Shown here piece after piece: positions 1 through 64,000 of a DNA stretch of 64,000 bases (position 1 is its first letter; the number at the start of each line of letters is the position of its first letter). This DNA comes from Streptococcus sp. oral taxon 056 str. F0418 (GTDB lineage Bacteria > Bacillota > Bacilli > Lactobacillales > Streptococcaceae), in NCBI RefSeq assembly GCF_000220065.1, contig NZ_AFQU01000001.1, positions 496,001 through 560,000 of the forward strand, read 5' to 3'. The notes under the pieces were generated by a model, which was not told where the DNA came from, did no database searches, and saw nothing but the letters and a program-made list of their open reading frames with translations. A program made the translations under genes and the position numbers.

Positions 1-2835
1 ATCATCTGTATTTTTTACCGCATAACCAACTGGAAGGGGCTTCACGCTGTTGTAGTCCTCCACCAGACGACGATGGGCTTCACTACCACCCTTGACACCA
101 ACTAGCTCTGCTGCAGCTCTTAAAACACTTGCACGCTGATTAGAAACGGTAGCAGAACTTGGTGACAAGTAAACTGTTCCTTTGTTATAACCCTCAGTAG
201 ATCCATCTGTATACTCTAAGTATACATGTGTGGTGTAATTTCCGCTAACAGACTTATGGTTAACAGCATTAACCGTCACCTCGGTATGTGTTCCAGTAGG
301 AGCTGTCACATACCAGAATAAGTTTTCTTGATTTGCTTGTGACCATGCCGCCACGCGAATTTGCTTCAAGATTTTACCTTTTGTCGCTTGATCAACAGCG
401 ACCGTATATACCCCCGCCTTTTCATTGATGTTCTTTATAGAAACCGTTGGCTTCGTTTCATCCTTTTTGATTTCTACTTGAGTCGTTGTGCTTGAAACAC
501 CAACTCTTGTCCCATCTTGCTGGATATAATACAGGTGCACATGATACATGCCCAGAGAGTTTTTATGATCTTGAGAACGCACTTTAGCACGATACGTCCC
601 GTCTGATTGCTTGGTTGCAGCATACCAAACCAAATCATCTTGACCATTCACATCTGACCAAGTTGGAACCTGCACTTCTCGCACACCTTTTGGAGCATGC
701 ACATCTGAAACAACAACATCAAAAGAACCGTCTGTTTTGTTGATGTTTTCAATAGAGAGTTTACCGATTGGTCTTATATTTGTATAATCAATGGTTACTT
801 GTGTCGTAGTAGCTGCTATACCCCCAATTTTGCTACCATTACTTTGAACATAATAAACATGTGAATGATACAATCCTGTTGAATATTTGTGCTCGCTTGC
901 TCGAATCGTCGCCTTATAAGTCCCATCGCTTTGTTTTATGGCCTTGTGCCAAATTAAATCATCTTGACCATTTGTCGCTGACCAGCTTGGAACCAGCACT
1001 TCCTTCAAGCCATTTGGTGCTACAATATCCGAAACAATAACATCGAAAGAACCTTCTTTTTTATTGATGTTTTCAATAGAAATTTTACCTGCTGGTCTTA
1101 TATTTGTATAATCAATGGTTACTTGTGTCGTAGTAGCTGCTATACCCCCAATTTTGCTACCATTACTTTGAACATAATAAACATGTGAATGATACAATCC
1201 TGTTGAATATTTGTGCTCGCTTGCTCGAATCGTCGCCTTATAAGTCCCATCGCTTTGTTTTATAGCCTTGTGCCAAATTAAATCATCTTGACCATTTGTC
1301 GCTGACCAGCTTGGAACCAGCACTTCCTTCAAGCCATTTGGTGCTACAATATCCGAAACGATGACGTCAAAAGTCCCAGTTAAATTGTTTTTGTTTTGAA
1401 TTGTGATTTTGCCGCTGGCTTTTACAGGAGGTTTTCCGATAGCTACTTGTGTTGTCGTTCCACCTACCCCAACTTGCTCGCCATTATTTTGAATATAATA
1501 CACATGAGAATGATATTCACCTGTAGAGTTTTTATGCTCACTCGATTTGATATGTGCCACATAGCTACCATCATTTTGCTTGGTTGCTGTATGCCAAATC
1601 AAATCATCTTGACCATTCACTGTTGACCAGGTTGGAACTAAAACCTCTCTAACACCATATGGAGCAGATACATTAGAGATAACAAGATCATATGATCCCT
1701 TCATCGTATCATTGTTTCTAACAGTAATTGTTCCTCTCAATGGTTGACCTGTCGCATGATTAATTGGTTTTGCATGGCTAGTAAACCGTCCAGTATAATC
1801 AACACTATGATCAAAAACATGTCTTCCTGATAACAACTCAGCTTGTGAGGTAAATTGCCATGCGCCTGCATTACTGTTATATTTTAGAGATTTTGCGCCA
1901 TCAGTACTTAATGTTGGAGTAGGATATTGAGCTACCCAGAAATTTTCCAGACCAAATCGTGAAGTCTGAACAGGACCTTTCCCGCGTAGATTATTTACAT
2001 CCAGCCAGCTCGCACTAGTATAATACATCAAATTAGAAAAACCAAGACGCTTCATTTCGTCTGTCCAACTTTGCGTATTATTGTTAATATTGTCTTTCAT
2101 TTTGTTGTCTTCCATATCATTTACCATGACAGTATTACTTGGAAGATTCAACCTTTTCGCATGTTCGACAAAAAAGCGTGCTTCTGCACGAGCGGTCTCA
2201 TCTGAAGTGTAGTGAGAAAAAGCATAGGCAGAAACTTGTAAACCTACACGTTGCGCATTACGAATTTGAGATTCAGCATATGGGTTAACATAATGAGTAC
2301 CTTCAGTTAACTTGACAACAACTCCACCCACTCCTTTTTTTATTAGCTCACGATAATCTGCTTCGCTAAGAGTTCCATTATGGCTACTTACATCTACAAA
2401 GGTCTGCGTTTTAACAGTTGCTTGTGAAGCACTTCTTTTTGTTCTGCTAGCATCTCCTGCAGTATAAAATGTAGATTGTCCCTTAGTCAATGATGGACTT
2501 GTTGGTTTAGATGAGTCTTCTACATCCTTTTCAGACACCACTTTTTCTTCGGGCATCCCTTCTAAAGTCGAAGGCTGTGCTCCTTGAGCCAAGGAAAGCT
2601 CCGTAGGTACATTTGGAGTTTCTGTCTCCATAACTGTCTTATCTGGTGTAGTTGAAATTTGCGATCCCTGTTCTTGAGAAGAATCTTGAATCATCTCTTT
2701 TGTTTGTTCAGCAACTTCTTCTCTTGGTTTAGGATTAGTAAATAGCGAAGAAGTCTCATCTGCTTGGACATACTGGGCAGTTGCTGCAAGCAAAATCGCT
2801 GTACTCGCCAAATAGACTAAATTCTTTTTTTCAAT
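1..2835 (-). CDS. secreted GH25 lysozyme with GBS-Bsp-like repeats, 3' end beyond window
   Basis: The minus-strand frame is open from about 2835 to the left window edge (945 codons seen). It starts with a signal peptide (basic start, hydrophobic stretch, cut near YVQA-DE), then a Thr/Glu/Gln-rich linker to about residue 140. A GH25 muramidase domain follows (about 140-345; DVSSHNG and the acidic VNDMEDN strand). Then come about five copies of a roughly 100-residue repeat with the core VPTWS..NGQDDLIWH and YHSHVYYIQ..G, as in GBS Bsp-like repeats. After the repeats a new segment begins (HRRLVEDYNSVKPLPVGYAV) that may open a second hydrolase domain. It probably cleaves peptidoglycan at the cell surface. 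No ATG, GTG or TTG opens the frame before the signal peptide. The codon after the GGAG ribosome site is ATT (2833-2835). A TTG one base further is out of frame by one A, so the start may be frameshifted. Confidence 0.85.
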   Translation of the reverse strand, partial: MEKKNLVYLASTAILLAATAQYVQADETSSLFTNPKPREEVAEQTKEMIQDSSQEQGSQISTTPDKTVMETETPNVPTELSLAQGAQPSTLEGMPEEKVVSEKDVEDSSKPTSPSLTKGQSTFYTAGDASRTKRSASQATVKTQTFVDVSSHNGTLSEADYRELIKKGVGGVVVKLTEGTHYVNPYAESQIRNAQRVGLQVSAYAFSHYTSDETARAEARFFVEHAKRLNLPSNTVMVNDMEDNKMKDNINNNTQSWTDEMKRLGFSNLMYYTSASWLDVNNLRGKGPVQTSRFGLENFWVAQYPTPTLSTDGAKSLKYNSNAGAWQFTSQAELLSGRHVFDHSVDYTGRFTSHAKPINHATGQPLRGTITVRNNDTMKGSYDLVISNVSAPYGVREVLVPTWSTVNGQDDLIWHTATKQNDGSYVAHIKSSEHKNSTGEYHSHVYYIQNNGEQVGVGGTTTQVAIGKPPVKASGKITIQNKNNLTGTFDVIVSDIVAPNGLKEVLVPSWSATNGQDDLIWHKAIKQSDGTYKATIRASEHKYSTGLYHSHVYYVQSNGSKIGGIAATTTQVTIDYTNIRPAGKISIENINKKEGSFDVIVSDIVAPNGLKEVLVPSWSATNGQDDLIWHKAIKQSDGTYKATIRASEHKYSTGLYHSHVYYVQSNGSKIGGIAATTTQVTIDYTNIRPIGKLSIENINKTDGSFDVVVSDVHAPKGVREVQVPTWSDVNGQDDLVWYAATKQSDGTYRAKVRSQDHKNSLGMYHVHLYYIQQDGTRVGVSSTTTQVEIKKDETKPTVSIKNINEKAGVYTVAVDQATKGKILKQIRVAAWSQANQENLFWYVTAPTGTHTEVTVNAVNHKSVSGNYTTHVYLEYTDGSTEGYNKGTVYLSPSSATVSNQRASVLRAAAELVGVKGGSEAHRRLVEDYNSVKPLPVGYAVKNTDD
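770..1359 (-). repeat. tandem 324-bp direct repeat inside the lysozyme gene
   Basis: Bases 770-1035 recur at 1094-1359 with an exact offset of 324 bp (108 codons). I found one mismatch (940 G against 1264 A). The units encode two adjacent GBS-Bsp-like repeats that are identical in protein over this block, while the flanking repeats of the same gene are clearly diverged. This is a recent in-frame duplication. Confidence 0.95.
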
Positions 2836-2898
2836 GTTTTTCTCCGATTTTTAAAAAGCTTGCTACCTTACAGCAACAAGCTAATTTATTCAAAATAA

Positions 2899-3678
<780 letters not shown>

Positions 3679-3693
3679 TTATTTTCATGTTCC

Positions 3694-3722
3694 ATTGTAT
3701 CACAGTTCATTGAATAAATAAA
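3694..3722 (-). promoter_or_regulatory. tpiA promoter, extended -10
   Basis: On the minus strand TGATACAAT forms an extended -10 element (TACAAT at 3699-3694). A weak AT-rich -35 (TTATTT, 3722-3717) lies 17 bp upstream. The tpiA ATG follows about 36 bp after the -10. The rest of the 3660-3934 gap shows no gene. Confidence 0.6.
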
Positions 3723-3934
3723 GAAAGTTCACTAGATTTCATCAAATTGAAATATTAAATAAAAATTTGTTCGTAAACAATAACGATTTCTTCATTTGAG
3801 AAAATTCGTCTGTTCATATTACTTTTTTAGTCCATTTCAAACTCTTATCCTTTACAGGTTTTTCAATTCTATTCTCATCACCAAGAAGATAAGATAATAG
3901 TAACTTACAGCTTTATTCACCTCAAAACGAAGCA

Positions 3935-3958
3935 TAAAAAAACCCGCAAAAGCGGGTT
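3935..3958 (-). terminator. tuf terminator
   Basis: Stem AACCCGC (3941-3947) pairs with GCGGGTT (3952-3958). On the minus strand it is followed by a T run (3942-3935). It lies just downstream of the tuf stop codon. Confidence 0.9.
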
Positions 3959-3999
3959 TCGTGTCTGACTTAAATTGTTAATCTGGGAACTTAATTGAA

Positions 4000-5196
<1,197 letters not shown>

Positions 5197-5267
5197 TTGA
5201 GTAAAAGCCTCCAATAAAATATATTTTATAGATAGACAGTAGGCAATACAGTCTAACTTTCCTTACT

Positions 5268-5295
5268 ATTTTATCAAATTCTAGTGAAAATGCAA
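5268..5295 (-). promoter_or_regulatory. tuf promoter
   Basis: On the minus strand a TTGCAT -35 (5295-5290), a 16-bp spacer and a TAAAAT -10 (5273-5268) preceded by TG (extended -10). It lies about 70 bp upstream of the tuf ATG. Confidence 0.75.
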
Positions 5296-5318
5296 GCCTT
5301 TTACACATTTTTTGTGAA

Positions 5319-6281
5319 TTATTCCCTATCTAACTGATAGTAAGGTTGATTTGGAATAGAAGCTCCAATGCTAGAGGCATAAATCCATTCTTTTCCTTCT
5401 AATTGGGCAAAATCCTCTGCCTTACCAGTTAGGATAATGCCTAAAAATTTGCAGTCCTCAACCCGTTTAAAACTCTTATCTAAATAAGCTAGTTCTTTCT
5501 TAGTATTATAAATTTCTCCTTTTGAGGTTAATATACTAGAGATACCCTGTTTATCATTGAGAGAAGCTGTCAGTTTCAATCGAAAATTATTAAAACTATG
5601 ACGAATATCATTCTTTTGCATTTTGATTCCAAAGATATTGCTAATATCTAATTTAGATGTATCATATTCTGAATAACTTCCCAGCCAAAACCAATTTTGC
5701 TTAAGATTTGCTGGTAACATAGACTGCAACTCATCATATGAATATGGTTTATCAAAAGAAAGTGCTACTTCCACCAACTGACCCGTCATTTTCTTGACTA
5801 AGGGTAATTCCTGAGCTCGTGTCGCTAAACCATCTGCCTTATCTTTATTTTTAGTATTAAAAAACAAAGGGACTTTCATATGCTGTTTCAGATTATAGCC
5901 AATCGTTCTATCACCTGTCATGCTTACAACATCAGCCATATGGTCAATTTTTGAAAAAGTGGGACCTGCTGAAGCTGTTATTGAATCATAAGATGCAGGA
6001 ACACCATGAATATCTTTAAACCGACTTAATTGATATAAATTAGAAAAATCATTTGTTGCTTGAATCGTGTTGTTAAAATAAAGATTTGGATAAGCAATTT
6101 GTGACCTATTATCATAGTAGTTCATAATTTCTGTTAGATGACTATTCGTCATCTTGTCTAAAACCAATCTCGTCCCTGTATAAATCCCAACAGCAGACAA
6201 CACAACAGCTATTGACCAGATAATGACTCGCCTCATTAACCTTTTTCTACTCTTTCGGGCTAGTATTTCAAATGTCTCCAT
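5319..6281 (-). CDS. membrane anti-sigma factor / sigma factor regulator
   Basis: A 320-residue protein with a basic cytoplasmic N-terminus of about 16 residues (KSRKRLMRR), one membrane segment at about 17-38, and a long extracytoplasmic domain. This layout, and the C-terminal part with LTGKAEDFAQLEGKEW, fits the sigma-factor-regulator (Sigma_reg_N / Sigma_reg_C) proteins that pair with ECF sigma factors. The ATG follows an AAAGGAT ribosome site and overlaps the end of the sigma gene by 14 bp, so the pair is translationally coupled. It probably holds the sigma factor at the membrane until an envelope signal arrives. The partner and role are inferred from position and topology. Confidence 0.75.
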   Translation of the reverse strand: METFEILARKSRKRLMRRVIIWSIAVVLSAVGIYTGTRLVLDKMTNSHLTEIMNYYDNRSQIAYPNLYFNNTIQATNDFSNLYQLSRFKDIHGVPASYDSITASAGPTFSKIDHMADVVSMTGDRTIGYNLKQHMKVPLFFNTKNKDKADGLATRAQELPLVKKMTGQLVEVALSFDKPYSYDELQSMLPANLKQNWFWLGSYSEYDTSKLDISNIFGIKMQKNDIRHSFNNFRLKLTASLNDKQGISSILTSKGEIYNTKKELAYLDKSFKRVEDCKFLGIILTGKAEDFAQLEGKEWIYASSIGASIPNQPYYQLDRE

Positions 6282-6783
6282 TTTTTAATCCTTTCTTTTC
6301 TAAAACAGAACGCAATGTTGTCCGACTGCGCATCAGCTGAATTTTTACTTTGCTAATACTAAAAGCCGTTATCTGAGCAATTTCTTTTATCGTAAAACCT
6401 TGAAAATAATATAGTTCCAATAAAAGAGCATCCTTTTCTGATAATTCTTGAATGGCTGAATATAATAGTTCGTAATCCTCGTTAGCAAATAGATGATTCA
6501 TTTTTTCTGGAAAAAAATCTTGCTGTAAAATTTCCCAATAACGCTTGCCCCGCCTATAACGATCGATGTAACGCCGAATCGAAGCTTGATACATCCAGGA
6601 CTTCATCTTTTCAGCCGGAATGATGAAATCAGACTCCAACATTTTGACAAAAACATCCTGCACTACATCTTCTGCTTCTGCTTTTGAGGCTCCCGACTTC
6701 TGCAAGTAGGAGACAATTTCACGCGCGAATCCGATTAAAATCTTTTCATAATCATCTAGTTTAATAAGATCATCTCCTTTCAT
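6268..6783 (-). CDS. ECF-type sigma-70 family RNA polymerase sigma factor
   Basis: About 171 residues with sigma region 2 (AEAEDVVQDVFVKMLES, then WMYQASIRRYIDRYRR for -10 recognition) and region 4 helix-turn-helix (GFTIKEIAQITAFSISKVK). There is no region 1 or 3, as in ECF factors. The start is uncertain. A TTG at 6798 and this ATG at 6783 lack a good ribosome site. The strong AAAGGAG inside the frame is spaced correctly only for an ATT at 6765. It is the second gene of a three-gene unit behind an exported protein and overlaps the anti-sigma gene. An ECF-like promoter upstream suggests autoregulation. ECF sigma factors are rare in streptococci. Confidence 0.85.
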   Translation of the reverse strand: MKGDDLIKLDDYEKILIGFAREIVSYLQKSGASKAEAEDVVQDVFVKMLESDFIIPAEKMKSWMYQASIRRYIDRYRRGKRYWEILQQDFFPEKMNHLFANEDYELLYSAIQELSEKDALLLELYYFQGFTIKEIAQITAFSISKVKIQLMRSRTTLRSVLEKKGLKNGDI

Positions 6784-6887
6784 TGGGGATAAAAGCAAGT
6801 TTTCCAGCTAACAGCAAAATGATGTAAAAAAACAAACTAAGCAGTGATAGATAAATAACTATTTTACAGTGACTTGTTTACTAATTC

Positions 6888-7301
6888 CTAATGCCGCTTG
6901 GCTCTTTCCTCTTGTAATGCCATTTTTAATTCACCATATGTCGTAGATTTTTCACTGTTTAGCTCTAAATCATCCGTTTCTTCTATTAGCGATGATAGGA
7001 AGCCATAATCAACCGTACCTTCTAAATCACCAGACTCTTCTATTGCTACAATTCGATTCTTATCGCCAAAGCCCTCAAAAAATTGATCAATTTCTTCTTG
7101 TGGCTTATCCTTGTATTGCTGCAGGAATTTTTCAACAGTATAATTCAGCTTTTTCGGTCTTTCTTTAACCTCTTCTTTCTGAGTTGCCACAACCACTTGC
7201 TCTTTAGCAGAAATCATTCTTTGTTTTTCGGTAAAATAACTTAGCGTTCCTAGAGTAGCTAAACTAAGCATACCCACTATTATTTTCGCTTTCAGTTTCA
7301 T
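6888..7301 (-). CDS. small exported or membrane-anchored protein of the sigma operon
   Basis: A 137-residue protein I do not recognise. It has a basic start and a hydrophobic segment at about 5-24 (signal anchor or signal peptide), then a highly charged extracytoplasmic part with many Glu and Lys and no cysteine. The ATG has an excellent AAAGGAG site. It is the first gene of the unit that continues with the ECF sigma factor (105 bp gap) and its regulator. It sits directly behind the ECF-like promoter and a long structured leader, so it is probably a target of the sigma factor or a sensor or accessory of the circuit. Confidence 0.7.
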   Translation of the reverse strand: MKLKAKIIVGMLSLATLGTLSYFTEKQRMISAKEQVVVATQKEEVKERPKKLNYTVEKFLQQYKDKPQEEIDQFFEGFGDKNRIVAIEESGDLEGTVDYGFLSSLIEETDDLELNSEKSTTYGELKMALQEERAKRH

Positions 7302-7343
7302 CTAGTAAAGCTCCTTTATATTTTCTTATGGATTTAGAGAACG

Positions 7344-7425
7344 CTCATTAAATGGTCTAAAAGGGACTAGATAAATATCATGTTTCAGGCCGGTCTTTAA
7401 GTCTAGTCCATTTAGTTCTAATGAG
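7344..7425 (-). promoter_or_regulatory. long hairpin in the 5' leader of the sigma operon
   Basis: Nested inverted repeats: CTCATTA (7344-7350) with TAATGAG (7419-7425), and GGACTAGA (7364-7371) with TCTAGTCC (7402-7409), with further A/T pairs between. It lies between the predicted start of transcription and the first gene. No T-run follows, so it is not a simple terminator. Confidence 0.6.
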
Positions 7426-7459
7426 TTGAGACATCGCTAGCATCTTTCTCCACTAGTAT

Positions 7460-7486
7460 AACGAATTCAACAGGTTATTGGTTACA
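7460..7486 (-). promoter_or_regulatory. ECF-sigma-type promoter of the sigma operon
   Basis: On the minus strand TGTAAC (7486-7481), 17 bp, then CGTT (7463-7460). This matches the general ECF pattern (B. subtilis SigX-like TGTAAC, N16-17, CGWC) better than any SigA promoter here. It stands about 160 bp upstream of the first gene of the operon that encodes an ECF sigma factor. Confidence 0.55.
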
Positions 7487-7516
7487 AAAAAATCGGAAAA
7501 ATTTTCCGATTTTCTT
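7487..7516 (-). terminator. ppc terminator
   Basis: A near-perfect palindrome AATCGGAAAA / TTTTCCGATT (7491-7511) with a T run on the minus strand, just downstream of the ppc stop. Its T run abuts the -35 element of the next operon. Confidence 0.85.
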
Positions 7517-7529
7517 TCTTTATTCATTT

Positions 7530-10376
7530 TTAGCCTGAATTTCTCAAACCAGTTGCAATTCCATTGATCGTAATATGGATTAGTTTTTCCTGATCTGGAG
7601 TCAATTCACCACGCTTTTGACGCTTAATAAGTTCAAGTTGAATATAGTTCAGAACATTAAAATATGGCATACGGTAATTCAAACTATCTTTCAAATAACT
7701 ATTTTCTGCCAACAGCTCATCATAGCCTTCAATCGCTAAGATAATATTTTTGGTTAACTGCCACTCATCTAGTATGGTATTGAAGACATCTTGAATCTCT
7801 TCATTTTCGCACAATTGTGCATATTCAAAAGCAATATTCATATTCGATTTGGACAAAACCATATCAACATTGGATAAAAGAGACTTGAAAAATGGCCATT
7901 TTTTATACATTTTATGTAGAATCTTCAAATTATTTTCCGGATCTTGATCGATAAACTCCTTGAAACTGGAGCCAACACCGTACCATCCAGGAAACATCAC
8001 TCGACTTTGAGACCATGAAAAGACCCAAGGAATCGCTCGTAACCCACTAATCTCAGTAATCGTTTTACGAGCTGCTGGACGCGATCCTATGTTAAAGCTG
8101 GAAATAGCTTTTATAGGGCTGGATTCAAAGAAATAGTCATAAAAACGTTCATCTCCAAAAACCAAATCACGATATATTTCATAACTACGATTCACAACCT
8201 GATCCATGATATTTTCATATCGATTTGAAGTATTTGTATCACTTTCTTTGCGAGAAATCATGCGATCAATAGCTGCCGAAACCAACATCTCCAAGTTATA
8301 ATAAGCGGCATCTTTATTCCCGTATTTGTTACCGATGACCTCACCCTGTTCTGTCAGACGAATACGATCATTGATACTACCCAAAGGTTGAGATGTAATA
8401 GCGTCATAAGTCGGTCCTCCACCTCGACCAACTGTTCCGCCTCTTCCATGGAAGAAAGTGATTTTTACACCGTTCTGATCCCCGATAGACGTTAATTGTT
8501 TTTGTACTTTATAAAGAGTCCAACATGATGATAAATAGCCACCATCTTTATTACTATCAGAATAACCCAGCATAATCTCTTGATAGTTATTTTTAGAAGC
8601 AATCCACTTTCGAGCCAATGGATGAGAAAGATATTTCTTCATTGTATCACATGAATTATCTAAGTCTTCAATGGTTTCAAATAGAGGGACAATTTGTACA
8701 CGAGCACTCTCTTGATCAACCAAACCTACTTCTTTCAGCATAATGGCCAATTCCAACAAATCCGATACACTAGTAGAATGCGAAATGATGTTTTGCTTAA
8801 TCACATCTTCTCCTAAGATATCTTTTAATTCACGAGCTGTCTGGAAGATAGCCAATTCTTTCTCGAGTAAGTCAGATTTTTGAACATGCGTTGCAGATAA
8901 GATACGAGGATCCTCTGATAATTGATGTAATAAAACTCTGCATTTCTCATCTTCTGATAACTCACTATAGTTTGATACAATATTTGCTGATGCTAGTAAT
9001 TCTGCCACACATGCTTCGTGTACGCTAGAATCCTGGCGCATATCAATACTTGCCAAATAAAAACCAAATACATCTATCGCTTGAAGCAGCTCCGTCAGAT
9101 CTCCAGTAACAAGTGCTTCTCCATTATTTTCTAACAACGACTCTTTGATGACAAGCAAATCATCTTTAAACTCCTTCGCAGTTTGATAAAACGGAGCTTG
9201 CTCTTTTTGTAATTCGACCAAGGTATCATTGATACGAGACTCAATGTAATGTGGAATGACCTCTTTTCCATTGTTACTTACTTTGACAGATGCTCGTTGT
9301 CCCAAATGATTCTTCAGTGCATCAATATGGTTTGATGTTTTTCCAGAAAAGTCTCCCTCTTTGAGATGGAGCAAAGTTTGAACTAACTTGGATTGAATAT
9401 AATGAAATGCTCGACGATACGGCTCATTTTCACGGTATTCTGACGTATCATTGGATAATGCAGCAAGTTCTGCCAAGGCTTGGCTTGTTTCTGAAAGATT
9501 CGTCGAAAGGGAGAAATTACGGTATAAAGTGTAGACTTTATCTATGTAGTAATTCAAGATAACTTCACTTTGAACCATAGCAGATGTCCTTAGGGTCTCC
9601 GCAGTTACATAAGGATTGCCATCTCGGTCTCCTCCAATCCACATTCCCATTGTAATCGGGGTTGGATTTTTCAAATGCAGACCACGCTCTTCTGTTAGGC
9701 GTTTATACTCTACCATAAAGTTTGTTACAGCCTGAAGGAAAGAGCTTTGGTAATATTCCATCACGTTTGTTATCTCATTTGTTACCTTCAGCTTCTTCTC
9801 TCGAATCATATCCGTCTGCATCATGATTTCAATATAGCGGCGTAGATTTTTATACCACTTATCTTCATTGACTAAGCCAGCTTTGACATCACGGTGCTGG
9901 CGTAGCAAATTATGAATATGGTTGGTCAAATCTAACATACTCTTACGTTGAACCTGAGTGGGATGTGCTGTTAAAACAGGGACAACATTAAGATTTTCTA
10001 GTATCTCTTCTGCATTTTCATGTGTGGAAATCAAATCAATCGTTGTAGACAATTTCCCAAGATAATCTTGGTTGATATTATTTTGGTGATTAATTTCATA
10101 TGCCAAGTCCACATCTTCTGAAATATTAATCAGGAGCGGTAAGATAGAAAAATAGCGAGAAATATAGACCATTTCATCTGTCGTCAATCCTTTTACAATG
10201 GTTTTCAACCCTTGATAGTCAGACTGAATCGCTAAATCTGTCATCGTAAAAATTTTCTCAAAGGTCTCTTGACTGAGCAAATTGCGTGTAATATCAGAGA
10301 GTAAATCTGTAAGAATCGTCACTTCTTCTCTGATAACCTCTTTATTGCTATAGCTCTCTAATTTGTTAAATGACAT
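7530..10376 (-). CDS. ppc: phosphoenolpyruvate carboxylase
   Basis: A 948-residue cytosolic enzyme that carboxylates phosphoenolpyruvate to oxaloacetate, the anaplerotic source of aspartate. Visible family signatures are [13 protein letters not shown] with the catalytic histidine, GGDRDGNP, the second signature around [10 protein letters not shown], the glycine-rich [14 protein letters not shown] loop, IGSRPAARK, and the C-terminal [10 protein letters not shown]. The ATG has an AGAAAGG site. It lies 46 bp downstream of ftsW in the same direction, an order also found in pneumococcus, and ends at a strong terminator. Confidence 0.97.
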
Positions 10377-10422
10377 ATCTGTACCTTTCTATTTCAGAAC
10401 AAAATCTACTTTCAATCGTTAT

Positions 10423-11634
10423 TTACATAGATTCTTCTATGACTCGGTTAATATTATGACGCTTTTCATTGGCATCAATATTTAGAACAATGGCAATTCC
10501 AACCGATAAAACAAGTAGGCTGTTTCCACCTTGAGACAAGAAAGGAAAAGTTACTCCAGTCGATGGAATCAATCCTGAAATCCCTCCAATATTGATAAAC
10601 GTCTGCATGAGCAACATACCTCCAACTCCTAAAGCCATCATGGAGTTAAAAGGATCACGCGCTCTAATTCCTACCAAAATGATTCGCAATATCAGGAAGA
10701 AAAGTAAGGCCAATATTAAACTAGCGCCTATGAATCCTAACTCTTCAATCACAATAGAAAATACAAAGTCTGTCTGTGCTTCAGGTAAGTAGCCACGTTT
10801 TTCAATAGAATTTCCCAAGCCGAGACCAAACCAACCACCATTAACCATTGCATAGTAAGAATTAGCTAGTTGGTGTCCAGCGCCTGAAAGGTCATTGAAA
10901 GGATTAAAGAAAGCACTAAAACGTTTTGCTACATATCCAAATAATGGCACATGTGAAACCTTATCTACACCAATCAGCCAGATACTACTTAAGATCAATG
11001 TAGAGGCGCCTACAAGTAATCCTAAAAGTGCTGAAAACCAACGATGGCCTATACCACTAACAGAAACCATGATTAAAACAGTCAAGGCTAATATAGTAGC
11101 ATTTCCTAAATCAGGCATAATCACTACGATACCTATCAAAATAGCTGTCACGGTCCGCCAATCATTTAATGTTTTTGGTAGCCAATGATTAAAAGTCAGC
11201 GCTTGATAATCGTATAATTCAATATCTTCTTGTCTATTTGAAAAACGTTGTGCTAAAAACCAAATAAGTAATATTTTTAAATATTCTGCAGGCTGAATAC
11301 TGACCCCTCCGATAAACAGCCAGCCGTGAGCCCCATTGACTGCACGTGTTACAAATCGAGATAAAAGTAATAATATCACTTCTATTACTATAATGAAAAA
11401 TAAGAGTCTTTGGTTTTTAAATACCTCAATCTTCATTTTATAAATAAAAGCAATAGCTATTAAACTTAAAATCCAAAATCCTCCCTGAGTCAGAACGGAT
11501 CGAAAAGAATTTAATCCCGCCTGAACCAAGCTAAAACTTGTTGTTGAGTAGACTACAATCAAACCAAGTACTGATAAAATTAAGTACGGAATGAGGATGG
11601 AATAGTTTAATAGGTGCCGTTTATCAATTTTCAT
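10423..11634 (-). CDS. ftsW: FtsW/RodA/SpoVE family septal peptidoglycan glycosyltransferase
   Basis: A 403-residue polytopic membrane protein (about ten membrane helices) of the SEDS family, which polymerises glycan strands from lipid II together with a class B PBP. Visible SEDS features are the ARAVNGAHGWLFIGG segment, IQPAEYLKI, GIVVIMPDLGNA and the terminal GVTFPFLSQGGNSLL. The gene order with ppc downstream is that of ftsW in mitis-group streptococci, so I prefer ftsW to rodA. The two genes are probably co-transcribed. Confidence 0.9.
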   Translation of the reverse strand: MKIDKRHLLNYSILIPYLILSVLGLIVVYSTTSFSLVQAGLNSFRSVLTQGGFWILSLIAIAFIYKMKIEVFKNQRLLFFIIVIEVILLLLSRFVTRAVNGAHGWLFIGGVSIQPAEYLKILLIWFLAQRFSNRQEDIELYDYQALTFNHWLPKTLNDWRTVTAILIGIVVIMPDLGNATILALTVLIMVSVSGIGHRWFSALLGLLVGASTLILSSIWLIGVDKVSHVPLFGYVAKRFSAFFNPFNDLSGAGHQLANSYYAMVNGGWFGLGLGNSIEKRGYLPEAQTDFVFSIVIEELGFIGASLILALLFFLILRIILVGIRARDPFNSMMALGVGGMLLMQTFINIGGISGLIPSTGVTFPFLSQGGNSLLVLSVGIAIVLNIDANEKRHNINRVIEESM

Positions 11635-12085
11635 ACTTCACCTAAATTTCTAAAATTTCATTGTACATTATATCATTTTTTAAAGCGAAAAAAAAGCTAT
11701 ACCTATCTTCCACATATGATACGTTTTGAGCATAAACAAACCAAAATTTGGAGATAGGCGGTGAGCAATGAAGGTAAAAAACAAAATTGAACTCCTTTAT
11801 TTATACATATCTGGGTTCCCCACAGCACTACTCCTTTCCTTACTTTCGGTAATATAAGCATCCACTGTCTCATACACACTTGAAAAACTATTTTCTTCAT
11901 TGTACATTCATTAAAAGGAATGTCACTAAATTTCTATATATGAGTTCATTGTTTGTATTTTTTCAAACTTATTACAAAAGATAGTCAGATGTCTAGATAA
12001 AGTTTATTGAGCTCTTTTCTTTTAAAATAGAATCTTTTAAAGATTTTTTTGCTTTTTTATTTATTTTAGGTTAAAATAAAAAAGT
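11635..12085. other. intergenic region, possible gene remnant
   Basis: 450 bp between the divergent ftsW and GH25 genes. A 65-codon minus frame at 11703-11900 has poor composition. Another minus frame nearby reads YETVDAYITESKERSSAV before a stop, which looks more protein-like and may be a decayed fragment. I recognise no family. The right end holds the promoter of the GH25 gene. Confidence 0.4.
12049..12077 (+). promoter_or_regulatory. promoter of GH25 gene, possibly leaderless
   Basis: TTGCTT (12049-12054), 17 bp, TAAAAT (12072-12077). Transcription would start at about 12084, two bases before the ATG, and no ribosome site is visible upstream. A leaderless mRNA is likely. Confidence 0.5.
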
Positions 12086-12895
12086 ATGAGAAAGAAGATA
12101 AAACCAGTCGTTGTTTTCACTTTCTTCATCTGTTTTATTTCACTAATATTGATTAGTAGACAGATTACGAATGCAAATGGACAACGAGAAAAAGCTAAAG
12201 TGGCCCAGTCATCTTCTTCAAGCTCCTCGGAAAAATTAGACTTAACAAAGCCGATTATTGACTTATCAGGCTGGCAACTTCCAAGTGAGATTGATTATGA
12301 TCGATTAGCCAAAAACATCTCTGGTGTCATCGTGCGCATTCAGAGTGGTTCCTATACAAAAAAAGAAAATGCTGCTACCTATTCGAATGGACTAGATAAG
12401 GCATATAAGACTCACATTAAGGAATTTCAAAAACGTAATATTCCTGTTGCTGTCTATGCCTATGTCGCCGCTTCTTCAACAAAAGAAATGGAAAAAGAAG
12501 CCGAAAGTTTTTACAACGCCGCTTCTAAGTATAATCCTACTTATTATTGGTTAGATGTTGAAGAGAAAACCATGTCCGATATGAACGAAGGCGTTGAGGC
12601 TTTCCGCTCTAAATTATCATCATTAGGGGTAACAAACATTGGCATCTACGTAGGTACATACTTCATGGAAGAACATAGTATCGATACTAAGAAGTTTACT
12701 GCTGTTTGGATTCCTACTTATGGTACGGACAATGGCTACTATAACGCAGCTCCAAAAACAGAGATAGACTATGATTTACATCAATATACTTCTCAAGGAT
12801 CTTTAACCGGTTTTTCGCATCCACTAGATTTGAATCAAATTTCTACTTTGAAAGACCGTGAAAAGACGCATGCAAAATTATTTGGACAACCATAA
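12086..12895 (+). CDS. GH25 family lysozyme-like exported protein
   Basis: A 269-residue protein with an N-terminal signal anchor (residues about 7-25), a serine-rich linker (SSSSSSSEK), then a single GH25 domain from about residue 55. It has the first catalytic strand IIDLSGWQLP, YYWLDVEEKTM with the D-x-E acid pair, and the closing YDLHQYTSQGSL strand. It probably hydrolyses peptidoglycan between MurNAc and GlcNAc while anchored at the membrane. It is monocistronic, between its own promoter and terminator. It has no cell-wall-binding repeats, unlike the large lysozyme at the left edge. Confidence 0.88.
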   Translation: MRKKIKPVVVFTFFICFISLILISRQITNANGQREKAKVAQSSSSSSSEKLDLTKPIIDLSGWQLPSEIDYDRLAKNISGVIVRIQSGSYTKKENAATYSNGLDKAYKTHIKEFQKRNIPVAVYAYVAASSTKEMEKEAESFYNAASKYNPTYYWLDVEEKTMSDMNEGVEAFRSKLSSLGVTNIGIYVGTYFMEEHSIDTKKFTAVWIPTYGTDNGYYNAAPKTEIDYDLHQYTSQGSLTGFSHPLDLNQISTLKDREKTHAKLFGQP

Positions 12896-12900
12896 TCTGA

Positions 12901-12926
12901 AATCAAGCTTTTGCTTGATTTTTTTA
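12901..12926 (+). terminator. terminator of GH25 gene
   Basis: Stem AATCAAGC (12901-12908) with GCTTGATT (12913-12920), loop TTTT, followed by a T run. Confidence 0.9.
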
Positions 12927-12991
12927 TATCTATCTAATTAGAGCAAATGATTTTTGATCATCAGTTAGAAATTCTCACTAACTGTAAAATA

Positions 12992-13000
12992 TGTTATAAT
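12992..13000 (+). promoter_or_regulatory. extended -10 promoter of the DUF368 operon
   Basis: TGTTATAAT is a consensus extended -10 (TATAAT at 12995-13000). No strong -35 is visible. It drives the unit of three genes that starts at 13032. Confidence 0.7.
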
Positions 13001-13031
13001 TATCTACATTGAAGTTGTTAAGGAGATTAGA

Positions 13032-13874
13032 ATGTTTTCTTGGATAACAAGACTTTTTAAAGGAATAATTATCGCACTAGGATTTATTTTACCTGGTGTT
13101 TCTGGCGGAGTTCTAGCTGCTATTTTAGGTATTTATGAGAGAATGATTCGCTTTCTTGCTCATATCAGAGAAAACTTCAAGGATAATGTCTTCTATTTTC
13201 TCCCAGTTGGCGTTGGAATGATCTTAGGTATCGCTCTCTTCTCACTTCCTGTTGAGTACCTATTAGAACATTATAAAATCATTGTTCTTTGGGGGTTTGC
13301 AGGTGCTATTATCGGAACAATTCCTAGCTTAATTAAAGAGTCCGAGCGCGAATCTGAACGTGATAGAGTTGATATTATTTTCTTCTGGGTTACTTTTATA
13401 CTCTCTGGCCTTCTACTTTATTTCCTAAATAGCATCATTGGGACACTACCTGCTAACTTCATAACCTTTATACTAGCAGGGGCTTTAATTGCTTTGGGCA
13501 TTCTTGTACCAGGACTTAGCCCTTCCAATTTATTATTGATTTTAGGTTTATACAGCCCGATGTTGACAGGTTTTAAATCTCTGGATATTGTTGGGACATT
13601 TCTTCCGATTGCAATCGGGGGAGCTCTTACTCTCATTGCTTTCTCAAAGGCAATGGATTATGCACTTAAAAATTTTCATTCCCGTGTTTATCATTTCATC
13701 ATTGGAATCGTTCTATCAAGTACTGTACTGATTGTGATTCCAAATGCAGGAAATAGTGAAAGTATCAGTTACACTGGAACTTCAATGATAACATTTGTTC
13801 TAGCTGCATTTTTCTTCGGTCTAGGTATTTGGCTTGGACTTTGGATGAGTCAATTAGAAGAGAAATATAAATAA
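13032..13874 (+). CDS. DUF368 family (PopT-like) polyprenyl-phosphate transporter
   Basis: A 280-residue protein with about eight or nine hydrophobic helices and two internally similar glycine/proline motifs, LPGVSGGVLAAILGIYE near residue 20 and VPGLSPSNLLLILGLY near residue 165. These are typical of the DUF368 family, whose S. aureus member PopT recycles undecaprenyl phosphate across the membrane. It is expected to return the lipid carrier for wall synthesis. The ATG has an AAGGAG site. The stop overlaps the next start by one base, so the operon is translationally coupled. Confidence 0.85.
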   Translation: MFSWITRLFKGIIIALGFILPGVSGGVLAAILGIYERMIRFLAHIRENFKDNVFYFLPVGVGMILGIALFSLPVEYLLEHYKIIVLWGFAGAIIGTIPSLIKESERESERDRVDIIFFWVTFILSGLLLYFLNSIIGTLPANFITFILAGALIALGILVPGLSPSNLLLILGLYSPMLTGFKSLDIVGTFLPIAIGGALTLIAFSKAMDYALKNFHSRVYHFIIGIVLSSTVLIVIPNAGNSESISYTGTSMITFVLAAFFFGLGIWLGLWMSQLEEKYK

Positions 13875-14356
13875 TGGCAAAAAAATCAAAACCCAAAAAG
13901 ACCTTAGTAGAACAAATTCTTACCAAGGCTAAAATCAATCATGTCGGATTACACATTAATGCTCTAGATGAAAATGACTCTCATTCACTTGAACGATCAC
14001 AAATCTACAAGACACTTGCCCTAACAGGCGATAAAACTGGTCCAATCATCGGAATCCTTCCTATTACAGAGCATCTTTCAGAGAAAAAATTAGCAAAAAT
14101 TTCTGGCAATAAAAAAGTCAGTATGATCCCGCTAAAGGATCTAGAAAAAACAACAGGCTATATTCATGGTGCTAACAATCCTGTCGGCATTCGCCAAAAG
14201 CATCATTTCCCAATTTTCATTGATCAATCTGCCTTAGAGAGAGAAAATATTATTGTATCCGCTGGTGAAATCGGACGTAGTGTTCAAATAAATGCAAAAG
14301 ATCTAGCCACCTTTGTTGATGCTAGCTTTGCAGATCTACAAGAAAATGGATCCTAG
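13874..14356 (+). CDS. YbaK/EbsC family aminoacyl-tRNA deacylase
   Basis: A 160-residue cytosolic protein of the YbaK/EbsC fold, which removes mischarged amino acids (typically Cys from tRNA-Pro). Family features are the early LTKAKINHVGLHI, KTLALTGDKTGP with the conserved lysine region, KKVSMIPLKDLEKTTGYIHG, and the PIFIDQSALE / VSAGEIGRSVQI stretch. It overlaps the transporter stop by one base and is followed 11 bp later by the phosphatase gene. The ebsC symbol would fit, but the substrate is not shown. Confidence 0.88.
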   Translation: MAKKSKPKKTLVEQILTKAKINHVGLHINALDENDSHSLERSQIYKTLALTGDKTGPIIGILPITEHLSEKKLAKISGNKKVSMIPLKDLEKTTGYIHGANNPVGIRQKHHFPIFIDQSALERENIIVSAGEIGRSVQINAKDLATFVDASFADLQENGS

Positions 14357-14367
14357 AAAGAGGGAGT

Positions 14368-15009
14368 ATGAAATTATACTTTATTCGACATGGAAAAACG
14401 CAATGGAACTTAGAAGGGCGCTTTCAAGGAGCAGGTGGTGATTCGCCTTTGCTACCTACTGCTGTGGAAGAGTTGCACCTGCTTGGTAAGCATCTCGCTC
14501 ATACTCGATTTGATAGAATGTATTCAAGCGATTTACCGAGAGCTGTTAAAACGGCAGAAATTATCAACTCAGAAAACAATGAGCCGCAAAATATTATTCA
14601 AACAGAAGAATTACGAGAGTGGAAACTAGGTAAATTAGAAGGAGCAAAATGGGCGACTATTGCAGCTATTTATCCGCACCAAATGGAAGCCTTTCGACAT
14701 AATTTAGCTAAGTTTGATCATAGTATTTTCGATGCCGAGTCTGTCTACCAAACCACTCAAAGAACTATTCATTTTATTAAATCTCTAAAAAAATTAAAAG
14801 CTAATAATATCTTATTCGTAGGGCATGGTGCAAATCTCACAGCCTCCATCAGGACTCTCTTAGGCTACGACGTAGGAAGTTTACGAAAAAACGGTGGACT
14901 AAGCAACGGCAGTGTCACTATTTTAGAAACAAATGATTTTGAACATTTTTCATTACTTGATTGGAATAATACAGATCATCTTGAAAAACTAGAAACTGTG
15001 AAATCATAG
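14368..15009 (+). CDS. histidine phosphatase family protein
   Basis: A 213-residue protein of the phosphoglycerate-mutase-like superfamily. The N-terminal FIRHGKTQWNLEGRFQG holds the phosphorylated RHG histidine. SSDLPRAVKTAEI follows, then FVGHGANLTA with the second catalytic histidine. The N-terminal segment is normal length. Substrate unknown; relatives are sugar-phosphate or broad phosphatases. It has a GAGGG ribosome site and is the last gene of the three-gene unit. Confidence 0.88.
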   Translation: MKLYFIRHGKTQWNLEGRFQGAGGDSPLLPTAVEELHLLGKHLAHTRFDRMYSSDLPRAVKTAEIINSENNEPQNIIQTEELREWKLGKLEGAKWATIAAIYPHQMEAFRHNLAKFDHSIFDAESVYQTTQRTIHFIKSLKKLKANNILFVGHGANLTASIRTLLGYDVGSLRKNGGLSNGSVTILETNDFEHFSLLDWNNTDHLEKLETVKS

Positions 15010-15064
15010 ATTCATAGTTTTTGTTTTCTAAAAATTAAATATAGATGAATTTCCATAGATTTTG

Positions 15065-15073
15065 TGTTAAAAT
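15065..15073 (+). promoter_or_regulatory. lysS promoter, extended -10
   Basis: TGTTAAAAT (15065-15073) forms an extended -10 about 27 bp upstream of the lysS ATG. The -35 is weak. Confidence 0.5.
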
Positions 15074-15075
15074 AG

Positions 15076-16590
<1,515 letters not shown>

Positions 16591-16597
16591 AATCTAT

Positions 16598-16631
16598 AAA
16601 AATACCACTGGTTTGCCAGCGGTATTTTTTG
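16598..16631 (+). terminator. lysS terminator
   Basis: AAAATACCACTGG pairs with CCAGCGGTATTTT (one internal mismatch), loop TTTG, followed by a T run. Confidence 0.9.
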
Positions 16632-16644
16632 TCTCATAATAAAG

Positions 16645-16818
16645 AGTTTGGGACAAAAGTCCTAGCCTCTCAATTGTCTTTGGATTGTCGAGCAAGACGC
16701 AGTGGTTGAGTGAGCTCTACTACGCTGATTTCATCAGCTTTTACAGCCCTACTCAACTGTGCGGAGGTGGGACGACGAAATCGAATTCTAACGAATTACC
16801 GATTTCTGTCCCACTCTC
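16645..16818. repeat. dispersed intergenic repeat, copy A
   Basis: About 174 bp, nearly identical (I count about five differences) to the reverse complement of 23355-23529. The ends are short inverted repeats (TGGGACA / TGTCCCA). It sits between the convergent lysS and efflux permease genes. It encodes no convincing protein; a frame reading into it is shared by both copies. Confidence 0.93.
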
Positions 16819-16837
16819 TTTATTATTGTTTCATTTA

Positions 16838-18109
16838 TCATTCATATCTTAGAGCTTCGATTGGATCTAATTTAGAAGCTTTATTAGCTGGTAAAATACC
16901 AAAGACTACACCAACCATTGCCGAGAAGACAAGACTTCCAATCGCAGCTGTAGTGGATACAATTGGTGGCCCACCAAAGACATTCTCTGGCACAACTGCA
17001 GCAATCAGGGAATTGATCCCGTATGCCAACCCTAAACCTAGGAGTCCTCCAATCAGAGTCAGAACCATTGATTCAATCAAGAACTGAGTCAAGATGTTTC
17101 CTCTAGTTGCTCCTAATGCCTTTCTAAGACCAATTTCACGTGTGCGTTCAGTGACAGATACCAGCATGATATTCATGACACCAATTCCACCAACAAAAAG
17201 AGAGATACCTGCAATCGCGCCAATTACTCCTGTCATTGTACCAGTGATTTGCTTATACTGTTCCAGTATACTATCCATGTTCAAGATCTGGTATTCACCT
17301 TTACGAGCACCTGATAATTGAGTTAATTTCTTTGCTGCTTCTATACCAACTTCGTTGATGCGGCTAACTTCTGGAACATAGACATATACAGTTGAAATTT
17401 CTTCTGAATGAAATTCAGAAGCTACCTGGGTATTAGCCATTAAAGCACTACCGGACCCCATACTCATACTTTGACCTGCATTTGGATCCTTATAAACACC
17501 GATAACACGATAATTACTTTCACCTACGGACACAACCTTATTTAAGGCTTCAGTGCTACCGCCAAAAAGCTTACCTGCCAGAGCTTCATCAATCATCATG
17601 ACATTTGAGAAACGCTGATAGTCAATCGGTAATAGCGTACGACCAGCTAAGATTTCATATTTTCTAATTTCAAAGAAAGTCTGACTTACACCGGTGATAA
17701 AGACGCCATCTGCCTTTTTATTTGAATAAGAGAAGGTAGCGGATGGTCCACCATTTGTTGTATAGTAGCCTTTTACACCATCAATTTTCAGTAGTTCTTT
17801 TGCCCATGCTTCTTGAAGGATCGGTGGTGCTTCGTAGTCTTCATTATCTACAGCTTGATCCTCTCCATTTCCCGCTTGCACGTCTAGAATATTCATCCCT
17901 GCAACATAGTTACTTTTTGTATTGGAGTAATTCAGTTGAACATACTGTTGATCTTTTGTAAAGCTCTTTGTAACACCTTGTTGCATTCCATTTCCCAAGG
18001 CCATAATCACAACCACAGAAGCCACGCCAATAATAATCCCAATCATCGTCAAGAAGGAGCGCATCTTATGCCCCATGATAGAGCTAATAGCAAATCTCCA
18101 ATTTTGCAT
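16838..18109 (-). CDS. MacB-like ABC transporter permease
   Basis: A 423-residue membrane protein with one N-terminal helix (about 17-40), a long extracellular MacB periplasmic-core-like domain (about 45-285), and three C-terminal helices of the FtsX fold (from SLFVGGIGVMNIM and RTREIGLRKALGATR onwards). It works with the ATPase and the membrane-fusion protein encoded just upstream. The three match the order of the pneumococcal MacAB-like system implicated in export of antimicrobial peptides and related compounds. It lies 0 bp from the ATPase gene. Confidence 0.9.
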   Translation of the reverse strand: MQNWRFAISSIMGHKMRSFLTMIGIIIGVASVVVIMALGNGMQQGVTKSFTKDQQYVQLNYSNTKSNYVAGMNILDVQAGNGEDQAVDNEDYEAPPILQEAWAKELLKIDGVKGYYTTNGGPSATFSYSNKKADGVFITGVSQTFFEIRKYEILAGRTLLPIDYQRFSNVMMIDEALAGKLFGGSTEALNKVVSVGESNYRVIGVYKDPNAGQSMSMGSGSALMANTQVASEFHSEEISTVYVYVPEVSRINEVGIEAAKKLTQLSGARKGEYQILNMDSILEQYKQITGTMTGVIGAIAGISLFVGGIGVMNIMLVSVTERTREIGLRKALGATRGNILTQFLIESMVLTLIGGLLGLGLAYGINSLIAAVVPENVFGGPPIVSTTAAIGSLVFSAMVGVVFGILPANKASKLDPIEALRYE

Positions 18110-18805
18110 CTATGCATCTCCTTTCTGTTTAGAGTCAGATGAAATTACACCATCACGAATAACAATCTGTCGTTTCGCATAGGCTGCAATTTCTGGTTCG
18201 TGAGTTACCATAATGATCGTCTTCCCTTCATTATTTAACTCTGTCAACAAATCCATAATTTGCTCACCCGTTTTGGTATCCAATGCTCCTGTAGGTTCAT
18301 CTGCCAAAATGATAGATGGACGGTTAACTAAAGCACGTGCAATAGCCACACGTTGTTTTTGCCCCCCTGATAACTCGGAAGGTAAATGGTGCATCCGTGT
18401 TTCCAATTCGACCTTCTCTAAGTATTGCTCAGCTAACTTTTTTCGTTTTGCTTGTGCGACACCAGCGTAAATCAAAGGTAATTCAACATTCTGAAGAGCA
18501 TTCAACTTTGATAAGAGAAAGAATTGTTGAAATACAAATCCGATCTGCTTATTTCGAATTTTAGCAGCTTTTTTCTCTCCTAATTGAGCGACTTCTGTTC
18601 CATCCAAATGATAGGTTCCACTAGAGGGACGATCAAGCATTCCAATGATATTCATCAAAGTAGACTTCCCCGAACCAGAAGGTCCCATGATAGCCAAAAA
18701 TTCCCCTTCTTGCACTTCAAGGTTAATATCTTTTAAAACTTGAAGCTCTTGATCTCCATTTCGATAACTCTTGTTGATGTTCTGTAAATCAATTAATTTC
18801 TTCAT
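18110..18805 (-). CDS. MacB-like ABC transporter ATP-binding protein
   Basis: A 231-residue ATPase with Walker A GPSGSGKST, Q-loop, signature LSGGQKQR, Walker B IILADEPTGALD and the switch histidine in VTHEPE. It is of the LolD/MacB type. Its start overlaps the end of the membrane-fusion gene by 17 bp and its end abuts the permease gene. It powers the efflux or mechanotransmission complex at the inner face of the membrane. Confidence 0.95.
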   Translation of the reverse strand: MKKLIDLQNINKSYRNGDQELQVLKDINLEVQEGEFLAIMGPSGSGKSTLMNIIGMLDRPSSGTYHLDGTEVAQLGEKKAAKIRNKQIGFVFQQFFLLSKLNALQNVELPLIYAGVAQAKRKKLAEQYLEKVELETRMHHLPSELSGGQKQRVAIARALVNRPSIILADEPTGALDTKTGEQIMDLLTELNNEGKTIIMVTHEPEIAAYAKRQIVIRDGVISSDSKQKGDA

Positions 18806-19955
18806 AGTTTTTTACCTCCTGCCCATCTTTCAAATCAGCAGTTGGATTTACAATCACTTTGTCATCTTTTGTCAAACCTGATGAAACTTCTTGATTTTCA
18901 GCATCTGCATTTCCCAAAGTGACTTCTACTTTCTTAGCTTTACCTTTTTCATCTATTTTCCAAACGTAATTTTTGCCATCTTCTGTGACAACACTACTTA
19001 CTGGAATAAGAATGGCTTTGCTATTGTTTTTCACCTCAATATTGATAGAGAATCCTTGTTTCAATTCTCCAATTTCGCTTGTAAAGTCAATAGTAAATGG
19101 GTATTTTGCACCTGTACCTCCAGTACCGCCACCAGATGTCGGACTGGCACTTGCTTGCTGAGCATCTTTAGGATAGTTTGAGATATAACTAATTTTTCCA
19201 GCCCAAGTTTTATCTGGATATACTTTTGAAGTAATTGTAACTTCTTGACCAACAGATAAATGAGCTAAATTGTATTCAGACAACTCACCTTTTACTTGAA
19301 GGTTCCCATTATTAACAATATGTACCAATGTTTGAGTAGAGCCCGTCGTAGATTTTGAAACATCACGATTTACTTCTACAACAGTTCCCTCAACTGTACT
19401 CAATACAGTTGTTGCATCAAGTAATAGCTTGGAACTATTTACTTTATCAGCTGCATCTGCACGATTGTCATATAAATCTTTTAATTGAGAATCAAGTGAC
19501 TGTGTTTGAGCTGGTGTAGTTGTTTCTGAACCTTCTTCGCCTTCAGCAGTTGGGGTAGTAACAGTTCCATTTGTTCGTAATTCATAAATTTGACGATCAA
19601 TTTTATTAAGAGCACGAACAGCAGAATCATAATTTGCTTGGGCTTCTGTGTTTCGGTATTGTACCAATGCTTGACCAACCGCTACTTGATCACCGACGTT
19701 TACCAGAACATTTTCTAAATCTCCTTTAGTAGAGTCAAAATAGATATATTGCTCATTATTTGCGGACACTTGTCCTGATAAAAGAACTGAGGAAGCCACA
19801 GAGCCTTCTTTCGCCTTTTGAACAAGCGGTTTAGAATCAATCGCTTCCTGTTTGGCGTTTTGATTATTTAAAAATAACAATAGGACTGCACCTAGCACAA
19901 TGGCAACAGGAATTATAATCAAAGTAGCCAACTGCCATTTTTTTAATTTCTTCAT
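18789..19955 (-). CDS. membrane-fusion (HlyD/MacA-like) efflux subunit
   Basis: A 388-residue protein with an N-terminal membrane anchor (about 9-30), a lipoyl-like half (GQVSANNEQYIYFDSTKG, then VLVNVGDQVAVGQALVQY), a short alpha-hairpin with a Thr/Glu/Gln-rich insert, the second lipoyl half (STVEGTVVEVN), and a beta-barrel domain ending in GQEVKNYEEIN. This is the RND/HlyD adaptor architecture. It is the first gene of the efflux operon, with a GGAG site and a promoter region carrying ComE/BlpR-like direct repeats. Confidence 0.92.
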   Translation of the reverse strand: MKKLKKWQLATLIIIPVAIVLGAVLLLFLNNQNAKQEAIDSKPLVQKAKEGSVASSVLLSGQVSANNEQYIYFDSTKGDLENVLVNVGDQVAVGQALVQYRNTEAQANYDSAVRALNKIDRQIYELRTNGTVTTPTAEGEEGSETTTPAQTQSLDSQLKDLYDNRADAADKVNSSKLLLDATTVLSTVEGTVVEVNRDVSKSTTGSTQTLVHIVNNGNLQVKGELSEYNLAHLSVGQEVTITSKVYPDKTWAGKISYISNYPKDAQQASASPTSGGGTGGTGAKYPFTIDFTSEIGELKQGFSINIEVKNNSKAILIPVSSVVTEDGKNYVWKIDEKGKAKKVEVTLGNADAENQEVSSGLTKDDKVIVNPTADLKDGQEVKNYEEIN

Positions 19956-19993
19956 TTTAATCTCCTTTTTATTAAAAGTGTTTGATTTTTTTC

Positions 19994-20072
19994 ATTATAA
20001 CATAATTATAACCTGAAACTAATTTTTTAGATATCTCAATTCCTGAAATGCCTTATTTTGTTCCTGAAATGT
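19994..20072 (-). promoter_or_regulatory. efflux operon promoter with ComE/BlpR-type direct repeat
   Basis: On the minus strand ACATTTCAG (20072-20064), 12 bp, GCATTTCAG (20051-20043), then a third partial copy (GTTTCAGG near 20018-20011). A TGTTATAAT extended -10 follows (TATAAT at 19999-19994). Nine-base direct repeats with a 12-bp spacer are the known site form of the LytTR regulators ComE and BlpR. Binding here is inferred. Confidence 0.55.
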
Positions 20073-20097
20073 TATTTTTTTGTCTCGTAGCAGATTT

Positions 20098-20126
20098 TTG
20101 CATTCATTTATTAAAAACGATACAAT
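20098..20126 (+). promoter_or_regulatory. gor promoter
   Basis: TTGCAT (20098-20103), 17 bp, TACAAT (20121-20126), 35 bp before the gor ATG, with AAGGAG between. Confidence 0.75.
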
Positions 20127-20160
20127 TACTTCATACTGAAAAGAAGGAGCATAAAAGATA

Positions 20161-21510
20161 ATGAAAGAATTTGATATGATTGCTATTGGTGGAGGTAGCG
20201 GAGGGATTGCTACTATGAATCGAGCCGGTGAATACGGAGCCAAAGTTGCAGTTATCGAAGAAAAAAAATTGGGTGGTACTTGTGTCAATGTTGGTTGTGT
20301 TCCCAAAAAAATCATGTGGTATGGAGCGCAAATCGCTGAAGCGGTTCATCAATACGGTCCATACTACGGCTTCACTTCTGATAATCAAAAGTTTGACTTT
20401 GCTACTTTGCGTAAAAACCGTGAAGCCTACATTGACCGAGCTCGCTCTTCCTATAATGGGAGTTTTAAACGCAACGGTGTTGAATTGATTGAAGGCAGAG
20501 CTCGTTTTATTGATAAGAATACCGTTGAAGTCGGAGGCGAGCTAATTCATGCCAAGCATATCCTTATCGCTACAGGAGCACACGCCTCTATTCCGAATCT
20601 TCCTGGTGCCGAATATGGTGAAACTTCTGATGATGTCTTTAAATGCGAAGAATTACCAGACTCTGTAGCTATTATAGGAGCAGGCTATATTGCAGTTGAA
20701 CTTGCTGGCGTTCTCCATTCTTTGGGAGTGAAGACGGACCTTTTTGTCCGCCGAGATCGGCCACTGCGCAATTTTGATGATTATATCATAGATGGTTTAA
20801 TGGAAGAAATGGGAAAAACTGGACTGAATCTTCATATTCATAAAATTCCGCAAAAAATAGAGAAGCTTGCAAACGATCAGCTAAAAATCTCTTTTGAAGA
20901 TGATAGTAGCCATATCGCTCAGCATATTATCTGGGCAATTGGTCGCAAACCAAATGTTCAAAATCTTAATCTAGAGGCAGTTGGGGTAACTCTCAATGAA
21001 CGAGGCTTCATCGCTGTTGATGAATTTCAAAACACTCTAGTTCCAGGTATTTATGCCTTAGGAGATGTGACAGGAGAAAAGGAACTCACGCCCGTAGCCA
21101 TCAAGGCCGGTCGCACTTTGGCTGAGCGCCTCTTTAATGGAAAAAAAGACGCTAAGATGGACTATTCAAACATTCCAACTGTTGTCTTCTCCCATCCTGC
21201 TATTGGGACAGTAGGGCTGACAGAGGAGCAGGCAGTCAAAACTTACGGAGCAGATAATATTTATATCTATACTTCAAGCTTTACTTCCATGTATTCAGCA
21301 GTAACACAGCATCGCCAACAAGCCAAGTTCAAGCTTATTACAGCTGGTAAGGATGAAAAAGTCGTCGGTTTACATGGAATTGGCTACGGTGTGGACGAAA
21401 TGATTCAAGGCTTCGCCGTTGCCATCAAGATGGGGGCAACCAAGTCTGACTTTGATGCCACTGTTGCTATTCATCCTACTGGATCTGAAGAGTTTGTAAC
21501 AATGCGCTAA
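20161..21510 (+). CDS. gor: glutathione-disulfide reductase
   Basis: A 449-residue FAD/NADPH flavoprotein. It has FAD-binding [14 protein letters not shown] at the N-terminus, the redox disulfide [13 protein letters not shown], the NADPH-binding [13 protein letters not shown] at about 175 with nearby arginines (FVRRDRPLR) selecting [13 protein letters not shown], and the dimer domain ending in [13 protein letters not shown] with the active-site histidine-glutamate pair. It keeps glutathione reduced in oxidative stress; streptococci import glutathione. It is divergent from the efflux operon, as in pneumococcus. Confidence 0.95.
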
Positions 21511-21526
21511 TACACGATAAACAGCT

Positions 21527-21555
21527 AAAGAGGTTGGAATCTCCAACCTCTTTTT
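21527..21555 (+). terminator. gor terminator
   Basis: AAAGAGGTTGGA (21527-21538) pairs with TCCAACCTCTTT, followed by a T run. Confidence 0.92.
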
Positions 21556-21907
21556 GTCTTTTCTGACTAAAGATCTAATCCTTTCATAACCTTACTTTTT
21601 ACATCTGATTAACAGAATAGTTAACGAGCATAAACCTTTTGATTTAAACATAATCTTACTCTACCAATCGTAATAATCTAATAAACTATCTATACTTAAC
21701 CTTTATAACATACAATTCATAAATAGAAATTAAATGTTTAACCACTCTCTTGACTTTTTTCATTACTATCTACTTCTTTTACTTCGTAGAAATAAGCTTC
21801 GTTTTCTCACATTGCCCTCTTTTCGTTAGTATGCCCTCTCCTTGGGTCTATGCAAATTCACAAGAATCTGCTATTATAGAAAAAACTAACAAAAGAAAGA
21901 AAAATCA
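21556..21907. other. AT-rich intergenic region
   Basis: About 350 bp with no convincing frame on either strand. Near its right end TGCTATTAT (about 21870) could be an extended -10 for the small gene that follows. I see nothing else. Confidence 0.5.
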
Positions 21908-22015
21908 ATGAGCAAAACAAAGAAGTTGATAGCTGCACTTAGTATTGTTTTCTTTAATATTTTTGGACTAATTGCTTTTATTTTTCTTTTTATCAAAAGC
22001 AAAAAGAAAAACTAA
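21908..22015 (+). CDS. small single-helix membrane protein (35 aa)
   Basis: ATG to TAA encodes 35 residues: a basic start (MSKTKK), about 22 hydrophobic residues (LIAALSIVFFNIFGLIAFIF), and a basic tail (KSKKKN). The ribosome site is weak (AAGAAAGA). The pattern of a lysine-flanked membrane helix is unlikely by chance in this AT-rich gap and suggests a real small membrane protein. Function unknown. It is 93 bp upstream of bioY in the same direction. Confidence 0.5.
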   Translation: MSKTKKLIAALSIVFFNIFGLIAFIFLFIKSKKKN

Positions 22016-22108
22016 TCAATTAAGTGTCTAGTCCGATAAAAATCGCTTGACTTTTTTATGACTTCAATTTAAAATAGTTACCACAAAACATAAAAGAGGT
22101 TTACTATT

Positions 22109-22702
22109 ATGAATCATAAAAAAGTGTTTCTATTTATTCTTCCAGCAATTGGAGCAGCCATTTTGGCAGTGCTTTCTCAACTAAGCTTTGCTTTTGGGAC
22201 AGTACCTGTTACACTACAAACTTTTGCTATCGGTCTGATCGCAACTATATTTAAACCTCGCGAGGCTTTTTTGGCAACTGTCCTCTATTTGCTTCTTGGC
22301 GCCATCGGGCTCCCTGTCTTTGCAGGTGGTCATGGAGGATTGCAAGCATTATTAGGACCAACAGGCGGTTATCTCCTAGCTAGTCCAATTTTTGCACTTA
22401 TTACCTCCGCACTCACTAGCAAAAATAGCTCCTTCTTGACCACTCTAGTAGCTAATATTCTAGGAGATGTTGTTTTATTTGCCGGAGGGGTACTTGGCTT
22501 GCACTTCTTAGGAGGCTTTGAGTTTACAAAAGCTATTACAATCGGTGTGCTTCCTTTCATCCTAGCGGATTTATTAAAAATGCTTTTAGTCGCATTTGTT
22601 AGCCAACCTATTTTTTATGGTCTGAAATTCCATTATTATTTTAGAGATAAACAAAAAACGGATAGCAACTATCCGTTTTTAAATGCATCTACAAGAATTT
22701 GA
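22109..22702 (+). CDS. bioY: BioY family biotin transporter (ECF S component)
   Basis: A 197-residue protein with six hydrophobic segments. BioY signatures are FGTVPVTLQTFAIGL near residue 35, YLLLGAIGLPVFAGGHGG near residue 70, and GPTGGYLLASPIFA. BioY is the substrate-binding membrane subunit for biotin uptake, working with the shared energy-coupling module encoded elsewhere. The C-terminal tail is encoded through the hairpin that also terminates the opposing ydbC gene. The two reading frames overlap tail to tail by 34 bp. Confidence 0.92.
   Translation: MNHKKVFLFILPAIGAAILAVLSQLSFAFGTVPVTLQTFAIGLIATIFKPREAFLATVLYLLLGAIGLPVFAGGHGGLQALLGPTGGYLLASPIFALITSALTSKNSSFLTTLVANILGDVVLFAGGVLGLHFLGGFEFTKAITIGVLPFILADLLKMLLVAFVSQPIFYGLKFHYYFRDKQKTDSNYPFLNASTRI
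22655..22680. terminator. bidirectional terminator within two overlapping gene ends
   Basis: AAAACGGATAG (22655-22665) pairs with CTATCCGTTTT (22669-22679), with A and T runs on the two sides. It serves both convergent genes. The ydbC stop codon lies inside the stem, and bioY reads through it for seven more codons. Confidence 0.85.
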
Positions 22703-22884
22703 AATTCTTCATTGGAAAGGGTGATTCCTTTTCCCATTTTGCTATGATCTGGGCTCCAAGTACGAATGTCGTATTTGGCTGGTGCACCATTAAAGCTGAC
22801 ACGATTTAGTTCTTTCGTCCAGCCTTTATCATTTTCAGACAAGACTAGAAGTTTTTCTTCGATTTCAAATGTAAATTCTGCCAT
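22669..22884 (-). CDS. ydbC: YdbC family PC4-like nucleic-acid-binding protein
   Basis: A 71-residue protein of the PC4/YdbC type: a compact beta sheet followed by one helix (FTFEIEEKLLVLS, KELNRVSFNG, KYDIRTWSPDHSKMGKG, LSNEEFQILVDAF). The lactococcal homologue YdbC binds single-stranded DNA. I chose the second of two adjacent ATG codons, which has better spacing from AAAGGAG. It is monocistronic, convergent with bioY. Confidence 0.85.
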   Translation of the reverse strand: MAEFTFEIEEKLLVLSENDKGWTKELNRVSFNGAPAKYDIRTWSPDHSKMGKGITLSNEEFQILVDAFKNG

Positions 22885-23013
22885 CATTGACTCCTTTTAA
22901 ATTTAGAAACGTAATTACTCTACGCTTCTATATTTATCTATTCGTAAAAAATTTAGAATTTTACGATAAAATGTTATATAATAGTATTGTATCAAGTTAT
23001 GGAGAATTTAGCC

Positions 23014-23337
23014 ATGAAAAGATTTCTAAAAATGCTAGCCGATCGAACAAATGAATTTTTAACAGATAAAAAAAATGAACAAATAAGCGAAACTGATACG
23101 AGTATTTTATCCATGCTTGAGCTAGCTATTCAAAAAAAATCTGGAATCCATGTTATTTTTCAAAATAAAAGCTTTACTGGAGATATTGTTAAATATGATA
23201 AAAATCGCCAGCAGCTAATAGTTAAAAACTTTAACAAGAGCATGTCCATTATTATTAGAATTCCTGAAATCCAAAGAGTACGACTTGTTCCGAAGACTGT
23301 ACAAGAAGCCCAAAAAATTAATCAAAAGATAAGGTAA
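23014..23337 (+). CDS. hypothetical protein, possibly YolD/Sm-like fold
   Basis: A 107-residue basic protein. After an N-terminal helix (MKRFLKMLADRTNEFL), the second half has short strands with the flow of YolD-like or Sm-like domains (IHVIFQNKSFTGDIVKYD, QQLIVKNFNKSMSIIIRIPEIQRVRLVP). I am not certain of the family. I chose the ATG at 23014, which has GGAG at good spacing, over an in-frame codon at 22987. Promoter-like TATAAT lies near 22977. Confidence 0.65.
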   Translation: MKRFLKMLADRTNEFLTDKKNEQISETDTSILSMLELAIQKKSGIHVIFQNKSFTGDIVKYDKNRQQLIVKNFNKSMSIIIRIPEIQRVRLVPKTVQEAQKINQKIR

Positions 23338-23354
23338 AATTCGATAACACAAAT

Positions 23355-23529
23355 GAGAGTGGGACAGAAATCGGTAATTCATTAGAATTCGATTTCGTCG
23401 TCCCACCTCCGCACAGTTGAGTAGGGCTGTAAAAGCTGATGAAATCAGCGTAGTAGAGCCCACTCAACCACTGCGTCTTGCTCGACAATCCAAAGACAAT
23501 TGAGAGGCTAGGACTTTTGTCCCAGCCTC
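23355..23529. repeat. dispersed intergenic repeat, copy B (inverted relative to copy A)
   Basis: Reverse complement of the 16645-16818 element, with the same TGGGACA-type ends. It lies between the plus gene ending at 23337 and the minus nitroreductase, so each copy separates two convergent genes. The remaining bases to 23704 show no gene. Confidence 0.93.
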
Positions 23530-23704
23530 ATTTTCTATTTTGTCCTGCACTTCAAAAAAGTAAAAATCTAATATTTGAAGTGTTTTTCTGTACAATCAGC
23601 TGATCCAAGTAGACATCAAATGTATAAACTAAACAAGAAAAACAATTTTCGAAAAATCAATAAAATAAAGAACTATTTTCACTATGCTAAATACTGTTCA
23701 GCTT

Positions 23705-24334
23705 TTACAGACTACGAGTTACCTCATCATACCCAAAACGAGTGTCGCGAGGGTATTTTGTTGGTATACCATAGCCGATATTTACCACAAGAATCGGATG
23801 TTCATCAGTACCAGAGAAAAATTCTTCATATAAGCCATCAAAATCAGCTCCTAAAGGCCCTACATCTAGACCCAGAGCTCGCGTCGCAATCATAAAGTAG
23901 CCAGCCTGTAGATTAGCATTTTGCTGAGCAGCTGAAAGGACGCGATTTTCAGTCGTATAATAGCCTTTTATGGATTCTGTCGCACGAGGATTAAAGACAT
24001 CTGCTCGCTCCATCCATAATCTATCATATGAAAGTATGGCATTGATTGGAGCTTGGAGCGCCTTTTCACGATTAGATTCAATGAGATGTTTTACAAGACG
24101 TTCGCGCGCTTCAATACTTTTTATCCAAGTGATGCGTAAAGGTTGACTATTAAAGGCTGTGGGGCCAAGGTAAGTGAGCTCTTGAATCTGCCGAAGTTGA
24201 TCATCAGAAACAGATCGATCCTCAAATTTACGCATAGTCCGAGGTTCACGAAAGAGAGCTGTAATCTGACTATCAGTCAAACGCGGCATCTTTCCCTTAA
24301 GCGACTGTTCATTTTCTGTTGGACTAAATACCAT
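23705..24334 (-). CDS. nitroreductase family protein (RutE/HadB-like)
   Basis: A 209-residue FMN-dependent oxidoreductase of the malonic-semialdehyde-reductase-like nitroreductases. Features are FREPRTMRKFEDRSVSD with FMN-phosphate-binding arginines, GPTAFNSQPLRITW, the central NANLQAGYFMIATRALGLDVGP, and ILVVNIGYG near the C-terminus. The physiological substrate is unknown. The ATG is preceded by AGGAGG. It is convergent with the upstream plus-strand gene, with repeat copy B between. Confidence 0.9.
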   Translation of the reverse strand: MVFSPTENEQSLKGKMPRLTDSQITALFREPRTMRKFEDRSVSDDQLRQIQELTYLGPTAFNSQPLRITWIKSIEARERLVKHLIESNREKALQAPINAILSYDRLWMERADVFNPRATESIKGYYTTENRVLSAAQQNANLQAGYFMIATRALGLDVGPLGADFDGLYEEFFSGTDEHPILVVNIGYGIPTKYPRDTRFGYDEVTRSL

Positions 24335-24387
24335 AATGCCTCCTAATTGAATATTAGCTTTAATGATCCACCACGGTTTACACTAGG

Positions 24388-25674
24388 TTAAGCCCTTACT
24401 GTTACACTGGTTCCATCTTCTTTGTACAGGTTAATAAGCCCTTCTTTTCTACTACGTACCATATCTCCTGGGCAAACTGGTGTTGGCATAGAAATTGTCA
24501 AGAGTTCCATTGGTTTTGGTGCACGATCTATCTTATTACCTTCAATATCACGAAGATCACGAATAACCGTCTCAAAATGTCGGAAACCCGGACCATAAAA
24601 CTCTACTTGATCTCCTTCATTAATAACGTTGCGCTGACGGATAGTAGCTATTTGATTTTCTGCGTCATAGTCAACAACTTCAGCTACGAACTTGTATTCG
24701 GGAATTTTTCGGCGGGCACCAAATAACTGTTCATTTTCTGTAGGTGTATTATAGTAGAATCCTGTTGCTAATTCACGTTGGGCTACTTTCCACATTTCAT
24801 CAATCAAGTCCTGCTTAATAGCTTCAAACTTTTCTGGACTTTCTAGATACGCATCCACAGCAGCTTTATAACAGTTTGACACTGTTGAGACATAGTGTAT
24901 AGACTTCATCCGGCCTTCGATTTTAAGACTGTCCACACCATTTTCAATCATATCAGGTATGTGGTCAATCATAGACATATCAACCGCTGACATAGAAAAT
25001 TCTTCTGGGATTTCACCCTTCAAGCTCTTTCTTTCTTGGCCAAACGGCATATCATAAAGGTCGTATTTCCAACGGCAAGACTGCGAGCAACCACCACGGT
25101 TCGCATCACGCATACTCATATGGTTTGAAAGTGTACAGCGTCCTGAGTAGGAAATACACATTGCTCCATGAACAAAGGCTTCGATCTCAACATCCGTTCT
25201 TTTTCGGATCTCAGCCAATTCTTCCATAGACACTTCGCGTGCTAAAACGACACGGGTTAGGCCTAATTCTTTCCAAAATTCTAAGGTTTCGTAGTTGGTA
25301 GCACTAGCTTGGGTAGATAAATGGATTTCTAATCCTGGTGCTTCTGATGCTGCAATAGCAATTAGAGCTGGGTCTGATACAATTACAGCTGCAATTCCAA
25401 TATCACGGAGCTTGCGGAAAAATTCTCCTGCACCAATTTCGTTACCTTCGTGCATCACCATATTAGCCGCAACATAAACTTTTGCGCCATATTTTGCTGC
25501 AAACTGGACTCCTTCTTCCATTTGCTCATAAGTAAAGTTTCCAGCTCGGCTACGAAGCCCGTAAGCTTGACCACCAATAAAGACAGCATCTGCTCCATAA
25601 CGAACAGCTACTTTAAGTTTTTCCAAAGTACCAGCAGGCGCTAAGACCTCTGGACGTTTCAATGTTTTTGTCAT
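24388..25674 (-). CDS. U32 family protein, probable tRNA hydroxylation factor (TrhP-like)
   Basis: A 428-residue member of peptidase family U32. The signature LAPAGTLEKLKVAVRYGADAV opens the protein. The hallmark EAFVHGAMCISYSGRCTLSN and GGCSQSCRWKYDL cysteines follow in the middle, and a C-terminal barrel follows. Family members (TrhP, RlhA) hydroxylate uridines in tRNA or rRNA, so a role in tRNA wobble modification is more likely than proteolysis. I chose the second of two adjacent ATGs for spacing from GGAG. The second U32 gene lies upstream, separated by a terminator. Confidence 0.9.
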   Translation of the reverse strand: MTKTLKRPEVLAPAGTLEKLKVAVRYGADAVFIGGQAYGLRSRAGNFTYEQMEEGVQFAAKYGAKVYVAANMVMHEGNEIGAGEFFRKLRDIGIAAVIVSDPALIAIAASEAPGLEIHLSTQASATNYETLEFWKELGLTRVVLAREVSMEELAEIRKRTDVEIEAFVHGAMCISYSGRCTLSNHMSMRDANRGGCSQSCRWKYDLYDMPFGQERKSLKGEIPEEFSMSAVDMSMIDHIPDMIENGVDSLKIEGRMKSIHYVSTVSNCYKAAVDAYLESPEKFEAIKQDLIDEMWKVAQRELATGFYYNTPTENEQLFGARRKIPEYKFVAEVVDYDAENQIATIRQRNVINEGDQVEFYGPGFRHFETVIRDLRDIEGNKIDRAPKPMELLTISMPTPVCPGDMVRSRKEGLINLYKEDGTSVTVRA

Positions 25675-25827
25675 CATTTCTCCTATTTGCAAGATAAGAT
25701 AGATAATAAGTAATATATAATCCTTTCTATTTTATAGCAAATTTCCAGGAAAAGCAAGGTTTCTCAAATGTTTTTCACAATTCTAATTTTATACTTTATT
25801 TTCAGAATTTTTAACCGATAATTGTTA

Positions 25828-25861
25828 AAAAAGAAGTCAGAAAAATTTCGAACTTCTTTTT
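25828..25861 (-). terminator. terminator of upstream U32 gene
   Basis: AAAAAGAAGT pairs with ACTTCTTTTT, with a T run on the minus strand, 12 bp after the stop codon of the 25873-26802 gene. Confidence 0.8.
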
Positions 25862-25872
25862 AGTATAAAATA

Positions 25873-26802
25873 CTATTTAACCATATCTGGGTCGTATTCG
25901 TAAAAACCAGTATCCAAGAAACGATTTTTAGGATGGTAGCGATGCACAGCCTCATCTAAAAGAAATGCTTGGTCATGAGTAAATTTACCAGCTAATATTA
26001 AATCACGCGCTTGGATAAATAATTTAGCAATCTCTACAAAATTATGTCCTGGAGTGTAAATTCCTTCTAGCTTCCAGTGAGTAAAGCCATGTTCTACCAA
26101 CTCTAGCAATTTAGTCATCAAATCCAAGTCATTATTAGCAAAAATATGCGTCCCGTGATTATCCTCAAAGATAGAGTAATGACTAGTCGGATCAGCTGGC
26201 TCTGCTAGGAACAAATCACGCTCCCTTGTCTTTTCGTCATCAATATGCGTGAAATTATAGTAATTTTGCAACAAGGGCCGCTTTGAGTGGTGGATAACAC
26301 TGGCTCCATATACTAGCACTTCGGCTGGAATTTCTAGAATATCTTGCATTGCAAAGAGCTCAGCTGATGGAACTTCTCTAGCTAAAACCGCCTCTGATGC
26401 TCCAGCTTTCTGCCCCCAGAAATTGATTTGGCGGCTACTTGTTACCATAGTAGAAGCATCATAAATCGTTTTGAATGGATACTTGTCTCGATTTACCACA
26501 TAAAAAACACCTGCGTCACCAACTGTGATATAGTCTGTTTTAATCTCAGCTAGGAAATCAAGAAAAGGTTTAATGTTATCCATCATATCTTGGTGCATCA
26601 AAGCGTTGACTGCGACAACAATTTCTCTGCCTGCTTCATGGACTAAATCCGCAATCTGTCTAAGCTCATCATAAGAGAAAGTATGTGGCAATCGAAGGCC
26701 GTAATGCTTTTCACCAACATAAATCCGATCAACTCCTGCTTCTAGAAGTTCTTTTACTTGTTCAATGCTTTCAGCTGTTGCTGTAATGATTATCTTTTCC
26801 AT
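25873..26802 (-). CDS. U32 family protein, shorter TrhP-like partner
   Basis: A 309-residue U32-like TIM-barrel protein (VKELLEAGVDRIYVGEKHYGLR, IVVAVNALMHQ, ITVGDAGVFY, AVLAREVP, VLVYGASVIHHSKR). It lacks most of the cysteines of the long paralogue. Paired long and short U32 genes are common in Firmicutes and are thought to act together in tRNA hydroxylation. No ribosome site precedes the ATG, and TATAAT lies 7 bp upstream, so translation may start on a leaderless mRNA. It is the last chromosomal gene before the integrated element. Confidence 0.85.
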   Translation of the reverse strand: MEKIIITATAESIEQVKELLEAGVDRIYVGEKHYGLRLPHTFSYDELRQIADLVHEAGREIVVAVNALMHQDMMDNIKPFLDFLAEIKTDYITVGDAGVFYVVNRDKYPFKTIYDASTMVTSSRQINFWGQKAGASEAVLAREVPSAELFAMQDILEIPAEVLVYGASVIHHSKRPLLQNYYNFTHIDDEKTRERDLFLAEPADPTSHYSIFEDNHGTHIFANNDLDLMTKLLELVEHGFTHWKLEGIYTPGHNFVEIAKLFIQARDLILAGKFTHDQAFLLDEAVHRYHPKNRFLDTGFYEYDPDMVK

Positions 26803-26808
26803 AGGTTT

Positions 26809-26814
26809 ATTATA
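26809..26814 (-). promoter_or_regulatory. -10 element for leaderless U32 transcript
   Basis: TATAAT on the minus strand (26814-26809) ends 7 bp before the ATG at 26802. Transcription would begin at or next to the start codon. A TTGACT lies 20 bp upstream, which is longer than ideal. Confidence 0.45.
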
Positions 26815-26847
26815 TCATGTCCTCTTCTTTTTAATCTAGTCAAATCA

Positions 26848-26920
26848 ATACAATATTTGACAAATCAATCGCTTTAAGGATTTAAGCATTTCTTCAACAA
26901 AGACAATATTAGACAATATT
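26848..26920. repeat. ACAATATT motifs at the left element end
   Basis: Three copies of ACAATATT (26850-26857, 26903-26910, 26913-26920), the last two a tandem AGACAATATT pair. Two more lie at the right end (60201-60208 and 60549-60556). They may be integrase arm sites or part of att. Confidence 0.35.
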
Positions 26921-26949
26921 TATCATTTTTTCTCTCATTTTGGGTTATT

Positions 26950-28089
26950 TTATGGTGCATGTAAATCGATTTTTTCTAACTTATCAATTGTTTCTAATTC
27001 CATATTTTGAGTAACATGAGTATAAATAGATAAAGTCATTTTTTCATTTGAATGGCCTACTCTATCCATAATAGCTCTTAAAGGTACACCTAACTCGGAC
27101 AACAAAGAAATATGCGAATGACGAAAAACATGACTAGTCAATCTAAAATTCTCACCCTTATCAATTTTTGACCTTTCAAAAGTTCTTCTCAAAAAGCAAT
27201 TAAAAGTAATCAAAGGAATAGGATATTTCTGACGAAATATGAACACCAAACCATCAAGCTCAGCTTCAAGCTGATTATACTCAGATAAAATCTCTATCAC
27301 TCTATCCGAAACTCTTATTGTACGGACTGAACTAACTGTTTTAGGAGAACTTAAATAATAATTCTTTGAACCAGCCTCTGTTATTAAAGTATGCTGAATA
27401 GATATTTCTTTATTTTTTATATTTACATTTTCCCATTTTAGCCCTAATGCCTCACCAACACGAAGCCCAGTCAAATACAAAAATTCTGCTAACAATATAA
27501 ATCTTTTATCTTCCTTACTATTCTCTAAGTAAGATAAATACTCCCTCATTTCCTCTTTTGATAAATAATGTTCTTTTTTGCGCTGTATGATTTGTACACT
27601 ATTTTTAACTTTAGGCAAAACAACTCTTTCCATTGGATTATCTTTAATATAACCAACTTTATGGCAATAAGTAAAGAACAAATCCAAAACTGTTTTAAAT
27701 AATCTACGATAACCATCAGACCAATCATTTGCTAACAAATATTTTTGCAATAGTGTATTAGGTATTTTACTAACTTTTTTTGTTCCAAATTCCTGCAAAA
27801 AAGAATCAAATATTACTTTTTGTCTAACATATGTATTTCTTTTTAACTCTGCCTCTCGAATAACCAACCATTCATTAGCTATTTCAGAAACCAACAAATC
27901 TTGTGAAACACCAAAAATTGTATCTGTCTTTTCCTCTATTTTAGCTTCTAAAATCTTTCTTGCCTCAGCTTGTGCAGCTCTTGTTTTAGAAGTTAATGTA
28001 CATGATACTTGTTTCCATTTGCCCTCACTTTCATCATAATATTTTTCATAATAGCGAACTTTCTTGTCCCCTACAACTTTAAAAAACAT
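26950..28089 (-). CDS. tyrosine-family integrase of the element
   Basis: A 379-residue site-specific recombinase. The N-terminal arm/AP2-like part is basic (VRYYEKYYDESEGKWKQV). A SAM-like core-binding domain follows (about 65-165), then the catalytic domain with arginine in LTGLRVGEALGLKW, HVFRHSHISLL (His-x-x-Arg), and VGHSNEKMTLSIYTHV with the nucleophile tyrosine. It inserts and excises the element and lies at its left end as expected. The gene is AT-rich compared with the flanking chromosome. Confidence 0.95.
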   Translation of the reverse strand: MFFKVVGDKKVRYYEKYYDESEGKWKQVSCTLTSKTRAAQAEARKILEAKIEEKTDTIFGVSQDLLVSEIANEWLVIREAELKRNTYVRQKVIFDSFLQEFGTKKVSKIPNTLLQKYLLANDWSDGYRRLFKTVLDLFFTYCHKVGYIKDNPMERVVLPKVKNSVQIIQRKKEHYLSKEEMREYLSYLENSKEDKRFILLAEFLYLTGLRVGEALGLKWENVNIKNKEISIQHTLITEAGSKNYYLSSPKTVSSVRTIRVSDRVIEILSEYNQLEAELDGLVFIFRQKYPIPLITFNCFLRRTFERSKIDKGENFRLTSHVFRHSHISLLSELGVPLRAIMDRVGHSNEKMTLSIYTHVTQNMELETIDKLEKIDLHAP

Positions 28090-28140
28090 ATAGCCTCCTA
28101 TTTCTAGCAGGTATATTTCTAGTCAATACCTACAATTATA

Positions 28141-28374
28141 TCACTTATATTTATTTTTCTCTTTATATAACAAAAACAAGTAGAATCCCCTCACATTAAT
28201 CATGACCTTTCCACCTGTCCCTATCGAAATATCCCTAAACTTCCTAATAGTTTTAGCTTCCTTTAAACGCCGTTCAATCGTTTTAATAGAAATAGCTGAA
28301 AACCACTCTTCTTTTAATTGCTCCTTTGAAACAAATTTATCAGGATAATTATTATATAATGCAACAATTTCCAT
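28141..28374 (-). CDS. small DNA-binding protein, probable excisionase
   Basis: A 77-residue basic protein immediately upstream of the integrase, where excisionase genes of Tn916-like elements lie. The pattern KEQLKEEWFSAISIKTIERRL could be a winged-helix recognition segment. Similarity to known Xis proteins is not obvious, so function rests on position and size. Confidence 0.5.
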   Translation of the reverse strand: MEIVALYNNYPDKFVSKEQLKEEWFSAISIKTIERRLKEAKTIRKFRDISIGTGGKVMINVRGFYLFLLYKEKNKYK

Positions 28375-28425
28375 TTTTTCTCCTTTTCACTTACGATGTT
28401 ATTTAAATCAAAAAAGCCACGACTT

Positions 28426-28806
28426 CTATCGTGACAACTCTTTCTCTACTTGCATGATGACATATTCTAAATCTTCTCGCAACTTTGGAATATCTTCTAT
28501 AGCTGTTTCAATTATAATTTTAGCTTTCATGCTCCCATAATCATGATAAGCCCTATTTCTAAAACCTTTAATAGTCTGAAACGGAATTATATCTGAGAAT
28601 TTCTCCTGCGTTTCTTCGGACAACTTACCACTTCCTAATTGTTCGCCTATTTGACCAATAACCATAGCTAAAGAATTAACTGACATTTCATCCGTTATAG
28701 GAATATTATAATGATGAATTTTCCTCAACGTATTTTCAACTTCCTCTATATAGTACATCATCTGTTTAAGATAGGAGTAGTCTCTCTGTAATCGCTCTAT
28801 TCTCAT
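28426..28806 (-). CDS. hepT: HepT-like toxin (HEPN ribonuclease)
   Basis: A 126-residue all-helical HEPN protein. The active-site motif R-x4-6-H-x-Y is visible as RNRAYHDYG near residue 83. HepT toxins cleave RNA and are silenced when their MNT partner AMPylates the tyrosine of this motif. It overlaps the mntA gene by 41 bp, and the pair forms a toxin-antitoxin module that would stabilise the element. Confidence 0.85.
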   Translation of the reverse strand: MRIERLQRDYSYLKQMMYYIEEVENTLRKIHHYNIPITDEMSVNSLAMVIGQIGEQLGSGKLSEETQEKFSDIIPFQTIKGFRNRAYHDYGSMKAKIIIETAIEDIPKLREDLEYVIMQVEKELSR

Positions 28807-29113
28807 AAATCACTATCCTCTCTTTCAAAAATTGCACACGTAATTGTTGAGTAATATAGGATTTCCCCGTTAATATTTCTTCAACAGTTAACACATCTAC
28901 AGGAATATTAAACAACGCTTTTATTTCTTCTTCCATTTCAAAATACATCAATCCTGAAACAATGCTTCCTGTTAAATCTATAGCTAAATCAATATCGCTC
29001 ATTTCGTCAGCCGTTCCACGTGCATAAGAACCAAAAAGATAAACTTTAGAAATTTGATATTTATATGCAATGACACTCAGTTTAGATTGTATGTCTGAAA
29101 TTGTATAAATCAT
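28766..29113 (-). CDS. mntA: MntA-type nucleotidyltransferase antitoxin
   Basis: A 115-residue minimal nucleotidyltransferase with the motif GSYARGTADEMSDIDLAID (GS-x10-D-x-D). It is expected to add AMP to the HepT toxin encoded downstream and so neutralise it. AGGAGG precedes the ATG, and TGTTATAAT (extended -10, TATAAT at 29161-29156) lies about 43 bp upstream. The two genes overlap and must be co-expressed. Confidence 0.87.
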   Translation of the reverse strand: MIYTISDIQSKLSVIAYKYQISKVYLFGSYARGTADEMSDIDLAIDLTGSIVSGLMYFEMEEEIKALFNIPVDVLTVEEILTGKSYITQQLRVQFLKERIVIYENRAITERLLLS

Positions 29114-29283
29114 TATTCATAGCCTCCTGTCAATTTTAAGCCTACTTCTCCTTTCATTATAACACAAAATAAAGCAAGTAGGGACTTAGTAAAGACACCA
29201 CTTGCTATTAAATATGTTCAATTTTTCTTTACATTGTAGCGACTCAATCCATAAAAACCTACCCTAACTGAAGCAAGAGCTTG

Positions 29284-30006
29284 TTAATATTTTTTAGACT
29301 TGAATTGAAGTATGCCCGCACCACCTAAACCAAATACACCCAACACTGTTAAAAGGATGCTTGCTGCTTCTCCCGTTGACGGAAGAACTTTGAGTTCCCC
29401 TTTATTATCTTTTAAAGCTATCGTACCATCTTTCTGACGAACTGCTCCGATTTCTTCAGGTTTTTCAGTCACGATTGAGCCATCGGGCTGTTTAACAAGC
29501 ACGTTACTATCTTTAGTGCCAACTACAGTATTTCCCTTATGATCAACAATAGGTTGATTAATCAAGTCATTTTCTGTCACATTAGGAGCAGTTGGTTTAT
29601 CTGGGTTTACGGGAACATCTGGATTAGCTGGTTGACTAGGTTTGGTGTCAGACTTCTTGTCTTCTTCCTTGCTTGGCTTTGTATCTTCTTTAGACTTTTC
29701 TGCTTCGCTTGGTTTGGTTGGCTGACTTGAGTCACTTGGTTTTGGCTCTTCCTTTGGTTTAGATGATTCGCTTGGTTGAGCTGGCTTCTCATCTTCCAAA
29801 CCTGTTTTATCCTCAGTAGAAGGTTTAGTTGGTTCACTTGGTTTTACATTTTCAGCTGAATTAGATGATTCACTCGGCTTACTGGTTTCTACAATATCTG
29901 CACCTGTATCTAAACCAACAGTATTCTCATTCGCAAAAGCTAGATTCGCTCCTGCTAATACAAACGTAGAAACTGCTAACATAGTTATAATTTGTTTTTT
30001 ATTCAT
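29284..30006 (-). CDS. small LPXTG cell-wall-anchored protein with Ser/Pro/Lys repeats
   Basis: A 240-residue protein with a signal peptide cut after LAFA-NE, a low-complexity region rich in KPSESSK / KPSEPTK / PSDSSQ units (about 35-135), a short globular part (about 140-210), and a C-terminal sorting signal LPSTGE, hydrophobic helix and KSKKY tail. Sortase would attach it to the wall. It is the last gene of the transfer module direction, after the lipoprotein. Function unknown; possibly mating contact or surface decoration. Confidence 0.8.
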   Translation of the reverse strand: MNKKQIITMLAVSTFVLAGANLAFANENTVGLDTGADIVETSKPSESSNSAENVKPSEPTKPSTEDKTGLEDEKPAQPSESSKPKEEPKPSDSSQPTKPSEAEKSKEDTKPSKEEDKKSDTKPSQPANPDVPVNPDKPTAPNVTENDLINQPIVDHKGNTVVGTKDSNVLVKQPDGSIVTEKPEEIGAVRQKDGTIALKDNKGELKVLPSTGEAASILLTVLGVFGLGGAGILQFKSKKY

Positions 30007-30100
30007 TTTCTATACCTCTTTAAATTTAAAATAATATTACTTGTTACAACACAATAAAATTAACTATTTCAACAGGAGCTCGTATTTTCATTTTTAGCCC

Positions 30101-30661
30101 CTATTCTTTTTCAAGCTCTTTTAAATTTTCGATTTTGCGATTAACAACCTCAAAACTAAATTGCTTATGAACTTGATAAGCATTCGTAACAACAGGACTT
30201 GTCTCAGAATAAACGACATCTGCTAAATACTTATCTTCTTTTTTATAGACATCTAAGCTATCTATTTTTCTTTCGACTAAAACAGCACTGGAACTTGTAT
30301 TCAACTCTTTTTTGGTCTGAAAATTATCTAACTGTTGCTTAAACGTCTCTAAATCTGCTAAAATCGTTGTTTCTTGCTGTGTTTTCTCACTTAACAAAGA
30401 CAACAATTTACTTTTTCTACGTTCAATATCAGTCAAATCAAACTTTTGATTCATATATGCAGACATAAATTCTTCAGCTATTAATTGACTATCTTCAGAA
30501 TTAGAAGAAGTACTTGTTTCACTTGTAGTGGATTTATCGATTTTCATTACTCTATCTTTTTCTTTAGATTCTTGTAAGCTCTTAGAGTTCTCTCCTACAC
30601 AAGAAGCTAAAGAAAAGCTTGCAAATACCAAAAGCGATAAACACATAATTTTCTTATACAT
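30101..30661 (-). CDS. lipoprotein of the conjugation module
   Basis: A 186-residue protein with a lipoprotein signal (MYKKIMCLSLLVFASF, lipobox LASC at about residue 20), then a serine/threonine-rich linker and a domain of about 130 residues with two helices and a beta sheet (VLVERKIDSLDVYKKEDKY, HKQFSFEVVNRKIE). I chose the ATG after GGAAAGG. A longer frame start lies inside the previous gene. Position behind the cell-wall hydrolase suggests a surface part of the transfer machine. Confidence 0.7.
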   Translation of the reverse strand: MYKKIMCLSLLVFASFSLASCVGENSKSLQESKEKDRVMKIDKSTTSETSTSSNSEDSQLIAEEFMSAYMNQKFDLTDIERRKSKLLSLLSEKTQQETTILADLETFKQQLDNFQTKKELNTSSSAVLVERKIDSLDVYKKEDKYLADVVYSETSPVVTNAYQVHKQFSFEVVNRKIENLKELEKE

Positions 30662-30662
30662 T

Positions 30663-31769
30663 TTATTTTCCTTTCCGCACAATACTTGATAGCATGCTAT
30701 CAGAAATCGTAATTTCATGATATTGAACTGTTGATGGATTCTGGTCATAAATCATAACTCTATTTTTAGATAAAACCTGACCTACAACAGCTGTATGACC
30801 ATATGTCGCATCTACTTTATAGCCAATACCAGCCGAGTAATCTGCACCACGTTTCCAGTTGATAATATCTCCAGACTTAACTTGAGAAGCTTTAGGATTA
30901 ATAATCGCTGTCCACCCGAAAGAAGCCCAATCATAGTCAGTACCAATATCCGCTGCTGCAATCTTCCCTGATCCTCGCAACATCGGTCCTCCTAATTGCT
31001 GAGCATAAAATGCTGGAACCATATAGCATTGACCACCCCACAAAGAAGTATTCAAGGTAGCATCCAAAATCGCTAACTTACCTCCACCTGGCCGTGCAGA
31101 AGAACCATAGCCTCTAGGTGGTTTAGGAGTTCCACCATGCTCATCAATATATTTATCTAGCGCTTCCATCACTTTAGCACGAGCCTTACCAGTACCTGAA
31201 GTATCAGTATAGTAGACACCTGCTCCAGCTGGTAACGTCCCATTCTTATATTCCTCAGCACGTTTATCCAGTATCTGCAAAGTCGAATTACCTAAACGCT
31301 CAATTTGATGCTCTCTAAAATCCTTAAAAGCCCTTTCTGGTGGCCAATTTCTTCCCTGATTCGGATCATTATCCACACAACCATAGCCCCAGATATTGGC
31401 TTCTGGATAATCCTTTGCTACTCCAGCCGTACCATAAGAGCTTTCCATTTGAGCAAAAGCAACTAAGACACGTACATCAATACCACTTTGAGCTTGCGCC
31501 TTCAAAAAGGCTTCTCCACTTGCTCGACCAACAGGCTCATATCCCTGGCTCTTGATAAAACCATCAATCTGCTTAGCTGTAATACCGTAGCGTTGTGCTA
31601 AAAAATGATGAGTGTAAGCATCCTTTCCACTCCAATGCTCCACATACACCACACCATTCACATTAGATTCCGCAGAAGCACTACCAGAAGAGGCTGCCAT
31701 AGCTAATACCAAAATAAGAATGACTGGAATGAATAAAATAACTGCACATCCAATTCCTATTTTTTTCAT
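30663..31769 (-). CDS. bifunctional peptidoglycan hydrolase (glucosaminidase + CHAP), Tn916 Orf14-like
   Basis: A 368-residue protein with an N-terminal membrane segment (about 5-27), a glucosaminidase/lysozyme-like domain (AFAQMESSYGTAGVAKDYPE, about 105-190), and a CHAP amidase/endopeptidase domain. The CHAP domain has cysteine in WGGQCYMVP (about residue 248) and histidine in YGHTAVVGQV (about 328). It locally opens the wall for the transfer channel, as CwlT does in ICEBs1. Its start overlaps the VirB6 gene stop by four bases. Confidence 0.9.
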   Translation of the reverse strand: MKKIGIGCAVILFIPVILILVLAMAASSGSASAESNVNGVVYVEHWSGKDAYTHHFLAQRYGITAKQIDGFIKSQGYEPVGRASGEAFLKAQAQSGIDVRVLVAFAQMESSYGTAGVAKDYPEANIWGYGCVDNDPNQGRNWPPERAFKDFREHQIERLGNSTLQILDKRAEEYKNGTLPAGAGVYYTDTSGTGKARAKVMEALDKYIDEHGGTPKPPRGYGSSARPGGGKLAILDATLNTSLWGGQCYMVPAFYAQQLGGPMLRGSGKIAAADIGTDYDWASFGWTAIINPKASQVKSGDIINWKRGADYSAGIGYKVDATYGHTAVVGQVLSKNRVMIYDQNPSTVQYHEITISDSMLSSIVRKGK

Positions 31770-33901
31770 ACTTCACCTCTCAATTCTGCCAATTTCTTCT
31801 TGATAGATTCCTCTCTTTGCATATTAGCTCGTAAACGTTGCTCTTTTCTTCTAGAGCTGTTAAAGCCTCGAACAAAAGCATTTGAACCTTGTCCCTCAAA
31901 ATATGACTGCTCATTCCGATATACTTCTAATTGTTCCTGTAAACGATCTGCCCTTTTCTCTTGTCGCTTAGTAAGCGGACGAGGTTTCTTTTCTACTATT
32001 GATTCTGATTCAAAAGAAGGTTCTTGCTTATACTGAATCTGCTCACCCTCATGAGGCAATTCCTCTTGAATAGGCAAATTCTGATCGAATCTCACCTCTT
32101 CTTGAATTGGTGAATACTGTTCAAATTGTACTTCTCCTTCCTGAATCAAAGGCGAGTCAATAGATAAATCATTTTCGTGATAAGGGTCTAACATTAAAGA
32201 ATCAGCCTCAAAATCTATTTGCGGTTCTTCATAAGAAGAAGGTTCAAACGACTGATAAGTAGGCTTTAAATTCGTTCCACTATCGAAATTTTGCAATTCT
32301 TCATTTTTCTTAAATTCTGGAGATTCAAAGTCATAATCAAGGCTTTCTTGATTTTCAAATGATGGCTTCTCTGTCATCACGTCTTGTTTAAAGTTATCTG
32401 GTAAATCTTGTGTCACGGCATCTTCTTTCACTAATTCATCTTCCATCGAAAATGTGACATCTTTCATCATAGCCATATCTTTCACGCTATCTACCGCATC
32501 ATCCCGATAGTCACGTATACCATTTACAAGACCGCCCGAAAGTAAACCTGCTGAATAAAGAGTAAAATCTCCCATACGCTGTGCCATCTCAAAAGCATTT
32601 TGACGCATTTCTTCAGACGGCATATTAAATCGATTACCAAAAGTATCAATCGCCATACTAGCTTGATGACCAAAAATCAAATTGATCAATGTAGCTTTAA
32701 ATTTCCACAAACCAACATAGACCATACAAGACACTGCTACACTTAATAACAAGCTAAAACCTTCAGAAAAACTCTCTAAAAAAGCCATCTTAGATAAAAT
32801 TGCAACGGCTGGTTCTGCTATAACAATCGAAATCATTCGCTCAATCAAAAATACTGCTAACAACAGAGCCGAAATAGAGGATGGCAAAACAGAGCCTATC
32901 ATGATCGTTTTAACCAAACCAAAAATCACATGTTGAAAATTTGGCACGAATGATAATAACAAGGCTAACGGCACTAAGAACATCAAGCCTAAAACAACTA
33001 CTTGAGCTAATAGACTAAGAAGTTGCACAAATAGAATTGGTAAAGCCAAAATAAAGGCCTTGATTATCATAAACAAAATATAAAAGATTCTAGCGGGCAC
33101 ATAATCTAAAACAGCTGAGTTCCAGCGATTTCTTTCTTCTCCAGAATCAGCATTATGTCCATACCATTCTAATTTGTCTGTCCTCACTTTCGACTTAGAT
33201 GGCTTAAAAGAATCTCCTTCTTTCTTACCTAAAATTTCCGAATCATCATAAGTTTCTAACTTCCCAGACTGACTATTCTTAAATTGACCATCGACTCGAC
33301 CTGTATTTACAAAGAGATAAGCTCGATAGGAAGTATCTGCCACGTAAGTCTTTGAAAAGTCCTGATCAACCGAAATACTTTGACCATTGACTTCTACTTT
33401 GACACTTGAAATCAGCGAAACCGTCTCCTTGGAAAAATCCCGAATACCTTTCAAAACGTAAACACCGCCACCAGTAGACCCCACAACTCCAAAATAAGCA
33501 AAAGCAATCGTTACAACTGCTAAGAAATGAAAAAGCTTTTGAGCAAAACGACCAGGTTGCGCTAAATATTGGTAAAGCAAGTAAAGTAGCGAAAGAGTGA
33601 TTAAAAAGTAAACTACTGAAAATCCGTCTTTACCAGACATGAAGTTAGTCCACATACTTTTTGTAGCTTTATAAACAGAAGATTCATAAGTCCCAACCAA
33701 ATCAATCGACTCTAAAAGCTGCATTAAGATAGAAAAGAATCCAACAATCATATTCAAAATGAAAAATGGAATGTTGACAAAAATATCATTGATAACAGCA
33801 TAAATACCATGATCTAAACTACCTGTCGGCTCCATATATGATTTCAAAGAGAAGATATCAACGCCAGAAATTTTACTATACATTTCTTGTAAACTTTTCA
33901 T
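31766..33901 (-). CDS. VirB6-like conjugation membrane protein, Tn916 Orf15-like
   Basis: A 711-residue protein with about seven membrane segments in the first 450 residues (FFILNMIVGFFSILMQ, FLITLSLLYLLYQYL, ILFMIIKAFILALPILFVQ and later pairs). A long cytoplasmic C-terminal tail (about 470-711) is rich in Glu, Gln, Pro and Ser and ends in a basic coiled coil (KRQEKRADRLQEQ). This is the architecture of the Orf15/TcpH inner-membrane channel component. It lies between VirB4 and the hydrolase, as in Tn916. Confidence 0.88.
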   Translation of the reverse strand: MKSLQEMYSKISGVDIFSLKSYMEPTGSLDHGIYAVINDIFVNIPFFILNMIVGFFSILMQLLESIDLVGTYESSVYKATKSMWTNFMSGKDGFSVVYFLITLSLLYLLYQYLAQPGRFAQKLFHFLAVVTIAFAYFGVVGSTGGGVYVLKGIRDFSKETVSLISSVKVEVNGQSISVDQDFSKTYVADTSYRAYLFVNTGRVDGQFKNSQSGKLETYDDSEILGKKEGDSFKPSKSKVRTDKLEWYGHNADSGEERNRWNSAVLDYVPARIFYILFMIIKAFILALPILFVQLLSLLAQVVVLGLMFLVPLALLLSFVPNFQHVIFGLVKTIMIGSVLPSSISALLLAVFLIERMISIVIAEPAVAILSKMAFLESFSEGFSLLLSVAVSCMVYVGLWKFKATLINLIFGHQASMAIDTFGNRFNMPSEEMRQNAFEMAQRMGDFTLYSAGLLSGGLVNGIRDYRDDAVDSVKDMAMMKDVTFSMEDELVKEDAVTQDLPDNFKQDVMTEKPSFENQESLDYDFESPEFKKNEELQNFDSGTNLKPTYQSFEPSSYEEPQIDFEADSLMLDPYHENDLSIDSPLIQEGEVQFEQYSPIQEEVRFDQNLPIQEELPHEGEQIQYKQEPSFESESIVEKKPRPLTKRQEKRADRLQEQLEVYRNEQSYFEGQGSNAFVRGFNSSRRKEQRLRANMQREESIKKKLAELRGEV

Positions 33902-33912
33902 ATCTCTCCCTC

Positions 33913-36426
33913 CTATGAAGCGTATTTGTTTTCTAAATTACTTGAAACAGTTGATTTCATTGGTTTAAGTAGAGTATCAATATCTGTATGAACCGTATGA
34001 ACGCTAATCATATTTAAATTACCATAGACATCTTTATAGAGACACTGACCCGAAATCATATTAGAAAGCCATTCCATATTACCTTCATTAACTTCTAAAC
34101 CAACATGTCGAAGGATTTCTTCTCGTTCCACTTCGTTATTAAAAGCGAATAAAGTTCCAAAGCCCGTTGCGTCATCTTCACTTTTAGCATCATTTACGGA
34201 CTGTGTAATCAGTCCTAAGATATTGCTATAGTGACGACCAATACGCTTCATATTCTCGATGATAGCTCGACCCTCAACACTTTCCATCAAGATCCAAGCC
34301 TCATCAAACAATTCAATCGTATCTTCATACTGATCTCGCTCCCCAAAACGGGTGCAAAAAGCTCCTAAAGCAAACATAAGAGCAATCGAATTTCTTTGAT
34401 GATCACTCATCTTGATTTCTTGCTTGTCTTGACTAGATTTTGGCAAAGCCAGGTCTGAAACCTCTAAAATCGTTACACGTTTATCATACGAAAGACCTTG
34501 AACATCCCCATCTGAAAATGCAAGCTCTAAAATAGAGTTCTTAATTACCGAAGCTAAATAGCGTCCCAAAGAAGCAATCTCTTTTTCTTCACTATTGACC
34601 ATAATTTCAATAATCTGATTAAAACCGACAACCTCACCATTCAATCTACGATTGACAACTAAATCAACTGTTTCTCCAATTGCAGTCTCTTGATCTAAAG
34701 TCACATCTTTATCATTCAGCAAATAGCTAAGGATATTCTTAGCTGTACTAATAGCATCATTCTTAGCCAAAATCACAATCGGATCTAGTACACCTTTGTT
34801 AGATTCATCTGTACTATCCAACGTCACAAAATTAAATTGCTCAATTTGTTTCTTTCGTTTTGGATAACGCTTGGCAAATTCTGGATCATTAATCTTTGCT
34901 TCATAGTGCTTGCGAATTGCTCTTTTCGGATCAATATAAAGCAATTTAGTATTTTCCATCGATGTCAATAGAAATATCAACTGACCCAAATAAGATTTCC
35001 CTTCACCCGTCGCACCCGTAATGATAAAATGAGGATTCTTTGTCTGTTTGCCCTCAATCTCTTCTTTGTTTCCCACAGTCGCATTAAACAATACGATATT
35101 TCGAGACCCTCTAACCGCCTCACCAATCGAATCCCAACGTGTAAATTTATTATCAACACGACCAATATAATGACCAATCCTATTCCCTGAAAAAGTAGTG
35201 GTAAACGGCATGAGTTCCGCAAAACCTTTGCCAATCACTAAGTGATTCCACTTCCTGGTCGTGTTATCTAAATCCCTTCCATATAGTAGAGATTGAAAAA
35301 GATAAGGAGTATCTTGACTTGCTTCATGAACTTCTACTTTCATATCTCCAAACGTATTCAGAATCATTTGTCTTCGTTGTCTCAACTGAGTTAGACTAGA
35401 CCCTGCAACTATAAAATACGAACCAAACTCAATCAAATCTTGATTACCACCTACCTGCTTCATCAAATCCTTCAAAGACTGATTCCCAAGAATAATTTCG
35501 TTCTGTTGCGTCGTATTGGTTGAATGAGCTTCTTTCATAATATTCAAGTAACGAATATTCGAACGTCCCATCGTACCTTTTATCGAATTACTATCAATAA
35601 ATTCACACTTAATATTTAATCCCACAGGAAAGTTAAAGCGTTGAGCAATTTCACCCAAATGAAAACTATTGATAATTGTAGGAGTTTTTCCAACTGGTAA
35701 GATAGACAAAAAAGAAGAGCCATACGGACTCTCCAATTTCAAAAAACCACCCGCTAAACTACGAATCAATGTATCTGTCACATTGTATTTTGATCGATTA
35801 GCAATTACTTCTTCCTTAAAATGAGGAATATAGCGCAAAAATTGCATACGTTGATAATAAAACATAGCTTCATCTGTCAAGCGTTTCCCTCGAAAACTTC
35901 TCAACGATTGATAAATCGAAGCCTCTTGTTCTTCATAGGTTTGATACCAATTATCTTTTAAAGCTATTTCATATCCAAAACCATGTGCAACAGACTTTGA
36001 TACGCTATCTAGCTTATCTAAAACCAACTGCTGCAAACTTCTATTTGCTCCATTCTTACTCAATCTGACACCAATCAACCAATCATATTGATAAGGTATC
36101 TCCATCTCATCAGTCAACTTCTCAACAGTCTCATTCAAAGAATCCAGACCAATTTCTAAACTATCTTCTGCTAAAGCCTCGCTAAAATCTCTCATCTTTT
36201 CCTCAAGCAAAAAATCTTTCGGAATCAATGCCAATTCAAAATTCTTATTTAAAGATAATTTTTTAATTAATTTCTCCACATTCTGCTTATGTTTAGACTT
36301 TGTGTTATCATCCGTTATCGTAATTGGAATAGCTGGAATACGATAAAAAGCCATTACATAACCATCCTTGCGCAACATCAAATTTTCATAAGTTGCTGCA
36401 ACAGGATATTCTAAAATATTAGCCAT
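33913..36426 (-). CDS. VirB4-like conjugation ATPase, Tn916 Orf16-like
   Basis: An 837-residue ATPase with Walker A GATGEGKSYLG (about 476), Walker B region TIELFDEAWILME (about 705), and the later arginine/glutamine motifs (ILGLITQSVNDA). The N-terminal third is the VirB4 adaptor domain. It powers assembly of the transfer channel and substrate passage. It is the normal length for Tn916 Orf16 relatives and is followed 11 bp later by the VirB6 gene. Confidence 0.95.
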   Translation of the reverse strand: MANILEYPVAATYENLMLRKDGYVMAFYRIPAIPITITDDNTKSKHKQNVEKLIKKLSLNKNFELALIPKDFLLEEKMRDFSEALAEDSLEIGLDSLNETVEKLTDEMEIPYQYDWLIGVRLSKNGANRSLQQLVLDKLDSVSKSVAHGFGYEIALKDNWYQTYEEQEASIYQSLRSFRGKRLTDEAMFYYQRMQFLRYIPHFKEEVIANRSKYNVTDTLIRSLAGGFLKLESPYGSSFLSILPVGKTPTIINSFHLGEIAQRFNFPVGLNIKCEFIDSNSIKGTMGRSNIRYLNIMKEAHSTNTTQQNEIILGNQSLKDLMKQVGGNQDLIEFGSYFIVAGSSLTQLRQRRQMILNTFGDMKVEVHEASQDTPYLFQSLLYGRDLDNTTRKWNHLVIGKGFAELMPFTTTFSGNRIGHYIGRVDNKFTRWDSIGEAVRGSRNIVLFNATVGNKEEIEGKQTKNPHFIITGATGEGKSYLGQLIFLLTSMENTKLLYIDPKRAIRKHYEAKINDPEFAKRYPKRKKQIEQFNFVTLDSTDESNKGVLDPIVILAKNDAISTAKNILSYLLNDKDVTLDQETAIGETVDLVVNRRLNGEVVGFNQIIEIMVNSEEKEIASLGRYLASVIKNSILELAFSDGDVQGLSYDKRVTILEVSDLALPKSSQDKQEIKMSDHQRNSIALMFALGAFCTRFGERDQYEDTIELFDEAWILMESVEGRAIIENMKRIGRHYSNILGLITQSVNDAKSEDDATGFGTLFAFNNEVEREEILRHVGLEVNEGNMEWLSNMISGQCLYKDVYGNLNMISVHTVHTDIDTLLKPMKSTVSSNLENKYAS

Positions 36427-36492
36427 CTTTCCCTCTCTTTTTTTTTATTTTTATGGAGCGTTTTACGCTCTATATCATAATAGGCTTTGACA

Positions 36493-36618
36493 CCTATTAC
36501 AATTTAGTTGGTTCAAAGACCAATTCTTCAAAAGTATCTATCCTAGACTCCTGATAAATAGCTTTTTTATTCAAAACAAAAGCAAAGAAATAACGTATAT
36601 AATCCGATAGAAATACAT
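36493..36618 (-). CDS. very small protein between tcpE and virB4 (41 aa)
   Basis: The ATG directly abuts the tcpE stop (TGAATG), with an AAGGG site at good spacing inside the end of tcpE. The frame encodes 41 residues (MNVFLSDYIRYFFAFVLNKK, then an acidic tail ending FEPTKL). The tight coupling suggests a real small component of the transfer module. No family recognised. A GAGCG/CGCTC hairpin follows before virB4. Confidence 0.55.
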
Positions 36619-36909
36619 TCATTTTTTCCCTTGTGGCTCATACTCAGAATAGAATTTTGCTAACCGTGTTGGTAGATACCAATACAATGTTAAAGAAATT
36701 GAACTAATCCGATACAGAAAAGCCATAACTGAAGAAAAAACGGTCATCATCAAGATAAATGTGATAATTCCCACTACAAAATAAGAAAGCTGAATAGGAA
36801 CTGAAAAACTCCAGATTGTTTTTTCTCCATGCTTTGTTTTGACCCTTATCTCTTGAATCCAGTAAGGAGCATTTAACCCTCTGGCATAATCATAGATAAA
36901 ATCATTCAT
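36619..36909 (-). CDS. TcpE family conjugal transfer membrane protein
   Basis: A 96-residue protein with two adjacent membrane helices (about 40-75) and the TcpE-type start MNDFIYDYARGLNAPYWIQE. TcpE proteins are essential small membrane parts of Tn916/pCW3-type transfer. A GTG three codons earlier overlaps the upstream stop and is an alternative start. Confidence 0.85.
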   Translation of the reverse strand: MNDFIYDYARGLNAPYWIQEIRVKTKHGEKTIWSFSVPIQLSYFVVGIITFILMMTVFSSVMAFLYRISSISLTLYWYLPTRLAKFYSEYEPQGKK

Positions 36910-36914
36910 GACTA

Positions 36915-37139
36915 TCACCCATTATTAAAGCCAAAGAAACCTAGTACTTTCCATACAACTTCCGTCACAACTCCTTGCTTACCTGTCGCAAAAGCAACAA
37001 TCAATGTATAGAGAACAAGAATACCTAAAATCTCCATCCATTTACTATCCCGCCACTTTTTCATCAATAGCACAATTCCCATAAATGAAACAACTGTGAC
37101 AAGGTCACTTCCCATAAATTCTTTTAAACCACTAAACAT
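36915..37139 (-). CDS. TcpD-like small conjugation membrane protein
   Basis: A 74-residue protein with two hydrophobic helices (VTVVSFMGIVLLM and WMEILGILVLYTLIVAFATG) separated by a basic turn. Position between TcpC and TcpE matches the TcpD-family membrane proteins. It has a GGAGG ribosome site and is 12 bp from the preceding gene. Confidence 0.75.
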   Translation of the reverse strand: MFSGLKEFMGSDLVTVVSFMGIVLLMKKWRDSKWMEILGILVLYTLIVAFATGKQGVVTEVVWKVLGFFGFNNG

Positions 37140-37151
37140 TTTTTTCCTCCA

Positions 37152-38123
37152 TTAATTCTTATAATATTGATAAAATTCATCTACATACCAACCACTACTT
37201 TGTTTTGACAAATACAAGGTAAAGCGCTCAGTATGCACTGCCCCTGTTGAAATATTTTCAAAATCAACTGACACTTGTACAGCAGTCTTACCCTCTGTCT
37301 TGTAAAATACGGCTGAACTATCATTTACTGTCTGAACTTTATACTTTCCACCCATAAAAGCTGGTTTCTTCATCAACAATGTCAAATCTTTTTCTTCGCT
37401 CAAAGCATACTTTTCAAAGAAAATTGGTAAAAAATCTTTGAGCGATTTAACTGTCTTTTCATCTAATTTTTCTATATCGTTACTATTCAATATTTCAAAA
37501 GCTTTAGATTTTCCAAGCAAATCATCTTCCTTCACAAAATAAGGCGTACTGACAATCGCAAGCAAACCATCATTCATTTTAAAAGGTATAGCTAAAACCG
37601 ATATTTCTGTTACCTTATTTTCTCCTTCTCCAGATTCATATTGCACCTTAACTTTCGCAACTTTATAATCGACATATTCTTCTATTGCAATCAATCCTTG
37701 GCTTAACAAAGTTCGTGGTGCTTTCAACTCATCACGATAAGAATTAGTATTAAACGAATAATAATTTTCCAAATCTTTCAATCTAGTAGCTGAACCTTCT
37801 GAAGTATAATTGATATACGTACGAATAAAACCAGCCATATATTGTCTAACCTTAGAAACATCTAATGTCTGCTGTTTATTTGGAATATCAACAATTGTAC
37901 TATCCAACTTTTTGACTTGAGCCTTCAGGCTATCTACTTGTGTTGACATACCAATAGATCTTAAAAGACCAAATAAACCAACCGAAAAGAATACTATCAA
38001 TAGGCCATAAGCAACAACATTAACCGTGCTAGATTTCACCTGTTTTACTTTCGGTAGTTTCTTTACTTCTTTTTTTCTCGAAAAGCGAGATAAATAACTT
38101 TTGATACTTTTAATAATCTTCAC
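37152..38123 (-). CDS. TcpC family conjugal transfer protein, Tn916 Orf13-like
   Basis: A 323-residue bitopic protein. It has a basic N-terminal cytoplasmic region (about 30 residues), a membrane helix at about 35-52 (VVAYGLLIVFFSVGLFGLL), a coiled linker, and two NTF2-like extracellular domains ending in FTLYLSKQSSGWYVDEFYQY. TcpC recruits the hydrolase and other parts to the transfer complex (VirB8-like role). It is the first gene of the core channel cluster. Confidence 0.9.
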   Translation of the reverse strand: MKIIKSIKSYLSRFSRKKEVKKLPKVKQVKSSTVNVVAYGLLIVFFSVGLFGLLRSIGMSTQVDSLKAQVKKLDSTIVDIPNKQQTLDVSKVRQYMAGFIRTYINYTSEGSATRLKDLENYYSFNTNSYRDELKAPRTLLSQGLIAIEEYVDYKVAKVKVQYESGEGENKVTEISVLAIPFKMNDGLLAIVSTPYFVKEDDLLGKSKAFEILNSNDIEKLDEKTVKSLKDFLPIFFEKYALSEEKDLTLLMKKPAFMGGKYKVQTVNDSSAVFYKTEGKTAVQVSVDFENISTGAVHTERFTLYLSKQSSGWYVDEFYQYYKN

Positions 38124-38183
38124 CTATTCAATCCTTTCTTTTAAATTTGTCTATTACAATAGACATTTCAAAAATTGGCTGTT

Positions 38184-38663
38184 CTAATAGACATAATCAA
38201 CGTCTACATAAAAGCCCCGTGATGTATTCAGCACCACCCCCTTATCAATATAAACTTGTACAAAAGTAACCCAATTAGTAACTTGGTAGAAAAAATCAAT
38301 AACTAAATCCATTTCCCTACCTCTCATTAACCTTTTCATCAGTTCTTTTTCATCTTTCGTAGAAAAAATATAATGTGATTTCATAATTTCAAGTACTGAT
38401 TTATGTCTCTCAAGCAAATGCCTGACAACAAAATCATCACCATCATATAGTTCTAATATGACCTTCTTTAAAAGATAAGCTTCTTCCAAAGAAAGAATCG
38501 TATCAATTTCCCAATCAGAAAAGCCACAAATAAAAAAGGATTCATCGTTGAACCCTCTTTCACTCATTCGTTGTCTAATCTGATCTTCAGAAAATTTCAT
38601 CAAATCCAGTTCACATAACAATCTGGATTGACCGTCTTCATACACTCGTATATTTGCAAGCAT
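38184..38663 (-). CDS. ArdA-like protein (possible DNA-mimic antirestriction)
   Basis: A 159-residue acidic protein. By eye its C-terminal part (WVTFVQVYIDKGVVLNTSRG) follows the pattern of the end of Tn916 ArdA, and the length is close to ArdA's 166. The middle resembles the ArdA helical part (SDWEIDTILSLEEAYLLKK). ArdA mimics DNA and blocks type I restriction and methylation. The similarity is weak and needs a profile search. Confidence 0.45.
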   Translation of the reverse strand: MLANIRVYEDGQSRLLCELDLMKFSEDQIRQRMSERGFNDESFFICGFSDWEIDTILSLEEAYLLKKVILELYDGDDFVVRHLLERHKSVLEIMKSHYIFSTKDEKELMKRLMRGREMDLVIDFFYQVTNWVTFVQVYIDKGVVLNTSRGFYVDVDYVY

Positions 38664-38688
38664 CTTACTGTGTTCCTACTTCCTTTCA

Positions 38689-38922
38689 TCAATAATCCTC
38701 TACTTGCCTATTTAACTGCTCCAGATCCTCTACTGTAAAATAACCAAAGCCAATAAAAGCTGAACCCTGATATTCCACAACTTCAATCTGTTCTTCATAC
38801 GATCCCTGCAGACCTATTCTAGTTAGTTGACCAAAATAAAGAGGAAGACCAAACCAAGCCTTCCTTCCATTTTCTGGATTTCTAATTAAAACTTTTGAAC
38901 TACCCATATACTTACTTACCAT
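38689..38922 (-). CDS. small protein resembling the N-terminal domain of ArdA
   Basis: A 77-residue acidic protein. The stretch KAWFGLPLYFGQLTRIGL followed by YEEQIEVVEY and VEDLEQLNRQVEDY parallels the first domain of Tn916 ArdA (AWFTFPIDF, IGLNDEYEEYAIHDYE, IGELNRLWE). With the next gene it may represent a split or duplicated ArdA-like unit. Not proven. Confidence 0.45.
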   Translation of the reverse strand: MVSKYMGSSKVLIRNPENGRKAWFGLPLYFGQLTRIGLQGSYEEQIEVVEYQGSAFIGFGYFTVEDLEQLNRQVEDY

Positions 38923-38975
38923 TTCTTTTCTTCTAAAATATAAAAAACACTTATCACAAAAATGACAAGTGCCTT

Positions 38976-39578
38976 TTATTGGTTTTCAAACTCTGACAAC
39001 TCATTTTGGATTCTTTTTAAGATACTCTGAATCTCTTCAGTTTCTCTATATCCTTCAAAATTCGCTAATTGTTGCTCAAACCTATTAATAGCATTATACA
39101 ACTTAGGTAACTCAGTGTTATCTTTTAACTGCGCCAATTCTTGATTTTTCAATTTTAAATCAGCTAATTCTGAACTCAACTGTGCATTTTGTAAAACAAC
39201 TTCTTTCATCATATCCATTGTTTCCAAAATCTCTTTAGCACGAGTACTATTTTGATACAATTTCTCACGAGCCATTTTTTCAAACTTCATTTCATCAGAA
39301 ATATACTCTGTATCTTTCTTGATGGATTGATGTTCATTAGACAACCCACGATGTTCCTTAGATAATGAATCATGCTCTTTCGATAGTGCATCATATTCTT
39401 TCGATAATGCGTCATGCTCCTTAGATAATGCGTCATGCTCTTTCGATAACAACTTAAATTCTGATAATAGAATACTATTATCTCTAGACAACTTTACCAA
39501 AGTTCTAAGAACCGTTGCAGCAACAGTTACTATTCCCCCCAAAGTAACCCAATCCATAATAGAATATTCTCCTAACAT
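38976..39578 (-). CDS. membrane-anchored coiled-coil protein with seven-residue repeats
   Basis: A 200-residue protein with one N-terminal membrane helix (about 8-28), then a long coiled coil. Residues about 43-80 are perfect heptads of the form LSKEHDA / LSKEYDA / LSKEHDS / LSNEHQS, encoded by near-identical 21-bp DNA repeats (about 39345-39450) that can expand or contract. No enzymatic motif. It might tether or measure distance at the membrane. Function unknown. Confidence 0.75.
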   Translation of the reverse strand: MLGEYSIMDWVTLGGIVTVAATVLRTLVKLSRDNSILLSEFKLLSKEHDALSKEHDALSKEYDALSKEHDSLSKEHRGLSNEHQSIKKDTEYISDEMKFEKMAREKLYQNSTRAKEILETMDMMKEVVLQNAQLSSELADLKLKNQELAQLKDNTELPKLYNAINRFEQQLANFEGYRETEEIQSILKRIQNELSEFENQ

Positions 39579-39620
39579 TTTTCTCCTTTCTATATTATCA
39601 TAAATTCTACTGATTCACTA

Positions 39621-39863
39621 TCAACGATTTCCTAAAATTTCATTATGTAAGGCAATCATGTTTGCGAGACTGGGGCGATAACCATATTTCTTCAGACAAT
39701 CATAATAGCTCCAGTCAATAATCTCATAGTCACCTGCAGACCATTTTATTCCTAACACCCTCAACGGTTCAGCCTTAAAGGAAGATGTCGGAACTTTAAG
39801 ACGACTATTCCCGACAGGTAAACGCTGTAAAGCTTGATTCGGTATATTTTCAAATCTATCCAT
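39621..39863 (-). CDS. hypothetical protein of the element
   Basis: An 80-residue protein I do not recognise. It reads MDRFENIPNQALQRLPVGN and then WSAGDYEIIDWSYYDCLKKY, with many aromatics. I chose the ATG after GAAGG. A start ten codons earlier lies inside the previous gene. It belongs to the accessory run behind the relaxase. Confidence 0.6.
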   Translation of the reverse strand: MDRFENIPNQALQRLPVGNSRLKVPTSSFKAEPLRVLGIKWSAGDYEIIDWSYYDCLKKYGYRPSLANMIALHNEILGNR

Positions 39864-39874
39864 AGTTACCTTCT

Positions 39875-40213
39875 TTACACAAACACATGCCATTCTTTAT
39901 CTGCATATCCTAAGAAACTGTAAGAATCATTGATTCGTTCCTCAATTTCTTCTCTATTCGCTTCAATCCACTCTTCCAAACGTTCCTCTTCAAGAAGTTC
40001 TTGATACTCCTGGCTGGACAACATGTTAATAGTATCTATCAATAGTTCTTTACTATCATAAGACACATAATGATTGACCCACATATCATCTGGATTCCCA
40101 TTACCGTATTGTTCCACTTCCCAACCATCAAAATATTCATCTACTGCATCTTGAATAGATTCTGGCAAACTCAAAAATCCTTTACCATACAAATAATCAC
40201 TACAAATATCCAT
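39875..40213 (-). CDS. acidic hypothetical protein
   Basis: A 112-residue strongly acidic protein (about 30 Asp and Glu against few Lys and Arg). It has a helical Glu-rich part (EYQELLEEERLEEWIEANRE) and no known motif. Acidic small proteins in leading regions of conjugative elements are often DNA mimics that block restriction. That role is only a guess here. Confidence 0.6.
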   Translation of the reverse strand: MDICSDYLYGKGFLSLPESIQDAVDEYFDGWEVEQYGNGNPDDMWVNHYVSYDSKELLIDTINMLSSQEYQELLEEERLEEWIEANREEIEERINDSYSFLGYADKEWHVFV

Positions 40214-40291
40214 GTAGCTATTATAACTTACCTTTACTGCCTTTTTTCCTTTCTAAAAGAAAAAGAGTAGCCAAATCCTGACTACTCTACT

Positions 40292-40546
40292 CTATTTATA
40301 ATGATCTCTAAAAGAGAGAAAATAAATTTCATCTTCTTTGACCATGTATATTAGACGATGCTCGTCTGTAATCCTACGTGACCAAGCACCTGCATATTGA
40401 TATTTCAAAGGTTCTGGTTTCCCTATACCTTCAAATGGTTGACGTTTAATCTCCTCTATTAGACGATTGATCCGCTTTAAAATCTTTCTATCTTCTTGCT
40501 GCCAAGATAAATAATCTTCCCAGGCTTCATCTGTAAAATTAATCAT
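40292..40546 (-). CDS. yoeB: YoeB family toxin (mRNA interferase)
   Basis: An 84-residue RelE-superfamily ribonuclease. It has FTDEAWEDYLSWQQEDRKIL at the start, EPLKYQYAGAWSRRITDEHR in the core, and the terminal SFRDHYK with the catalytic histidine and tyrosine. It cuts mRNA on the ribosome unless bound by YefM. Its ATG overlaps the yefM end by 8 bp. Confidence 0.95.
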   Translation of the reverse strand: MINFTDEAWEDYLSWQQEDRKILKRINRLIEEIKRQPFEGIGKPEPLKYQYAGAWSRRITDEHRLIYMVKEDEIYFLSFRDHYK

Positions 40547-40805
40547 CTTCCACCTCGATCAAATCGTGAGTAGAGAACAATCCTTTTCTTACCTGTTCCA
40601 TACCAGACAACACCTTATCAGAAAGATAATCATTACTCATCAAGCGAATAGTTTCCTGAATACTATCCCAGTTATCTTTAGACAATACAACTATATCTTC
40701 TTCAGGATTTTTGTTCACAACCATTAAAGGTTCATATTCATCATTGACCTTTTTCATGTATTCTTTTAAGTTATTTCTAAAATTAGAATAAACTACCGCT
40801 TCCAT
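40539..40805 (-). CDS. yefM: YefM/Phd family antitoxin
   Basis: An 88-residue antitoxin with the N-terminal Phd/YefM DNA-binding fold (MEAVVYSNFRNNLKEYMKKV, then VVLSKDNWDSIQETIRLM) and an acidic toxin-binding tail. It binds YoeB and represses the operon. A TTGTACAA palindrome overlaps the promoter, matching the TGTACA core known for YefM operators. Confidence 0.93.
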   Translation of the reverse strand: MEAVVYSNFRNNLKEYMKKVNDEYEPLMVVNKNPEEDIVVLSKDNWDSIQETIRLMSNDYLSDKVLSGMEQVRKGLFSTHDLIEVEDD

Positions 40806-40837
40806 AGTATTACCATCCTCTTTTATGTAATATCATA

Positions 40838-40866
40838 ATTATATCACTTTATAAGTTGTTGTACAA
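40838..40866 (-). promoter_or_regulatory. yefM-yoeB promoter with TGTACA operator
   Basis: On the minus strand -35 TTGTAC (40866-40861), 17 bp, -10 TATAAT (40843-40838). The -35 is embedded in the palindrome TTGTACAA (40866-40859), so YefM binding would block polymerase. Confidence 0.7.
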
Positions 40867-40906
40867 GTTTTTGAACAAGTTTTCAACAATAAAACAGACT
40901 TTTTTA

Positions 40907-41197
40907 CTAGTTAGCATAATCCGAAAACATTTGACCACGTTTACGTAATACACCTTGATATTTACGCATTTCACCGTTCGCCCACCAATATTTCTTCAAC
41001 TGCTCTTTAATTCCTTCAATACTAGTTTCTTTAAGCTCTTTGCCAGTTAAATTATCAATTTCTTCACTTTTCAATAGATTATTCAACTTATTTGCTACAT
41101 CAAACGCCTCTTCAAATTTATTTGCTTGTAACAGTTCACCTAATTCTTGAGAAGTACCTTTTATTTTTTTCACAAATGCTTTTGTTGTTTCAGCCAT
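40907..41197 (-). CDS. hypothetical helical protein
   Basis: A 96-residue charged, mostly helical protein (ELGELLQANKFEEAFDVANK, LKKYWWANGEMRKYQG). No family recognised. AT-rich and inside the accessory run after the relaxase. An ATG with a GGAGAAATA-type site precedes it. Confidence 0.6.
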   Translation of the reverse strand: MAETTKAFVKKIKGTSQELGELLQANKFEEAFDVANKLNNLLKSEEIDNLTGKELKETSIEGIKEQLKKYWWANGEMRKYQGVLRKRGQMFSDYAN

Positions 41198-41292
41198 CTT
41201 TATTTCTCCATTTTCTTTGTTATTTTTTATATTTGTAGCTCATTGATATTCAATGGCTATGTCGGCGAACGAATTAATCTCATTTTTCTACC

Positions 41293-41676
41293 TCAGCGAT
41301 AAACTCTCAAACGTTTTAGTAAATTGTATTTATAAATCATTAACGAAAGAAAAGCCACCTTTTCTTCGTCTGAAGAAGCCATTAAACTTTTCTTCCACGA
41401 AGATCGTTTCTCTGAAACTAACTCTGAAAGCATATCATTATATTCTGAAAGTGACTTATTATAGACAACTTTCACATTTTTATCATTATGATAAGCAAAA
41501 GAATACATCTTACTACGCAACGTTATTAATTGTTGACGCTTTTGAAATAGCACTCCCAAATTAATTTCAGGTTGATAAAAATAGTTATCTGGAATTTTTG
41601 AAACAACATCATCAATAACATAGTCTAGCTTATCAATATGCTCAACTAGATAAGATTCAATCGCTTTAGCTTTCAT
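41293..41676 (-). CDS. hypothetical protein downstream of the relaxase
   Basis: A 127-residue basic helical protein with no recognised family (VEHIDKLDYVIDDVVSKIPD, then KKSLMASSDEEKVAFLSLM). GGAGG lies inside the end of the relaxase gene, at good spacing for the ATG used here, so the two are translationally linked. A possible relaxosome helper. Confidence 0.65.
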   Translation of the reverse strand: MKAKAIESYLVEHIDKLDYVIDDVVSKIPDNYFYQPEINLGVLFQKRQQLITLRSKMYSFAYHNDKNVKVVYNKSLSEYNDMLSELVSEKRSSWKKSLMASSDEEKVAFLSLMIYKYNLLKRLRVYR

Positions 41677-41678
41677 CT

Positions 41679-42956
41679 CTAACAAACCTCCAATTTAAGC
41701 AACTCTTCCTCGCTTTTAGTAAAAGCATTAAGTCGCAATGTATCTAGTGTTTTCTTAGCTTTATCACTTAACTCACCAGAATCAATGATCATCTGCAAGT
41801 ATTGAGTGTTCATCACTTTATCTGCTTCATCTACTAAAGCCAAGCTATCTGCAACCTGGTGCAAAAGCCATTTGATAGTACGACCAATATTATAAGGTTC
41901 AGGTTGCACTGAAAGAGTGATCGGATCTACACCACCAAACAACAATTGCCATTTTTTATCTGGAAGAAACGCCCCATAACTATTCTTTTCATCATAGACC
42001 TGCATCTCCTTATTAATAATACCCTTTGCTATTTCAGCTAAATCAATGCCACAAACATATTCTTCAATCGCTTTATTAGCCTTTTCTTGTGCAAATCGCA
42101 ACTCATAACGATTCCAAATGCCAAATATTTCCAAAGCCTCAACTAAACTAATATTCTCTTTCTTAGCTAATTCATAGCGTTTTTCGTAAAAATTAAAATA
42201 CAAATTGCTTTGACGACTGCCAAAATACAACGAAATGCCCTGACTAGCCTCCTCTTTCTCATGATCGTTTTTAAAATTTAGGCCTCCACCTCCAACATGA
42301 TTCCAAGTCTTCAATTTATCAAACACGACTTCATTATGATATACCTTAGCAATCATATCCGATAACAGAAAATGTTCATCTTCTTTATCATGACCTCGAT
42401 ACATCTCATCCATAGCTATATCAAGCCTGGTCACTTTCATATCTTTACGCTCAAAGTACATTTTGGATAACAAATCATGCCAGGTCAATCCTCTATTTTC
42501 TAAAATCAATTCCATTTGTCGACAGCCTTGACCCGAAAGCTGAACTGTTATCTGGTAATTGTCTGTCAAGTTCTTATCGATGTAATCAAAAATCCAAATA
42601 TCACCTCTACGCCAGAGATGATTGTAAGCCATCAATTTTGTATCTTCTGAGATAAATTCCTTCAACTCACACAAAAGATAAGTTTCACAAAAATAAGCTA
42701 GATCCCGAACATCTTTAAATGTGATACGTAAATAATCAATCATCACTCGCAAAGTATTTTGAGAATCAACCAGATAACCTAATTTTTCTTTTATCTCTCT
42801 AAAACATGAGGATGTTAAACCTCTTTGATTATTTTCATACGCACGTAAACTACGAACATTTATATCAACCATTTCTGAAAACTGTTTTTGTGTCAAACCC
42901 GTTGTTTTTCGTAGCCTTTTTAAATGGCTACCATCAATTAGTCGTTTTTTTGCCAT
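41679..42956 (-). CDS. MobT-type relaxase / replication initiation factor, Tn916 Orf20-like
   Basis: A 425-residue protein with an N-terminal Xre helix-turn-helix (RKTTGLTQKQFSEMVDINVR, about 10-60) and a Rep_trans domain (DYLRITFKDVRDL, KVTRLDIAMDEMYRG with the metal-binding acids, SLYFGSRQSNLYFNFYEKRY with the probable catalytic tyrosine region). It nicks oriT and starts rolling-circle transfer and replication. I chose the ATG of MAKKRLIDG behind GAAAGG. A GTG 14 codons earlier is possible. Confidence 0.92.
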   Translation of the reverse strand: MAKKRLIDGSHLKRLRKTTGLTQKQFSEMVDINVRSLRAYENNQRGLTSSCFREIKEKLGYLVDSQNTLRVMIDYLRITFKDVRDLAYFCETYLLCELKEFISEDTKLMAYNHLWRRGDIWIFDYIDKNLTDNYQITVQLSGQGCRQMELILENRGLTWHDLLSKMYFERKDMKVTRLDIAMDEMYRGHDKEDEHFLLSDMIAKVYHNEVVFDKLKTWNHVGGGGLNFKNDHEKEEASQGISLYFGSRQSNLYFNFYEKRYELAKKENISLVEALEIFGIWNRYELRFAQEKANKAIEEYVCGIDLAEIAKGIINKEMQVYDEKNSYGAFLPDKKWQLLFGGVDPITLSVQPEPYNIGRTIKWLLHQVADSLALVDEADKVMNTQYLQMIIDSGELSDKAKKTLDTLRLNAFTKSEEELLKLEVC

Positions 42957-43069
42957 TTTTACCTTTCTAGTGACACGCTTTTTTTGCCAAAATGACACAC
43001 TTTTTAAAACTCGAAAACCCTTGAGCCACCTAGTGTTAGGGGAGTTTTATGAGGCGTTTTTCTCATTTC

Positions 43070-43205
43070 TCACCCCCCTATTAGGTATAGGGGGTTCGCA
43101 TTTTTGATAACCCTCCTGAAACAGGCATGAATAGTCGGTGTAGACGGGATAGACGGCCTGGGCTACGCCCAGGCCTATCCCTACACCTATCCATGCCTGT
43201 TTCAG
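43070..43205. other. probable oriT / replication origin region
   Basis: The gap between coupling protein and relaxase, where Tn916 and ICEBs1 have oriT. It contains ACCCCCCTA (43072-43080) facing TAGGGGGTT (43088-43096). Next is a large hairpin with outer arms CTGAAACAGGCATG (43116-43129) and CATGCCTGTTTCAG (43192-43205), a perfect 14 bp. Nested inside are GTGTA/TACAC, GGGATA/TATCCC and a perfect 9-bp stem GGCCTGGGC/GCCCAGGCC (43155-43175). The first repeat resembles known oriT repeats. The second may be a single-strand origin. Confidence 0.75.
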
Positions 43206-43236
43206 AAGAGCCACCAAAATGGTTTCTCTACCACTA

Positions 43237-44958
43237 TTACCCGAAATAGTCAGACAATAGTTCTTTCCAAGTTCCAGAATATTCTTCCTTCTTCTCGAAT
43301 AAACGCTCTATTAATTGCACATCTTCTACAGAAAATAAAATCTCCCCTTCCTCACGGATAAAACTTCGATAGTTATTTTCTTCCAACATAGCTACTAATT
43401 TTACAAGTTGAGCAAGGCTCTTCCCTAAATCTTTAGAAAATTCCTTTGCCCCAATCATTTGTTCTTCTTCCATTACTAATTCTTCCATTTCTTCAATATC
43501 AATATCCTCAAGATCAACTGTTTGATGTGCAGAGGCATTTTCTGCAAATTGTCTTAACAATTCATTATTTAAAATATCAGTTGAAACATTACTATTTTCT
43601 AATGGGTCAAATTGATTGGTATGACGCTCAAGCTTAGAAAACTCATCAAAAAATGAAAATTTCTTGGTCAATAATGGTGAATAAAATTCCCTTGCCACTT
43701 CACCATAAACACCAGCATACCCTCGACCATAAACTCTACGTCCACCTAAATATTTTAAGTATTTAAATTCTTTATTGCGATTCTCTGGACCAAATAAAAT
43801 ATCATAGCCCGTCTCATCTAAACGACCAACAGAAATCCTAAAGTTAATATTTGCCTGAAGCTTAGAACCTAAATCTTCACGAGATGGTTTTTGCATCGCC
43901 AATATGCCAAAACAGCCTGCTTGACGCCCTAAAAGTAAAAACTGACCTATCGCATTATCCACCCGTTCTCGATCCTTAAAAGAAAGCATCGACATTAACG
44001 CATTATATTCGTCAGATACAAAGAAATACGGTTCTAAACCATATTCGTAAAACTTTTTCATATCTTTATGGCCTAAACGCTTCATTTCAGAACGCATAAA
44101 GTCATATCTAGCCATCATAATCACTACTGCATTTTCAAAACGAGATACAATATCTGATATTTCAAAAAAAACTCGACCTTCAAAAGCAGTAATATCTAAC
44201 ATCGTGACAAAATCAGCACGCTTCGGATCACAAATATCTACTACCCCTACCTTAGACAGAGCTAAAATAAGAGACTAAAGTAATACTGTTTTACCACCAC
44301 CAGTTCCACCAGCTACGAGCAAATGTGGGTCACTAATAAAATCCCAATAGAACCCCTTCATCAACTCTACACCTTTTTCTTTATCCCAAGAAACATCTGG
44401 TACAGTAATACGATTCAAATAAGCAGAATAAGCCAATTTATAAACCTTATAATTCGGTTCGTCCAAAGTCTCTTTGAAATCCATAAAAAATGTATCTTCT
44501 AAAGCACCACCAATCTTCTTAAACTTATCTTGAAACTTATTTCCAGCCATCTTAAAATGAACAGACAATTCATATTTCCCCTGTTGTAAATAAATCTTAG
44601 GAAATTTCACAGACTGACCCGAACCGCCTTGTTTTTTCTTCTCATAAACAAATTTATTTTCGTATAAGAAAAAAGACAATCGTCCTAAACGTTCCAATTT
44701 TTTAAAAAATGGTGTCGCTTCCTGAAGAAACCAGGTTAAATAAATAGAAGAAACCAACGATAGCAAAAACAAAAAAAGCCCTAAACCTATCGTAAAATAG
44801 TCTAAGGCTTGAATTTGTTCTAAATTAACATAAATATATAAAGCAAATCCAACTAAAAATGGAAAAAATAAACAAGAAAATAGAATATAATTCATGAATC
44901 GCATATAAGGACGAACCCTTATACCACGATATTGAGGCAATAAACGTACAGAAGCCAT
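43237..44958 (-). pseudogene. FtsK/TcpA-type coupling protein interrupted by an amber codon (Orf21-like)
   Basis: One continuous frame of 574 codons, broken only by TAG at 44275-44277. The first part (227 residues) has two membrane helices (about 27-48 and 58-78) and ends in Walker A GGTGGGKTVLL, directly before the stop. After the stop the frame goes on with SLILALSKVGVVDICDPKRADF, then the ATPase core and ILAMQKPSRED. This is the DNA pump that feeds the channel. Without read-through or suppression the product lacks most of the ATPase, so conjugation would fail. The codon may also be a sequence error. Confidence 0.88.
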
Positions 44959-44978
44959 TCTATACCTCCTTCATACTA

Positions 44979-45455
44979 TTATCCTTTATGATCTTGTTTT
45001 TCTTTGTTTTCATTTGGTTTAGCTGTTACTTGTGGTTGTCCGCCACCTTTCTTCGCAATCTTAGAAGCAAAAATTTTGTAATTATCATTTCCATTAATAG
45101 AAGAATAAGCAACCACAACATCTGATAATTCAACCTCATCACGATATTGCAATCCTAAAGCCTCAATATCAGATTGTAACATGTCAATAATGGTTACAAA
45201 GACGGTTTGACCTTGCGCAGATGATTTAACACTCACCTCAATACCACGAATTTCCCCAGTTGGAATTTGAGGATATGTCCCATCAGCATTACGTGCTTGA
45301 CTTGTATCATCTTCATAAATAATATCTTGTCGCTCAATTTTACCAAATTTTAGATTCCCCAAAATAGCCTCTAAATCAAGCGCTTCACTTACAATACGAT
45401 ACTTCTTATCTACAATTTGAAGTTTATCTCCAAACTCTAATCCAACTTTTGCCAT
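44979..45455 (-). CDS. DUF961/YdcP-like conjugation protein, Tn916 Orf22-like
   Basis: A 158-residue protein rich in beta strands (GLEFGDKLQIVDKKYRIVSE, GIEVSVKSSAQGQTVFVTII, VELSDVVVAYSSINGND) with a charged C-terminal tail. It lies in the conserved place between Orf23 and the coupling protein. Homologues in ICEBs1 (HelP family) help helicase-driven replication of the element; that role is inferred. It overlaps its neighbour by one base. Confidence 0.8.
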   Translation of the reverse strand: MAKVGLEFGDKLQIVDKKYRIVSEALDLEAILGNLKFGKIERQDIIYEDDTSQARNADGTYPQIPTGEIRGIEVSVKSSAQGQTVFVTIIDMLQSDIEALGLQYRDEVELSDVVVAYSSINGNDNYKIFASKIAKKGGGQPQVTAKPNENKEKQDHKG

Positions 45456-45763
45456 TAATTATTTCCTCCTTTAACAACTTTAAGCCCTGTCGCAAAAACA
45501 TTCAACGCTGGTGCAACACTTCGTCCATTAACTGCATAATCTGGATAAAATACAGGATTTTCAATTTCAACCAATGCATCTTCTGGATATACTTCTGCAG
45601 TAGCAGGTGTAATCACATGAAAGACCCCGTGTTTTTGACTACTCAAAATATGACGTTGATAAGTCCCAGGTTTACCCATCACTGTTCTTGGTGCATTCCC
45701 TAATGTTTCATAAAATGCTTGCCCAATAAATTCAGGCTTCATTTTTAAAGTTTCAGATTTCAT
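45455..45763 (-). CDS. DUF961/YdcP family protein, Tn916 Orf23-like
   Basis: A 102-residue protein of the YdcP family ([42 protein letters not shown]). It is the first gene of the processing module, with AGAGG before the ATG and 100 bp of non-coding DNA upstream that should hold the promoter. Together with Orf22 it probably supports element replication. Confidence 0.85.
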
Positions 45764-45863
45764 AAAAATACCTCTTTTTTCTATTTTTCATTATAAAAAC
45801 AGCTCTAAGTTCTCACTCTTTTAGTCTAAGACAAGGAAAGTGCTGTTAAACTTACCTAAAAAA

Positions 45864-48800
45864 CTAATTTTCTTCTTTCTTCAAACCAAATACACCTAAA
45901 GCAGAAACTAAAAGAATACCCAAAACAGAAAGTCCTGTTGATTGATTACTTCCTGTTTCTGGAAGTTTTGGTTTCGGTGTTTCTGGTTTTGGTGGTTCAT
46001 CTTTCCGTGGCTCTTCTGGTTTAGGTGGTGTATTAGTTTCTACTACATTTGATTTAGTGGTCACACCATTGACAATTTCATCAAATTGATTGATGGTTTT
46101 ACCTGGTGCAATTTGCTTAACATAAGCATAGCCCTCTACGCCAAATTCACCTGCTGGAGAGACTTTCGCCAAGAAAATTTTATCAAAGCTATAAGTCACT
46201 GTATGAGTGACTTTATCATAAACAGATTTTACATACTGAGTCAACTCTTCGCCCTTTTTGATAATCGTATTATCAGAAAGTTTGAAATCCACAACCGCAA
46301 AGAACTGGAATTTATTTTGATACTCCACTTTTTTGTCAAAATGATCTACATAAACCAAACTATCAAGCACCTTAGATCGATTAGCTGGAAAATGAGTTGA
46401 TTTCAACTGATAAGTAAATTCTGTATCAAGCGGAATCGTTTGACCATTAATAGACTTCTTAGTTTGTGCCTCCTGGATTGACTTAGCCACATCCTTTTTC
46501 GGTTCTGGTTTAAGAATATCATTAATGACTGGCTCGCCATAATAGCCATTGTTATAATCCACTTGGTAAACACTATTAATGTATTGACCCGTTACATCTG
46601 TTTTATTTTGCATAGGCAAGTCAAAGACAATATTAGTGCCTGTCTGATTGTATTTAGCTAGGTGTTCCGCAGAATTTTCCGCTACCCACATCAAGAAATT
46701 GCCTTTTGGTTTAATGCCTGTTAAGCCTAACACTTTTCTAACAATTTCATCTTGTGCTTGACCCGATAATACATGATACAATTTCAAGCCATTTACCGTC
46801 TTACCTTGAGCATCCTTGATAGTAAATTGATCAACCAACGGTGTAACCTTGCTTTCATCATAATCATCAATATAAGCCTGAATTGTTTTCTCAGCTTCTT
46901 TTGTGATCATCATATTTCTATAAGGTGTTTTCTTCCAAAGTGATTTATAATGATTGATTTCACCTTGTAAGGTTGTCTTGCCATCAATGATTTCCCCCTT
47001 ATCATTGTGATTGTGTTTTTCTGGACGTATTCTATCCCGATTTGGATTATTTGGGTCATCTGGTTTCTCAGGATCTTCCTTACCAGGCGTCTTAATCACA
47101 ACCTTATTTGAAGTCTTTGTGACATTATCTTTCGGGTCTTTACCTGTTAATTCCAGGTTAAAGACATTAATGTAAGTAGCCGCATCATTCTGTGGCGCAA
47201 AGTAAATCTTAACAGGTTTAAAATTAAAGGCTTTCATCTTATCTGCATTGAGAGACTTGATAAGATTATCTTTAAAATTGATAACCGTTTTACCTGACTT
47301 ATCAATCGCAATACTGTAGTCTGTATTAGCCTGATTGGTTCGCTCTACATCGACCTTCAAACCATTTGGTAAATTATCAACCAAACGACCTGCCGTGTAT
47401 TCTGGCCGATTTGCAGGAAGTGGATTAATGTTCAAATGATAAACATTATTCGAGTTCTTCACCACGTATTGACCATTGACATCAGTTCCATCAGAATTGA
47501 CCACTGCCTTCGAAATACCTGGTATACGTTTCACCTGAAGGGGATTGACCGTGGTTTTTAGTTTCACATCATGTACGGTAGTTGCCACCTGAAACTTTGG
47601 TACAGTAACTTTTTCAGTCGCTGGTTTTGGTAGCTGTGGCAATGTTGGAACAGGTGGAATCTTTGATAATGGCGGTAAAACATCATTGTTATTAGTGAAG
47701 CGTATAGCTCCCCAACCATGTGTATCATGAATCCAATCATCATGAATTTTGATGAAATTGATATAACCAGAAGAAGAATGAGGCGCAATTCTACGATGAA
47801 TATTTAAAGGAACAGTCTTATTAATAGTCTCCGTGAAACTATTAGCCCCATGATGAGGTTTTACATAAATGAGATTGCCTGTTACTTGATCAAAGATTTT
47901 AAAGGAAATATCCTGATTAACCGCTTCGTTATCCTTTGTTTTATTATAAACATAAGTATTGAGATACATACTAATCAATTCAACATCGATAGAGCCATCT
48001 TCATTAACACTATAACGATAATTGAGTCCACCCGTTAAAGTACCATTCCCAATCACACCAACACCATCAACCAAATCATGTGTAAATGTAAATCGATTAC
48101 CAGAAATACTTCCACGCATAAATGAATGACCATATTCATCGTTTTGAGTGTCTTGTGTTTTAGTGGCTATATCAACTGCTACACGATTAAAAGCTGATTG
48201 ACGTTCTCTTTCAACTTGAGCTTTCTTTGCGATCGCTGCATTGTACCTTGATAACGCTTCCTGATATTCACGTTCCTTCTTAGACTTCTCTTTTAAATAT
48301 GCTGCTTGGGTTGACTGACTCTTTTTAACAACCCCATTCACCTTATTGATCGTAACCTGAATTTTAGCAGAGAGTTCTTCTTTTTTAACTATCTCAGTTG
48401 CACCTTGCTCAACCGTTACACCAGCTTTCTTAGCTTCATTTGATGCAATATTTACTTGTTGATTAGCCTTATCTTGTTCAGACTTAGCTTGGTTGACTTG
48501 GTTCTTTTGAGCATCCAGGTCTTTTTTGGCTTCTTCCAGATTTGCGTATTCTTTGGTGCCTGATTTAGTCACTTTTAGCCCCGCTTTTTCAGCAGTAGCC
48601 ATCGTTTCAGCAACACTAGCTTTAACGTCGTTTTGCACCTTGGTTGTTTGTTCAACCTTAGCTTTCTGATCCAAAAACTTGTTTTCTGCTTCCTTATCAC
48701 TTAAGACTGTTTCCATAGCCCCTTGTTCAACCGTTACGCCCGCTTTTTTAGCCTCTTCAACAGCCTTGTTTAAGTTCGTATCAGAAACAGGTGTCGTCAT

Positions 48801-49052
48801 GTTACCAATACTTTTATTTTCATTAGCAATAGCCTGCTTTTGATCTTCTGTCGCTTCAGCTTGTGCACCTGGTAAATTAGTTGCTGGATTCGGTGTTGTA
48901 TTCTCAACAGCTACTGGAGCTGAGGAGGTCGTCTTTTCATCTGCGCTAGCTACTTGAGAGCCTAATACAATCAGAGCCGTACCTAGCACTGCTCCACAAA
49001 GTGTTTTAAAAGCTTTAGATTTTCTAAAGCCATATCTTATTTCTTTTTTCAA
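45864..49052 (-). CDS. antigen I/II-like LPXTG surface adhesin
   Basis: A 1062-residue protein with a long signal peptide (YGFRKSKAFKTLCGAVLGT, cut after ASA-DE), alanine-rich coiled-coil repeats with the antigen I/II hallmark KKAGVTVEQGA (about 85-240), and a V-like beta domain (about 290-450). A proline-rich link (PPVPTLPQLPKP) follows, then C-terminal adhesin domains of the isopeptide type (FKPVKIYFAPQNDA; LDTEFTYQLKSTHFP; GVEGYAYVKQIAPGKTINQ) and the sorting signal LPETGSN. The start is TTG with GGAG at 8 bp. It may promote adherence and mating-pair contact. Confidence 0.9.
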   Translation of the reverse strand: MKKEIRYGFRKSKAFKTLCGAVLGTALIVLGSQVASADEKTTSSAPVAVENTTPNPATNLPGAQAEATEDQKQAIANENKSIGNMTTPVSDTNLNKAVEEAKKAGVTVEQGAMETVLSDKEAENKFLDQKAKVEQTTKVQNDVKASVAETMATAEKAGLKVTKSGTKEYANLEEAKKDLDAQKNQVNQAKSEQDKANQQVNIASNEAKKAGVTVEQGATEIVKKEELSAKIQVTINKVNGVVKKSQSTQAAYLKEKSKKEREYQEALSRYNAAIAKKAQVERERQSAFNRVAVDIATKTQDTQNDEYGHSFMRGSISGNRFTFTHDLVDGVGVIGNGTLTGGLNYRYSVNEDGSIDVELISMYLNTYVYNKTKDNEAVNQDISFKIFDQVTGNLIYVKPHHGANSFTETINKTVPLNIHRRIAPHSSSGYINFIKIHDDWIHDTHGWGAIRFTNNNDVLPPLSKIPPVPTLPQLPKPATEKVTVPKFQVATTVHDVKLKTTVNPLQVKRIPGISKAVVNSDGTDVNGQYVVKNSNNVYHLNINPLPANRPEYTAGRLVDNLPNGLKVDVERTNQANTDYSIAIDKSGKTVINFKDNLIKSLNADKMKAFNFKPVKIYFAPQNDAATYINVFNLELTGKDPKDNVTKTSNKVVIKTPGKEDPEKPDDPNNPNRDRIRPEKHNHNDKGEIIDGKTTLQGEINHYKSLWKKTPYRNMMITKEAEKTIQAYIDDYDESKVTPLVDQFTIKDAQGKTVNGLKLYHVLSGQAQDEIVRKVLGLTGIKPKGNFLMWVAENSAEHLAKYNQTGTNIVFDLPMQNKTDVTGQYINSVYQVDYNNGYYGEPVINDILKPEPKKDVAKSIQEAQTKKSINGQTIPLDTEFTYQLKSTHFPANRSKVLDSLVYVDHFDKKVEYQNKFQFFAVVDFKLSDNTIIKKGEELTQYVKSVYDKVTHTVTYSFDKIFLAKVSPAGEFGVEGYAYVKQIAPGKTINQFDEIVNGVTTKSNVVETNTPPKPEEPRKDEPPKPETPKPKLPETGSNQSTGLSVLGILLVSALGVFGLKKEEN

Positions 49053-49103
49053 TCTTTTTACTCCATTCTATGTAAACTTCACTATGTATGTTATATTGTA
49101 TTT

Positions 49104-49131
49104 TCCTAAAGAGTGAGTGAGCACTCTTAGG
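49104..49131. promoter_or_regulatory. inverted repeat upstream of the antigen I/II-like gene
   Basis: TCCTAAAGAGTG faces CACTCTTAGGA around AGTGAG (one bulged base). On the minus strand it lies just before TACAAT/TATAAC -10-like elements of the adhesin gene. It may be an operator. Confidence 0.35.
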
Positions 49132-49133
49132 AA

Positions 49134-49160
49134 TAAAAAAAGAAGGCGCTCTAGCCTTCT
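49134..49160 (-). terminator. terminator of the SEC10/PgrA-like gene
   Basis: AGAAGGC (49141-49147) pairs with GCCTTCT (49154-49160), with a T run on the minus strand, 22 bp after the stop. Confidence 0.85.
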
Positions 49161-49181
49161 GTAAATATAAAATCATCTATA

Positions 49182-51608
49182 CTAATACTCCTTATTTCTC
49201 ATGTTTTTTATTTGAAAAAGTAAACTAAACGCTCCCACAATCATGCCATAAATAGCAAAGAGGCTCATGCTTTGGCCTGTTTTTGGCAAAGCTTTTGCGA
49301 CTGGTTTAACAACCAACGGTGTAGCTTTCTTCCCATCCACATAACCAGTGATTTCTCCTTTAGCATTCACAACTGGCACTGGCTCACCACCTGCTTGTTT
49401 GATAGCTTGGTATTGTTTGGCAAGCTCCGCCTGACGCTCTGCTTCCAGGTATTCCTGGTAAGCTTTTACAACCTTAGCATTTTGAAAAGCTACTTCTTTT
49501 TGAGTGGCTTTTAATTCATCTAATTTTTTAATTTCTGCCTTCAAGATTGCTGTCTTTTCAGCCAAAACTTTTTCAGCTTCAGCTAAAATTTTTGGTGCAT
49601 TCTTCAAATCAACTACTCGTTTTTCAGATGAAGTTAAAATGTTTTGTGCTTGTGTCAAATCCGCTTGAGCTACCTGTACGCCTTTTTGAGCCGCTACAAC
49701 TTCCGATTCCTTAGCAGTTAATACCTCTTGTTCTGCTTTCAGAGTTGTATTTAGCGTAGCCAATTCTGCCTCTTTAGTCTTCAATACGGCTTGAGCGTCA
49801 GCTAGATTGGCTTGTTTAGCTTTAATATCCGCATTCAGTTCTTTGACCGCTTTGTTTGCTTTGGCAAGAGTTGATTCATCAAGCGCTAATTTATCTTGAA
49901 CAGATTTTAAATTTGCTTGAGCCGTCGGTGTTTGTAAAGCTTGATTTTTAATACTATCACGTTTAGTCGTTGCTTGAGTAAGGTTAGCGGATACTGTATT
50001 AAAGGCTGTTTGAGCATTAGTTTTAGCCGCTTGAGCTGTATCATTGCTTGCGATTGCTGTATCATAATTGCTTTGAGCGACTTGTTGCTTAGTTAAGAGC
50101 CATTCACTGTTATAAGGATTCTCAATAGCGGTTTTAGAAAAGTTAGTAGATTGTGCAGTCAGTTGAGAGGTTTTCACATTCAGAAGATGTAATCCTGAAT
50201 GACCATTGACATAACTGAAAGCTAATCCCATATAGGAAGCACTATCATCTTTCGTACCTAACACATCATTTGCATGATCCCATTCTAGGTATTCGTCTCC
50301 TGCTGGGAAAAGAAAGCGTAAGAGTGATTGATAGACTTGCTCTTTTAATTGAGCCTTAGTAGAGCTATTCCCATGAATCCCAGACCAATCTTCGTAGAAG
50401 TTGCCTTCAGTATCAGAATCTTTTAAGTGATATTCTTTGGCGACTTTGGTCAAGCCTTTTTCATTGTGACCACCTTTCGTCCAAGCGTCCCAGTTGTCTG
50501 CGACGGTTTGCTTCACAACATTTTCCGCAAACTCAATACTTGATTTAGTCACACTAGTTAACGGTGTTCCTACTTGCTTACGAGCTTGATTAATCAAGTC
50601 TGATGCAAATTGGGATAGATCTTCTAAGACATCTGATGGTACTTCATTTAAAGTATAAGTCTTTGTATTGTCATCACTTGGATTAGACTTGTATTGATGA
50701 GCTTTACGTAACTTTTCACTTTCTTTTGCAAGTGTTGCCTGGTCATTCTTTTTAAGTGCCTCAATATAAGCAGGAGATAAAGTCAGCTGGTTAAGATATT
50801 TCACGGCATTGTCTGCTTGTGTTTTTGCTTCAGTCGCTGTCTTTAAAGTTGCTTCTGTTTGAACTGAAACTTTCATCTTTTCAGCAAGAATCGCTTCTTT
50901 TTCTGTCTGCTCATTTTTAAGAGATACAACTTCTTTTTCTGCACTTGCTAAAGCAAGTTCTCGTTCCCGATCAGCTTTTTTGGCTACTTCCAAAGAGGCT
51001 TGTGCCATAGCAACCATCTTCTTATCTTCTTCTACAGTATCTTTTGCATTCTTTTGATTATCCAAAACTTGTTTAGCGCCTGTACCGTTTAAAATTGCTT
51101 CTTTTTCAGCAACAGTCTTTTTAGCTTCCGCAACTTCTACATCTTTTGCTTGAACTACTGCTTTAGCTTTGTCTGTTTTCCTAGTTTGTTCAGCTTGATC
51201 AGCTTTTGCCTTCGCTTCAACAGCTTGTTTTTCTTTCAACGTCGCTTCTGCTTTAGCTTGTGCTGTTTGGTTAGCTACCACCTTTTCTTCCGCATTTTTA
51301 ATCGCTTCAGGAGTTGCCTCTTGGACTAATTTATCGGCAACAGCTTTAGTGTCTTGAGCCTTGTTAGCATCAACTGTGGCTTGTCCAACCACTTTGTTTT
51401 GTGATTCTACAGCTTGATTAGCTTGAGCTAATTCAGCGTTTGAGCGATCAAAATCTTCTTTAGTCACCGTTTTTGTAACGGATAACTGATTCTCGTAAGT
51501 CTGACTAGAGACCTGCACTTCGTCCGCTTGAACTTGATTTACCAAAGTTACACTAGCTGTTACAGCCGCTGTTGCAAGTAATGTTTTTTCATAAATAATA
51601 CTCCTCAT
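49182..51608 (-). CDS. SEC10/PgrA-type surface exclusion protein with LPKTG anchor
   Basis: An 808-residue protein with a signal peptide cut near VQA-DE, a long Ala/Lys/Glu coiled coil (about 50-265), and a central globular domain (about 280-480; DLSQFASDLINQARKQVGTP, FYEDWSGIHGN, YLEWDHANDVLG) typical of SEC10/PgrA. A second coiled coil follows (about 500-740), then LPKTGQSMSLF with helix and basic tail. It would reduce entry of a second copy of the element. The frame opens at ATG 51608 without a ribosome site. A strong GAGGAG is ideally placed for the ATG at 51592, which is one A out of frame. Confidence 0.87.
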   Translation of the reverse strand: MRSIIYEKTLLATAAVTASVTLVNQVQADEVQVSSQTYENQLSVTKTVTKEDFDRSNAELAQANQAVESQNKVVGQATVDANKAQDTKAVADKLVQEATPEAIKNAEEKVVANQTAQAKAEATLKEKQAVEAKAKADQAEQTRKTDKAKAVVQAKDVEVAEAKKTVAEKEAILNGTGAKQVLDNQKNAKDTVEEDKKMVAMAQASLEVAKKADRERELALASAEKEVVSLKNEQTEKEAILAEKMKVSVQTEATLKTATEAKTQADNAVKYLNQLTLSPAYIEALKKNDQATLAKESEKLRKAHQYKSNPSDDNTKTYTLNEVPSDVLEDLSQFASDLINQARKQVGTPLTSVTKSSIEFAENVVKQTVADNWDAWTKGGHNEKGLTKVAKEYHLKDSDTEGNFYEDWSGIHGNSSTKAQLKEQVYQSLLRFLFPAGDEYLEWDHANDVLGTKDDSASYMGLAFSYVNGHSGLHLLNVKTSQLTAQSTNFSKTAIENPYNSEWLLTKQQVAQSNYDTAIASNDTAQAAKTNAQTAFNTVSANLTQATTKRDSIKNQALQTPTAQANLKSVQDKLALDESTLAKANKAVKELNADIKAKQANLADAQAVLKTKEAELATLNTTLKAEQEVLTAKESEVVAAQKGVQVAQADLTQAQNILTSSEKRVVDLKNAPKILAEAEKVLAEKTAILKAEIKKLDELKATQKEVAFQNAKVVKAYQEYLEAERQAELAKQYQAIKQAGGEPVPVVNAKGEITGYVDGKKATPLVVKPVAKALPKTGQSMSLFAIYGMIVGAFSLLFQIKNMRNKEY

Positions 51609-51612
51609 TTCA

Positions 51613-51732
51613 TTATTTCTTTTTAAAATTTAACTCTTCCATTCTCGACACCTTAGAAGAAAGACGTATCAAAGAATAAATAACAAACATTGTCATTAAA
51701 ACAATAACAATAAAAAATAAATAAAATATCAT
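51613..51732 (-). CDS. small membrane protein upstream of the exclusion gene (39 aa)
   Basis: ATG with a perfect AAGGAG site encodes 39 residues: a hydrophobic N-terminal helix (MIFYLFFIVIVLMTMFVIYS) and a basic tail (RLSSKVSRMEELNFKKK). It ends four bases before the longest start of the exclusion gene. Clear single-pass membrane protein with positive inside; function unknown. Confidence 0.7.
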   Translation of the reverse strand: MIFYLFFIVIVLMTMFVIYSLIRLSSKVSRMEELNFKKK

Positions 51733-51778
51733 ATACTCCTTAACCTTTTTTATAAATAAAGATCTCTATCTGCTTAAT

Positions 51779-52012
51779 CTATAATTTCTTATATATATCC
51801 ATTATCCTTTTAGTGTAACTTCTACGATAACCCGAACAAGAAACACCATACAACTTTAAATAATTACGATAAAGATATTCAATCCTTTCTATTGATTCAA
51901 TACATAGCTGTTTTAAATATTTCCGATCACTACGATAAATCAAAAAAGAAAACTGAAAATTATTCCAAGTTCTCTTAAACTCATATTCAAAAAAATCATC
52001 TTTTTGTGTCAT
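51779..52012 (-). CDS. hypothetical basic protein
   Basis: A 77-residue protein rich in Tyr, Arg and Lys (FEYEFKRTWNNFQFSFLIYR, then SGYRRSYTKRIMDIYKKL). No family recognised. It may be a nucleic-acid-binding regulator of the surface genes downstream. Weak ribosome site. Confidence 0.45.
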   Translation of the reverse strand: MTQKDDFFEYEFKRTWNNFQFSFLIYRSDRKYLKQLCIESIERIEYLYRNYLKLYGVSCSGYRRSYTKRIMDIYKKL

Positions 52013-52090
52013 ATCAATTAAATCACCTATACTCTCTCCTTCTAAAAAACAATTCCAATAAAATTCAATATTCTATTACTAAATCACATT

Positions 52091-52347
52091 TCATTCTGTC
52101 CAAGTAATAACTCGATTCCAGCGACCACTACCACTTATTATATAATGATAAATAGCATTCTGAACCTGACCTTCAGCAATTAAAAACGAACCATCTTGAA
52201 AACGATATCATCAACAAATTTAAATCCTTGACAAGAAATGTCTCCGTCGTTTTTGCAACTGAGTTTTTTTATTGGTTTACTGAATGGATTTTGTCTTACT
52301 CTAAACCGTCTGCACATAGTTTGCTTGAATGCAGTAAACCTCAACAA
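52091..52347 (-). pseudogene. frameshifted gene fragment
   Basis: Two minus frames join into one protein-like sequence if one T is added near 52207: FSKPIKKLSCKNDGDISCQG, FKFVDD, then RFQDGSFLIAEGQVQNAIYH and SGSGRWNRVITWTE to the stop at 52091. Family unknown. No good start codon, so this is probably the decayed C-terminus of an element gene. Confidence 0.5.
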
Positions 52348-52393
52348 CCTTATTCAAATTATTGAGCCTAATTGTTATGGAATACTAAAAGTC

Positions 52394-52960
52394 TTAATCT
52401 AAAATATCATACACCTTGAGAAAATTATCATAGGATACTGGATAAAACTCACCCCTAACTCCTCTTACTACAACCTCTCCAGAGAATAAACGCTCAATAC
52501 CTTCTAAGGTGTTTATTTCAAGAAACCCTTGTTTTTTTATAGATTCTACTAATTCGTCCCTCTGTAGTTCCTCTAAAGGAGTAGTAACAAAATACCCCAA
52601 AAAATCAAGCACTTCAATAATACTTTTAGTATTATCTATATCCATCTTAATAAAGTCGACCTCGTATACCCTTTTTTCAAAGGTATTTACAGTCCCTTTT
52701 ACACGATTGTACGTTTGCAAAAAAATATCAGAGTCTATTGACCAAAAACAACCATCTGTATTATCCTCACGAATAACCCAATTACCTTTAGGTAAGGAAA
52801 TTTCTCCTCTTTGTTTTGCAATGTAGATTGTCCCATCAGACTCATCATACCTAACAGGTTCTTTTTCATTAGTTCTTAAAAGTTTTAAGAACTCTTCCAA
52901 AATAATATTATCGTTATACTGTACAGCGAAAACTTCGATTGGTTTTTTTCGTGCTTTCAT
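52394..52960 (-). CDS. hypothetical protein, phage-like N-terminal domain
   Basis: A 188-residue protein. The start MKARKKPIEVFAVQYNDN resembles short phage and ICE proteins that begin with a K-KP-V-x-A-x-Q-W pattern, with a second beta-rich part (GEISLPKGNWVIREDNTDG). The rest is helical and acidic. It sits 5 bp behind the frameshifted Xre regulator, so the two form an operon. Function unknown. Confidence 0.65.
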   Translation of the reverse strand: MKARKKPIEVFAVQYNDNIILEEFLKLLRTNEKEPVRYDESDGTIYIAKQRGEISLPKGNWVIREDNTDGCFWSIDSDIFLQTYNRVKGTVNTFEKRVYEVDFIKMDIDNTKSIIEVLDFLGYFVTTPLEELQRDELVESIKKQGFLEINTLEGIERLFSGEVVVRGVRGEFYPVSYDNFLKVYDILD

Positions 52961-52965
52961 TTTAA

Positions 52966-53384
52966 TTACCTTTCTAACATACCTCTAAGCAAATTTTCTA
53001 CATCTGTTTTTAAAACATACTTCACCTTGTCATTATCAGAAACCTGGATTCTATCTTCATAAGATTGACGATCATAAATCTCTTTAATAATTCCATGAGC
53101 AAGCTTGTTATTATAACCAAGAGAAACTAAATCTTGATAATCATATACCAAAGATCTATCTGTATAGTGTTTTTCTTGTTTTACTAAATCAACTCCAGCC
53201 AAATAATCCAACGTACATCCAAAATATTCTGCTAGTTGAATCAACTTTTCTAAATCTGGGATTCTCTCTCCAGACTCGTAACGAGCGTAAGCCCTTGGCT
53301 GAATATCCAAAAAACTTGCTATTTCTTCTTTTGTTTTTTATTTTCTTCTCTCAATACAATTAAGCGTTTAGCTAACTTATTCAT
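52966..53384 (-). pseudogene. Xre-family regulator with a -1 frameshift
   Basis: An ATG at 53384 with AGAAGG encodes MNKLAKRLIVLREENKK and then meets a stop. The other frame continues as EEIASFLDIQPRAYARYESG, a classic Xre helix-turn-helix, and runs to 52966 with a helical C-terminal domain. Adding one A to the six-A tract at about 53334-53339 restores a protein of about 139 residues. The repeats upstream (53408-53466) look like its operators. Either decayed, phase-variable, or a homopolymer error. Confidence 0.85.
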
Positions 53385-53407
53385 ACCTTCTTTTCCTTTT
53401 TTATTTA

Positions 53408-53466
53408 TTATTAGCTTCTATAAAACAACCTATTGTTAGCTTCTATTCTCTTATAGAAACTAATAA
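53408..53466. promoter_or_regulatory. three operator-like repeats upstream of the Xre regulator
   Basis: TTATTAGCTTCTATA (about 53408-53422), TTGTTAGCTTCTATT (about 53433-53447) and, inverted, TATAGAAACTAATAA (about 53452-53466). The shared core is TTAG(C/T)TTCTAT. Confidence 0.6.
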
Positions 53467-53536
53467 TAAGAGTTGCTTATAGACAAGGACGAAACCTCAT
53501 GTGTCTACGACAACTTCATTATCAATTTCATGTAAA

Positions 53537-53882
53537 CAAAAAAGCTATTCAAATAAAAAATTGAATAGCTCAGTTATTATTTTCTTATGTATGCTCGTAT
53601 CTTCGCATACTGGCTTTTCGTTACACTTCACAGCGTTACTACTCGCCTCGGATAAGTCACGGAATTCCCCTTCGGTCAAGAAACTTCCTCCCTCACCTTA
53701 TCCATTAGCTAGATTGAAAATCAATCTAACACACCGCCCACAGCGCCACGTCTTTCAACGTGCTGTCTCCACCCGCTAGGTTATTCACCATCATAGCTTC
53801 ATAGGTAGCAGTTCTAGTTTTTGGCTCTACACAGGTTAACTAGCATAAACCTTAGTACTTCATATATAGATTTATTGTAATC
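53537..53882 (-). ncRNA. structured RNA of about 345 nt, unknown class
   Basis: A minus-strand promoter TTGTAT-N17-TACAAT (about 53917-53889) precedes a GC-rich island in very AT-rich DNA. It can form many local stems: GGATAAG / CTTATCC (enclosing GGAA..TTCC), ACAGC-CACGT..ACGTG-GCTGT, AGATTG/CAATCT, and GTATGC/GCATAC. It ends in a rho-independent terminator, AGCTATTCAA / TTGAATAGCT plus T run (53570-53537). No reading frame of note. Some loops (CGAAAAGC, GAGTAGTAACGC) recall group II intron text, but I cannot place it in a class. Confidence 0.6.
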
Positions 53883-53940
53883 TAAGATTGTAACTCAATA
53901 CAATTTTTGATACAATATCATTGATAAATTTGTTTTCCAT
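53872..53940 (-). CDS. tiny peptide gene before the structured RNA (22 aa)
   Basis: ATG with a perfect AAGGAGG very close upstream (2 bp spacing) encodes MENKFINDIVSKIVLSYNLR and two more residues. Its first residues resemble the divergent 37-residue peptide at 54021 (M-[D/E]-x-x-FIN). It could be a leader peptide of the RNA. Low certainty. Confidence 0.35.
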   Translation of the reverse strand: MENKFINDIVSKIVLSYNLRLQ

Positions 53941-54020
53941 AACCTCCTTAAAAAGTAACCTGAAAGCAACTTTGAATAGTTTTGACTTTTCAGAGTTATC
54001 TTTAACAAGGAGGCGCAATT

Positions 54021-54134
54021 ATGGATAAACATTTTATCAATAAAGTCAAAGAGTTTCTTTTAGAAGCTTTACGACTTTTTGCTAAAGCAGTTATCAATCA
54101 AATAGTGAAAACTATTTTTGAAAATCTGTTTTAA
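54021..54134 (+). CDS. small amphipathic peptide gene (37 aa)
   Basis: AAGGAGG at 7 bp before ATG. The peptide MDKHFINKVKEFLLEALRLF and the following AKAVINQIVKTIF segment form one long amphipathic helix ending NLF. No cleavable leader or double-glycine. It may be a type I toxin-like, PSM-like or signalling peptide. A hairpin terminator follows at 54141-54195. Confidence 0.5.
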   Translation: MDKHFINKVKEFLLEALRLFAKAVINQIVKTIFENLF

Positions 54135-54140
54135 AAACAG

Positions 54141-54195
54141 AAGCGCAACTGTTAAAATTGGGTTTCGTCCTGAACAGGTGAGCTTTTTTATTTTG
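54141..54195 (+). terminator. terminator of the 37-aa peptide gene with a large loop
   Basis: AAGCGCAACTGTT pairs with AACAGGTGAGCTT (two mismatches), followed by a T run. The loop GGGTTTCGTCCTG is complementary to GGACGAAACC (about 53488-53497) in another hairpin (TAGACA/TGTCTA). Confidence 0.6.
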
Positions 54196-54306
54196 CTTCT
54201 AAAAAGATGATGTCTTAGACTTCAATAAATCTATATACTTCTGAATCAGTTATTCTACTGAAACAGCACCTATTATCTTCTAACTTTCTACCGAGGCGAA
54301 ACTCAT

Positions 54307-54335
54307 TTGACAAAAGTTAAAAGATAATATATAAT
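54307..54335 (+). promoter_or_regulatory. perfect consensus SigA promoter
   Basis: TTGACA (54307-54312), exactly 17 bp, TATAAT (54330-54335). Transcription should start near 54342, directly before a short hairpin. Confidence 0.85.
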
Positions 54336-54341
54336 TAAAGT

Positions 54342-54398
54342 TGCTACACTTTGGGTGCGTTTACAGTCTGAATTTTTTAGATTGCAGACGTACTTTTT
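54342..54398 (+). ncRNA. predicted short RNA or attenuator
   Basis: From the predicted start the RNA runs about 57 nt. It ends in a stem (GTCTG 54366-54370 with CAGAC 54385-54389, extended by GTGCG/GTAC-like pairs) and a T run (54393-54397). It is either a free small RNA or an attenuated leader for the peptide frame at 54449. Confidence 0.5.
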
Positions 54399-54448
54399 AT
54401 TTAGTTGTCAAGGTACAGAAACCATAAAAAGAAAGGCAATTAAATAAA

Positions 54449-54541
54449 TTGAAAATTTTCGAAATCGTCTTAACAGCTATCATTACTCATCTTATTAAAT
54501 TGGGTATTGACGCTATTATAAAGAAAATATCCAAAAATTAA
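54449..54541 (+). CDS. possible hydrophobic peptide gene (30 aa, TTG start)
   Basis: TTG followed by KIFEIVLTAIITHLIKLGI and DAIIKKISKN, a membrane-length helix with a basic tail, reminiscent of Fst/Ldr type I toxins in layout but without their proline. AAAGG lies 13 bp upstream, which is long. It may be controlled by the short RNA before it. Confidence 0.35.
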   Translation: MKIFEIVLTAIITHLIKLGIDAIIKKISKN

Positions 54542-54643
54542 TCATCATTCTTTTTTTAAAACTGATAAAGCTTTTTTCTCTTTATCAATAGATATATTAA
54601 AACATCTTTAATATATCTAGTCATAAGGAGAAAGGGATATTAT

Positions 54644-54970
54644 ATGAATCAACAAGAACTTGAAAAATATATCAGAGATAATATTGATACCATTAGTATT
54701 GAACCAGAAGAACTCTTACAGAAAGGTTTTTCTTTAAGAAAACTCCAGTTAACTGAAGAGCCTCTAAAACTTTTCTATGAAAATGTTAAACGTTTTATGC
54801 TAAACGAATTAATTGATGAAGAAATCATTTATAAAGACTATCTCCCAATTTTCAATTCTATTAGTAAAGAAATAAGAGGTTCTCTCCAGGATCAAGAAGA
54901 AGCTACATTTAATAGAAAGTTCACTGCCTTAAAAGAAGAAACAATTGATTTCGTTTTAAATGTTTTGTAA
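54644..54970 (+). CDS. hypothetical acidic helical protein
   Basis: A 108-residue protein, mostly helix (MNQQELEKYIRDNIDTISIE, then EPLKLFYENVKRFMLNELID). No family recognised. The ATG has AAGGAGAAAGGG upstream. It is convergent with the 86-residue gene and overlaps its end by 15 bp. Confidence 0.65.
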   Translation: MNQQELEKYIRDNIDTISIEPEELLQKGFSLRKLQLTEEPLKLFYENVKRFMLNELIDEEIIYKDYLPIFNSISKEIRGSLQDQEEATFNRKFTALKEETIDFVLNVL

Positions 54971-55216
54971 ATCTTCTACTTTTAAATCTTCACCAAATGC
55001 ATCTTTTAGAATATCTCTACTGAGATCATCTAATTGCTTCATATGTTCTTTTACAAGTGCATTGTATCGCTCTTGATATTCTGCTGGAAATCCTGATACA
55101 AAGGAATCAAAATCAACGTTTAACATGCCGCGTTCTACCATATCACGAAAACCAGGAGTCAAGTCCTTACGTTTGACTAAGAAGAAAACCAACTGAATAG
55201 CTTTTAATTTATCCAT
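54956..55216 (-). CDS. hypothetical protein divergent from the ImmR-like repressor
   Basis: An 86-residue protein (MDKLKAIQLVFFLVKRKDLT, FPAEYQERYNALVKEHMKQL) with no recognised family. It is divergent from the repressor gene across the operator palindromes, so it is probably under the repressor's control. An AAGG-type site precedes the ATG. Confidence 0.65.
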   Translation of the reverse strand: MDKLKAIQLVFFLVKRKDLTPGFRDMVERGMLNVDFDSFVSGFPAEYQERYNALVKEHMKQLDDLSRDILKDAFGEDLKVEDLQNI

Positions 55217-55273
55217 TTTTCTGTCCTGCCCCTTCCTTTTTCTTATTTATTACAATCATTTAATCCAAAAAAA

Positions 55274-55316
55274 CAATCAACTGATTACATTTAATATTAT
55301 ACAATCAATTGATTAC
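55274..55316. promoter_or_regulatory. two palindromic operators of the ImmR-like repressor
   Basis: CAATCAACTGATTAC (55274-55288) and CAATCAATTGATTAC (55302-55316), 28 bp apart. The second has a perfect palindromic core AATCAATTGATT. A half-like ACAATCATTTAATCC precedes at 55252. They lie between divergent genes. Confidence 0.75.
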
Positions 55317-55370
55317 TTTGTCAATACTTTTTTAAAATTTTTAAAATATTTTTTGAAAGGCTTAACTACA

Positions 55371-55718
55371 ATGTTTACAGAACGCCTCAAATCACTACGT
55401 AAAGAAGCTGGTCTTACACAGAAAGATATTGCACTTCATTTCAAAACTAGTCCTCAAAGCTATGCTCAATGGGAAAAAGGACTTAGAAGTCCTTCTAAAG
55501 AAAGCCTAGAAAAATTAGCTAATTTTTTCAATGTTTCAACCGACTATCTTTTAGGAAATTCTGACATCAAGAACCCAGAGGACGAATTATCAAATGTTGA
55601 GATCCTTTTTCGTAAGACCTCAAAAAATATGACTTCTGAACAAAAAGAAGTCTTTCAGAGAGAACTACTGGAGTTTATGGAAATCAGAAGGAAAGCTTTT
55701 GAGGAAGACAAAAAGTGA
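55371..55718 (+). CDS. Xre-family repressor (ImmR-like)
   Basis: A 115-residue regulator with an N-terminal helix-turn-helix (MFTERLKSLRKEAGLTQKDI, then SPQSYAQWEKGLRSPS) and a helical C-terminal dimer part. Its neighbour is an ImmA-type protease, as in ICEBs1, where ImmR represses excision and transfer genes until ImmA cleaves it. GAAAGG supports the chosen ATG over an earlier start. Operators lie directly upstream. Confidence 0.88.
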   Translation: MFTERLKSLRKEAGLTQKDIALHFKTSPQSYAQWEKGLRSPSKESLEKLANFFNVSTDYLLGNSDIKNPEDELSNVEILFRKTSKNMTSEQKEVFQRELLEFMEIRRKAFEEDKK

Positions 55719-56587
55719 CCAATACCTATTTCAAAGTTTGGGAAATCGTTAGAAAAGAACTCTACCACTTTATCAAACTCCACAACATTTCAAAAGTGAA
55801 CTATACTTTTGAACCGTATTTCAATTACATTACCAAGAAATACAAGATAAAAATATTGCCTCATCATTTTTCAGACGAGGCAATTTTAGGTCTGACTTTA
55901 ATTGACAGATTAGGAATCTCTTTCTCTTATGAAATTACCAGCATTCCTGCTAGGCAGAATTTTACTAAATGCCATGAATTAGGTCATCTAGTTTTACAAC
56001 ATTCAGGAACAGTCTTTTCAGAAAATAAAAACAATAAAGATTGGCAAGAAATAGAATCAAACTATTTTGCTTCTTTCATTCTAATGCCAGATATTGTCTT
56101 ACTATCCAAAATCGTCTATCAAAAAAGATCTTTTCAGGACTTAACAAAAGAACTGAAGGTATCTACACTAGCCCTAGAAAGACGACTAGTAGAATTATTA
56201 TATTTTCAAGGTAATCTCTCTAAAATCCAAGCACACGAGATAACAAAATCCTATATTACTCAAAAACCAAAAGCACTAATTGAAACTATAATAAACCTAA
56301 AAGAAAAAATTATCTATGATTACGAATCTATAAAAGTTGATGATATTGATAAACTTAAAGAATATATCAAAGAAAAGCATTTCATTACTCAACTAGATAT
56401 TCCGTCTCTAATTGATATAGAATTTCAAAAAACTATCAGAAAACTTCCTGACATCGAAATCAATACTTATTACAATCAAAGTTGCTTAGTGATTTATGTT
56501 TGGAATCCTCAAAAACTAACACCAGAAGAGAGCCTACGAAAAGCAAAAATTATTCATTACGAATTAAAACAAAAAAGGACTAGCTAG
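55715..56587 (+). CDS. ImmA/IrrE-type metallopeptidase
   Basis: A 290-residue protein with the zinc motif KCHELGHLVLQH (HExxH) near residue 90 and a downstream conserved ESNYFASFILMP with the third ligand. It is longer than ICEBs1 ImmA, with a C-terminal domain of about 120 residues. It begins at GTG, overlapping the repressor stop (GTGA). It probably cleaves the repressor after DNA damage or cell signals and so induces the element. Confidence 0.88.
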   Translation: MTNTYFKVWEIVRKELYHFIKLHNISKVNYTFEPYFNYITKKYKIKILPHHFSDEAILGLTLIDRLGISFSYEITSIPARQNFTKCHELGHLVLQHSGTVFSENKNNKDWQEIESNYFASFILMPDIVLLSKIVYQKRSFQDLTKELKVSTLALERRLVELLYFQGNLSKIQAHEITKSYITQKPKALIETIINLKEKIIYDYESIKVDDIDKLKEYIKEKHFITQLDIPSLIDIEFQKTIRKLPDIEINTYYNQSCLVIYVWNPQKLTPEESLRKAKIIHYELKQKRTS

Positions 56588-56955
56588 TCCTTTTTATCAT
56601 GTCCATACTTTTTCAAAGCTTCTTTGTAAGCCTTAGAGCCTTCTTTATAATAAGTATAACTATAAGAAGCTTTAAAATTCAATTCTCCATCTTCACTCAA
56701 AGTATAATTGACGGTATGTTTATCTCCCCAATTTCCTTGATAAGTAAATTGTTTCTTCTCCGTATCAACTTCTGTAATAGTAAGGCCACTATCTGCTTTC
56801 CATTCTCCCGCTCCGTTTTCTACAGTCATCATCAATTCATTGGTATAATCATTTATCCAATAATACTTACCATCAAGGCTATTTTTATTACCACAAGCGG
56901 CTAAGAGAAACAAACCAAAAATTGCTATTACTAGCGACAAAAATTTCTTTTTCAT
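56584..56955 (-). CDS. small lipoprotein
   Basis: A 123-residue protein with lipobox LAAC at about residue 21 and a single beta-rich domain (LDGKYYWINDYTNELMMTVE, KQFTYQGNWGDKHTVNYTL). GAGG precedes the ATG used. A longer frame start lacks a signal peptide. Its end overlaps the metallopeptidase gene by four bases, tail to tail. Function unknown. Confidence 0.75.
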   Translation of the reverse strand: MKKKFLSLVIAIFGLFLLAACGNKNSLDGKYYWINDYTNELMMTVENGAGEWKADSGLTITEVDTEKKQFTYQGNWGDKHTVNYTLSEDGELNFKASYSYTYYKEGSKAYKEALKKYGHDKKD

Positions 56956-57084
56956 AAAATACCTCACTACTGTTCTGTATGAATATTGTAACACAAATAG
57001 CATAAAAAATAAATTATTCTCGCAATCCAAGAAGATAATCTACACTAACATTAAGTATAGCACTAACCTTCTCATCATTATTTT

Positions 57085-57132
57085 ACAAAATAAAATATAT
57101 CAAATCATATTTGATATACTTTACTTTATAAA
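57085..57132. repeat. 48-bp repeat with internal palindrome, left copy
   Basis: Identical to 60241-60288 except one base. The core ATATCAAAT-CAT-ATTTGATAT is a perfect 9-bp inverted repeat. It lies downstream of the methyltransferase-TIR cassette. Confidence 0.92.
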
Positions 57133-57173
57133 AATTGTGAACAAACTCGTAATAAAATATACTAAAACAATTT

Positions 57174-57323
57174 TTAATCTACTTTATTTTTAATACTCCA
57201 AGGACGCTTTAACTTAAATTCCTCTTGAGTTAATATTTCTCCACCTAAAGATTTAAAATAATCCTTATTCTCCTCTTTAGTATGACAATCTTTTTGGAAT
57301 AATTTACATGCATGTTCTAACAT
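57174..57323 (-). CDS. short third gene of the cassette, HNH-like fragment
   Basis: A 49-residue frame directly after the GHKL-TIR gene (a longer TTG start overlaps it). It holds CKLFQKDCHTKEENKDYF, recalling the cysteine/histidine end of HNH endonucleases, then KSLGGEILTQEEFKLKRPW. No ribosome site. It may be a remnant of a nuclease or a chance frame. Confidence 0.35.
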   Translation of the reverse strand: MLEHACKLFQKDCHTKEENKDYFKSLGGEILTQEEFKLKRPWSIKNKVD

Positions 57324-57334
57324 TTCATGCAAAG

Positions 57335-59074
57335 TTAAAAACCAACATCTGTACAAAATACGTCTTCTTTATCTAATATGACTTCTGCAAATCTCTTATC
57401 AATGTCCAAAGGTTGTGTAGGAAAATTAGTTCCCGCTTTCACTACACCATGATCCGTTTGTACAATCCATCCAGCACCAACTTCATGCATCACTCCTGGA
57501 CTAGCGCAAGAATTATCAGAATAAATATAAACAACAAAAATAGGCTTTTTAGAATATGTTTGAATAAAAAAATCTCTTAAATAATCATAAATGCCAACAC
57601 CATAAGGAACAGAAGAAGCTACATCACCACTATTTGTATAAATAATTTCTTTAGGCTCAAAACCATTAAATTGTAATAAAGAGTATATTATATCATTTAA
57701 CTTTGCATCATCTTGTGTATGGCTCAACAAAATTTTCTTACTATCTTTATCAACCGAAATTTTCTTTATACCCATATCAGTCAGAACTTCATTAATTACT
57801 CTATGAAGATCTCCTTTCTGCTCCACTACAGTACTAATGGCTGTTATTCCTTTTTCTACAGATTCCTCTAAAGCTCTTTCCTCTTTCTTTCTCCTCTCTT
57901 TCTTGCTTTTTTCCTGTCCTTCTTTTTTTAATGTAAGAGCTTTCTGTTTTAATTGTAAAACATCACTCAACGACTTCCTTGCTATTTCTAAAAAAGTAGT
58001 ATAACGAATATCATCAACTTTATACCCTTGCCTGTTGCTAAGTGCCATATCAGGTAAACTTGTCTCCTCAAATTCATCTACATAAAATTGACCTACAACA
58101 TACACCTCGTACAATCGATTAGCACCAATCTGCTGTAAAATATTGAATTGGCCTAATTTCTCATGTGAATATATTGCCAAAAAATTATCTGGAAAATCAA
58201 AATTTTTATCTGCTTTTAATCCTCTCGTACTACTATAAGTTCCAATCCAGCCTTTAACTTGTAATTCTCTTTTCTCTTCTTCACCATTCTTATTTTTTAT
58301 AATATATTTTTTAGTTTGAACTTCTTTCTTTTTATAATTTTTCTTTGCATATTTACTTGAATTCTTTCTAAAATAATCCTCTATATTAGAAAAATCTTTT
58401 CCATAAATAATTAATGAATCCAAAGTTTGTCCCATCGATGAAACAAAATTATCAATCTCTACTTTTTCATCTTCTCTCCATACATGAATAACAAAATCTT
58501 TTCCTACATTCGGAAAAAATTTTACAATATTTCTTTTAAAAGTGGCCAACTGCTTAGGTAATTCAAATTCTGGAGATAACATTTCAACTCTCGTACCACC
58601 ATCTTTAATATGTTTAAATGTAATTTGATTATCCAATAATGGGACTAACTTATCATTTTTCGGTACCGTCCTTGATAAAATAAAACCTGACACATCATTA
58701 TCTAATTTTGATTTTGTCATTACGTTTACTCTATCTGAAATAGCTAACGCAGCCAATTTACCAATTCCTTTACGTCCCATTTTAGGACGTTTCAATTGCT
58801 TACTTGTAGAATCATCATCAGTATTACGAGTAGATTTAGCAACAGATAAGTATACATTTATATCTCCTTCATCATAAGACATCCCATTTCCATCATCCTC
58901 TACACTAATACTATTGTCTGTAATATCAATCCAAACATTTTGAGCATCCGCATCATAACTATTAGCAATTAACTCTGCTAAAACATAATAAATATTTGAA
59001 TACAAACTTGGGCCCAATAATTCTAAAATCTCTGGACTTATTTTAATTGGATATTCTTTACGCTCTTTGGTCAT
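57335..59074 (-). CDS. GHKL (MORC/MutL/Hsp90-type) ATPase fused to a TIR-like domain
   Basis: A 579-residue protein. The N-terminal GHKL ATPase shows the N box ELIANSYDADA (34-44), G1 DDGNGM (60-65), G2 GRKGIGKLA (100-108) and GTRVEM (160-165). A transducer-like middle (about 180-360) and a charged coiled coil (about 370-410) follow. Residues about 446-545 fit a TIR fold: KKILLSHTQDD, GFEPKEIIYTN, the VPYGVGIYDYLR loop, FVVYIYSDNS, then CASPGVMHEVGAGW, with E531 in the place of the TIR NADase glutamate. Its start overlaps the methyltransferase by 17 bp. MORC-type ATPases linked to methyltransferases have been predicted as restriction-modification parts. The TIR domain suggests NAD depletion on recognising foreign DNA. 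Confidence 0.85.
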   Translation of the reverse strand: MTKERKEYPIKISPEILELLGPSLYSNIYYVLAELIANSYDADAQNVWIDITDNSISVEDDGNGMSYDEGDINVYLSVAKSTRNTDDDSTSKQLKRPKMGRKGIGKLAALAISDRVNVMTKSKLDNDVSGFILSRTVPKNDKLVPLLDNQITFKHIKDGGTRVEMLSPEFELPKQLATFKRNIVKFFPNVGKDFVIHVWREDEKVEIDNFVSSMGQTLDSLIIYGKDFSNIEDYFRKNSSKYAKKNYKKKEVQTKKYIIKNKNGEEEKRELQVKGWIGTYSSTRGLKADKNFDFPDNFLAIYSHEKLGQFNILQQIGANRLYEVYVVGQFYVDEFEETSLPDMALSNRQGYKVDDIRYTTFLEIARKSLSDVLQLKQKALTLKKEGQEKSKKERRKKEERALEESVEKGITAISTVVEQKGDLHRVINEVLTDMGIKKISVDKDSKKILLSHTQDDAKLNDIIYSLLQFNGFEPKEIIYTNSGDVASSVPYGVGIYDYLRDFFIQTYSKKPIFVVYIYSDNSCASPGVMHEVGAGWIVQTDHGVVKAGTNFPTQPLDIDKRFAEVILDKEDVFCTDVGF

Positions 59075-60131
59075 AATTTAAACCTTTCAAATGATTCTGA
59101 ATACTCTCACCAATAACTTCACCTAACTTAGGCGGAACTGCATTTCCAATTTGTAACGCCACTTGGTTAAGAGAATAGTTACTACCTAATTCAGGATTCG
59201 AAAATTGATAATCCATCGGAAACGTTTGTAATAGAGCTCCTTCACGTAAACTCAATGCTCTATTCTGTTCTGGATGTCCAAAACGTCCATTTCCAATACC
59301 TGGAAATTGTGTGGTGATTGTACTAGAAGGTTTATCCCACTCTAATCGACCATAAACAGAACTATAGCTTTTACCTGTATCTTTCTTATACGCTTCTAAT
59401 AACAATTCTTCATCCCAATCTTTCCAAGTTCCTCCTGGTTTTGACTGTTTAATCCGTTTCATATTTAATGGAGATAATTTTCTACTTCGATGAAGAGGAT
59501 CCTTCAAATTCGTTTCACCTGCAGATAATTCAGGTAATTTACCAATAGCTTGACGCAATGTGGGATAATGATCTTTATCGTATTTTGCTTTCTCTAATTT
59601 AATTTTTCCAAGCTTTGAAGCTAGTAACAATAAACGTTTTCTATTTTGCGGAACACCATAGTCTGGAGCATACACAATTTTATAATCAACTTCGTAATGA
59701 TTTTTTTTTAGAATTTCTAAAAATTTTTCAAAAACTGGCTCTTTAGTCATTTGAGGAACATTTTCCATAGATACTATATCTGGTTGAACAAACTCAATTT
59801 GCCGCCCAAAATAATCTAGCAAATCCATCTTATTTAATCTATTTTCACTATTCTTATATCGATGACTGTAAGCAGAAAATGGTTGACATGGAGCGCAACC
59901 CATCAAAACTTTTACATCAGTATCTTTTGGATATAACTGAGTAATCTCATACTCTCCTATAGCTCTAACATCTTTTAAAATAAATTTGGCTTTATTATTA
60001 TATTCGTACGCGAATTGACTTTTCTCATCAATGTCATAACCAGCAACAACATTAATTCCTGCACGTTGAATACCACAAGTTAAACCGCCAACCCCACAAA
60101 ACAAGTCAATTGCCTGTATATTCAAAGTCAT
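59058..60131 (-). CDS. C5-cytosine-specific DNA methyltransferase
   Basis: A 357-residue Dcm-type enzyme. It has motif I DLFCGVGGLTCGIQRAG, motif IV GCAPCQPFSAYS with the catalytic cysteine, motif VI ENVPQM, motif VIII QNRKRLLLL, a target-recognition region (about 190-285), and motif X QIGNAVPPKLGE. It methylates cytosine in an unknown site and is expected to mark self DNA for the GHKL-TIR protein, with which it overlaps. AAAGGATG precedes the ATG. No normal endonuclease gene accompanies it. Confidence 0.97.
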   Translation of the reverse strand: MTLNIQAIDLFCGVGGLTCGIQRAGINVVAGYDIDEKSQFAYEYNNKAKFILKDVRAIGEYEITQLYPKDTDVKVLMGCAPCQPFSAYSHRYKNSENRLNKMDLLDYFGRQIEFVQPDIVSMENVPQMTKEPVFEKFLEILKKNHYEVDYKIVYAPDYGVPQNRKRLLLLASKLGKIKLEKAKYDKDHYPTLRQAIGKLPELSAGETNLKDPLHRSRKLSPLNMKRIKQSKPGGTWKDWDEELLLEAYKKDTGKSYSSVYGRLEWDKPSSTITTQFPGIGNGRFGHPEQNRALSLREGALLQTFPMDYQFSNPELGSNYSLNQVALQIGNAVPPKLGEVIGESIQNHLKGLNYDQRA

Positions 60132-60579
60132 TTATTACATCCTTTCTTATACTAATGAAACTTTTCCCAAACATAATGTAAAAATACCTCACCATATTAT
60201 ACAATATTTCAATCTATTTGTTGATTATATTTTTATATATACAAAATAAAATATACCAAATCATATTTGATATACTTTACTTTATAAACATTGACTAAAA
60301 ATATGACATGCTTGGTTATTTTTTGGTTAATTTTTTAAAATTTTATAATTTACAGTCCATAGATAGCTATAGATTAATAACAACATTTTTATTATTGTAT
60401 AGGTTTATTATAACATACTTTTAACTTTCTTTAATATTTATTTAAAAGAAACTTTATCTGCTGAAATTCTATACTTTATTTTCATATTGAAAAGTATTTT
60501 TATTGTTTTTGTAATCTTTTTGTAATAAAGGCCTTGATAAATCGTGATACAATATTTAAGTACTACTAGGAGAGAGAAT
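60132..60579. other. AT-rich junction region between cassette and chromosome
   Basis: Contains TATAAT of the methyltransferase promoter (minus, near 60200), the second 48-bp palindromic repeat, two ACAATATT motifs, and the probable right end of the element. At the right edge TGATACAAT (60546-60554) is an extended -10 for the DUF3270 gene. No gene seen. Confidence 0.5.
60241..60288. repeat. 48-bp repeat with internal palindrome, right copy
   Basis: Direct copy of 57085-57132 with one difference (C for T in the left arm). It lies upstream of the methyltransferase gene, so the pair brackets the cassette. Confidence 0.92.
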
Positions 60580-60870
60580 ATGGCACTTAGAGATTATCAA
60601 CGATATCAAGAGGATTATGTCTATCAGGAGCTCCCTGACGAACAGCTCCCTCTTTATCAAGAATACATTCCAGAATCTGATGTTGCTCCAAAATTGAGCG
60701 AGCTACTTTTCTTTTTCAATATCGCAACATTTTGCGTATTGACTGCTATTTTCAGTTTTGTATTTCTATCATTTAAATTGAATACCTTTATCGCCATTGC
60801 ACTGGCGCTTACCTTAAGTTTTGCTACTATTCAGCTCTACCGCTTTATCAGTAAGAAAAAATCAAAATAA
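60580..60870 (+). CDS. DUF3270 family membrane protein
   Basis: A 96-residue streptococcal protein with an acidic, tyrosine-rich N-terminus (LRDYQRYQEDYVYQELPDEQ) and two membrane helices (about 45-65 and 68-90), ending in KKKSK. The pattern fits DUF3270. AGGAGAG supports the ATG used; a start 12 codons earlier is less likely. It is the first chromosomal gene to the right of the element. Function unknown. Confidence 0.8.
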   Translation: MALRDYQRYQEDYVYQELPDEQLPLYQEYIPESDVAPKLSELLFFFNIATFCVLTAIFSFVFLSFKLNTFIAIALALTLSFATIQLYRFISKKKSK

Positions 60871-60877
60871 ACGACAG

Positions 60878-60908
60878 ACTTGCTTCTATACTTGAGCAAG
60901 TTTTTTTA
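60878..60908 (+). terminator. terminator of DUF3270 gene
   Basis: ACTTGCT (60878-60884) pairs with AGCAAGT (60895-60901), followed by seven Ts. Confidence 0.85.
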
Positions 60909-61000
60909 TTGCTATCTTTAAGAATTGATAATAAAAGCAACAGATTTTTACTCCTCTCCAAACTATATTTTAGAGTATGATTTGACTATCTCCAAAAATA

Positions 61001-61085
61001 AAAAGAGCTGAATTGTACTGTCCCCCAAAAGTTAGACAGAAAAATCTAACTTTTTGAGGTCAGTACAAATTTAAACAGCTCTTTT
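61001..61085 (-). terminator. ytxH-like gene terminator with an insertion in its loop
   Basis: AAAAGAGCTG (61001-61010) pairs with CAGCTCTTTT (61076-61085), with a T run on the minus strand. The loop is unusually large because it holds the 56-bp inverted-repeat element. Confidence 0.75.
61013..61068. mobile_element. 56-bp MITE-like element made of two insertion-sequence ends
   Basis: TTGTACTGTCCCCCAAAAGT and the rest of the left arm face the matching right arm, ending AGTACAA, around AAAAA; about 24 bp each, with few mismatches. The arm resembles terminal inverted repeats of streptococcal IS3-family elements. No transposase gene. Confidence 0.65.
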
Positions 61086-61527
61086 AGTTTTCTTTCAATT
61101 CGATCACGATGTCCTCTGAATGAGGTTTTTCATTCGTCAAAGCATACGATTTTTCTTTAATAGAAGAAACCAAATCTGAAGTAGTCAAGTTTTCTTCTTG
61201 AAGTTTTTCTTTGATAGCCTGAAATTTATCCTGCGAGTAGTCAATCACTTCTTTTGTTGTTTCTTTTACAGAAGTTAAGATGGTTTCTCTTGTGATTTCA
61301 CCATTATTGACTTTGTCTCGTACTTGTGACACCGTTTCTACCGCTTGGTCTTTCAAGTCTACTGCAGAATGGATGACTTGTTCTTTAAATTCCTCTGGAT
61401 TTTCCTGTACTTCTTTGATAAAATCATTGACTCTAGCAGTCACTTCTTTTCCTTTTTTACTGCTAAGGAAAACTGCTGCTGCAGCTCCAGACACCACTCC
61501 CAATACAATCGATGAAAATTTCCCCAT
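61084..61527 (-). CDS. YtxH domain protein
   Basis: A 147-residue protein with an N-terminal helix (KFSSIVLGVVSGAAAAVFLS) followed by SKKGKEVTARVNDFIKEVQ and a long amphipathic helical region, as in YtxH/YhaH-type small envelope proteins often induced by stress. Last gene of the hprK-lgt-DUF948 run; 21 bp behind the DUF948 gene. The stop codon lies inside the terminator arm. Confidence 0.85.
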   Translation of the reverse strand: MGKFSSIVLGVVSGAAAAVFLSSKKGKEVTARVNDFIKEVQENPEEFKEQVIHSAVDLKDQAVETVSQVRDKVNNGEITRETILTSVKETTKEVIDYSQDKFQAIKEKLQEENLTTSDLVSSIKEKSYALTNEKPHSEDIVIELKEN

Positions 61528-61548
61528 AAGAGACCTTCTTTCTAATAA

Positions 61549-61932
61549 TTATTTGTTGAATAATTTTGTAAATAGACGTAAAGCAGATAATCCTGCGCCT
61601 GCAGTCACTGTGCTTTTTCCTGCTGCTGCAGCTTTTTTACTAAAACTTCGAGCAGAATCATTCAGATCTGAAACAGACACTGATAAATCAGCTACTGCTG
61701 TAAAGAGCGGATCAATCGTTTCCATCTTGCCATTGATATCGTCTGCTAAAACATTGACCTTAGCTAGTAGCTCGTTGGTTTGGTACAAGGTGACATTGAC
61801 ATCGGTAGTGAGCACTTTGATCGTCTTTTCAGTTTCATCTACTACATTGCTAATTTTTCTCACCAATAAAATAGAATATACAATCAGTGCAATCAGAGCA
61901 ACTGCCACTAAACTAAATGAAATTTCAAGCAT
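61549..61932 (-). CDS. DUF948 domain protein
   Basis: A 127-residue protein with one N-terminal helix ([20 protein letters not shown]) and a coiled region ([40 protein letters not shown]) typical of DUF948. Its ATG overlaps the lgt end by 8 bp, so expression is coupled. A membrane-anchored coiled coil, function unknown. Confidence 0.88.
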
Positions 61933-62731
61933 GTTTTTCCTCCGTTTTTATAGTGTGATAATAAGGGGTCCCATTTTTTCTGTGCTGATAAATCACTAAG
62001 GCAATACCAAGGATAATCAAGATAGCTGATAACCATTGAGAAACTCTCAATCCCATAAAGTATAAGCTATCTGTCCGCATCCCTTCAATAATCATACGAC
62101 CACAGCCATACCATATAAGGTAAAATGCTGTAATGTCTCCTCGTCTGAGGAAGTTGGGTCTTCTTCTCAAAAATAAAATCAGAATGAAACCAAGTAAATT
62201 CCAAGAAGACTCATACAAGAAAGTAGGCTGGCGATAAGCACCATCAATGTACATTTGCTGTCGAATAAAATCCGGCAAATAATTCAGACTTTTGACAGTT
62301 GCGCCATATGCTTCTTGGTTGATAAAATTTCCCCAGCGTCCAATACTTTGCGCAATCATAACGCCAGGCGCAGCAATGTCCAAAAAATCTAAGGTATTGA
62401 TCAGCTTTCTCTTTGAAAAGAAATAAAGAACAAGGGCACCTGTAATCAGTCCTCCATAGATGGCTAAACCACCATGCCAAACAGTGAATATTTCAACCAA
62501 AGGTTGCTTTGAATAATAAGACCACTCAAATATGACATAATAGAAACGTGCTCCAATAATGGCAAGCGGAAAAGCAATCAGGATGAAGTCAATAATATCA
62601 TCGGGAATGATTTTCTTTCGAGGCGCTTCTTTCATTGCTAAATAAACTGCTAGTACCAGACCTGATAAAATAAAGATAGCGTACCATCGAATACTGAATG
62701 GCCCAATTTGAAAGGCGATTGGATTAATCAT
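61925..62731 (-). CDS. lgt: prolipoprotein diacylglyceryl transferase
   Basis: A 268-residue membrane enzyme with seven helices that moves a diacylglyceryl group from phosphatidylglycerol to the lipobox cysteine. Visible are [24 protein letters not shown] with the catalytic histidine region, the Lgt signature [13 protein letters not shown], and FLYESSWN. The start overlaps the hprK end by 8 bp. It matures the lipoproteins encoded here too. Confidence 0.96.
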
Positions 62732-63659
62732 GCTTCACCTCATTTTGACTGATTAGATTTGTTAAGCGCTCTTGAAAAATCTTAGTTGCATCAAATCCCA
62801 TTTCCTTGGCACGATAGTTCATAGCAGCTGCTTCAATGACAACAGAGATGTTACGCCCTGTTTTAACAGGAATACGAATTCGTGGGATCCGTACACCAGC
62901 CAGTTCTAGCTCATCTGAAGCATTTCCAAGGCGATCAAAGGTTTTATTAACATCATAATTTTCTAAATAAACCGCAATTTGTACTTGCGATGAGTCTTTC
63001 ACAGCACTTGCGCCGTAAAGGCTCATCACATCAATAATCCCGACACCACGGATCTCAAGCAAGTGGCGTAAAATCTCAGCTGGCTCCCCCCAGAGAGTCA
63101 TTTCATCTTTAGCAAAAATATCCACACGGTCATCTGCGACCAGACGATGGCCACGTTTTACTAGCTCAAGACCTGTTTCGCTTTTACCAATACCGCTATC
63201 TCCTTGAATGAGAACACCCATGCCATAGATGTCCATCAGAACGCCATGGACACTGGTTCGCTCTGCCAATCGTGAATCTAAGTAACTAGAAATTTCCCCT
63301 GATAATCTACTTGTCGCTGTATGGCTACGAAGAAGGGCAATCTTTTTTTCTTCTGCAGCTTGCAACATTTCGTCAGGAATCTCCAAATCTCTTGCAATGA
63401 TAACGACTGGTGTTTCTGGCTGAAACATTTTCCGCAATACTTGATAGCGATTGTGGCTTGTCATCTTCATCAAGTAAGACCATTCTTTCATTCCAATTAA
63501 CTGGATACGCTCTGGTGTGTAATAATCAAAATAACCTGTCATCTCTAATCCAGGACGTGAAATGTCAGATGTAGTAATGTCTTTATCTAGTAGATCTTCA
63601 CTACCGTAAATCAGTTGCAATCTTACTTTTTGCAAGAGATCTTTGACCTTGACAGACAT
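62724..63659 (-). CDS. hprK: HPr kinase/phosphorylase
   Basis: A 311-residue regulator of carbon catabolite repression that phosphorylates Ser46 of HPr when sugar is plentiful and reverses this at high phosphate. The P-loop [20 protein letters not shown] lies near 153-172, followed by VADDRVD. The family signature around [14 protein letters not shown] comes next, and [20 protein letters not shown] near the C-terminus. I chose the ATG behind GGGGG; a start 18 codons earlier lacks a ribosome site. First gene of the hprK-lgt unit. Confidence 0.96.
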
Positions 63660-63745
63660 AAGCTTCCCCCTTTTGAATATTTCTTTTTCTATTATAGCAA
63701 ATTTTTCCTTCAATAGAGAGATTCACCGTTCTTTTTGAAAAAGAA

Positions 63746-63785
63746 AAGATAACAGTTTGACCGATTTGGTTTTACCTGTTATCCA
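63746..63785 (-). terminator. terminator of the NUDIX gene
   Basis: GATAACAG (63748-63755) pairs with CTGTTATC (63776-63783), with a T-rich run on the minus strand. The NUDIX stop codon lies inside the stem. Confidence 0.7.
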
Positions 63786-64000
63786 TTCTTTTTCAGTAAT
63801 TTGATTAAACATTTCTTTTGATGGTTAAAAAGCGGGTGCTCCTCACAAAAATTGCTTAAATCTGCTGGGGTGACCCACATATGGGCATCCGTCTCACCCG
63901 CTTGATAGGTGATTGATTCCTTATCACCTATCACTTGCGCTTCATAGTAATCAAATAGACATTGATCTTCATATGAAATATTTTGTTCCACTAGTTGTAT
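63779..64000 (-). CDS. NUDIX hydrolase, C-terminal part only
   Basis: The minus frame is open to the right window edge. The visible 74 residues (YEDQCLFDYYEAQVIGDKES, GETDAHMWVTPADLSNF, HPLFNHQKKCLIKLL) match the flow of the last strands and helix of NUDIX proteins, where a GE-x-A-x-W-V pattern follows the Nudix box. The Nudix box itself would be outside the window. Substrate unknown. Confidence 0.6.
   Translation of the reverse strand: MQLVEQNISYEDQCLFDYYEAQVIGDKESITYQAGETDAHMWVTPADLSNFCEEHPLFNHQKKCLIKLLKKNG

What the first reader, a model, noticed from the sequence alone, without database searches (positions are those of the whole stretch)
57085..60288. Methyltransferase plus GHKL-TIR fusion: probable undescribed defence system
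A C5 DNA methyltransferase (59058-60131) overlaps by 17 bp a gene for one protein that joins a MORC/MutL-type GHKL ATPase (ELIANSYDADA, DDGNGM, GRKGIGKLA) to a C-terminal TIR-like domain with a glutamate (E531) where TIR NADases have their catalytic residue. Established: MORC-type ATPases near DNA methyltransferases were predicted as restriction-modification parts, and bacterial TIR domains often deplete NAD in defence. Inference: the methyltransferase marks self, and the ATPase senses unmodified DNA and switches on the TIR domain to cause abortive infection instead of DNA cutting. I know no described system with this two-gene make-up.
Basis: partly seen in the sequence, partly recalled or inferred. 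Interest (0 to 1): 0.92.

Follow-up and report, generated by a model that had tools for sequence, protein, structure and literature searches.

The report
Methylation-keyed NAD-destroying restriction-like system
Next to a DNA-marking enzyme, many bacteria carry, where related strains keep a DNA-cutting type of enzyme, a protein that probably recognises unmarked foreign DNA and then destroys the cell's own NAD, so an old 'cut the intruder' system may have become a 'sacrifice the cell' system.

Summary
The two genes are real: a C5 methyltransferase overlaps by 17 bp a MORC-type GHKL ATPase fused to a TIR domain whose closest solved relative is the NADase SpbK. The catalytic glutamate (E531) is in 78 of 78 relatives that reach it.

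New here: (1) a C5 methyltransferase within 3 kb in 63 of 80 relatives; 15 of the other 17 lie in DISARM-type operons. (2) In Streptococcus, closely related methyltransferases (96% and 85% in the paired cases; target region 81/83 and 67/83) at the same chromosomal sites are followed by GHKL-TIR, by a GHKL protein of BbrUII/HgiDII restriction-enzyme type, or by GmrSD_N. DNA homology breaks 9-19 bases before the methyltransferase end. The TIR protein thus occupies the restriction slot. (3) The pair is cargo of a putative integrative element with an empty site elsewhere.

Best reading: the methyltransferase marks self; the GHKL clamp senses unmarked DNA and clusters TIR domains that destroy NAD (abortive infection). 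Sensing and NAD loss are untested. New variant of a known kind.

The parts
59058..60131 (-). C5-cytosine DNA methyltransferase, 357 aa, first gene of the pair
   Evidence: Pfam PF00145 E=4.1e-57; PADLOC DrmMII E=2.4e-95, MTase_II 9.1e-89; motifs present
57335..59074 (-). GHKL ATPase-TIR fusion, 579 aa as read; the 99%-identical intact relative has 633 aa
57929..59044 (-). MORC-type GHKL + S5-like ATPase module (residues 11-382)
57338..57739 (-). TIR domain as far as the window ORF reads (residues 446-579)
57482..57484 (-). codon of E531, position of the TIR catalytic glutamate (SpbK E192)
   Evidence: alignment to SpbK NEMGATW; 78 of 78 relatives reaching the column, 80 aligned
57177..57335 (-). 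C-terminal tail of the intact relative, present here in another frame and not joined to the ORF
   Evidence: three-frame reading compared with P0001
57084..57137 (.). 54-bp direct repeat, copy 1, downstream of the pair
   Evidence: 96% identity to copy 2
60240..60293 (.). 54-bp direct repeat, copy 2, upstream of the methyltransferase
26801..26814 (.). candidate left attachment site of the element that carries the pair (14-bp repeat)
   Evidence: flanks adjoin in three Streptococcus genomes
60399..60412 (.). candidate right attachment site (same 14 bp)

Best explanation
It is a restriction-modification-like system in which DNA cleavage is replaced by NAD destruction. The C5 methyltransferase marks host sites. 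The GHKL-TIR protein takes the place of a BbrUII/HgiDII-type restriction enzyme. Its MORC-like ATPase module engages incoming DNA that lacks the mark, closes as an ATP-bound dimer or higher cluster, brings C-terminal TIR domains together head to tail, and the composite active site (E531) cleaves NAD, so the infected cell stops before phage is released. Shown: architecture, operon linkage, conservation of catalytic positions, TIR relationship to SpbK, MORC fold, exchange with restriction-enzyme-type partners behind closely related methyltransferases. Inferred: sensing of unmethylated DNA, ATP-driven clustering, NAD loss, abortive infection. The window copy itself may be inactive.
For: C5 methyltransferase ORF within 150 bp in 57 of 80 relatives (46 upstream same strand, 26 of those 46 overlapping; 5 downstream same strand; 6 opposite strand), and within 3 kb in 6 more; in 5 of the 57 the adjacent ORF is short or a weak match. 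Of the other 17, 15 lie in DISARM-type operons, 10 of these with a C5 methyltransferase on the same contig. Exchange: 11 of 197 Streptococcus-genus genomes carry this methyltransferase at E<=1e-60. It is followed by GHKL-TIR in 4, by a GHKL protein of BbrUII/HgiDII type in 5, and by a GmrSD_N-like protein in 2. L135 (TIR) and L129 (BbrUII/HgiDII type) share 87.7% DNA identity to 9 bases before the methyltransferase end, diverge, then re-join; their methyltransferases are 96% identical, target region 81 of 83. L134 (TIR) and L133 show the same break at the valS site, with methyltransferases 85% identical and target region 67 of 83. NADase: SpbK, the best TIR match, makes ADPR and cADPR from NAD; its E192/G194/W197 align with E531/G533/W536, each in 78 of 78. 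Clamp: MORC fold match.
Against: No experiment on any member was found or done. GHKL parts of the exchanged partners are distant from the window protein (57-79 bits in four of the five BbrUII/HgiDII-type partners, L128 not detected at E<=1e-3), so whole genes, not effector domains, were exchanged; shared site recognition is inferred from the methyltransferase. NF050001 scores of the four scored partners (294-375 bits) are under its cut-off of 550, and Pfam finds no nuclease domain in the two scanned; the nuclease reading rests on the model's name and on D...ELKK/ELKR motifs seen by eye. Methyltransferase and GHKL-TIR distances correlate overall (Mantel r 0.42, 0 of 2000 permutations as high) but not among the 772 pairs under 50% GHKL identity (r about 0). 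The window copy lacks the TIR C-terminus.
Confidence: 0.6

Rival explanations
1. Guard model: GHKL-TIR does not read methylation itself but is triggered by a phage protein, or by phage inhibition of the methyltransferase or of DISARM, and acts as a second line of abortive defence.
For: SpbK, the closest TIR, is triggered by a phage portal protein through its own N-terminal domain. In 15 of 80 loci the gene sits among DISARM-type genes, so it may back up a larger system.
Against: In 63 of 80 loci it lies within 3 kb of a C5 methyltransferase, and no DISARM-type gene was matched in those loci within the DNA held. It exchanges with restriction-enzyme-type genes behind closely related methyltransferases.
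Confidence: 0.2
2. The TIR domain is not an NADase but a nuclease or nucleotide-binding regulator, so the pair is a conventional R-M system (guess of Iyer et al. 2008).
For: Stated as possibilities in PMC2292703 section 5; the same slot is held by BbrUII/HgiDII-type proteins in other strains.
Against: Closest fold and sequence match is a proven NADase with the same catalytic and interface residues; the other leading VIA-align matches are TIR domains, among them SPARTA, AbTir and SARM1. Foldseek also lists nucleoside deoxyribosyltransferases from rank 15 on.
Confidence: 0.05
3. The window's own copy is a decayed or mis-assembled allele: the methyltransferase works as an orphan and the GHKL-TIR is inactive.
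For: The ORF stops 54 codons early with the missing tail in another frame. The lost part includes most of the helix at 576-592, probably the counterpart of SpbK alphaE, which takes part in the active interface.
Against: A 99%-identical intact protein exists (P0001), and a sequencing or assembly error is possible.
Confidence: 0.4
4. The TIR domain makes a signal for a separate effector, such as the 132-aa membrane protein that follows it in some streptococci.
For: A small membrane protein follows directly in L001-L003 and a SLATT-type protein (Pfam DUF4231/SLATT_1) in L018.
Against: Such an ORF was found in only 5 of the 70 loci with enough downstream sequence, and none was seen after the window pair.
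Confidence: 0.1

Closest known systems
paraMORC4 GHKL-TIR proteins of R-M operons (Iyer, Abhiman, Aravind 2008)
   Same: N-terminal GHKL + S5 ATPase, C-terminal TIR, R-M neighbours
   Different: Their conserved TIR motif Hx[ST]xD is HTQDD in the window and met in 10 of 79 relatives. NADase action, exchange with restriction enzymes and the DISARM setting were not in the sections read.
BbrUII/HgiDII-type restriction enzymes (NF050001) with C5 methyltransferase
   Same: GHKL N-terminus (residues 8-387 match model 1-367); in Streptococcus, related proteins stand behind closely related methyltransferases at the same sites
   Different: C-terminal TIR instead of the model's remaining C-terminal part; score 195.8 against a cut-off of 550
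SpbK of ICEBs1
   Same: TIR domain closest in sequence and fold; E, G and W of the catalytic/interface motif; carried by an integrative conjugative element
   Different: SpbK has a small helical domain that binds a phage portal protein; no GHKL module
DISARM
   Same: 15 of 80 relatives have DISARM-type neighbours; 13 of the 15 have DrmMI-like upstream and DrmA-like downstream. The window methyltransferase's best PADLOC label is DrmMII.
   Different: No DrmD-, DrmMI-, DrmA- or DrmB-like ORF in the window
VcSduA (GHKL + Shedu nuclease) and paraMORC-HEPN (Ymh) fusions
   Same: GHKL ATPase with a C-terminal effector (passages; L104 here)
   Different: Effector is a nuclease or a presumed RNase; the VcSduA paper's main text does not contain the word methyltransferase

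Membership tests
paraMORC4 (Iyer 2008) | GHKL + S5 ATPase module | tested here: met
paraMORC4 (Iyer 2008) | C-terminal TIR domain | tested here: met
paraMORC4 (Iyer 2008) | Hx[ST]xD motif after the first TIR strand | tested here: not met
   Window HTQDD; 10 of 79 relatives with letters there
paraMORC4 (Iyer 2008) | R-M operon neighbourhood | tested here: met
   window pair; 63 of 80 within 3 kb of a C5 methyltransferase
Type II R-M, BbrUII/HgiDII (NF050001) | score over the curated cut-off | tested here: not met
   195.8 bits against 550
Type II R-M, BbrUII/HgiDII (NF050001) | C-terminal part of the restriction-enzyme model | tested here: not met
   match ends at residue 387 of the protein and 367 of 659 model positions; the rest is TIR
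Type II R-M, BbrUII/HgiDII (NF050001) | adjacent C5 methyltransferase | tested here: met
   that it is cognate is inferred
TIR NADases (SpbK type) | TIR fold with catalytic Glu | tested here: met
TIR NADases (SpbK type) | complete C-terminal part of the TIR domain | tested here: not met
   absent from the 579-aa window form; present in P0001 and other intact relatives
TIR NADases (SpbK type) | NAD cleavage | not testable with these tools
   needs a biochemical assay
DISARM | DrmA, DrmB and further DISARM genes in one operon | tested here: not met
   phmmer with DrmD-, DrmMI-, DrmA- and DrmB-like proteins of L034/L029 finds nothing in the window's six-frame stretches at E<=1e-3; met in 15 of 80 relatives

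The most novel reading that the evidence does not exclude
A methylation-keyed suicide system: one kind of C5 methyltransferase serves as a constant identity card, while the killing gene behind it is swapped as a cassette between DNA cleavage (GHKL protein of BbrUII/HgiDII type), NAD destruction (GHKL-TIR) and possibly RNA cleavage (GmrSD_N + HEPN). The GHKL-TIR form also serves as the built-in abortive arm of a DISARM subtype. Absence of a base modification would then directly trigger a TIR NADase.
Probability: 0.5. Interest if true: 0.85.

Novelty: new variant of a known kind. Interest (0 to 1): 0.66.

Why it matters
If true, DNA methylation status would gate a TIR NADase, joining two textbook defence logics (self/non-self by methylation; abortive infection by NAD loss) in one two-gene unit found in many phyla. 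The natural exchange of killers behind closely related methyltransferases makes the idea testable with matched pairs. The DISARM association suggests a suicide branch in a system usually discussed as DNA-targeting (recalled), and the MORC-like clamp gives a bacterial model for MORC/SMCHD1 ATPases.

Tried and rejected
Own-genome search: no genome is held for the window. Chance proximity rejected: a methyltransferase ORF overlaps or lies within 150 bp in 57 of 80 relatives chosen by GHKL-derived patterns alone. Phage origin of the family: viral contigs gave 9 loci, one at 44% over residues 6-557, one at 28% over 8-414, the other seven over about the first 120 residues; phage records gave 2 partial hits, one annotated ParaMORC3; plasmid records gave 63, 1 of them covering 80%, in a chromosome-sized Listeria record. 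The repeat core was not found in viral contigs. The nearby HTH + M78 pair (CapH/CapP-like) as regulator of the pair was set aside, not disproved: it is on the other strand beyond the 3' end of the pair and fits an element immunity pair (ImmR/ImmA, recalled) as well. The co-evolution test was weak. Target sequence was not predicted; the specificity of HgiDII-type enzymes is recalled only and was not used. The literature library holds open-licence papers only; that no tested GHKL-TIR system is in print rests (listings; one search showed 10 of 269,925). Papers: PMC2292703 sections 4 and 5 plus passages; PMC12847820, PMC12137116, PMC3710099, PMC8011034, PMC7824862 and PMC13373217 passages only; all others listing only.

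PADLOC labels behind the DISARM naming are not clean: L034:416-3616 has one DrmA model on top, then nine DrmD models; L034:3613-8001 has REase_MTase_IIG on top, then DrmMI; the DrmA and DrmB ORFs of L029 match only those families. In L075 one ORF matches both the DrmA and DrmB queries; L069 has both upstream.
Full report

A DETAIL MISSED. The window ORF has 579 codons; its 99%-identical relative P0001 has 633 residues. The missing tail is present downstream in another frame. The lost stretch contains most of the helix at 576-592 and all that follows in the model. That helix is probably the counterpart of SpbK alphaE, which takes part in the active interface. So the window copy may be inactive, or the break may be a sequencing fault. 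Intact copies exist.

FAMILY AND LINKAGE. By record titles they span Firmicutes, Bacteroidota, Proteobacteria, Actinobacteria, Spirochaetes, Planctomycetes and archaea; many are metagenome-assembled. The catalytic glutamate is in 78 of 78 that reach it (80 aligned), as are G533, A534 and W536. A C5 methyltransferase ORF lies within 150 bp in 57 of 80 and within 3 kb in 6 more; among the 57, five adjacent ORFs are short or weak matches (L042, L051, L058, L067, L076). Of the other 17, 15 match at least two DISARM-type queries. In 10 of these 15 the order is DrmD, DrmMI, GHKL-TIR, DrmA, DrmB, all on one strand; 13 have DrmMI-like upstream and DrmA-like downstream; in L075 one ORF matches both DrmA and DrmB, and L069 has both upstream. 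PADLOC labels were taken for ORFs of L034 and L029 only and are partly mixed. Nine of the 10 are upstream on the same strand; in L022 it is downstream on the opposite strand. For the other five: none in the genome of L028 at E<=1e-40, not shown to be on the same contig for L060, L069 and L073, and L075 was not searched. The last two of the 80 are L026, whose contig begins at the gene, and L079, with a weak C5-like ORF upstream.

THE EXCHANGE. The window methyltransferase has relatives at E<=1e-60 in 11 of 197 Streptococcus-genus genomes, a sample of a larger group. What follows them differs: GHKL-TIR in 4 (L134, L135, L002, L003); GHKL proteins of 650-676 aa of BbrUII/HgiDII type in 5; a GmrSD_N-like protein in 2. 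Of the 5, four match NF050001 nearly end to end at 294-375 bits, under the cut-off of 550, and the fifth (L131) is 82% identical to L129. Their nuclease nature rests on the model's name and on D...ELKK/ELKR motifs seen by eye; Pfam shows no nuclease domain in the two scanned. Of the 2, L130 is GmrSD_N by Pfam with an HEPN_MAE_28990 protein next; L132 was judged by eye and is interrupted by transposase-like ORFs. Where two alleles share a site, DNA homology runs from the flank through the methyltransferase and stops 9 to 19 bases before its end. It resumes after the partner for L135 against L129 and for L134 against L133, and not within the stretch compared for L134 against L130. L135 and L129 methyltransferases are 96% identical, 81 of 83 in the region I took as target recognition (residues 173-255, between motifs VIII and IX, recalled); L134 and L133 are 85% identical, 67 of 83 there. 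The first two almost certainly mark the same sequence, so the GHKL-TIR protein coexists with the same mark as a restriction-enzyme-type protein. This is the strongest evidence that it stands in the restriction slot.

MECHANISM. Shown: architecture, linkage, exchange, active-site conservation and relationship to a proven NADase (PMC12847820, passages). From families (partly recalled): MORC-type ATPases dimerise on ATP and engage DNA; TIR NADases work when clustered head to tail. Proposed: unmarked invading DNA loads or closes the GHKL clamp, TIR domains cluster, NAD is cleaved and the cell stops. A guard model, in which a phage protein or loss of the methyltransferase or DISARM is the trigger, is not excluded.

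CONTEXT. The pair is cargo of a putative integrative element. A 14-bp repeat at 26801 and 60399 brackets an integrase-like gene and conjugation-like genes (identified by eye). In three Streptococcus genomes the sequences homologous to window 26817/26818 and 60467 lie 9 to 64 bases apart, so the interval is absent there; the exact 14-mer was not found in those stretches. A 54-bp direct repeat brackets the two genes inside the element.

WHAT IS KNOWN. Iyer and colleagues (PMC2292703) described paraMORC4, GHKL proteins with a C-terminal TIR, among R-M operon components, and suggested nuclease or allosteric action. A 2013 paper linked paraMORC-HEPN fusions to PrrC/RloC-like action (PMC3710099, passages). 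VcSduA is a tested GHKL-nuclease (PMC12137116, passages). No tested GHKL-TIR system turned up in searches, which cover open-licence papers only. The Hx[ST]xD motif given for paraMORC4 is not met by the window and is met by 10 of 79 relatives, so I do not file it as a strict member. It works like a paraMORC R-M component whose killer is a TIR NADase.

RESULTS AGAINST. The BbrUII/HgiDII-type partners fall under the curated cut-off. Their GHKL parts are distant from the window's. Mirror-tree correlation vanishes below 50% identity. A small membrane-protein ORF follows in 5 of 70 loci, so signalling rather than direct NAD loss is possible there.

VERDICT. Real, widespread and functionally suggestive; architecture already published, exchange and mechanism proposal new. 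Interest 0.66.

Noticed in passing
26801-60412: Candidate integrative conjugative element bounded by a 14-bp repeat; the interval is absent in L147, L149 and L150. It carries the defence pair near its right end.
   Followed up: partly
57084-57137 and 60240-60293: 54-bp direct repeat, 96% identical and containing a palindrome, brackets the two genes inside the element; origin unknown.
   Followed up: partly
55353-56587: HTH repressor plus M78 peptidase pair, CapH/CapP-like in PADLOC; could be element immunity (ImmR/ImmA, recalled) or a DNA-damage switch.
   Followed up: no
28426-29113: Nucleotidyltransferase-like ORF followed by an overlapping HEPN-like ORF, resembling an MntA/HepT toxin-antitoxin pair (by eye and recall).
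   Followed up: no
45864-51608: Two large surface-protein-like ORFs with LPxTG-type ends in the element (by eye).
   Followed up: no
60994-61070: Short interspersed repeat: stretches of about 40-95 bp at 78-96% identity in many of the 197 Streptococcus genomes searched (capped list). Another, of about 185 bp, matches window 16641-16827 and 23351-23534.
   Followed up: no
L148:6463-6543: 81 bp at 88% identity to window 60275-60355 lies near a 784-aa ORF at another place in a Streptococcus genome; a possible shared insertion boundary.
   Followed up: no
L104:1441-3123: GHKL protein with a C-terminal HEPN (Ymh) domain, overlapping a C5-methyltransferase-like ORF: a further effector on the same plan.
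   Followed up: partly
L034:416-8001 and L029:9890-15777: DISARM-type operons with GHKL-TIR between DrmMI-like and DrmA-like genes: 15 of 80 loci match two or more DISARM-type queries, 13 with this arrangement.
   Followed up: partly
L134:8329-8727, L135:8695-9093: 132-aa membrane protein follows GHKL-TIR in streptococci but not in the window; its family is unclear.
   Followed up: partly
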